A DNA stretch of 55,000 nucleotides from assembly GCA_016946835.1 (NCBI GenBank), contig JACVTC010000148.1, positions 1-55,000 on the forward strand, given 5' to 3'. This DNA comes from Neocallimastix lanati (nom. inval.) (lineage: Eukaryota; Neocallimastigomycota; Neocallimastigomycetes; Neocallimastigales; Neocallimastigaceae). The notes under the pieces were generated by a model. That model did not search any database and was not told the origin of the DNA. It was given only the letters and a program-made list of their open reading frames with translations. A program made the position numbers and the translations under genes. Positions 1 through 55,000 of this stretch are shown piece after piece (position 1 is the stretch's first letter; each line of letters starts with the position of its first letter).

Positions 1-1349
1 TATTATATTATATGATTAATATTAAAAAAAATTTACATTAGCAAATAAAAATATTTATATTTAATTATTTTTGTTACCAAAGCCTAATAACAAAGTATAT
101 AATTTTCATATTTTATTAATTATTTTATTATATATTAATTGGGTTATATAGTTATATATTATTTTATATATTTAAATTTTTCTTAAATTATTATAGAATA
201 TAATTTGTGTTTTTTTTTTTTTTTAAATAAACTTTTTTCATCAGATGAACAAATTTATATAAACTTCTTCATTAAATTTAATATATTATTAAATATTAAA
301 ATTTAATAATATTATTATATAATCTTTAATATTTAATATATATGGATTATATGGATTATAGAATAAACTTAAAATAATTAAATAATAATAACAAAATATT
401 AATTAAGACTTATTGATATAAGTTTATAAAATAACTTTATAATTAAATAATTATTAATTTTTTTAAATAAATTTTTGAATTAAATCAAATAAATCTTAAT
501 TAATAAATTTATAAAAATAAAATAAAAATGTGTTATAAATGAATTTGATTATTATTATAAACCTAAATGAATTATATTACTTCTAAATTATTTAAATCTA
601 TTACCTACTAATAATGATAAAATTGATTCTTATAATTAACAAAGTTTATTGAAATTATATGAGTTGGAATATAAATAATCCCAATAATAATTTTAATGCT
701 AATATAAATGGTCTAAATAGTAATAATAATAATAAAATGATGATAAATAAATAATTTATTAATAATTTATTAATATTTAAATAAAAATTATTATAATTTA
801 ATAAAAAATATTAATTTTTAATAAAAATGTCTTAAAAAGAAAAATATTATAATAAAGAAAATATTTAAGGAACATTTTTATTATACTGATATTTTCTTAA
901 TTTTTTTTTAATACAGAAGTAGAAAAAATAATTATTAAAACCAATAATAAGTAATTTTGAATATATGTAAAAAAAAAAAATTATGTTATTATAATTTTGA
1001 TAATATTTTCCCATATTGTTTTTGTAAAGAATTTTAGGCACATATTACTAATATTTTTAAACATATACATAACATTTATAATATAATAATTAATTTAAAT
1101 AATTTTATTATTACAATTATATATATTTTTAATTATTTTCTACATAATTTGTATTGTATCATATTTACTATTTAGTATATTCAAATAGATGAAAAAAGAA
1201 ACTTAAAATCTAATACTAAATATATATATAATTTAATTTTTATATAAAGTTTTTTTCTTAAAATTTATAAAAATTTTTCAATCAATATTACAAAACCTGA
1301 ATAAAAAAAAATTAAACTATATGTTTTAGTGTTGTAAATTTTTAAAATC
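1..1349. other. AT-rich intergenic DNA, no gene seen
   Basis: Almost pure A/T with short poly(A) and poly(T) runs. Reading both strands I find no coding exon, RNA gene or element. The window may begin inside an intergenic region. Confidence 0.6.
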
Positions 1350-1350
1350 T

Positions 1351-1560
<210 letters not shown>

Positions 1561-1739
1561 ATTTTTTTTGTTAAAAAAAGCTGTTTTTTATTTAATTGAA
1601 TATTTTTTGTTAAGAAAATTATATCTTATATAAATTATTGTATATAAAATTTTTAATTATATATATATATTAATTAATGTCAATCAATATTTGAAAAAAA
1701 AAAAAAAAAAAAAAAAAAAAGAGTTTATTCCTAAAAAAA

Positions 1740-2150
1740 AGTCTTTTTAATTTTTATCCTGGTGTTAGTACTTAGGACTAATACACATAAGGTCTATGGA
1801 TAAATTACTTCTTGAATTTATATAGGGCGATTTTCGTTCTTCAAGATGGTGTTATGGCAAGTATTCCTTTTGATAGGCTATATAATTGTTAGTTCAGAGA
1901 GCATTTGATCTGAGAGGATTAGTGTTGTTGTTCCTCTATCAACGATGGTTCAAAAGATCATTGAAAAGAAGCCAACCATATAAAGCTAAAGCGGGGTATA
2001 GGGAATGTCTTTCATATTAGCTTTTTTTAAATAGAGATGAGTGTCGATGACCAAGAGGTATGCAAAGAATCCAATAAGACTTTGATACATTTAAGTGAGA
2101 GACTGGAGGCCCTATTGTCCTCTCTCTCGTTAATCCCAGTCAAGAAAAAA
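1740..2150. other. GC-richer island of about 410 bp ending in poly(A); possible SINE or structured RNA
   Basis: This block stands out from its almost pure A/T surroundings. It is preceded by a poly(A) run and ends in a short poly(A) tract on the plus strand. Near its 3' end (about 2095-2145) GAGAGA can pair with TCTCTC and GAGG with CCTC, and an alternative ACTGG/CCAGT pairing overlaps. A GGTTCAAAAGA string at about 1947 weakly resembles a Pol III B box. No open frame of note is present. It could be a retroposed element, the tail of a LINE or an RNA gene. I checked it by eye against U1-U6, SRP and RNase P signature motifs and saw none. Confidence 0.4.
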
Positions 2151-2783
2151 AAATATTAAAATGCTAAGATTAATTACAATATGTATATTTATGTTATATA
2201 ATATAATAATGTATAATTAATAACAAATAAAAAAAATTAATTATTAAAAGATAATTTTTTAAACTTTATTTATTAATTTTTTATATCAATTGAATTATAT
2301 TTTTAAATTATATTTAATTGAAAAAAAAATCTTTTATTTAAAGGAAAAATTAAAAAAAAAAAAAAAAAAAAGATTTAATAGAATTAATTACAAATACACA
2401 CATTACTATTTATATGTTTTTATTATGAGAATAATTTATTAATTTATTAAAATTAATTATTTTTAATTATAAATTCTTTTTAGGAAATTTTTTTAATTTA
2501 TTTAAATTTAATAATTATAGATAAAGTTAATTGCTAAATTATAATTTTAGATATTATATATAATTTTATATATATAAAAAAAGAGAAAAGACTTTTATAT
2601 AATAAACTTTATTTTTGATTATTCTAAAAATTTTTTATATTATTATTCACACTTATATAAATATATAGAAGTATGAAAAATATAATATATATATAATATA
2701 TTTTCTTTTTGCATTTTATTTTATTTAGTTTTTACTTCTATTTTAATTTTTTTTTTTTTAAAGATATAGTTAGATAAAAAAAA

Positions 2784-5924
<3,141 letters not shown>

Positions 5925-6859
5925 AAATAAATATTATATAGTTAATATTTATTTAATAATTCTTATTCTTTTATTATTTTTCTTTAATTCTCTCATTGTT
6001 ATATTTATTATTATTAAAAAAGGTTCAATTTTTTTTTTTTTTTATTTTGATCTTTTTTTTATTTTTTTTATTTTTTTATTTTTTTTTTGTTTTTATTTTT
6101 ATTTTATTTTTATTGTTCTTATTATTATTTTAGAATATTGCAATAACTTACTACATAAATAGATCTTTTTTTCTTCTTATATATTTATATATATTTCTAT
6201 AAATTTTTAATATTTTAATTTTTAAAAATAGCAATACATTATTCACATATATAAAATTTATATTAATTATTAATTATAAGTATTTAATAAAAATCAAATA
6301 AATTTAAATAATTCAAAAATTCGAAAAAGAAAATTTTATTCTTTAGTATATAAAAGATACTATTTTTTTTTTATTAATACTAATATTAATATTATAACAT
6401 TACCATTTATTTTTTATATTTAAATACGGAGTTTTTATATTTAATTTTTATTTATTTTTATTTTTTTTCATCAATTTATTATATTTATTTTTTTTTTTTT
6501 ATTTATTTATATTTATTTATATTTATTTATTTATTTTATTTTTTTTTTTATTTTTATTTTTTTAAATTAATTAAAAAAGATATTTTAAAATGAAAAAATT
6601 TGAACAAAAAAAGTAATAAATATAATAATAATAGATAAATTAATGAAAAATAATAATAAATAATAAATCAATAAATAAAATAAAATATTTGAGAAATTTT
6701 ATTTTATTTATTTCATTTTATTTTTTATTTTTTATTTTTTATTTTTTTATTTTTTTTTTTATTTTTTTATTTTTAATTTTATTTTTTTGGATAAAATAAC
6801 AATAGTAAAAATAAATTATATAAATACTTTTACTTTATCATTCTAATTATAAATAAATA

Positions 6860-6897
<38 letters not shown>

Positions 6898-6977
6898 CAT
6901 CACTAAATATAATTATATCTATTTTAATTATTAAAATTATAAACATAGAATATAAATAAGATTTTTTTTTTCTTTTT
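5925..6977. other. Convergent intergenic region, no gene seen
   Basis: Tail-to-tail spacer between RSPH14 and the unknown gene at 6978-8489. It is dominated by T-rich runs, including a long poly(T) at about 6868-6897. No coding or RNA signal is recognised. Confidence 0.6.
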
Positions 6978-8489
6978 TTAAAGATTATTATCAATATAAT
7001 ATTGATATCTTTTACGAATATGAATAGGTAATGTTGGATCTTGTAATCGATTTTTAAGAAACTCATTACAATCTGAAATATCTTTTCTTTGACGTCTTCT
7101 CCTTGTCCTTGTCGAAAGTAAAGGTAGCTCATTACTATTTGATTCGTTACTTGATACGATAGGTAATGGTATTGTATTATCCGATGAATTATCTGTAAAA
7201 ATAGGTAATGCTTTTTCAAATGTTGATGATGGTGAAATTATTGGCTTTATAATTATTGGTTCTTTCAATTTTTCTACTGATGTATCAATTGTGGGTTTTG
7301 CCAATGGTAATACAATTTCATTCTTTTCTGATTCATTTTTTTCCTCTTTAGGATCATTTTTTATATTCGAAAGTACCTCATTACTATCTGATTCGTTATT
7401 TGATACGATAGGTAATGGTAATGATTTATCTAATGAATTATTTGTAAAAATAGGTAATGCTTTTTCAAAAGATGATGATGGTGAAATTATTGGCTTTATA
7501 ATTATTGGTTCTTTCAATTTTTCTACCGAAGTATCAGTTGTGGGTTTTACTAATGGTAATACTTCATTCTTTTCTGATTTCACCTTTTCTTCTTTAGAAT
7601 CATTTTTCAAATTATCATTTCTAGTATTATTTTCATTACTTTTTTTACCTTTACTATTTTCTTTTTCATCGAATACACTGTTTGAATTTTCATTATTTTT
7701 ATTATTTTCATTATTTCTTTTATTTTTACTTACATTCAAATTTTTAGTCAACGATTTTTCGTTTAATGTTAATGAAGATAAATCATACGTAATTTTATCG
7801 ATTTCATTACTATAAACAGCTATATCTTGATTTATAGGTGTTAAATTGTTTTTTATTGAAATTTTACTTTCTTCATTTTTATTTTTAAATTTATCTTTTT
7901 CTTCTTTTTCTGTTTTATGATTTAATGTATTACTTTTAGTATTATTATTACTTAACAAAAGACTAGTTCTTTTCATAGCTGAAAAAGATTTATCATTTTT
8001 ATAATTTAAAAAAGTTGGAGCTGATTTAGGTGAAATTGACTCAGACATCCAATAATTTCTATTTTTATAGTTATTACTAAATGGATTATTTGGATTGAAT
8101 TCTGCATTATTAATTGTTGGTGGAGAATAAACTGCTTGATTTGATTCTAAAGAATTCAAAGAAGAGGAAGACAAAGAACTACTTGAAGTTAATGACGAAG
8201 ATGAATGATTGTTAGAAAATGTTGATGAAGATAAATAAGATGAGGATAAAGAATTTTCATAATCTACTGATTTTGATGAAGATGGAATTGGTATAGGTGA
8301 AGTAAATGAAACGTTATTTGTTAACTCTATTTCATTATGTTTATTTTTATTACTGAATTCCATTTCATTATAAATATTTATCCCATTATTGAAATTATCA
8401 TTATCTGATTTTTTTTCACTTATAGTATTTTCTTTATCTTTTAATGATTCTGCATTTTCAGTTGTTATATTATCTTTAATTTCTGCCAT
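6978..8489 (-). CDS. Hypothetical low-complexity protein with internal 82-residue duplication and basic C-terminal motif
   Basis: Single-exon frame of 503 residues; I do not recognise a family. Residues 1-110 are Asn/Ser-rich with long serine runs. Residues 185-300 are Lys/Glu/Asn-rich. Residues about 295-376 and 377-453 are a tandem duplication sharing TSVEKLKEPIIIKPIISPSS, FEKALPIFT and LPIVS. The C-terminus (461-503) changes character: RTRRRRQRK, then ISDCNEFLKNRLQDPTLPIH, a compact segment that could be a short functional or nuclear-targeting tail. It is largely disordered by composition. The ATG at 8489 is the first in the frame and follows an A-rich leader. The SH3 gene's stop lies only about 118 bp upstream on the same strand. 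Codon use matches the neighbours. Confidence 0.75.
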   Translation of the reverse strand: MAEIKDNITTENAESLKDKENTISEKKSDNDNFNNGINIYNEMEFSNKNKHNEIELTNNVSFTSPIPIPSSSKSVDYENSLSSSYLSSSTFSNNHSSSSLTSSSSLSSSSLNSLESNQAVYSPPTINNAEFNPNNPFSNNYKNRNYWMSESISPKSAPTFLNYKNDKSFSAMKRTSLLLSNNNTKSNTLNHKTEKEEKDKFKNKNEESKISIKNNLTPINQDIAVYSNEIDKITYDLSSLTLNEKSLTKNLNVSKNKRNNENNKNNENSNSVFDEKENSKGKKSNENNTRNDNLKNDSKEEKVKSEKNEVLPLVKPTTDTSVEKLKEPIIIKPIISPSSSFEKALPIFTNNSLDKSLPLPIVSNNESDSNEVLSNIKNDPKEEKNESEKNEIVLPLAKPTIDTSVEKLKEPIIIKPIISPSSTFEKALPIFTDNSSDNTIPLPIVSSNESNSNELPLLSTRTRRRRQRKDISDCNEFLKNRLQDPTLPIHIRKRYQYYIDNNL

Positions 8490-8607
8490 TAATAAATCCT
8501 TTTTTTTTTTTTTTATTTATTTTCATTTTAATTTTTTTTATACAATATAATAAAAATATATATATATTATTTATATATTTAGAGAAATGAAACAAATTTA
8601 ACAATTT

Positions 8608-9781
8608 TTAATTAATATGGTTAAATATTATATTATTTACTGCTTCTGTAGGTGGAAAAATTACGATTCCTGTTCCTCCACTTTCTGCCATTTGTAAGCA
8701 TTTTAATGGAAACATTCCACTTTCACCTGACGCAGGATGATAACTTTTTAAATTAATAATAATTGATTAATTAATTGTAATATAATTATTTATAATTACT
8801 AAGAAATTATATATATGTACATGCATTAAAATTAAGGTTATAATAATATAAAAATATAATTTTCTATATTTACCCAAATGCCCATCCATCAGGGAAAAAG
8901 TGTTGTATTGCTACGGCGTCATCTTTTTTTAATGACAACAAATCAGGGTTAGCCTTTTTATTACTTGACTTTTCATTATGACTATCATAACTATGATAAG
9001 ATGGATAACATGTTAAATTTTCCATAATTAATGATAATGGATGTACATTAGAATAATCCTCTTTTTCTTCAGTTACTACAATATTTATGTTTTCGGACTT
9101 TGTAGTATTCTTTTCATAGTCCTTTGGATCTATAATATTATCATTATGTTTATGAATAAATTCACTACCATCATGAGATAGAGTAATACTTCTACCACCA
9201 CCTCCACCCCATCTTTTTTCTTTTATTTTCTTATTTCGATGATGATGGTGATGGTGGTGATGTTTAGTATGATAATTGTTTTCTTGGAAAAGAGGTTGCT
9301 TATTTTCATAATTATTTGTTGGAATATTTAAATAATTTTGTTTAATATTATCAATATTATTCATTATAGGTAGTGAACCTACAGTTGTTTGTGAATATTT
9401 TGATTGAATTATAGTTGCATTGACATTTGTATCAATAAATGAACTATTTAATTTTAAACCTTTATTTTTAAGTAGATATACACCTTTCTTTTCTCCAGAT
9501 ATATTTTTACTCATATATAGTGGGGGCTTATTACTAATTGTTTGCTGATGCAAAGAAACTGAAGAAGCGTTTTGATGATCTCTTTCGTTTAATTGCTTGA
9601 ACTCTCCATTTTTTATTATTTCTGGTTGCTTTTTTTTATTTTCCAAAGGTCCAGTTAATTGACTATTTTGTTTAATAATAGAGGATAGTGAAGAAGAAAC
9701 TTCATTTATTTTTTTTATTTCTGTCTTTTCAAACAAAGATGATTGTGATGAGGTATTGGTATCAAATGACATATTACTCAT
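8608..9781 (-). CDS. SH3-domain protein with C-terminal fungal-type SH3, 2 exons
   Basis: Exons 9781-8874 and 8743-8608 give a 347-residue protein. The intron begins GTAAAT and ends AAAAG, and the join is in phase. Residues 1-275 are disordered, with a run of eight histidines and a short glycine run near residues 175-200. From about residue 280 the sequence shows SH3 landmarks: LLSLKKDDAVAI (RT-loop/strand pattern), PDGWAFG (the conserved GW) and, across the intron, GESGMFPLKCL (where the canonical domain has G.FP.NYV). This form resembles SH3 domains of the fungal Fus1/Bzz1 style, which bind proline-rich partners in cortical signalling or actin assembly. The ligand and specific orthologue are unknown. 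Splitting the domain across an intron means that the first exon alone looks truncated at AFG. Confidence 0.8.
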
Positions 9782-11332
<1,551 letters not shown>

Positions 11333-11600
11333 TTTTTTTTTTTTTATTTCCGGTATGTACATTAGTTTCATCCCTCCCTTAAGGACAATTGGAATATTGA
11401 GATGGTCACTTACTTCCATATAGGCTGATATTGTCCCTACTGTACGGCCTTACTGAGTGTTCAGCATTAAAACTCTGACATATATATTATTGCTGAGAAT
11501 TTTTCTAGTACTTTTCCTTGGAGCGCTTCTCCAGTTCCTAATTTCTTTAAGTGATGATAATATATCCTAACCCATGAACATTTCGTACTAGGTCCCTTGG
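11333..11600 (-). mobile_element. SINE-like element, copy 1 (minus strand), poly(A)-tailed
   Basis: Read on the minus strand this segment aligns over most of its length with 26337-26614. Shared blocks in order are GTACGAA, GGGTTAGG, TTAGGAACTGG, AAATTCTCAG, CTGAACA, CAGTA, GGGACAATATC, CTCAATATTCC, AGGGAGG and ACCGGAA, followed by A-rich DNA. In this copy the poly(A) appears as a poly(T) run at 11333-11345. It has no open frame, so it is a non-autonomous, retroposed-type repeat. The 5' boundary is uncertain and may extend to about 11800. Confidence 0.8.
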
Positions 11601-12180
11601 GAAATTCATGGACGTCAGAAAGATTGCAATTTTGTAGAATATATATTATAAGTCATAAGTAGAATATATATCTACATGTTCACATGAAATCATGTACCCA
11701 AATTCTAGTAATTCCTTTGTTAATATATTTAATTAAGTGATTGTGCATTTCGTGCATTTCGTAAATCGTGCATTTCGTAATGTGGATTATAAATATTTTA
11801 CAATAAAGCCATACATTTTTAAGATATTATGAGTATTTTTAATAATGGAAATTATATTGTTAACTATAATTTTATTATAATATATTAATAACTATAATTT
11901 TATCTAACATATTAGATATATTTTTATTCTTCTTCATTTACTAATTATTAAAATATCAATATATCATATGCATTATAAATAAAGAAATATATTATAAATA
12001 TATTAAGAAAAAAAAGAATATATAAAAAATGCTAAAAATAAAATTTAATAAAAAATAAAGTTAATGTAATACAATGAAAAAAAAAAAGAAAATTTAAAAG
12101 TTATTGTATTATGATAAGAATAGATATCATTTCTACCAAAAATATTTAGTAAAATAAAACAATGAAATAACATCTGTAGA
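11601..12180. other. Moderately GC-richer flank with a GTGCATTTCGT short repeat
   Basis: This may be part of, or an older insertion beside, the SINE-like element. At about 11745-11785 the string GTGCATTTCGT or its core is repeated three times. No gene is recognised. Confidence 0.4.
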
Positions 12181-12364
12181 GAAGAAGAGTGAAGACCATT
12201 AAACTCTCCCTTGAACAAAGAGAAATGCTATCAAGAGATTCAATTTCCATAGATTCGTTGTATAAATGATGATTATTATTATTTATGTAAAATGTAATAG
12301 AAAATTTTCTTTGCCATATTTTTTCTACGTTGACTTTCTTGGCTATGAAGAGTTTTTTACAATA

Positions 12365-13135
12365 CTAATCAAAGAGTAACTCAAGAGAGCTACTAACGAC
12401 TGATATAGTTCTGGTAAGGTAATCCGCGTGACTAACTATATATGGAACATTAGATTCATAATTCTTTAATAGAAGTTCTTTTAAATGTCTTTGTTTCTCA
12501 GTATTGAACTGTAGCCCATCTAAAGCTAAAGTTCCATCAAGAATGAACATAAAAATATTTTAATTTGATTTTCACAAACTAAAATAGATGAGTAATAAGG
12601 GAATAAAGGTAATTTCCTCGTTTTACTTCAAAACAAATTAAAAAGGTCATTAATAAAAACTAATGATTTCCATAATTTATTTAAAAAAGTGGAACATGCA
12701 AATATCTAATGGATAAACGACTGACCACCTTTACAAAAACATGGACAACATTTGGGACAATTTTCTGTAATTCTACCACTTTTAAAAGTAATAGTGTTTT
12801 ACTTATATACAAATCTTAAACATAATATCTAGTTAAATCCTAAATTAAGCTTTGAGTATTTACAGTTAAAATTGAATAAATTTATTATGTTAATGAATTT
12901 TGTTTTTTTGATTTATTATAGTTATTTCCTATAATACCTTTTTTTGTTGCAATATCAGACCAATATACTTCAATAATATTACTAAACTTTTTAATTCTTT
13001 TACCTAAGAATATTTACGCATAGTAGGAATATTTTTAATAAGATCTTTAACAATATAACTAGAATTATTCCATTTACAAAGGCACTTAGTTTTCATTGAC
13101 GCACAGAAACCAGCATTAAGGAAAATATGAAGGTC
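12365..13135 (-). pseudogene. Decayed coding fossil of unknown family, Cys-rich segments
   Basis: On the minus strand several short protein-like blocks follow each other in different frames. A Cys-containing block (13135 to about 13012) includes GFCASMKTKCLCKWNNSSYI and then KDLIKNIPTMRKYS. A block after a frame change contains KKFSNIIEVYWSDIATKKG. A short Cys-rich block near 12710-12790 reads ITENCPKCCPCFCKGG, and a 61-codon frame lies at 12550-12365. Frameshifts and stops separate them and no intact gene can be built. The base composition is richer than the flanks, as expected of an old transposon or dead gene. I cannot name the family. Confidence 0.4.
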
Positions 13136-13514
13136 TCAAGAAGAACGTAAGTTCTAATATCAGAATTCCTTTTAATGTAAAATATTGAATAAATAAATGC
13201 TTCTTTTTTAATTACATACTTAATATTTAATTATTATTTTCAATTTTTCTTATTGTTTAAAAAAAAATAAAAAACGACTGTTAAATATATATTATAATTA
13301 TCATTATAAAAATGATTTTTATAAGTTTGGAAAATAAAATTTAATTTTTTTTGACACATTTAGATATCTTTGTATTGATTATTTTTTTATAATTTAATCT
13401 TTTATTATATTGTTACTGTTATCTTATTTTTATTTTATTTTATTTTGTTTTATTTTTTTCCTTATATTTCCTCTTAAAGGAAATTATTGTTATTATAATG
13501 GAAAAGCAATTAAT

Positions 13515-13652
13515 TCACCACTTATTATCCTTTGCAGTTAAAACTTCGCAACCTGTTTCGGTAACTAAAAGGGTATGCTCAAATTGAGCTATATTATAAA
13601 TTCAATATTAAAAAATATTAATTATAGTATATTTTATATTTTATATCATTTA

Positions 13653-13697
<45 letters not shown>

Positions 13698-15538
13698 AAA
13701 AGCATAATTTTAGTTATAGTTATAATTATTATTTTTATTACTATTAATATAGTAAATTTATTATTTACCTGATCTTTTTCCATCAGTAGTGACGGCTGTC
13801 CAATCCTATAAATTAATTATATAAGTATATTTTATTAATATTCAATAGATTTTATTATTATTTCTTATTATATAAGTTATAAAATTAATAATATTGAATT
13901 ATCTAATTACATCTGGCCATTGAGTATCTTTATAACTTCCTTCATTAATCATTGGTTCAATAGTAAAGATATGACTATTTAAAGATGTTAAATCAAATTA
14001 ATAAAGTATAACATATTATATACATATAAATTTATATGTTTAATTATTTACCCTGGCTTCATGACACCAAATGTTTTATTATGAGCATAGTGACATACAG
14101 TTGGAGCACAGTGAAAATGTCTGTGAACTCCATGTCCACAGTATGATCTTACAACACTAAAACCTTTAGATTTAACATAATTTTCAATTACATTACCAAT
14201 TTCACGATAAAGAACTCCAGGTTTTACTATTTTTCAAAGAAAAATAAAAAAGAAGGAAAAAAAAAAATATTAAATAAATTTTAATTTTTCTAATGCATTT
14301 TAAATATTTATATATTATTTATTGTTATATAACATTTACCAATAGCAATTGCTCTCTTTAAACTTTCTTTAGTTACATCAACTAATTTTCTACCATTAGC
14401 ATCAACATTACCAACTAAAAAGGTTTTATTACTATCACCTATTTTTTTATTTAGTTATTCAGTTATTTATTTATTTATTTATTTTATTTTTAATTATTTT
14501 ATTTTAAAAATCATAATGAATTTACAATTATTAATTATAAAACTGTCATTAATAAATGATTATATTAAAACTAATATTTTATATAATATATAATAATTAT
14601 GAAAAATACCATGGAAGCCCTTATAATAGCAAGATACATCAACGTTTACAATATCACCATCTTCAAGTTTTCTATTATCTGGAATACCATGACAAATAAC
14701 TTCATTTACCGAGGTACAAACTGATTTTGGATAATGCATATAATTTAATGGACTTGGATAAGCATCACGCTTAATAGTTTCTTCATGAACAGCTCTATCA
14801 ATTTCATCGGTAGTAATTCCTGGTTTAATAATTCTTCCAGCAGCTTCAAGAACTTCTCTAGTAATCTTATGATAATAATAAGATTATTACTATAATTAGT
14901 CTAAATATATATGTATATATAAAAATATATATATATTTAGTAAAACACACCTCACATGCTTTTCTACAAAGTTCTAATTCTTTTCCTGTAATAACTTCAA
15001 TTTGCTTATCACCAGCAATATTCATTTCTGAAGTTGGATAACCTTTTTATATATTTAAATTTAATATTAATTGAAAATTGGTGAATATAGATATGATTAT
15101 CACTAATTTTAATAAAGAAAATAATTTAATAATTTATATACCTGATTCTGCATAATCTGGCAATTCAATATGAGAAGGAATTGGACGTTTTGGTGAAAGA
15201 GGGTAAACTGGTCTAAGTGTTCCAGTAAAATGATAATTTGGGAATGGATTATAAAATGTAACAACTATATTAATAATAATTTATTAAAATTAAATTTTAT
15301 AATTAATAATATGTTTAAAAATATATTTTCGTTATATAAAAATATTTTCTTATGTTAAAAATTTATTCAAATTATTTTTAATATTAAAGTATATAATATA
15401 CACCATTATGCTTCTTTTTATGTTCAATCCAACAAGATTTAAAACAATCTTGAGAACAATAAAAACCACCTTCAATATTTTTTTTTATACTATTTTAAAA
15501 ATAAGTATATATTTCATATAAGAATAATAGTTTTAAAT

Positions 15539-15569
<31 letters not shown>

Positions 15570-15701
15570 TTAATAATAATAATAATATATATATATATAA
15601 ATTTTTAAATTTGTTTGATGGAAATTCTTCTTTTACCAAGTTGGGCATCTAAGCTTTGCTGAGTTATCACAATTTGGATTTTCACAAATTCTTTCAATCA
15701 T
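13515..15701 (-). CDS. MAP1: Methionine aminopeptidase type 1 (MetAP1), 10 exons
   Basis: Cytosolic metalloprotease removing the initiator Met from nascent proteins. Exons: 15701-15637, 15489-15404, 15264-15142, 15042-14951, 14865-14610, 14438-14340, 14226-14052, 13974-13911, 13805-13769 and 13588-13515. All are GT-AG, in phase, and total 356 residues. The N-terminus has the MYND-like zinc finger typical of eukaryotic MetAP1 ([17 protein letters not shown], then FYCSQDCF and HKKKH). The pita-bread catalytic domain shows [14 protein letters not shown] with metal-ligand aspartates about 198 and 209, spaced 11 apart as in the family. It also shows [10 protein letters not shown] (catalytic/ligand His), FTIEPM (ligand Glu) and AQFEHT (ligand Glu), then the usual LLVTETGCE end. 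All five metal ligands are present. The gene is divergent from PEX10, with 784 bp between the starts. Confidence 0.96.
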
Positions 15702-16485
15702 CTCTTTTCATTTATAAAATAATATTATATTTAATTGATTTTTCATTAATTTATAAAATATTAATAGTAAATGCAATAAATATTTTAATTTACACATACC
15801 TTAATCTATATAATTAATTATACTTTAATAAAATGGTATACTTATTAAATAATTTAATTTCTTTAACTTTGTAAATATAAATTTCTATATTAACTATTTT
15901 GAAAGATTTTCTTTTATAAATTTTTGGTTTTTTTAAAATTATATTTTTTAAATTTTATAGCCTATAAATTTTAATATAATTGGATAACTATTCCTCAGGA
16001 TATTTTATAGATATTTGACATAGATATATAGTAATGTAATTTAAATTTATGTAAATTAATTGAATCAGATGTAATATACATGAACTAATATAAACATTTA
16101 AATATTTTTTAATATTATTCACAAAAAACTTATAAAAAAAAAATATAAATAAATAAATAAATAAATAATAAATAAATAAATAAGTCCAATAATTAATTAT
16201 TTAAACAAAGAATTAAAATATAAATTATATTTCTAAAAAAAAAAAAAAAATTATTAAAAATATTTTGTTCAAAAAGATTTATAAAAAAATAATAAAAATA
16301 ATTAAAAAAAAATTAAAAATTTAAAAATTTAAATATAAAAAAAAAAAAAAAAATAAAAAATAAAATAAAATAAAATTATTTAATTTAAAAATAATAATTG
16401 TTAATTTCTTTATAAAATTTAATAAAATTTCATATAATTTATAAATTGATATATTCTAATTTTTGACAATATCAAAAATTTTTAC
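15702..16485. other. Divergent promoter region shared by MetAP1 and PEX10
   Basis: 784-bp AT-rich spacer between two head-to-head start codons, with (AAAT)n and poly(A) tracts. Both promoters must lie here by position. I cannot pick out a specific TATA box or factor site against the AT background. Confidence 0.4.
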
Positions 16486-17685
16486 ATGAGAAATACTACA
16501 AAAAAATCAAGCAAAAAAAATATTAGCCCAAATGTTATGGATATATCTTTTCCATACGCAAGTCAAACAGCAATTGTTCGTTCAGTTCAATTTGATGAAT
16601 ATTATCAAGATTATTTAATAAATGAAACAAAGAATCAATTTAAACAAATTTTTGGTAAATTTTGAATTTTAAGATTTATATAAATAATAGAATTGTATTA
16701 ATGAATTATAAATAACATTCAATTAATATTAATTCAAATTTATTAAAGAAATTAAGAATTAATTAATTCATATAATTTATATTTTAAAAATATATTTTTA
16801 ATTAGGAATAAGAAAATTCATTAAATATGAAAATAATATAGCTTTAATTAGTCGTTTTCTTTATTATATATTAACATCTATATTGGGTACTTATTCATTT
16901 AATAATAATAATCTAATAAAAATAAGTTTATAATAATTATTTTTTATTCCCATTAAATTAATAAATAATATAGGAAGTCAAACTCTCGGAGAAGAATATT
17001 GTGAACTCATACCAATTAATAATTTGAACAATACACCTTCATCAAAACTTGTACATAAAAAATTTTTGAAATATTTATATTAAATTAAGAAATTTATATT
17101 AAATACATGAACTAATTATTCATATATATATTAATGAAAGACAAAAATATATATAATATTGCTTCATGTTGGTTTCCCACAATTTATATCCTTTTTTTTG
17201 AATAAATTACAAAAAGCAACTAAAAATCAAACTACACTTTCAAAAGGTATAAAATTATGTAATAAAAATTTACATTATATAAATTTAAAATATAAATTTC
17301 AAATATTTAAAATATATATATATAACTTTATTATTAAAAAATTTTATATAAAAAAATTAAACTTATTTAAAGATGTTAAACCAACTAAAAAAGATACCCT
17401 TAAACGAATAACTCATAATCAAATACCAAAATTGAAGATATTATTTGAAAAATATATTTATGCTGTTCATATTTCTTTATTTTATATTAATGGACGATAC
17501 TATGAAATATCAAAACGAATGTTTAATAATAGATATGTAAGTAAAGTATATATATGCATATATGCATATAATATTTTACATATTAATGTAAATATTTCCA
17601 TATTTTTGATTTTTTTTTAAATGTTAAAACTTATTTTTTTCTTTTATTTATATATCTATTTCATTATTTCATTATTTATTTGTTC

Positions 17686-17733
<48 letters not shown>

Positions 17734-18382
17734 TATTCTCAAGACAACTCCAAAAAAATGAAGATAAAAATAAATATGAAGCATTGGGATATATTATTTT
17801 ATTTGAGATATTTATAAAATTAATCAAAAATGCAAAAAGTATTGTATTAAATAAAGGTGAAAGCGAAGATGATGAAAAGTAATTATATATATAAGTTTTT
17901 TCTAATGAATAATTCAATATTATATTTAGTGGAACATTTTTTATATAATACTACATATAGAAATGAAAATATTCCTGAACAGTATAATAAATTACCAGAG
18001 GGTGAAAAAACATTAAGAAAATGTACTTTATGTTTAGAATTTTGTAAAGATATATCTGTAACAAATTGTGGACACGTTTTTTGCTGGTTAATATATTAAA
18101 TATTTATATATATAATATATATACTGTTGTATTGATTTATATTATTGATTTATATTATTTAATTTAATTACATTTATAGGAATTGTATTTGTGAATGGTG
18201 CCAAAAAAAGGTTTATTCAAATATGTTTTTATAAAATTTAGCAAATATATTTATTATATAAAATTAATGTTTATATTAAATTTTTATTTAATATTTATAT
18301 ATATTTATATAAATAGAATGAATGTCCATTATGTAGACAGCATATTCAACTATCTCAATTATATAGAATTTATAATTATTAA
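16486..18382 (+). CDS. PEX10: Peroxin-10 (PEX10), peroxisomal RING-finger E3 ubiquitin ligase, 8 exons
   Basis: Encodes 366 residues in exons 16486-16654, 16806-16886, 16974-17050, 17141-17536, 17733-17856, 17930-18086, 18180-18210 and 18317-18382. PEX10 acts with PEX2 and PEX12 in the peroxisomal membrane to ubiquitinate the receptor PEX5. Family signatures in order are FPYASQTAIVRSVQFDEYY (N-terminal), SRFLYYILTSILGSQTLGEE, HISLFYINGRYYEISKRM (the family's LFY..G.YY..SKR) and GYIILFEIFIKL. A C-terminal C3HC4 RING runs from about residue 314 to 351 (CTLC, TNCGHVFCWNC, CPLC). Hydrophobic helices precede the RING. The exon 5/6 junction is the least certain: I used GTGAAA...TTTAG (73 bp), the only choice I found that keeps the frame. 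PEX2/PEX12 are less likely because the N-terminal motif is PEX10-like. Confidence 0.92.
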
Positions 18383-18841
18383 TTCAACATTATTTAATTA
18401 TATGATTTTAACTATATTTTATTGTTAATTTCATTTTTATTTTTGTTATTAACATCTTTATTGTTTTATTTTTGTTATCTTATTACACAAACAAACAAGC
18501 AAACAAATAAATCAAAAAAAATAAAAAATTTTATTAAACACAATACAAAAATATATATATATAAAAAAAGGAAAATAAACTAATTTTAATTTAATAAAAA
18601 ATTAATATTAAAAATAATGTCAATAATAATAATAATAGTAAATAAATAGAAATACATTGAAATATTATAAACTATTATATTTATATAATTTTAATTTTAT
18701 ATATTTTTTATATATTTATTATTATGTGTTTAATATTAATACAGTATTATTAATATCTTTATATTTTCTTTTTCAATATTATTTCAATGAAATTATTTAA
18801 ATATATTTGTAGTGATAATAGTAGAAAATAAAACTTATTAA

Positions 18842-18923
<82 letters not shown>

Positions 18924-19089
18924 TATCTATTTATCTATTTATCTATTTATCTATTTATCAATCTGTTTTATTTATTTAATAAAGTCTATAATTAATATTT
19001 TTTTTATATGTTATTGTTATTATTTATTATATTTGGTAATTTTATTTTAATATCCTTTATAATTAAAAAAAAAATAAAATAAAATAAAA

Positions 19090-19120
<31 letters not shown>

Positions 19121-19200
19121 AAAATGTATTCTTATTTATTAATTATATATTAAAGAAAAATTCCCTCTTATCTATTTATTTATATTAATAAAAATATTTT
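18383..19200. other. Convergent intergenic region with (TTA)n and (ATTT/ATCT)n arrays
   Basis: Spacer between the tails of PEX10 and the gene at 19201-22725. It contains (TTA)n at about 18841-18920, running into TATCTATTT repeats to about 18960, and an (AAAT)n tract near 19085-19120. No gene is seen. Confidence 0.65.
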
Positions 19201-22200
19201 TTAATTTCTAACCTTACTCTTAGAATTTTTAAATATATTATACCACTTCGAACTTTTCTTTGTTTTAATATTTTTTCCTTTTTCAATAATTTCTGTTTTA
19301 TTATTTTGAATTGATCTACAGTTGCTATGAATGGTATCATCACTACTATAATTATTATTACGATTCTTTGAGAAATCAATGTTATTTATTGATGAACTTG
19401 GATAAGATTTTGAAATTTCTATAGAATTATTAATTGTTTCTTCAGAATCAACGATATTGTTAGATTTAATATTCAATTTATCATTTTTGTCTTTTACTTT
19501 ATCATTTTTGGTTGCCTTTTTCTTTTTATCAAATTGCTTCTTTGATTTAATCAACGTAAGTACTTTTTTAATAATATTTGCTTTTTTATAATTATGCTGA
19601 TAAACTACGAGAGTTTTATTCGAATCTGCTCCAATATTATTCTCATTAACTTTAAAATTTACATAAAATATAAAATCATATAAAATATATATATATATAT
19701 GTATATATATATATGATTTATTAAATATTTATTTATTAATTTATTTATTTACACATTTATTATTATCATTATTACCTTTTTCAGATGTATCATTATCATT
19801 AATATCATAATTAGATGATAACGAGTATACAGAATCTTTGTCACTATAATTATTAATAATACCAGATTGATTAAACCCATCATATATATTATCATTTTCT
19901 TTAAATGAATTTGATGATTTTTGTAAATAAATATCTTTTATCTTTCTGTTAGTATCATTATGGATGAAATCAGTACTACCATTAGAATTAATGTTTCTTG
20001 CAATATTTCGTTTAGTTTTTGATACAGATTCAAGTGAATACTTTACATTATCAATATTATAACAATTGCTATTGCTAGTTATTTCTTTTATGCTGCTTAT
20101 ACTACTAATGTGACTATGTTTTCTATAACTGTATGAATTTATATTAGTATTAATATTTCCATTATTTACACTCATATTTATACCTGATGGTCTGATGACA
20201 TTTATTGATATATCATTCATTATCATACTTCTATTATTTTTAATATTTTTATTATTAGAACTAACATTAAGATTACTATTATTTATATTACTGATATTCA
20301 TATTGCTGTTGTTTGTATTTGTATAATTTCCATTATTTATAGAATTCATTATCATATTACTATTACTCTTATTAATATTATAATATGAATTTCCACTACT
20401 GACATTTGCATTACTAGGAAATATATATTTAGAAATGAATGATGATTTTTCTTTGGGAAAAAGACGTTGAGAAGAATTAATAGAAGGTAAAGGTTCAATA
20501 TTGTATTGGTTATTTTGCTTATTAAAGATAATATGTGCCAGAGGTTGAGAATATGAATATTTATGATTTGATTCTGTTAATGTATGACAATTTCTTAATT
20601 TTGATGGACTATTTGAAGAAAATAGATTTTGAAATGACTTACTCTTTTCGTATCTCTCATTGTATGTTGAACTATGTAAGTTATTATTAATTGAATCGAC
20701 TGGTTGATATGATAAAAGATTATTATTAGAATTTCTTGTATTTCTTGATGAGAAATCATAACTTGCTTTTTTAGAATGATGTTGTAAATAGATTCCTTTC
20801 TTTTTGTATGTTTTTAACTTTATGGATATCATTGAATTGCTAATGTTTTTATCTGTTTTATAATGTTTACTGAGATGAGGTTGAAGATTAATTAAAGCTT
20901 TATCTTTTAATGATTGGAATCGCTCATTACCAATTAAATTCTTTATATCAGATGCTTGCTGGAATAAACATTTGATAAAAATAGTACGTAAAATAATATC
21001 ATTATGTTGCTTCATTTGACAATATTTTAAATTTGAATTGCAATTAAATATGGTTTTATGTTCATTGGTACCCATAACTTCTCTATTAAATTCGAAATTT
21101 AATGGCTCTAAAACTTGGTATTTTTTGTCTAATGAGAGAGAGTGGAAAATTTTATTTTTTAATGGTCGATTAATTATATCATTATTTTGTGGATTATTTT
21201 GTGTTTCATCAATCATTTTAAATGGAGGTAAGCAGTATCCATGAACTAAAGGTTCTCTAGTAATACGACGTTTTAGCCAAGTTCGTACTGAATTACTTTC
21301 TGGATATTGACTCATAGCTAATTTATAGAATACAATTTGTTCTAAGTCTTTATTACAATCAATAAGATATTTTAATTGAAGAAGGTAATAACGTAATCTA
21401 AATAATGATTGGCCATATTCATTAAGTATGTATACACTCTCATTTTCTTTTTCAGATTTCTTTTTTTCTAGAAGAGATAAATCATCATTTGGAGTTTTAT
21501 TATCTTTATTTTTTATTGATGTCTGAATAGTACTTTCTTTAATAATAGAAATATTACTATTAACAGCAGTTGTACTAGAGAATACTGAATCTAAATCACT
21601 TTTTTTTGTTTTTTCTTTATTATCTCCTTTTATAAAATCATCATTAAAGTTCTGTTTATTCCCCATGTTTTTTAAAATTAAATTTCCATCCTTAATAGAA
21701 TTATTAACTTTATCACTATTAATTAATTCTTTTTCTTTATTCTCTTCATAGCTTTTCTCTAATATATTACCTTCACCAACTTCATTTTTCATTAATTTAC
21801 TATCTGGGAATTCATCTGTTAAAATATCTTTATTTGAAAAGGTTATCAATTATATTTAGTTTCAATTCAATATATTATATTAATAATATTTTTTTTTTTA
21901 AATATATATATTTATATTGTATTTTATCTAGTATTTTTTATTTTATTTCATTAATTTAATTACTTTTTTTTTTAATTTTAGCAATGATTATTTTTATTAA
22001 TATATACCTTCATCTGAAAGTACATTAGAATTAAAAAGACTTCGATTTGACGAGTTAACGAATGGATTTTGTTTTTCTTTTGAAAAATTTACAAATTTCA
22101 CATTAAGAGGAACTGAAATTGGTGGAATTAAAACTGAAGTACTTAAATTTCTTAATATTTTTTTTTTTGATGATGGTGAAGACGAATTATTACTTTGTAA

Positions 22201-22725
22201 ATTAATTTGATAATCTGATTTAAATTTTCGTAATTCCTTAGAATTATATATTAGTTGATTATTATCTTCTGGATTTAAAGAGATATTAGCATTAAAATAT
22301 TCAAAATTTATAGATTTCGATTTAAATTCGTTTTTTTCTTTTAATGATTCTAAAGATGAAAATTTTTTGGCTAATGTATGAATATTTGCATCATTTTCCT
22401 TTTCTTTCGTTATAAGCTTTTTTTTATTTTTTGCAAATTCCTTAAAATCACCTGTTTCACCTTGATTAGGATGAACTTTTATACTATCATTTTTTTTACT
22501 ACAGCAGACAGCTTTAAACTCATGATCTCCATCCTCATTATCGTCAGAATTTATATCAAAAGATTTATTAGTTAAATAGAAATGATTAATTTGTTGGATA
22601 TTTTCATCGGAATCATCGAAATAATTGAAATGCTGATTATTTGTAATTCCGAACTTTTGAGTATCCAATTCATCAAATATCCATGACAAAACGTTAATAG
22701 CATTAGTTTCAGATGATGTTTCCAT
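19201..22725 (-). CDS. Hypothetical large Asn/Ser-rich protein, 3 exons
   Basis: Proposed exons 22725-22008, 21827 (or 21815)-19755 and 19649-19201 give about 1,079 residues in phase; no family is recognised. The N-terminal exon begins METSSETNAINVLSWIFDEL and is acidic. Exon 2 holds the only compact, conserved-looking block, including YILNEYGQSLFRLRYYLLQL, FYKLAMSQYPESNSVRTWLK and TREPLVHGYCLPPF. It is followed by a long Asn/Ser/Ile-rich region with little complexity. Exon 3 ends in a Lys-rich tail with VVYQHNYKKANIIKKVLTL, then KKQFDKKKKATKND. Joining exon 1 to exon 2 is supported by phase, although two acceptors fit (AATAAAG or TTAACAG, 12 bp apart). The exon 2/3 donor (GTGTAA) is less certain, and the gene could instead be two transcription units. 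Confidence 0.55.
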
Positions 22726-24129
<1,404 letters not shown>

Positions 24130-25866
24130 CATATAAATTCTATTAACAAAATAGGCATAATTATGAACCATAAATTCCTGACTCTTAAAAAGATTCTTAG
24201 CCAAATAATCCTTTACCAGAAAAACAAATTGGAATTTTAAATTACTATAAAATCTACTCATTATGTCAATTTATGAAAGACTAATAAAACTGATTTATCA
24301 GTTGAATTGATCAAGATTGTAAAATTGAAGAAATGTGTAAAAATATAAAATACTTGAAAAAAGAGAATTAGTACAAGTAAAATAAAACTCAAAAAATATA
24401 ATAATAATAATTTAATAGAGAAAAACAAGCTTAAGTCTACATAAGAACAAATCATTGATCTTCATATTCTTATAGAAACTCTTAATTTAAATAATAAGTT
24501 GATATTTTAATAAATAAAACTCTAGACTATTAATAATGTACTATATTTATACATAAAGAAATTTACTATATGATAAACTATTTCCACTCCTTGAATATAC
24601 AAAACCTAATTTAATAATGTACATAACAAAGATATAAACAATTATATATTAAATAATGAATTTTATTAAACCACAGAAATAGATCATATTATTTAAAGTA
24701 TAGTTATTTTAATGCGTATTTACACATACCAAATGAGTATATATATATAAACAGAAATAAGAGAGGAAACTATATGTCAGTGATCTCATACAAAGTAATT
24801 TTAAATATAATATCCTAAATATTCCAAAAAGAATAGTAGAGTTACAGCAATAATATATAATTAATGTAGAATAAATATATATTTCAAATTACTCAAAAAT
24901 AAATAATATTATAATTAGTATTTTACTAATCAATCTCCCAAAATATTTCACCAAAATATGCTACAATCTGTTTTCATCAAAGAAGCATAGATAGCAAATC
25001 ATTTATATAACAAGTTTAACGAATATGCTTAATAAATACTGTTTAACAACAAAGCGGATATTTAAAGAAGGATTCCATATAAACAATAGAGATGCTAAGA
25101 GTGAAATGAACATATTATACAATAATTGAATACTTAACGTGAAATGGGTATATTTAATAATATTTCATATCGTGGTATAACTTAGGGTGAAATGCGTGTA
25201 TCTGATGAGGAAGAGGCTTTATAGAGTGTAAAATTTGATGAGTATCCAATCCATAACAACTGCTAAAAATCAAGTTTTATCCAAAAACATTAAAGGTCTA
25301 TTCATTTATCCACAAAACGTAATTATAATAGGGTAATTTAAACTTATAGTTAAAATTAGCTAATATATTTTATTAATAAATTAATGAATGAATTAAATTT
25401 TAATTATAGTTCATAGTTTAGAAATATTTAAATAGTTTAGAAATCTGAAGCACTCATATTCACCTGAAAACCAAATCATTCTTTTAGAATGGCTAGGTTT
25501 GAGGGGGAATGTTAGAATATGTGAAATACATGAAAAATAAGTTTCAAACATATTGTAATATAAAGAATTTATAAGTCTCAATGTGTTAATAAAAATACAT
25601 TTAATATAGAATAATTAAATGCTATAGTAACTCTTCATCATATATTCTATTAATAAAATTGACATAATTATAAACCATAAGTAGCGCCAATGCAGAGAAA
25701 CTGTAAGGCAGTCCAACAGGGATATCACCACCTACTAAGTAGAAAGTTAGATAAGGGCTCCAGTAACAAACCATTGTGTGTCTACGGATGTGCAGCTGGG
25801 GAGAAATCCTACTACGGTCGTTAAAAAACAAATAAAAAAAAATAAACTATAAATTCCTGACTCTTA
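24130..25866 (+). mobile_element. Decayed copia-like LTR retrotransposon (5' LTR remnant, degenerate interior, 3' LTR)
   Basis: A polypurine tract (TTTGAGGGGGAA, ending at about 25509) is followed directly by TGTTAGAATATG, the usual arrangement at the start of a 3' LTR in Ty1/copia elements. The distal LTR sequence (from about 25639, with TTCTATTAA, ATAATTAT, then AAATTCCTGACTCTTAA at 25851-25867) recurs at 24130-24188 as the end of the 5' LTR. The 5' LTR start is missing or destroyed near a trinucleotide tract. The roughly 1.3-kb interior has no intact frame, so the element is dead or non-autonomous. A short in-frame NNKADI just before a stop near 25050 is reminiscent of the ADI.TK motif in copia RNase H but is not proof. 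Confidence 0.6.
25681..25842 (+). mobile_element. Nested 162-bp poly(A)-tailed insertion (SINE-like) within the 3' LTR
   Basis: Interrupts the 3' LTR. The uninterrupted LTR order is known from the 5' copy at 24130-24188 (ATGAACCATAAATTCCTGAC). Here the LTR is split after TAAACCATAA (25671-25680) and resumes with TAAACTATAA (25843-25852), a 10-bp target-site duplication with one mismatch. The insert is GC-richer, begins GTAGCGCCAATG, has no good frame and ends in AAAAAACAAATAAAAAAAA. A segment AACAGGGATATCACCACCTA resembles CAGGGACAATATCCACCTA in the 26.3-kb element, so the two may be related. Inference: target-primed retroposition, later than the LTR insertion. Confidence 0.65.
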
Positions 25867-25904
25867 ATAATTATTATTATAATTATTTATTATTATTATT
25901 ATTA

Positions 25905-25958
<54 letters not shown>
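25865..25958. repeat. (TTA)n microsatellite at the LTR end
   Basis: ATT/TTA repeats with one ATC interruption directly follow the 3' LTR sequence and end at a GC-containing string (GCCGATTATCGGC, itself a short inverted repeat). Confidence 0.85.
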
Positions 25959-26336
25959 GCCGATTATCGGCAGAAAGATACATAGACAAAATAGCACCTT
26001 TAATACTGTTTTTTTTAAAAAATTATTATTAACACTTTATTTAAGAAAATACAATTAAAAAATTATTATTATTAACACTTTATTTAAGAAAATACATTTT
26101 AAAAAGTATAACAATTGTTTTTATAAATACATAAAATAAATTACGAATAAATATATGTGATGTCATATATTAGAATAAATTATAAACATTTTTATATTAA
26201 ATTAAGTTTATATCATTATTAATATATATATATATTTTTGAAATTTATACAATAAAAATGCTATAAAATAGTTAAAAATAGAAATCTCAATAATATCTTA
26301 ATGTAAATTAAAAATAAATTTATTATAAACAAAGTG
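25959..26336. other. AT-rich spacer with a short direct duplication
   Basis: About 26018-26097 holds two copies of a block containing AAAAATTATTATTAACACTT followed by TATTTAAGAAAATACA, a local tandem duplication. No gene is seen. Confidence 0.5.
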
Positions 26337-26596
26337 CTGGTACGAATCTATTTGGGTTAGGTTATACTGACCTAGCTTCAAAGATAAGTTAGGAACTGGA
26401 AAAGCATTCCGAGACAAAGAAAATTCTCAGTAATATTATACATATTAGAGTCCCAATACTGAACATTCAGTAAAAATGTCCAGCAGGGACAATATCCACC
26501 TATGCGAAAGCATACGGAAGTGTTGTGACTACCTCAATATTCCCATGCCTTCAGGAAGGGAGGCTGTAAATAAGAGCGGTACACACCGGAAGTAAA

Positions 26597-26614
<18 letters not shown>
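26337..26614 (+). mobile_element. SINE-like element, copy 2 (plus strand), poly(A)-tailed
   Basis: Homologous to the minus-strand segment 11333-11600 over its full length, ending CACACCGGAAGT plus a poly(A) of about 22 (26593-26614). Near its 5' end GGTACGAATCT (26339-26349) resembles a tRNA/Pol III B box (GGTTCGAATCC). No A box is recognisable upstream, so a tRNA-derived head is only a suggestion. There is no open frame. It lies about 220 bp upstream of the DIM1 start codon and could supply promoter sequence there. Confidence 0.8.
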
Positions 26615-26628
<14 letters not shown>

Positions 26629-26835
26629 ATACTTTTTATAGTTAATTTTTTATAATAATTATTTATCCAAATTAAATTTTATCATTATAAAAAAAAATTA
26701 TATATATTAATAATCAATAAATCACATGATATATTTTATTTATGCATTATATTTATAATAATTCTTTTTTACTGTATAAAAAAAATTAAATAAAATAAAA
26801 TAAAAATTATATTAAAATTATAGAAAAAAAAAAAA

Positions 26836-27330
26836 ATGGTAATTAGCAATTGAAATTTAAATTATAATAATGAATTAAATGAATCATGGAAATAGTAGAC
26901 ATTTATATTTATTATAATAATACATTTTAATTTCAAAATTTTTTTTATTGTATTGTTTTTTTTCAGTCATACTTTTTACCACATCTTCATTCTGGCTGGC
27001 ATGTTGACCAAGCAATTTTAAATGAAGAAGAAAGAGTTGTCGTAATAAGATTTGGTCATGATTGGGTAAGTTTTTAAGGAAAAGCTGATCTTTATTTTCA
27101 TTATTTTATTGCCTTATTTATTAAATTTACTTTTTTTTTTTTTTTTATTTTATGATAAATCAATTTTATTTAAATTTCTGAATTAATTGTATAATTAAAA
27201 TAATTAACTTACTCATATATGCATTTTAGATTAATATATAGAATAATCTTTTTAATTAAATAATAATAAAAAGTGAGATTCAATTTAAAAATAAAGATAA
27301 TTAAATTTTAAGTAAAAAATAAAATGTACT

Positions 27331-27377
<47 letters not shown>

Positions 27378-27969
27378 ATAATATGAATTTAAATTGGAAA
27401 GGATCCAACATGTATGAAAATGGATGAAATTTTATACTCAATTTGTGAAAAAGTCAAGAATTTTGCAGTCATTTATTTAACAGATATTACTGAAGTTCCA
27501 GATTTCAATAAAATGTATGAATTGTATGATCCATGTACTGTTATGTTTTGTATGTATTAATGAAAATAATAATAATAATTAATTAATTTAATAATTTCAA
27601 TTTAAATAAAAAATAATAATCTTTATAAATTATTTAATACTGTAATATAAAATATAAAGTCTATCGTAATAAACATATTATGATTGATTTGGGTACTGGT
27701 AACAATAATAAGATTAATTGGGCACTTGAGGTATAAATAAAATAATTTAAAAATGAAACATTTGTTTTCTTATAATTTTAAATTAATTATGAATATTTTT
27801 TAATTTAAAATAAAATGACTTTTCTTTTAAATATATATATAAATATATTTAATTTAAAAAGGACAAACAAGAAATGATAGATATTGTTGAAACAGTATAT
27901 CGAGGTGCAAGAAAGGGTCGCGGTCTTGTTGTTTCTCCAAAAGATTATTCTACCAAGTACAAGTATTAG
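26836..27969 (+). CDS. DIM1: DIM1/TXNL4A, U4/U6.U5 tri-snRNP 15-kDa thioredoxin-like protein, 5 exons
   Basis: Small thioredoxin-fold spliceosomal protein of the U5 snRNP, essential for pre-mRNA splicing in characterised eukaryotes. Exons: 26836-26838, 26967-27065, 27402-27549, 27660-27730 and 27862-27969, giving 142 residues, the usual length of the family. Nearly every position follows the universal sequence: LPHLHSGWHVDQAI, VVVIRFGHDWDPTCMKMDE, FAVIYLTDITEVPDFNKMYE, DPCTVMF, NKHIMIDLGTGNNNKINWA, VYRGARKGRGLVVSP and KDYSTKY. The first coding exon is only the ATG, followed at once by a GTAATT donor. The next exon opens with SYFLPHL after a TTTTTTTCAG acceptor. A poly(T) of about 40 lies in intron 2. 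Upstream of the ATG is a poly(A) leader. Confidence 0.97.
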
Positions 27970-28135
27970 AATGTTTTATATTCAATTCTAATACAAAAAT
28001 GAGAATTTTTAATATATTTAAACAATACAAAAATCATTTTCTTTTCAATATCTATTATAAATTCTGAAAAGACTATATTTTTTATCTTTAATAATTATAT
28101 ATTTATAAAGATTTTATTTAAAGAATTGTTGAAAA

Positions 28136-28221
<86 letters not shown>

Positions 28222-28792
28222 TGAAGTAATAAAAAAAAAAAAAAAAAAAAAAAATTTCTTAAAAAGTTATTTAGATATTAAATAAAAAATGTGTTATATA
28301 ATTAATACACTTTCTTTTTTATTAATAAACAGTTGGAAGTTAAAACAAACAAGCAAACAAATAAACAAACAAACAAAAAAAAAAAAAAAAAAAAAAAAAC
28401 TGTTTTTGTAAATTTTTAGGAAGTTGATAAGAGTTGGTATTTTATGGTTTATAACTAAGTCAATTTTATAACTTTATATGAATTCTTTTAATTTGATTAA
28501 ATATCGTAAAAATAATTTTCTTAAATTTATTTTGTAATCTAATGATTTCCCCCTTAAGCTATATGTATTTAATTTTGTTACATTGTTAGTGTTGAATGCA
28601 TCTAAGTCATCTCATATAATATATAAGATGTATAGATACCGTTTGTATGATGGAAAACTTTTCTCTTGAAAGGAGATATTATGCCATCTCAATTTATGAA
28701 TACAAAATACCTCATATATATTGGGGGATTTATATTCACTTTCAATTATAAATTGTTTTATAGATTATTGCTAACATTTATATATTTTAACT

Positions 28793-28855
<63 letters not shown>

Positions 28856-29164
28856 AGATAACTATTAAAATAAACTATTAATGATTATATATATCGGTGT
28901 ATTTGATAAATAATAATTTTTTAATTATTTTTGTAATAATTAAAAGATTATTACAAAAAACCTGTAATTGATGCTTGTCTCTTATTCATTTTATGTTCTT
29001 ATTTTAAAATTTCAAAGATAACCGTAATTCCCCCCTTCCATAAAAAAAAAAAATAAAAAAATAAAATAAAAAAATAAAATAAAAAAATAAAATAAAAAAA
29101 TAAAATAAAAAAATAAAATAAAAAAATAAAATAAAAAAAATAAAATAAAAAAATAAAAAAAGAT

Positions 29165-29203
<39 letters not shown>

Positions 29204-29290
29204 TTTTAGAAACAAATATTTAGGTTTGAAGAAAAATGAAAATTATAAATTCCAAAAAATATTGTTAAATTGTGTAATACTAAATAAAAA
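27970..29290. other. Convergent intergenic DNA with microsatellites and a GC-richer patch
   Basis: Contains (TAA)n at about 28138-28218, poly(A) runs, an AAAC/AAAT short repeat (28340-28375), poly(T) near 28817-28854 and AAATAAA repeats at 29041-29165. A GC-richer patch at 28400-28750 and the CCCCCCTTCC string at 29030 may be old element remnants, but I cannot delimit one. No gene is seen. Confidence 0.5.
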
Positions 29291-29720
29291 ATATTCATAG
29301 AGATATTAATATTAGGTAATATCAACTGTAAAATATTTATATATTATTGTTATCTGTCATCCGATATTTATAGGCGAAAATAATAAACCACTATTTATGA
29401 GTGTTAATATGAGATGTTTAGAGCTATGATCAACCGCTAATATAGTAAGTTGGTGGTTATAACATTTCATGAATATTGGAAATATATGTATAAATAAATG
29501 TGTATGATGAATTAATGTTAAGAAAATGTTATACCGTTGTGGATGAACCCTCTTACGAATATATGATGGTATTACATCATCGTTTGTAACTATTGATATC
29601 AATGGTAAAAACCCATTTCACGCAAAGTAATATGAAGTATTTCTATTGTAAATTTATTATTAATTAATGTAGGTATCAATATAAATAATTGATGGTACTT
29701 ATTGGCATCAATGAATGAAT
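29290..29720 (+). pseudogene. Possible decayed coding fragment, unknown family
   Basis: Richer in G/C than the flanks. One plus-strand frame can be followed over about 90 codons with several stops, with blocks such as GENNKPLFMSVNMRCLEL and IYDGITSSFVTIDINGKNPF. This looks like a dead gene or transposon fragment rather than random AT DNA. The opposite-strand frame at 29602-29357 is open but has no recognisable content. I cannot tell which strand was coding, so confidence is low. Confidence 0.25.
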
Positions 29721-30509
29721 GAAACTAAGAAGATAAGATACTAATTTTAAAATAAAAAAATTTAATTTTTAGGAATCATCAGTAAACAAATCAGTAAACA
29801 AACTATCATAGCGTCATTTTTTTTTTTTTTACCCATTATCAGTTTAATATTTCTCTCATCAAACATAGCACAAATAAAATATATTTAATAAATAAACCAT
29901 TATGAATAAATCTTGGCGAATACCATAATCAATTGGAAATATTGATATAACAAAAAAAAAAAAAAATATATTCAACACAAAAAAAAAAAAAACAAAAAAA
30001 ACAAATTTTATTTTAAAAAAAAAAAAAAATTAGCATTTATTTATGTATATTTGTTTATTAATTTATTTTATTTTTATTATTATTATTTTTATTTTTTTTT
30101 TTTTACAGTTTATATTTGCATTTTACTTATAAATATATATTTAAAAAATAATAATTTTATTTTATTTACAAATTGTTGATAAATATTTTAAAATAGTAAT
30201 CAAAATAAAAATATATATATATTATAGAATTAAAAATTATATATTATAAAAAAAAAAAATATTAATATTGAATAGAATATACATTAATAAACATTAAATA
30301 ATAATTGATATAATTGATAATTAATTAATTATAATGATTTATATATACTAGTAATAACTACTATATTAATTTATTTGTTGAATATTATATATATATATAT
30401 ATTTTTTTTCAAAAATTTTTTACATAAATATATGTACTAACTAATAAAATTAAATAAAATATATTTTAAAAAAAAAATTATCACTAAATGATTAAAAAAT
30501 ATTAATTAG

Positions 30510-30540
<31 letters not shown>

Positions 30541-30825
30541 TTTAATAAAAAAAAAAAAAAAAGAAAAAGAAAAAAAAAAAAAAAAAAAAAAAGGAGAAAA
30601 AAATAAATATTAAAATAAAATATACTTATTAATTATTAAAATTTAAAAAAAAAAAATTTTTGTAAAAAAATACTAATAATGAAAAAAAAAAAGTTTTTTT
30701 TTTTTTTTTTTTTTTTTTTCTTATAATCAATTTGTATACTTTTCTGTTGGTTTGTACTATTTTACATCTTTATCTTTAGTATATTATTATATAACAATAT
30801 ACTATACTCTTTTATATCTATATAA
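29721..30825. other. AT-rich 3' region downstream of the GATA gene, no gene seen
   Basis: Long poly(A) and poly(T) tracts (about 30515-30590 and 30695-30720), no coding signal. It probably includes the 3' UTR of the GATA gene. Confidence 0.55.
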
Positions 30826-33800
30826 TTATTGACATTTAATATAACGATATAATTGACACCAAGCTCTTGAATCAATATTACGAATATCTATCTTGACTTC
30901 TTCACCACGTTCTAATTGGCGTCTCATGGCAATAGTCATACAAGTTTTTAAAATTCCTAAAACTTTCAAAACTTTTTCAGAAGTAACACAACGCATTAAG
31001 GCACGAAATTCTTCAGTTTTCTTATCAACAGAAATTGAATTCCATGGGAAACCAGAAGGTTGTGATTGAAGTATCTTACCTCGTTTCCATTTTACACCAC
31101 AACTATTACATAACCGTGGTGATTCCGGTGGACCATGGCGCCATAAAGGCGTACTAGTTGAACCACAATATGTACATTGTTTTGGAGAAGAGGAATAAAA
31201 ATGACTATTTCTAGTTGATGTAATGACGGATGATGGTACAGTAGAGGTAATAACAGCAATTGGATCAATTGAAGAGGTAGTAGTGACAGACACTTGAGTA
31301 ACAATGGATTCATTTGATTTTTCCTTAAATTCAGGTTTAATATAAAGAGTATTACCATTTTCTTCAACTTTAAATTTATTATCTTTATTTTCTTTATTAA
31401 TAGAATAAAAATAATTTTTATTTTGATCAGAAATTATTTGGTCATTTACAGTGGACCATCTTTTTCTTGATTTACCACTCTGTCCTTTTGGTCTTCCTTT
31501 ACCGCGAGTGGGTGCTGGTACAGTTGTATTATTTGAATTAATAACACTAGAAGTTAAGGTGATATTACTATTTTTATTATTATTGGCTTCGATGAAACTA
31601 TGAACTTTCAATGCATTTCTTCCTCTTACTTTTTTTATGGTACGAGTTAATAAACCATGTTTTTTCCCTATTTTTCTATTTTTACTTTCCTTTAAAATTA
31701 ATTCACTAAGGTTTACTACTTTTTCTTTTTTATTTGTAATATTTCTAAATTCCTTACTTAATAGAGAACCAATATTTGATCTAATTTTATTCTTCTTCTC
31801 TTGACTACGTAATAAAATGGATTCTTTTATTTTAATCAAATTTTCTGGTGTAAGACTTTCAATATCAAAAATGTTTTCTAAACTATCATTCAATTCAAGA
31901 ACATCAACAAATTCTTGTCTAATCGGTAAATCAATTTCCATTTTATTATTATTTTCACTATTATTATTTTCAATACAAATAGTATTATTATTAATATTAT
32001 TTTCATCACGATCATGATCTTTTTCAATAGTATTCTCAATAAAATGATTACCATTCTTTTGATTATTAATTTTTCTCTTTAAATTAGAATTAGTATTAAT
32101 AATAATATTAGTAAAAATTTTATTACAAGATTTATCTTCCTTTTTTGTATGAACAATAATTTTTGGAAGAGGTGGATTGATTTTAATAATATTATTTTTG
32201 ATATATGAAGAAGTATTTTGATTTTGTTGTTGCTTTATGCGTTTCATTTCCATTAAAGATAATGTACTTTCTTCTTCTTCTTCTTCTTCTTCGTCTTCAT
32301 CATCATCTTCTTCTTCAAATTCATCATCATCATCATTATCCTCTTCTTCTTCTTCTTCACTATTTTCATCTTCATCTTCATCAACATCAACATCTTCTTC
32401 TTCTTCATCATCATCATCATCTTCTTCTTCTTCTTCTTCAAACACATCATTAAATGTATTATCAGATTCTTCTATTTCATCATCAGTATAATCAGATTCC
32501 TCTTCATAATATTCTTCTTCATCATATGTTTCTTCATCTTCTTCCATATCTTCTAATTCATCATCATTATTATCATTATTATCATATTCTTCTTCTTCTC
32601 GGTTAGGATTGATATAAATATTTTTATTATCAACAACTTCATCCTTTCTTTTATCTCTTCCGTGGGAAAAATCAAAGGATATTGTAATTCTTTTTTGTTT
32701 TTGCTTTGATTTTTCAATTTTTAGAGTTTTATCAGAAGTTTCTTTTGGGTCTTCTTCCATTGAATTCCTGTTATCAATTGTAGTATTTTCATGAAATTGA
32801 AAAGAATCCTCTTGGGAAACATCCTTTTGAATTGTTTTCTTTGAAATAGTGATTTGATGATCAACATTATCAAAACAGACTGGTTCCTTTACCTTATCGA
32901 ATAAAGAAACTTCCTTTTCAATTTTTATATTATTTTCTTCTTTTTTACTTGATTTATCATCTTTCTTTTCATCTTTCTTATCTTTAGATGCTTCATTCAA
33001 TGATTTTTCATTCTCCATATTATTAATGTTGATATTTTCTATAGTCTCATGATTAGCCATTTCAGAAATTAATGGTTCATTACAATTACTACTGAGATTA
33101 AGTAATAAATCATAGCAAGAAAAATTTGATGGATTTAGAAATTCTGATGGTGGCATTGAAATTTCATTTGAAGAAGAATTTTTACCAATTATAGGAGTTA
33201 TTGGTAAATGAGAAGATAAGCTCTCTTGAGCTTCCTTTTTTTCATTACTACCACTACCTAACATAACATCAGAAGTTGGGGTTGGAAGGGTAGGTATAAC
33301 CTCAGATTTAATCGTTAAACCAGGATTTGTTGTTACTCTTTCATTTAGATTAGAAGACTCTTTAGAAATTACCTTTAAAGAACTATTTTCATTTGAAATA
33401 AAAGATTTTTCATCCAAAATTTCCGTGGGTGTTTTAACCTTGTCTTCCTTCTTTTTATTTGCCTCTATAGATACTTTCAAATTATTAGTAGTCGGAGTTT
33501 TCCTTTTTTCTAAGGAAGAAGATTTCGACGAAAACGAAATACCTAAAGTTTTAGAAAGAGTAGTATTAGAATGATGATGTACTGAAGAAGAAAGTGGATG
33601 TATTACTGCTGATGATGTTTTGAGATTATTTTTATTTTTATTTTTCTTTGTTAATAAATTAAAACTGCTATGATTAAGATTATTAACAGTACTTGGATAA
33701 TTACGATGAATTTTATTTTGATTAGTTTTAGGATTTGTCAATTTTGAAGCTGCAGTCAAAGAAGTTGCAATATTTGAAGCTGTCGTAAAAAGATTACTAG

Positions 33801-35263
33801 ATGTAATATGACGATGATGATATTTAAGAGTGCTATTGTAAGATACTGAAGGTGGTGTAGAAGAAATGTTTGAACTGTGGTAATAATTACGTGAATGACG
33901 TAATGGTAAAGAATTAGTAGGCACAAAACGTAAATTTGAAGAAATATTATTAAATCCAATAGTTGAGGTAGAATCATCCAAAGGATTTAATAAAAGAGAA
34001 TCTGTAAGTAATGAATTTTTTGTTATTATATTTGAATTAAATGATAAATTTTTAGTATTCATTAAAGATATTGTGGCTTCATTAGCTAATAATTTAGAAG
34101 AATATGGTATTGAATTATTATTATAAGCTACATCTGATGAATTTAATGAACTTGTTGTGGAAGAATTTAATAGTGAAGAATTTAAGTCCAATGCTTTGGA
34201 GGCTAAAGTGAATAAATCAACAGATGAAGGAGTTGCAGTAATATTATTTACAAATGGATTAACCTCTTCATTAGCAAAGTTATTCAAATTTAAATTATTA
34301 AAATCATTAACATTATTCATAAGAGATAACGATGATGATGTTGAGGATGAGGATGATGAAAAATCATTAGATCTTGTAGTTGAAGTTGTAGATGATGGTA
34401 AATACATTAATGAATTTATTATATCATCATTATAATAATTGAAATGATTAAAATTAGTGGTAGCAGAATTTAAATTAGTTAATAAAGAAGGATTTGTTGA
34501 AGACATAAGAGATAATGAAGGCTCTGTTGCATCAATATTTGTAGAATCTCCTAATCCTTGTAAACTACTAGCATTGTCATTATTCACTTTATCCCAATCA
34601 AAAAAGTCATTGGTAGCATCATATGGTATTTCATTTCCAGCAGTAATAGAAAGATCTGTACCTGTATTATTCATCAATGGGGAAGGAAGTGTAGAATTAT
34701 CTATATTAGTAAGGTTGGGTATATTTGTTAATGACATATCTAATGAGTTTAATGGATACATAGATGAAGGAAATGGTGGTGGTAATGAATTATCATTTCT
34801 ATTCATATTTAAATGATCAATCAACATTTGAGTATCAATAATATTTTGTATTTGCTGACGAATTAATAATGTTGTTAATGATTCTTTCTTTCTTTTAAGG
34901 GAATTCAAAGCTGCTTCAGTAAATGCCTTGGTACTTCTTTTCGCTTCCATCCATTCAATCGGATTTAACTGAAAAGTTTTATTTTTGAAACATTCAGCAG
35001 GTAATTTCTTATTTGTAAAAAGTATTTCTTTCTTTTCATTTTCATCTTCTACTTCTTTTCCTTTTCCCTTTTTATCACCATTAATTATCTTTTTTTCTGA
35101 TATCTTGTTTATTTTACGATTTTCTTTAGAATCTAATATCGCAGAATTTTTTTCTTCTTCCTTTTTCTCTTCTTTAGAATCTAATATCATAAAATTTTTT
35201 CCTTCTTCTTTTTTCTCCTCTTTAGAATCTAAATCCACTTTATCTTTTTCTACTTCTTTTTCC

Positions 35264-35294
<31 letters not shown>

Positions 35295-38142
35295 TAAAAT
35301 CTATTAACTGAGATTCCTTATCTTTTATTTCCTCATCTTCTTCAGTAAATTTCATTGGAGAAGATGGAGGTGACGAAGATGGAGGTGTAGGAGGTAAAAA
35401 GTTACAATTCATTAAGCATTTCATCTTTTCTTTTTCTATCAAATCCTCCTTATTAAATTCAGAGATTGAAGATGAAGAACGTTCTGTTATTAAAATGTCG
35501 TTTAATTCTTTCCTTTCATGCATTTCTACAACAGAATTTCCTTTTTCAATTTTGTTATTCAAAGGATCATCATTTTTTACTGTTTCAGGAGGAACTTCTG
35601 TAATCTGTAAACCAATATCTGGTTTTATTATATCTTTAATTTCTATATTAGTTGAAGAAGAAGAAAAAGAAGAAGAAGAAGAAATAGTAGATGATTTAAA
35701 AGCATTCTCTTTAAAAGCTTCAGTATTACTTGCTTTTAATTTTATTTGCTTTAGTGATGATTGATTTGTAAAATGATGAAAGAGCTCTGCCCATGGTGAA
35801 TTTTTTAAAATATCTGATGATATATAAAAAATGAAATTTTTTGAAGAAAGAATATTGTTATTACGATGAAAAGTACAATTTTGACATTGTCCAAATCTCT
35901 TTTGATGAATAATATAATTTTTATATTTAGAATGACGATTTAATAATTTCCCCTTTGAACATTTTGAATAAGTATATGTTAAAAGTTTTGGATAGGAATT
36001 AATTGGAATATTAATACTATCTTTATTTATATATCTTATTTTTTTATTTATATGATTAATGGTATCAAAATGATAAGATTTTGGTATCTTTTTTAATATC
36101 ATATTCCAATTAATATAATTAAAGGATGGCATAGTATCTTCTTCTTTCTTCTCATATTGATTATACTTTCGCTTTTTGGAAAAAGAAATTGCAATTGGCT
36201 TTTTATTAGTAGAAGATGATGGTGTACATGAGGTAGATGTTTCAAATAAAGGTGATATTGATCCTTCAACAGATTTACCCTTTGATCTTATTATTTTTAT
36301 TTTATTATTTTTTCCAAAAATAAGACATAACTTTTCTTTCTCTTTCTTTTTGCATAATTTTATTTGTTCATCATGACGTGTTGATGAAAAGATCTCAAAC
36401 GAATCTTCATAATGATTTTCATCAGTAGCCATTATATCATCATCCTCCTTATATTTTGGTTCATCTTCTAAAAGCATAGGTAATTCAATGGCCTTTAGAA
36501 AACTAGATAAAACTGGATAAGAGGAAGAAGATTTTAATGACTTTCGATGACGTTGATAGTCATTTATGCATTGATCTTTTAGCTCATTCAAAAAATCTTC
36601 TGGCATCTCCATAATTTTTTCTATTAAATAATTTTCAATGTTTTTACCCATACGATGAATTATATTACTCTCTTTGAAATAACTTCTATAGCAATGAAGT
36701 AACATTTGTTGTAAATCATAAAAAACACTATAAATAGTTGAGTATTTATCTTCTTTCAATTGTCGTTGAATAATGTTAAGATTTATATTTTCTTTAATTA
36801 AATCATAATTTAATTTTGTATTATTCTTGTTTACCTTATTATTTTTATATTTACTTTTAATATTTTCTAAATTTATACTATTTTCAGAATTAATATCATT
36901 TTCTTTTGGTTCATCATCATTTTTTTCAATAATATCATTAACAATGTTATTATTATCATTATTACTATTATATTTCTTTTCCATAATTATATCACCTTTT
37001 AATGAATTTAAAAATTGACCAGAATCAGCATGCTTTGATAAATCTTCTATAAGATTCATACAAAGTGATTTATATTCCACTGACATTTTACTTTCTATAT
37101 TCTCGTTTTTTGAATCTGAAATCTTATAATAACTATCATGTAAGTTTCTTTTAGATTTTAATAGATGATTTTGTTTGGAATGTGATATTGACAAAGTAGT
37201 ATTTTTTATATAATTAGAATCAATTTCGCCATTAGAAAAACTATTATCATAAATACCATTGTTGGATTTTATTATAGAAGAAGATGTATTAAATAAGTTA
37301 GAATGCATAGTGGATGTTAATAATTTGTCAGTATTATTTAAGATTCGAGAACGATCAATTTTTGGATGATTAATTATATTGATGCAATTATTATTTTTAT
37401 TATTATTGCAACTTCTGGTATAATGACTAGTAGTCGAATGTAATATAGGTGTACTAGTTTGAGAAGTTGGTGTATTTTTTAATTTTAATAAATACTTACT
37501 TGACTCTATTGAATTCTTTAAAGATGAAATTGATTTATCAAGTGAAGCGCTATCTTTTGATGATGGAGTAATAGGAGTAGATGGTGTAGTAGACGGTGGA
37601 GTAATTGAGATTGCTGTTTCAAATATGGTATTTTTAAATGATTGAATATCTATTGCTTTTTTGTTATTGCTTACAGTATCCAATGAATCTTGATAAGAAT
37701 TATTATTTTTAGGATCTTTATTAATAGAAATACTAATTAAATCAATATCCGCAGAATTTGCGGTTTCTCTCATAGAAGATATTGAATTTTTATGAATTTT
37801 AGGTATTGAATGTAAACGTGAATGATGATTATGTTGTTTTTGATAAGTACTTATATTATCAACCGAGGTTAAATTTGGAATTAATGAATTCGATATACTT
37901 TCTTTTGATGATAAATAAAAATTTTTAGAAGTTGTATTTGGTGATGTGATTAAATATCTATCTGAAGATGATGTTGAAGTAGAGGCTATTGAGGTTATAT
38001 CTAATCTAAGTTCTTTTGATTCGGTTCTTGATGTAACATGTGCTTTTTGAAAAAGGTTAACTTTCTTAGATGTACAAGAAATAGATTTTGGTGAATTTGA
38101 ATGAAAAATAGCAACCATTCTATTTCCAAATAATAAATACAA
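30826..38142 (-). CDS. Very large GATA-type zinc-finger protein, single exon, 2,438 residues
   Basis: Uninterrupted 7.3-kb frame. Near the C-terminus (about residues 2320-2350; about 31099-31178) lies one GATA finger, CTYCGSTSTPLWRHG then LCNSCGVKWKRGKIL, spacing CX2CX18CX2C, the longer-loop type frequent in fungi. A conserved-looking tail follows (FRALMRCVTSEKVLKVLGIL and IDSRAWCQLYRYI). About 140 residues before the finger, TRGKGRPKGQSGKSRKRW resembles an AT-hook. Residues about 1840-1960 are an Asp/Glu-rich acidic tract. Around residues 450-530, STIYSVFYDLQQMLLHCYRS and SNIIHRMGKNIENYLIEKI resemble the last helices of a bromodomain (speculative). The rest is Ser/Thr/Asn-rich and probably disordered. 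It likely acts in the nucleus as a DNA-binding regulator. The first ATG (38142) or the Met at codon 9 could be the start. No intron occurs, unlike the gene's neighbours. Confidence 0.85.
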
Positions 38143-39806
38143 TAATATTAGCTTTTTATTACTATCACTATCACTTTATTATTATTATTATTATTTTCTT
38201 TTTAGATATGATTTTTCTTTTCTTCTTTTTTTTTTTTTAATAATTAATATTAATATATTCTCTAATATTAAATTGATTATAATACAATAATTACTATTAA
38301 ATTTTATAAGATATTTAACAAAATTGTACTTTTTAGATATTTTATAACCCAATATATTTATATATTTTCTAGATATTTTCTTTTATTTTATTAATAAAAT
38401 TATTGATATAAATGAAAACTTTTATTAAATTATTATTGGTATTTTAACCATTGTCTATTAAACTATCGATATATGCTATTGTGTTTGAAGTATCTTTTAT
38501 TTATTAACCTTTTTTCTTCCTTGTTTATATATGTTTTTTATTATAATGAATTTAAAAAAAAAGGAATTACTCTATTAGATGGGCTATTAATAATTAAATA
38601 TTATATTTTTCCTATTGTTAAATACTTTACTGAAAATGAATAATTTTTGGTATAATGTTTATAGATATATATTTTTTTATGTTACTATATTACTGATATT
38701 ATTAAAATATACTTTTATTTGAATATTTATTCCTTTTTTATAATATTTTCTTTATTATCCTATAATATTAATTGAAGTATTTAAAAAAATATAATAATAA
38801 TATATATTTATATATAAATAAAGATATATAGATATAAAAATGGTTAATTTTGATTTGGCTTTTGTTTTTTTAATATCATGAGAAATTTATTATTTTTTTT
38901 TTTTGAAAAAACTAGTAAAATCTATATATATATATATATATATATATTCACTAAATATACTAAATATGATATTTTTTTTTTTTCCTCTTTTATTATATTA
39001 TCATTGCTATTAACACTTATAATACACGATTTTTCTTAATATTACAAAAAAGATGAAATTATTCATTAAAAAAAAAAAGCCAAAACTAATAAATATAAAA
39101 GTGAATTAATAAATAAAAAATACAACAATCTTTCTAATTTTTTTTTATCTATAAAAAAAGGGAAAAAAATAAAAAAAAAAAAAAATAAAATAACTCTTTT
39201 GGTTATAAAAATATGACTCTGATATATTAATAGCTTAAAATAAATCAAAGTATTGTATAATGTACAATACATTAATTTTGTACTCTAACAGTTTATAATA
39301 AAGTCAGAGAGCTTTTATATATATCTTCATAGTCTTTTAATTTATAATATAATTATTTTTTATTTATAATAATATTAAAAATTTATATTTATTACTTTAC
39401 TATAATTTCTTTTTATATAAAAATAATTGATTAATATCAATATTATAAAGGTAAAAAAAAAAAAAAAAAAGAATTTATATTTTTAAATTTTTTTTCTTTT
39501 TCTATTATTCTATTGCAATTAAAAAATATTAAATTTATTTCCTTACAAAATATTTGTTATATAATATATTATTATTTTATATGGATTATTTTGATGTTTT
39601 TTTTTTTCTTTTAAATTAGTTATGTAAATAAAAATTACTTCTTTTTTTAAAATAAAAAAAAATATATCTCATAATTTAAAAAAAAATTAACAATAAAAAA
39701 TTAAAAATAAAAATTAAATGAATTTAAAATTATAAAAAAAAGGTAAAATTAATTACATAAAAAAAAAGAAATTTAATTATTGATTATTTATTTATTATTA
39801 ATTTAT

Positions 39807-39875
<69 letters not shown>

Positions 39876-42741
39876 AAATTCATTAAGATTTATTTAATAT
39901 TTTTATTAATAAATTTTATTATTAAATAAAAAACAAACTTTTTTTTTTGTTAATAATAAAAAATTAATAAATTTTAATATATTAATTTATATATAATAAA
40001 GTTTATTATGTATAAATAAATAAATAAATAAAAAAATACTAAAGATAATATAGGCACATAATTTAATTTTAAAAATTAATTACTAAACCGTAAGAATTCA
40101 TTTTTATTATTATCACTAATAATAAATAAATAATTACTGAATAAGAAATTGGATATAATAAAATAATAAATATAAATTCATATATTGATAAAAAAATAAA
40201 TTATAAATTACTAATTTTCTTTTATTATCGATTATTAATTTATTATTGTTTGTTATTAATTTACTATTCAAATCATTTTATTAGTATTAGTATTTCCTAT
40301 TTTATAATTATTTAAACTTTGTTATGTACAAAAACAGTTTAATCATTATTAAATATATTTCAATATAATAAAATTTATTATTAAATATATTCCAATAAAT
40401 ATATTTAGTATATATTCAAATCTATATTAGTTTTTACTGAAGTATATCAATATATACTATCCATGTTTTATTCATTAAAATCAAAAAAAAAAAATAAACT
40501 ATTAATTTATTATATATTGTTTTATATTGTAATATATAGTAAAAACTTATATATTTTAATAAATGTATGAAATTTAATTATTTCTTTTTTTATACATTGT
40601 AACTAAATAACAAGTAATTACTGAATATATTATAATATATCAATAAACAATATTACTAATGTATTGACAGTATATTAATAAATACATAATTTAAAGAATT
40701 TATAATCCATTTAATTAAATTTTAACCTTTCATTAGTCCAATAAGATTATAAATCCATTTAATTAAATTTTAACCTTTCATTAGTCCAATAAGATTATAA
40801 AAAGTTTTTAGTTAAAATTATAGAATGAATTGATTCATAAAAATTGATGTGTGAAATATGTACTACTAAATATATTATATAAAATATAATATAATATATA
40901 ATTAATAAATATATTAACATATTAATTATTCTATTTTTTATTTAATAGTGTAGAAATTTTAAGAAATTTTCAATTTTTTTTTTAAAATTTTATAATTTGT
41001 TGTCACGACTTCTATTATATAAAAAAAATATATATATTAAGTTTACATTTACGTACTAAAAGTATTAAAGTCTTAATAATAAAACAGAAATTTAAATGGA
41101 AATTGAACATTATATTAATTTGATATTTTATAACATTCATAAAATGTTATTAATAATGAATAAAAATTAAAATATTAATAACTTTTAAATAAAATGAAAA
41201 ATTATAAAATTTCTATATTTAATAATTAATGAAATAAAAATAATAATTATACATAAAAGCAATGAATACAAAAATAATGATTTCTATAAAAAATCAATCA
41301 TTAAAAATCATATTAAAAACTATATATAGAAATAAAAATATTAATAGTGTATAATACAAAAGAAAAAAAGTATCCCCTAATTAACAATACATTTTTTTTA
41401 TTTATGAATATAATGTAGTAAAAAAAATTAAAATGAATGTAAATGTATTCTTTATAAACAAATGTATGATCTATATATAAAAGAAAAAAATATAAAAATA
41501 AAAAATTTTTTATATATAGAAAAATAGTAAAGATTTATGAATAAACTATATATATTTATGTGGCGATTTTCACAACTATATATATATTATTAGGAATATT
41601 ATATTCAACTTATATAATAAACATATATCAAATGCCTATACATTTAATAATATTTGAAAGGAAAAAACATTTATTAATATGTACATAGAATAGTTATAAA
41701 ATTATTTAAAGTTATAAGAATATAAAAACACAATAACATGATACAAACTTACGTCTTAATTTCAGTTTTATATATTTATTTCATTTAAACCCATTCATAT
41801 CATTAAAAATTATTTTGTCATTACTACCTTTTTAAAATAATATTTAAAATATATTTTTTTATTTTTAACTTTATTTAGTGTTGAAATAATTTTTCAATTA
41901 AAAAAAATTATTAGTAGTAGTAATAATTTGACAAAAAAATATTTATATACATATAGTAATTAATATATAATTAGTAATATGTAAAAAAGTATAAAAAACT
42001 AAAAATTAAAAATTAAAAATTAAAAATTGAAATAAAATTATGAATGCAATACAATATATAATATTAAAATAAAATAATAACAATAAAAAAATAGAAAATG
42101 AAAAATGAAAAAGTTATTATGAATCATCGTTATAATTAGTAAATACAAAAATAAATAAATAAATATTATAATAAATGAAATAATAAATATAATAAAGGTT
42201 AGTAAAGAATAATTAAAATAAAAATAAAATATATAATTAAATTAATTAAATTTTTAATTAATTAAAAATAAAAACTTTATATCAAATTTATTTCTCTAAT
42301 AACATATATATATATATATATAAATATAATTATTAAAACCAAACGAAATTAAAAAAAAAAAAAGAAAAAGAAAAAGAAAAAAGATTAATTTATTTTTTAG
42401 TTTTTCTTTTCTTTTTCTTTTTTTTATATTAAAGTAAAAAAAGTTTCAAACTCAAATTAAAAACTTAAAAAGATATAAAAGTAATAAGAACTAATAAATC
42501 ATTTTTAGATTTACTTTGAATTAGTATTTATAATATTTTCTTGATGATTATTAATTATAAATAATTATTTATTATAATCTTCATTATAAGTTTTTTAATA
42601 TTTTAGTTATTACAGAATACAACTCAAATATTTTTAAGTTTCAAGTCTTAAATTCAAAAATTTTTAATTTTAATTTTAATATTTTCAATTAGAATTGAAA
42701 ATATATATGTATACTTTTTAAAATTTTTTTTTTTATTGTCC

Positions 42742-42779
<38 letters not shown>

Positions 42780-43006
42780 AATAGATAAATATCATTATAT
42801 CAGTAATGAATAAAATATATATTTTTGAAATATTCTTTTTAATAAATTTTAAATATTACATTAAAATATTTATTAATATTACATATTATTAATTAATATT
42901 TATTATTAATAATATTTGTTATTATTGGGAATAAGTATTATTAATAAATCTTTTTTTTTATCAGAAATTGTATAAATATTTTATTTTATTTTTATTCAAA
43001 AAATAC

Positions 43007-43037
<31 letters not shown>

Positions 43038-45032
43038 GATTATATAAAAGTTATAATTTATAATTATCTTTATTTATTAGTGGTACAATATTTTTATTTA
43101 TAATATATGTATATTATTTAATTTTATTTAAAGTGAAACTACTTAATCATTAAAAAAAAAAAAAAAAGGATCATTGATTTTATTAAAAATTATAAAATAA
43201 ATTGTGTTTTTATTAATATTTTTATATATATTATTTTGATTTAATTAATCATTTATTAAAATTCTTCAAGTCTATTTAATAAAAAAAATTTTAATTTCAC
43301 TATTTATATACAATTTTCGATTTTTTCAAATATATAAAATTTTGAATTATAAATAATTATTTATAATATAAAATTTTATATATTTGTTATATTTATTATT
43401 AGGTATTGTTCATTTATTTATTTATTTATCTATTATAATTATTATTATTATTTTATGAATCGCTTCTTCAAAAGATAATAAAAATAAAATGAATTTTATA
43501 TCATAGAATAAAGGATTTAAATTTAGTATTGCTTTTAATTATCTTAAAGATAAATTATTTTTATTATAATCTATTATTTATATGTTATTATGAATCCACA
43601 TATTAAATAAACAATGTTTTTATTTAGAAAATATGTAATAACTATTTACTTTAAAAAAATAATAATAACCAGCATAACAAAAGTTAAATAATTAATTATT
43701 AAATTTACAATAATAGAAAATATCATATTACGTAATAATTATTTAACTGAATAAAAAAACGAATATTTTAAAATACCGGGTTTTTTATTATTTTTTTAAA
43801 ACAAAAAATGATGTATTTATACTAAATATAATTTTTAAATGTTCTATTTTATATTAACATTTAACTCTTTTTTCCTGTAAAATATTGTTCATATAATTAA
43901 ATACATTTGTTCATAATATATATAAATTTTATTATAATGAATATATTATTGTAACTATTTTATATTAAATCATTGACCATAATTAACAATGCATTTAGAA
44001 TTATTATTTAGCATTAATACTCATATACAAATTATGAATATTTGATAAGTTTTTATGTACACCCTAGATTTTAATATTTTTTCTACCAATTATTAAATAA
44101 TCATAAAATACAAATATAACATCATTTTTCTTGAAGAATTGATGTTAGTACCATTTTAATAATATATATAAACTATATATTGATATAATAATAATAAATA
44201 ATAATTAATAAATAAATAAACAATTAAATAATAAAAGCAATCAATTAATCTATAAACTTTAATTTTTTTTATTTCTTTTAATTTTTACTATTTATGGAAT
44301 AATTAAAAATAAAAATTTTAAAATAACTTTATTTTTTTTTTAAAAAAAAAAATAAATTATAACATATATCAAAAATTAATTAATTTATTAATTTGTTCAT
44401 TTATCTAAATTTATTTACTATTTAATTAATTAATTATTTATCTCTTTAAATATTTAATTAATTATTTGTTTATCCATTATATTTATTGTTATTTATTTAG
44501 TTATTTATTATTTATTTATTTATTATTATTATTTTTTAATTTATTTATTAATTAAATTAATTATTATTTATTTATTTATTTCATTTATAAAATATTTGTA
44601 ATAAAAAAAGAAAAAAAAAAAAAAAACGAATATTATATTTATATTCTTAAAGCAAAAAAGCTATATTATACTAAAAATGGAAAAAAGTAAACATAATTAT
44701 CATTAATATTCTTATAATTCTGAAATTGTCTATTAATATTTTTATTATTTTAAATAATAGTAAATGGAGATGAAAGCAACATATAATACTAATAGCAATA
44801 ATATTGGGTTTTTTAATTCAAAATTTAAATTTTCTATAATTATTTAATAACATTAGAAAATGATGATGAATAGTAAATTTCTGAATTAACATATATGTTT
44901 TCTATTAACATAAAATATTGTAATAGACCTAAAAATTTATTATTTATAATATGAAATAAATTTTAGATGATAAAGTTTTATATTTTTTAATTATGCATTA
45001 AATAAATCTAGATATGAAAAAAAAAAAAAATA

Positions 45033-45083
<51 letters not shown>

Positions 45084-45723
45084 TTATTTATTTATTATAT
45101 ATTTTATATTTAAATCAGATTTTCACCTAAAATTCTTTATTGTCGTAAAATTTTGACAATCTAATAAATAAATAAATAAAATTCTTTTTAAAATTTACGT
45201 TTGTCTTAACTTGAATTTTTAAATATTTATTTTATAATATATGTTAAAATTATTTACAAAGTTAAATATTAATGACTAATAAATTTTTTAGATTAATAGT
45301 AAAATTTTTATTTTTTTTTTTATTTTTTTTTAATATAAAATATTATTATTAACATAAATTTTTAATCTTATATATAATGAAATAAAATAATAGCAATAAA
45401 GCTCGATGATTCTAATATAAAAAAAAAAAAAAATTAAACATTTATTATATCATATATACTTAATTTTTCCACCAAAATTTTTAATTTTCTATTAATTTCC
45501 ATAATTTAAATAAATAATAGTTTTTTGTTTTTTGTTTTTTGTTTTTTTTTTTTTTTTCTTTGTTGCTGTTGGAAATTTTAAATTAAATATTAATATTATG
45601 TTTAATAATTTATATTTTTAAGTAATATATGTTTTTAAATAATCATTAAATATTATTAAAAAAAATAATAATCCATTTAATAAATTTAATTAATATAATT
45701 AATATAAGTTCTAAATAGATTTT

Positions 45724-45766
<43 letters not shown>

Positions 45767-46747
45767 AATAAAAAGTATATATATTATTTGACTTTTTTTA
45801 TTTATTAAAAAATAGTAGAATCTGTTATAATATTATTGTAAAATAAAAATTTTCTAATTAACAAGTGTAAAAAAAAAAAAAAAAAAAAAAAGGTTTAATA
45901 AATTAATACTAAAATAAAAAGTTTTATTCGATTAAATTTTATATAATATATAATTTTTCATATAAATTTACTGATAAAGTTTTCATTGTATTTTTTTAGC
46001 ATAAAAAAAAAGGAAATAAAAAATAAAGCCTTTATTATAATTGTAAATATTAAATATATATATTTACATAATTCAAAATTTTTAAAAAATAAAAGTAAAT
46101 TAAACATTTTCTTTAGTAAACTGAGGTTATTAATGTAATTAAGTCAAAGATAAAAATAATATAAAAAAATATTAATGTAATAAAGTTAAAGATAAAAATA
46201 ATATTAATAATATTAATAATTAAAGAATATAAAAATAAAATAATATTATCAGCAATATTATTAATAATTTTTTTAAAAAATATATATATATATGTTTATA
46301 TATTATTAAATTTAATAAAATAGCTTAATACCTAAGGCATTACTAATTAGCAAATTAAATAATAAAAAAAAATATAATTATATTATGAATAAGTGTTTGG
46401 AAAAATTAAAAATTCAAAAAAAAAAATAAAAAAAAATAAAAGTTTTTAATAAAAATAATATAATAATGAAAGAAGTTTAAAAATTTTTTTATTATAATCA
46501 CATCTTATTTTATTTATAATTTTACATTATTTTTACTATATTTTTTTATTATCTATCTTTTTTTTATTTATAAAACCATAGAAATAAATCAATATATAAA
46601 AATTATTTAATGGAAAAGTTATTTTTTTTTTTATTTTTTTTTTATAAATTTTAAATATTAATATAGTAATAATTTAATAATTTGTATAAAACTGTAATAT
46701 TAAATTATTTATTTGTTTATTATCAAATACTATTAATAGTTTTATAT
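38143..46747. other. 8.6-kb AT-rich gene desert
   Basis: Upstream of the GATA gene. Both strands were read and no exon chain or RNA gene is recognisable. The contents are homopolymers, ATTT arrays (about 39812-39870), a 47/48-bp tandem duplication (40701-40795) and an imperfect tandem repeat near 46130-46210. It may include the long promoter of the GATA gene. Confidence 0.6.
40701..40795. repeat. Tandem duplication of a 47/48-bp unit
   Basis: Unit 1 (40701-40747) and unit 2 (40748-40795) are identical except for one extra A near the start of the second. Both contain CCATTTAATTAAATTTTAAC followed by CTTTCATTAGTCCAATAAG. Two copies this alike in rapidly drifting AT DNA suggest a recent event. 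Confidence 0.9.
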
Positions 46748-46869
46748 GGGAGAGTTGCATTTCACCAAGTGGCATATTGATATAAATAAATGAATAAATA
46801 AATAGATAAAAATTCAAAATATTTTTTTTTTTAAACTTGTTTTTATTATGTTTAATAATCAATTAAAGA

Positions 46870-47040
46870 TATTTTTTAATATTTTGTAAAGTAGTAATAA
46901 AATAATTATTTATAATATTTAATTATAAAAATATTTAATTATAAAGACATATTTTAATATTTTGTAAAAAATAATATTACAATAACAATATTTTAATATT
47001 TTGTAAAAAATAATATTACAATAGCAATATTTTAATTATA
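46870..47040. repeat. Subterminal tandem repeats of the MULE
   Basis: Three degenerate units share TTTTAATATTTTGTAA; the last two (about 46948-46987 and 46988-47030) are nearly identical, including AAAAAATAATATTACAATA. Subterminal repeats are often transposase-binding regions in DNA transposons, but a role here is inferred. Confidence 0.7.
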
Positions 47041-47297
47041 AAAATAAATTTTTAAAATAATAATATTTTATTATAAAAATATATTTTAATGTTCTTAAGC
47101 AAACCTAATCCAATAAAGATTAAAAATATTTTAATCATCATTGTATTTATTCATTTATTCATTTATTCTCTTTTTAAAATAATTTATACTATTAAAAAAT
47201 TATTATTATATGTCAGAATTCATTTGGTCAATTTTCTGTCATTTCTTAATAATTTATTATTAATCAATAATTTTAATATTTAAATCATTTAAACATT

Positions 47298-48703
47298 TCA
47301 ACCATAATTCAATGAAATCATTTCTAACGCTTTTATTTTTTTTTTTAAAAGAATTTCCATATTTTTGTAATATTTAATTAAAGCCTTGATTTCCTCAGTA
47401 CTTATTAATTTTTTTTGTTTGTTATTTTTTAAAATTCCAGCAATTATCCTTTCGTAATCAATGTAATATTTGGATTCTTTTTTTTGCAATTCCGATAATA
47501 ATTGAAAAAAAGTTGGTTTTTTTGAAAATAGTTTTTTTAAGTATTTATTAAACGATTCTGAAACATTATTTGTAAGATGCTCAATATTATCATAATAATT
47601 CCAATTTTCATTTCCTTAGCTAATTAAATAGGTAATTTTAAAATATTCTAAAAATTCTAAAAATTGAACATAATAATGTTCTTGGCACTCACTTTTTATT
47701 TTATTATAAATATCATATATATTTTTAGGATTAATAAAAGGAAAGTACGAAATATTTTTATGATAAATATATATAAATCTTTTATTCTTTCAACTTTATT
47801 ATCGTATAATTCGTTTTTTTTTTTTTTTGAATTTCTATCGCTCTTTTAAAAATCCATATACAATATTTAATATTTAATATTTACATTAATAAAAACTTTT
47901 TCTGCAGCATTAAACATGGCTTTTTCAAATTCGCAATGAAATGTTTTTGGCATAATTTCAATACTATTATATTTACTAGAATTTTTTTTTATTTCTTCAA
48001 ATAATATTTCATAAGTTGTTTGCTTTTTATTTTTTAATATAGACAAGGAAGTAGTGTAAAAACAATTTAATTATGTAACATAGGTTCTAGTTTTGAATAC
48101 TTGATAAATAAATATAGATGCAATATAAAATGTGCCATCCGCAAAAATATATTTTTAGAAAATAATTCTGATTGGAATGAGATTGAAAAGCAATTAAGTC
48201 ATTATTTTTAAATATTATAAAAATTTCATCCCTTTTTGCTTTATAATATTTTGATTCATTGGGAATTTCATCAAATGTTGTTATATCAGGAGGTAGCTGT
48301 TTTCTTTTATTTCTTGTTACTTGGAATTTAATTGAATTATATCCAGGACATATAAAACCCATACCTTGAGAAATTTTATTATAATTACGTTTTATATTTA
48401 CATTAAAAGGAATTGAATATTTGAAATTTCATCTTTAATTTTAATTTTTACAATTGATTAAGCTACTTCAAATTGATTTTCAAGATGATTATGTGAGTCA
48501 TCATATTCTAAGATTTGATTCTCATTGTTTAAAATAATAAAAGATGGACATTTATTTAATGTTTTATATTCAGTACATTTATATTTTTATTTTGAATTGT
48601 CTTTCCTTTTGGATGAAAGATTAAGCTTATATTTTCTGTTTAAAATAATTTGTTCTTTTCCTCTATTAGTTTTGCTTACTTCAATTTCTTGATTTTTCTC
48701 CAT
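47298..48703 (-). pseudogene. FLYWCH zinc-finger / MULE-domain transposase, inactivated
   Basis: Minus-strand reading recovers most of a transposase in order but with stops and frameshifts. An N-terminal FLYWCH-like finger begins at 48703 (NRKYKLNL, YKCTEYKTLNKC, DDSHNHLEN) and is broken by in-frame stops. It is followed by ITTFDEIPNESKYYKAKRDE and FKNNDLIAFQSHSNQ, then the MULE catalytic entry FADGTFYIAS (48129-48152), QTTYEILFEEIKKN and HCEFEKAMFNAAEKVF. The C-terminus ends LTNNVSESFNKYLKKLFSKK and LQKKESKYYIDYERIIAGIL, with a stop at 47298. In the second catalytic motif the usual Asp appears as Glu (HCEFE), probably another lesion. At least five disruptions are present, so it is not functional. 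Two sub-frames (48362-48087 and 47489-47298) are pieces of this one gene. Confidence 0.85.
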
Positions 48704-49363
48704 TTTTTTTTTTTTTTTTAATAAAAGTTTCTAATTAAATATTTTAATGTTTAATTTTAATAATATATATTTTTAATTATATATATTTTAAATGAAGATT
48801 AATTATGCAAATCTTATTTTTTAATTATTTTTTAATGCTTTAATATTTTAAATAATTCCTTTTTTTTTTTTTTTTTTTTAGTGTAATCGATAAATATAAA
48901 GTATTTATGAGATTATTGTATTTTTTAATATATTAAGTATAAAAATTTTTATATTATAATTTTATATTTATTTTTATATTTAATAACTATTATTATTTTC
49001 ATCGTTATTATTAAAATATTATTATTGATGTTTCTGTAATTATTGTTACAGTTTATATTATTTATTAATTATTTATTATATATTATTTATTATTAATTAC
49101 ATAAAATGCTATAAGAAAAACTTTTTTGTGTTTTTCTAAAGTAGTAAATTATTATTTTTATTAATTCATTTATATATATTTTTTTAAACAATAATGATTA
49201 TTATTAATAATTTTAATATTAATAAAAAAAAATTTTATTTTATTAATAATTTTAATATCAATAATATTTAATTTTATTTATTTATTTATTTATTTAATAA
49301 TTTTCAATTCAAAATTTTAATGCGCCACATGTTTTCAAAAAATTGGCGAAATGCCCCACTCTT

Positions 49364-51388
<2,025 letters not shown>

Positions 51389-51498
51389 TATGATGTAGAT
51401 CCATATGTTTTTATAAAATTATTTATGGTATTATGATATAGATATCTATACGTTATAATATAATTATTTATAATTAACATAGATACATCTACATCATA
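51389..51498. repeat. 110-bp loopless foldback (long inverted repeat)
   Basis: The two halves are imperfect inverse complements along their whole length and share one symmetry centre at 51443/51444. The outer arms are perfect (TATGATGTAGAT at 51389-51400; ATCTACATCATA at 51487-51498), and the centre is the perfect palindrome TATAGATATCTATA (51437-51450). The arms between them match with mismatches and small indels. This could be a foldback MITE or a transcribed hairpin. It has no coding content. Confidence 0.8.
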
Positions 51499-53155
51499 GA
51501 GTTTTTTCATTATTTTTATTAATAAATCATAGTTCTATATTATTATTATTTACATATCTAAAATTATTTAATATATATATTTATTATTTCTAAGAAAAAA
51601 AAATAAATTTGGCATATATATAATAATTTATTTAATAATGAAGTCCAATTATTAATTGTAAATGTAAAAATATTATTAAAAATAATATTTTTTTGTATAG
51701 TAAAACTTATTCATAATTTTAATTATATAAGGAAATATGATATTATTACTAGTATTAATTTTTATATATATATTATTTTTCTTAAACCAGAAAAAAAAAA
51801 TATATAACAAATGGACATGGTATGGACATTACAAGAAGATTTTAAAAAAAAATTTTTTTAAAATTTTCTTGTTTCACCAAATATATTAAAAATTTAATAA
51901 TAAAAGAAATATTTAAAAAAAAAAAAAAAAAAATTCATTTTACTGAATAAAATATATTTATTAATTGTTATTAATTAAATTTAATTTAAATGGATCAGTA
52001 ATTAAAATAAATTTATGTGTTTTTATAATAAAATTAATATCTATAAAAATATAAATATGTAAAAATAAAATAAATATAGAAATACAGTGTATAACCACAT
52101 GATATTCTAGACTAATTTTATATAAATATATTCATGTGAATATACCATGTGATAAATAAATTATAGTAATAAGTTTAACATAATTTGAAGAGCTTATCTA
52201 AATATTTTCAGTGAATTTTTGAATTTTAAGAATGATATTATTTTCTAATAATGTATTGAATAATATTTTATTTGTTTTAATGAGTTTAGATTTATAAAAA
52301 AATATTTTTATATATTTACATATATATTATTTTTTTCTATATTGTCTTTATTGCTATATCGAAGTATTTAAGTTCAAATATATTCATATTACTTTTAATT
52401 TGAATACACTTGAACTTGGAAAAATATGTTTAAAGAATTAGATTAATTGTAAATAATTTTGAATATAAATAATATTTAATATTTTTATATTTTTATCTTT
52501 ATATTTATCATGTATTATCAAGGAAATTATAATATATTCACTTTGATTTAAAAAATATTACATATAATTTATATTTTAAGATCTATTTAGATCCTAGATA
52601 TTTATTATTCATGCTTTAGTGAAATTTATTTATTTCATCATATTCATTTATATTTTCATGCTAATTTTTACTTTTTAATATTTTCATCTGGAATATTTAT
52701 TTTTTAGTGATTTAAAAAGCTATAGTTAGTAACAAATAAAAAAGAAAAATGTTTTCATAAACATAAATTAATGTACTATTTTTATAAAAATAAAAAATGT
52801 GTAGAAATGTAGAAATAGAATAGATTTAAAGTAACACGTGTATCCTTTTTTTTTGAAAATCGTTCCATATTTTTTATAAATCTATGTTTATACTTTAATG
52901 ATTTTCATGTGATAAATCATTTCTTAGATGTATCCATTTACGGTAAAATACTTTTTTTTTTTTACAAAAAAATTATAAAATTAAAAATAGTATATTAAAA
53001 ACAAAAACAAAAAAAAGTTAATTTACAAAACAATAGTTAATATAAAAATAAGAATATTTTTATTTTATTTTATTATTTTATTTCATTATTTCATTATTTT
53101 TCAGAAGTAATTAAAACCAAAGTTAAAATTAAAAAAAAAAAAAAAAAAAAAAATA

Positions 53156-53190
<35 letters not shown>

Positions 53191-53209
53191 TAATATAAAA
53201 AAATAAGAA

Positions 53210-53268
<59 letters not shown>

Positions 53269-53557
53269 GAAGTATAAATAAAAAAAAAAAAAAAAATTTG
53301 AACTCTATTAATTATTATAAATAATTGTTTTATAATAAATTTTTTAAGAATAAAAAAAAAATATTAATTATAGAGTAACACTTTAAATAACAAAAGGCAT
53401 AAATTTGTATATTTTTTAAAATTAAATTTGTATTATTTGTTATATATATATTTTTAATTTTAATATTATTATTAATAATTTAAATAATAATAAATTGAGG
53501 AAAATATTTTTTATATTATAATTTTAATAAAAATAATTTACAATAAAATTTTAACAA
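51499..53557. other. AT-rich intergenic DNA upstream of the arrestin-like gene
   Basis: Microsatellites near 53155-53265 (AAT and AAAT types). A smaller imperfect inverted repeat at about 52097-52153 (CACATGATATTC versus GAATATACCATGTG). No gene is seen. Confidence 0.55.
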
Positions 53558-54105
53558 ATGAAGCAATCGTCAGTTTCTTCTGTAAATTATAAGAAAAAGT
53601 TTCAAATTGTTTTAGATCCAGAGTCATACGCAACAGCAGAAAGATGTGGTTATAATAAAGCTATATTTGAAGGAGAGGAAATTAAAGGTAAAAATAGAAA
53701 TTCAATAAATAAAATATATTTAAATATAATAATTATTATTAAAATGGCTTATTACTTATTCCTTTTTAAAATTATAAATTATCAACAATAGTATTAATAT
53801 TAATATTTAATGCTAATTTAAATAGAATAAATTGATAAATAAAGATGTAATAATAATTATATAGTAATGATAATAGTAGTTAATAATATTATATAAATAT
53901 ATAACAGTGATGTTATCAACTAAAAATAATAATAATTGTTATAATTATGGTTATAATAAAAATAATAAAAATATTATTTTATATTTATAATAATGCAATT
54001 ATCAATAGAAAATTAATAAAATTATAATTATAATTGTTATTATTTATTATTGTTATTAACATTTTTATATATTAATGAGAGTCAATGAAAGTATAAGAAG
54101 ATAAA

Positions 54106-54138
<33 letters not shown>

Positions 54139-55000
54139 CAAGACAAAAACAAAAACAAAAACAAAAACAAAAACAAAATTTAAAATTAATTAAAAATTTA
54201 TCAATATTAAATAATATCGAAAATTAATATTTTATTAAAATATATATTCTTTTTAATACTAATAATAGGCCATGTTGAAATAGAATTGGTTAAACCAGAA
54301 ATGGTAAAATGTATTAGACTTCAGTTAATTGGTTTCATAACTAAAAGTAGTCGTATTGATTATCGTGATGTATTAAAATATGTTAATAATCCAGAAAACC
54401 CGGGTGGTGCTTTACAAAAAGCATTAAAACCAATGAAAGCGCTTTCTATTGACTCAAATCCAGTATCTTCAAGTAGTAATAGTAAAAAATCTTCTGATAA
54501 TGTTAATACTTCTAGTTCGAAATATGATAATATTTCAATATTAGTAGATTATGATGTAATTTTATGGGGAAAATTTAAAACAAGTAAATCTAATATAAAT
54601 AACAGTAATGATGAGTCTTCCTCCAAAAATAATACTTCATTTATGGGTGGGTTGAAAAGTGCTAATAAGTCTTTGAAAGATGATAATTTTGGAAGTCGTA
54701 AAGATTTGATTAATCATAAATTTGCTGCTTCTCGTCTCGGTAATGAACCTATGAAATTGCCATTTTCATTTAAATTATGTCATATCACTGATAATTCTTC
54801 TTTTTCTCTTCCAAGTTCATATAAAAATGGAAAATGCCAAATAGAATATTTTTTATATGCAACTATTTATAGGTAAAAACATAAATTATTTATAAATATA
54901 TAATATTATTTATATTAATCATAGAATATATATATATTATATTAATGTTAAATACATTTTTATATATTATATATTTATATTTACCATTTTTATTATTAAT
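53558..55000 (+). CDS. Arrestin-fold protein, 5' part (partial; runs off the window)
   Basis: Exon 1 is 53558-53687 and exon 2 is 54269-54872. A further donor (AG|GTAAAA) at 54873 starts an intron that reaches the window end. The 244 residues visible resemble the N-terminal arrestin domain: FQIVLDPESY, FEGEEIKGHVEIELVKPEMV (the G..V.G.V pattern), CIRLQLIGF, then after a Ser/Asn-rich insert (about residues 100-170) LPFSFKLCHI, LPSSYK and CQIEYFLYATIYR. These match alpha-arrestin strands ending F.F.L....LP.S....G.I.Y.L.A.I.R. Alpha-arrestins are adaptors for Rsp5/Nedd4-type ubiquitin ligases that control endocytosis of transporters. PY motifs, if present, would lie in the unseen C-terminal part. 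VPS26/VPS26C is a less likely alternative. Intron 1 is 581 bp and carries AAAAC repeats. Confidence 0.75.

Follow-up and report, generated by a model that had tools for sequence, protein, structure and literature searches.

The 55,000-nucleotide stretch of DNA analysed here, to which we refer as the window, contains two short segments in opposite orientation that the original prediction took to be copies of a dispersed, abundant retroposon, raising the question as to whether they belong to a mobile element and, if so, how such an element was transcribed and moved. The genome that we searched comprises 199 Mb in 762 contigs and contains at least 150 matches to CBM_10, a family that includes fungal dockerins (all 150 scored candidates matched, from 1,440 first-look candidates); such dockerins mark anaerobic gut fungi. 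The G+C content of the window ranges from 11-28% per 2.5 kb, and 18.2% is the figure given for Neocallimastix californiae (PMC11003543). The CBM_10 matches and the low G+C content together suggest that the host is an anaerobic gut fungus. The window also holds an open frame of 2,438 aa (30826-38142, -), in which a GATA zinc finger lies towards the C-terminus.

Two related segments and their copies in the genome

Comparison of positions 26201-26640 with the window by blastn aligns 26353-26606 (+) with 11574-11333 (-) over 263 columns at 71.5% identity, with 30 gap positions (E 1.2e-30), and both segments close with CCGGAA(G/A)T followed by poly(A). The relationship described previously, about 260 bp in the same order with a common 3′ end, is therefore sound, and the segments do belong to an element, but those 260 bp are only the 3′ 40% or so of a unit of about 635 nt. 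Against a family profile of 644 positions, copy A extends over 26333..26592 (+), corresponding to the 3′ domain (profile positions 374-643), and is followed by an A-rich tail read in the sequence at 26593..26614 (+). Copy B extends over 11347..11744 (-), covers the middle and 3′ domain (profile positions 226-643) and so reaches further 5′ than the segment first noted; its A-rich tail, also read in the sequence, lies at 11333..11346 (-). The nhmmer scores are 247 bits (E 1.7e-74) for copy A and 333 bits (E 1.4e-100) for copy B with the family profile, whose alignment contains copy A, and 133 bits (E 1.1e-40) and 239 bits (E 8.7e-73) respectively with a consensus as query, which for copy A was built from 18 other loci.

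Searching the genome with either copy returns many relatives. With copy A as query all of the best 40 of 825 first-look candidates scored as matches, the query itself counted, and these are 74-85% identical, copy A itself excepted. The best 40 of 642 candidates for copy B likewise all matched, again counting the query, at 74-81% identity apart from copy B and its two near-identical duplicates; the latter lie on contigs C118 and C288 and, because the three sequences are 99.6-100% identical, we read them as duplicated DNA and not as separate insertions. A 24-mer from the 3′ domain, allowing at most 3 mismatches, finds 398 matches in the genome (202 forward and 196 reverse), and one from the head of the element finds 139 (69 and 70 by strand), while the same two 24-mers read backwards as a control find none; the equal division between strands fits random insertion.

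The sensitivity of these patterns can be gauged from aligned copies, in which the 3′ 24-mer is detected in 31/54 selected by their 3′ domain and 2/5 selected by their head, and the head 24-mer in 13/21 of the 3′-selected loci. A rough calibration then gives about 700 3′ domains (398 / (31/54)) and about 225 heads (139 / (13/21)), although the calibrating copies are the best-scoring ones and the 3′ 24-mer is present in only 2/5 of the head-selected copies, so that the true numbers may exceed these estimates. The expectation of a dispersed, multicopy family is thus borne out, with an abundance that is modest, and the copies far exceed the two that a simple segmental duplication would leave. Seven loci (L001, L020, L022, L027, L029, L030 and L031) were left out as duplicates from the exact-word duplication, divergence, motif, calibration and target-duplication counts; L029 and L031 were also omitted from the early locus alignments. 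No match to the element patterns was found in viral and prokaryotic contig collections, a result of little weight for eukaryotic relatives.

Anatomy, insertion and decay of the element

Homology between loci extends about 350 nt upstream of the segment first noted and then ends, and at this limit the mean G+C content of 58 loci drops from 20-31% to 13-19%. An apparent homology a further 1.5 kb upstream, returned by blastn with low penalties, was taken as AT-rich noise in light of stricter scoring and the G+C profile, and upstream of the 635-nt unit no common sequence carries through the copies. Alignment of 18 long copies yields a consensus of 632 nt, running from GAACCAGGTTC to the tail, which supplies the consensus that had been called for. 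In the 29 copies reaching its start the three preceding positions are occupied by A (17 copies), T (22) and C (20), which makes (A)TCGAACCAGG the probable beginning of a unit of about 635 nt. The start falls on query letter 1 or 2 in 36/40 scored matches to the head, and on 5 (one), 16 (one) and 17 (two) in the others. The longest stop-to-stop run of the consensus in six frames is 70 aa, in agreement with the non-coding nature originally ascribed to the segments. The 3′ end is poly(A); where the tail begins many copies have AATAAA, and others have AAGTAAAA, which lacks it; by eye the consensus ends have neither an inverted match nor a terminal repeat.

Several copies depart from this plan. In L048 the head, up to about nt 37, is joined straight to about nt 373, and the joint has a short common GGGCTAG-like string. 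L094 and L102 are both missing what lies between profile position 538 and the vicinity of the tail, which would fit a shorter subfamily. A palindromic, MITE-like repeat (GGGAGAGTTGCATTTC... to ...GAAATACAACTCCC) lies inside or beside several element copies; it is present at L036:1263-1492 and L097:256-335, related pieces occur in L025, L039, L040, L047 and L050, and a similar string is found at window position 46755.

The flanks of full-length copies carry target duplications. In a test anchored at the 5′ end and the poly(A) end (from which L004 was also omitted, there being an N in its 3′ flank), 8/18 full-length copies have duplications of 8-15 nt above the 95% level of mispaired flanks, where 0.9 would be expected (p 0.0002, the lowest value obtainable with 5,000 permutations); those of L011 and L033 agree in 13/13 and 10/11 letters respectively. 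The remaining 10/18 have no duplication above this level. Exact duplicated words of at least 10 nt flank 6/55 copies, with 0.58 expected, the count being limited to copies reaching profile position 637. Among 36 copies lacking the 5′ end, both window copies included, 4 exceed the level with 1.8 expected (p 0.13, no significant signal), and for copies A and B themselves no duplication is detectable. The duplications that the original prediction suggested looking for are thus present around full-length copies and not detectable around the two window segments, and because 5′-incomplete copies have no significant excess of duplications, many of the short copies, those in the window among them, would appear to have been broken after insertion. 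One copy, L007, starts at 75 and has an exact 12-nt duplication, and looks like a truly 5′-truncated insertion. With hundreds of pattern matches and duplications around full-length copies, the description of a non-coding, poly(A)-ended, non-autonomous retroposon family is upheld.

The family is apparently old and now silent, judging from its sequence. Divergence from the consensus has a median of 12.3% (9.2-16.8% in 65 copies longer than 200 nt), the closest of the best 40 head matches scored is 93% identical to the consensus, and among the matches listed there are no near-identical pairs except in duplicated DNA, so that the family looks quiet. C>T (14.4%) and G>A (13.3%) changes dominate, all others accounting for 0.7-5.5% each, and the two pooled reach 21.0% at CpG as against 10.6-14.6% in other contexts, an excess that hints at cytosine methylation. 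Such C-to-T and G-to-A changes, together with deletions and later insertions, would account for the decay of the copies.

Promoter, transcript and mobilisation

The original prediction saw a resemblance to a Pol III B box in a string, GGTACGAATCT, near the 5′ end of copy A. The string is indeed present at 26339..26349 (+), but comparison of 51 copies identifies it as an accident of copy A and not a feature of the family: the first letter of the site is A in 44/51 copies, 49/51 have 3-7 mismatches to GGTTCRANYCC (the Pol III B-box pattern) and the other 2 have two, the consensus reads AGTACGTATCT, and a minority of 3/51 copies carry the noted string in part, reading GTACGAATCT from the second letter on. 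The pattern is matched in full by GGTTCGATCCC, about 320 nt further upstream at consensus nt 55-65, in a part of the element kept by neither window copy; such a match occurs in 0.145% of shuffled consensus sequences. It is retained in full in 3/27 copies spanning the site and with one mismatch in 12/27, and its conservation of 0.838 is no better than the 0.849 predicted from its letters, as for dead copies. No A box was found above chance (p 0.19 for the best pattern, 0.68-0.93 for the others).

The head that contains this B-box match folds unusually well. Consensus nt 52-62, among them 8/11 of the B-box letters, are exactly complementary to its 11 5′-terminal nt, and 1/200,000 shuffles has such a match. 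The first 68 nt, including the three extra 5′ letters, fold with a z of -5.4 (0/200 shuffles being as stable), and the 102-nt head without these letters with a z of -2.9; the initial 65 nt of the transcript would form a hairpin whose closing stem, a perfect 11 bp, takes in most of the B box.

In Rfam searches of 14 loci and of 5 loci the head matched no tRNA, 5S, 7SL or snRNA. In E-value mode the 14 loci gave 5 sub-threshold matches, one of them to tRNA in L033 on the opposite strand and outside the element, and the 5 loci gave 3 (snoR25, MIR1886 and TCL6_2), none of them to tRNA or inside the initial 65 nt. A tRNA origin of the head was rejected, ARAGORN finding 0 genes on the consensus head and Rfam no tRNA match there. 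Because the copies are decayed a faint small-RNA origin may be missed, and we therefore call the element SINE-like and assign it to none of the classes SINE1/2/3.

Taken together, these features make it likely that the two window segments are worn pieces of a non-autonomous non-LTR retroposon, SINE-like and about 635 nt long, which was most probably transcribed by Pol III and mobilised by a LINE. In common with SINEs it is short and non-coding, dispersed in both orientations, flanked by target duplications of variable length and terminated by poly(A), with the exception that its head derives from no recognisable tRNA, 5S rRNA, 7SL or snRNA. Its RNA would most likely be made by RNA polymerase III from an internal promoter with its B box at nt 55-65, and would then undergo target-primed reverse transcription at nicked DNA, a LINE supplying both the endonuclease and the reverse transcriptase. 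The helper is plausibly a LINE that takes poly(A)-ended RNA, by analogy with L1 and Alu, and such a role is conceivable for the young LINE found here, which ends in poly(A). There are points against this reading. For Pol III these are the lack of an A box above chance and of any tRNA, 5S or 7SL match of the head, the small number of copies that keep the B-box match in full and its unremarkable conservation, as well as runs of 4, 4 and 5 T residues within the first 107 nt, at which transcription might terminate early; for the LINE helper it is that element and LINE have no detectable sequence in common. The lack of a significant duplication signal in 5′-incomplete copies weighs against the reading as a whole. 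The host tRNAs offer a comparison for the T-runs, since among ten tRNA-matching loci the downstream run is at least 8 in five and at most 5 or more distant in the other five, so that T5 may be only a weak Pol III stop. As an aside, 57/63 scored tRNA-model matches have one identical top score, many of them on contig C555; the ten fetched loci look alike, the five run through ARAGORN are tRNA-Arg (TCT), and a short way upstream of several lies one and the same tRNA-like 3′ end, which would fit multiplication of a tRNA pair.

A different source of the RNA, which we consider unlikely although it accounts for several observations, is a capped and polyadenylated Pol II non-coding transcript that was repeatedly copied by LINE machinery. 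At consensus nt 131 is the string CAGGTAAGTAT, which we take to be a perfect 5′ splice-site and U1-complement string; it is exact in 15/35 spanning copies, is held by 0.02% of shuffles, and would suit a Pol II transcript better than a Pol III one. The AATAAA at many tail junctions and the absence of a recognisable small RNA in the head point the same way. Other copies, however, end without AATAAA, the full B-box match is in the right part of the element, the longest T-run is only T5, and no spliced copy was noticed, unsystematically, among the aligned copies.

A longer coding LINE is a very improbable source, whether the segments are taken as its 3′ fragments or the element as its deletion derivative, notwithstanding the poly(A) end of the element and the many copies lacking a 5′ part. 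The genome holds LINEs that encode an endonuclease and a reverse transcriptase in one frame, and two young poly(A)-ended copies are 98% identical over 3.8 kb, but the element consensus has no match in the 35 loci fetched for reverse transcriptase or LINE-endonuclease matches, and its copies have a common 5′ end with no shared extension, for which reasons this origin was rejected. An LTR element or TRIM is likewise at odds with the poly(A) end, the 8-15 nt duplications and the lack of a terminal repeat by eye, so that the long coding LINE or LTR element against which the prediction was to be checked has not emerged. The two LINE copies at L092 and L093 have a common downstream flank (92% over 1.3 kb), which would fit insertion beside another repeat. 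Finally, segmental duplication or a DNA-transposon remnant without retroposition is scarcely credible. Some copies do lie in duplicated DNA (copy B with C118 and C288, L020-L022, and L026 with L027), but there are hundreds of copies, most with different flanks, and they have a poly(A) end, duplications varying from 8-15 nt and no inverted match of the consensus ends by eye.

Relation to known elements and significance

Several fungi are known to have SINE-like families. The Mg-SINE of Magnaporthe grisea, a tRNA-derived element of 472 bp in about 100 copies with a Pol III promoter sequence, resembles the element described here in being fungal, non-autonomous, of comparable size and equipped with such a sequence (here the B-box match), whereas our element has no detectable tRNA resemblance, is about 635 nt long and is present in roughly 700 copies (PMC5063351). 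AfuSINE2 of Aspergillus fumigatus (140-493 bp, with 4-14 bp target duplications and a degenerate A box) shares the short target duplications and a 5′ region without a cloverleaf and is comparable in lacking a clear A box, but is described as low in copy number and traced to different tRNAs, while the element here ends in poly(A) and has an extended 5′ hairpin in place of a tRNA (PMC5063351). The non-autonomous LTR element Helenus, which carries a tRNA-like sequence, likewise occurs in fungi and is short, and its promoter sequence is internal and of the Pol III type, but it has LTRs, a primer-binding site and, in fungi, 5-bp duplications, in contrast to the poly(A), 8-15 nt duplications and lack of visible LTRs seen here (PMC10886601).

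Outside the fungi Alu offers a parallel. Alu and other poly(A)-ended SINEs are moved by L1-type LINEs, with which they have only the A-tail in common, and our element is like Alu in its poly(A) end, its variable target duplications and the absence of sequence shared with a LINE except the A-tail; Alu derives from 7SL RNA, to which our element has no match. A titles-level search of the literature on anaerobic gut fungi, with most subscription journals outside its scope, found no report of a SINE-like family, and the wider literature on comparable elements yielded no closer match. The family thus seems to be new as far as could be searched, and of an ordinary kind.

The unusual points of the element are its head hairpin and its splice-donor string. 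We offer, as a distinctly doubtful idea, that the 65-nt hairpin, holding the B box in its closing stem, and the U1-binding sequence could jointly decide whether full-length RNA is made and retroposed. If true, this would be a type of gut-fungal retroposon whose promoter-bearing head is a hairpin and no known small RNA. The old insertions of the family are usable as markers, and the family raises the question of how a retroposon that ends in poly(A) and has no recognisable tRNA, 5S or 7SL head was transcribed.
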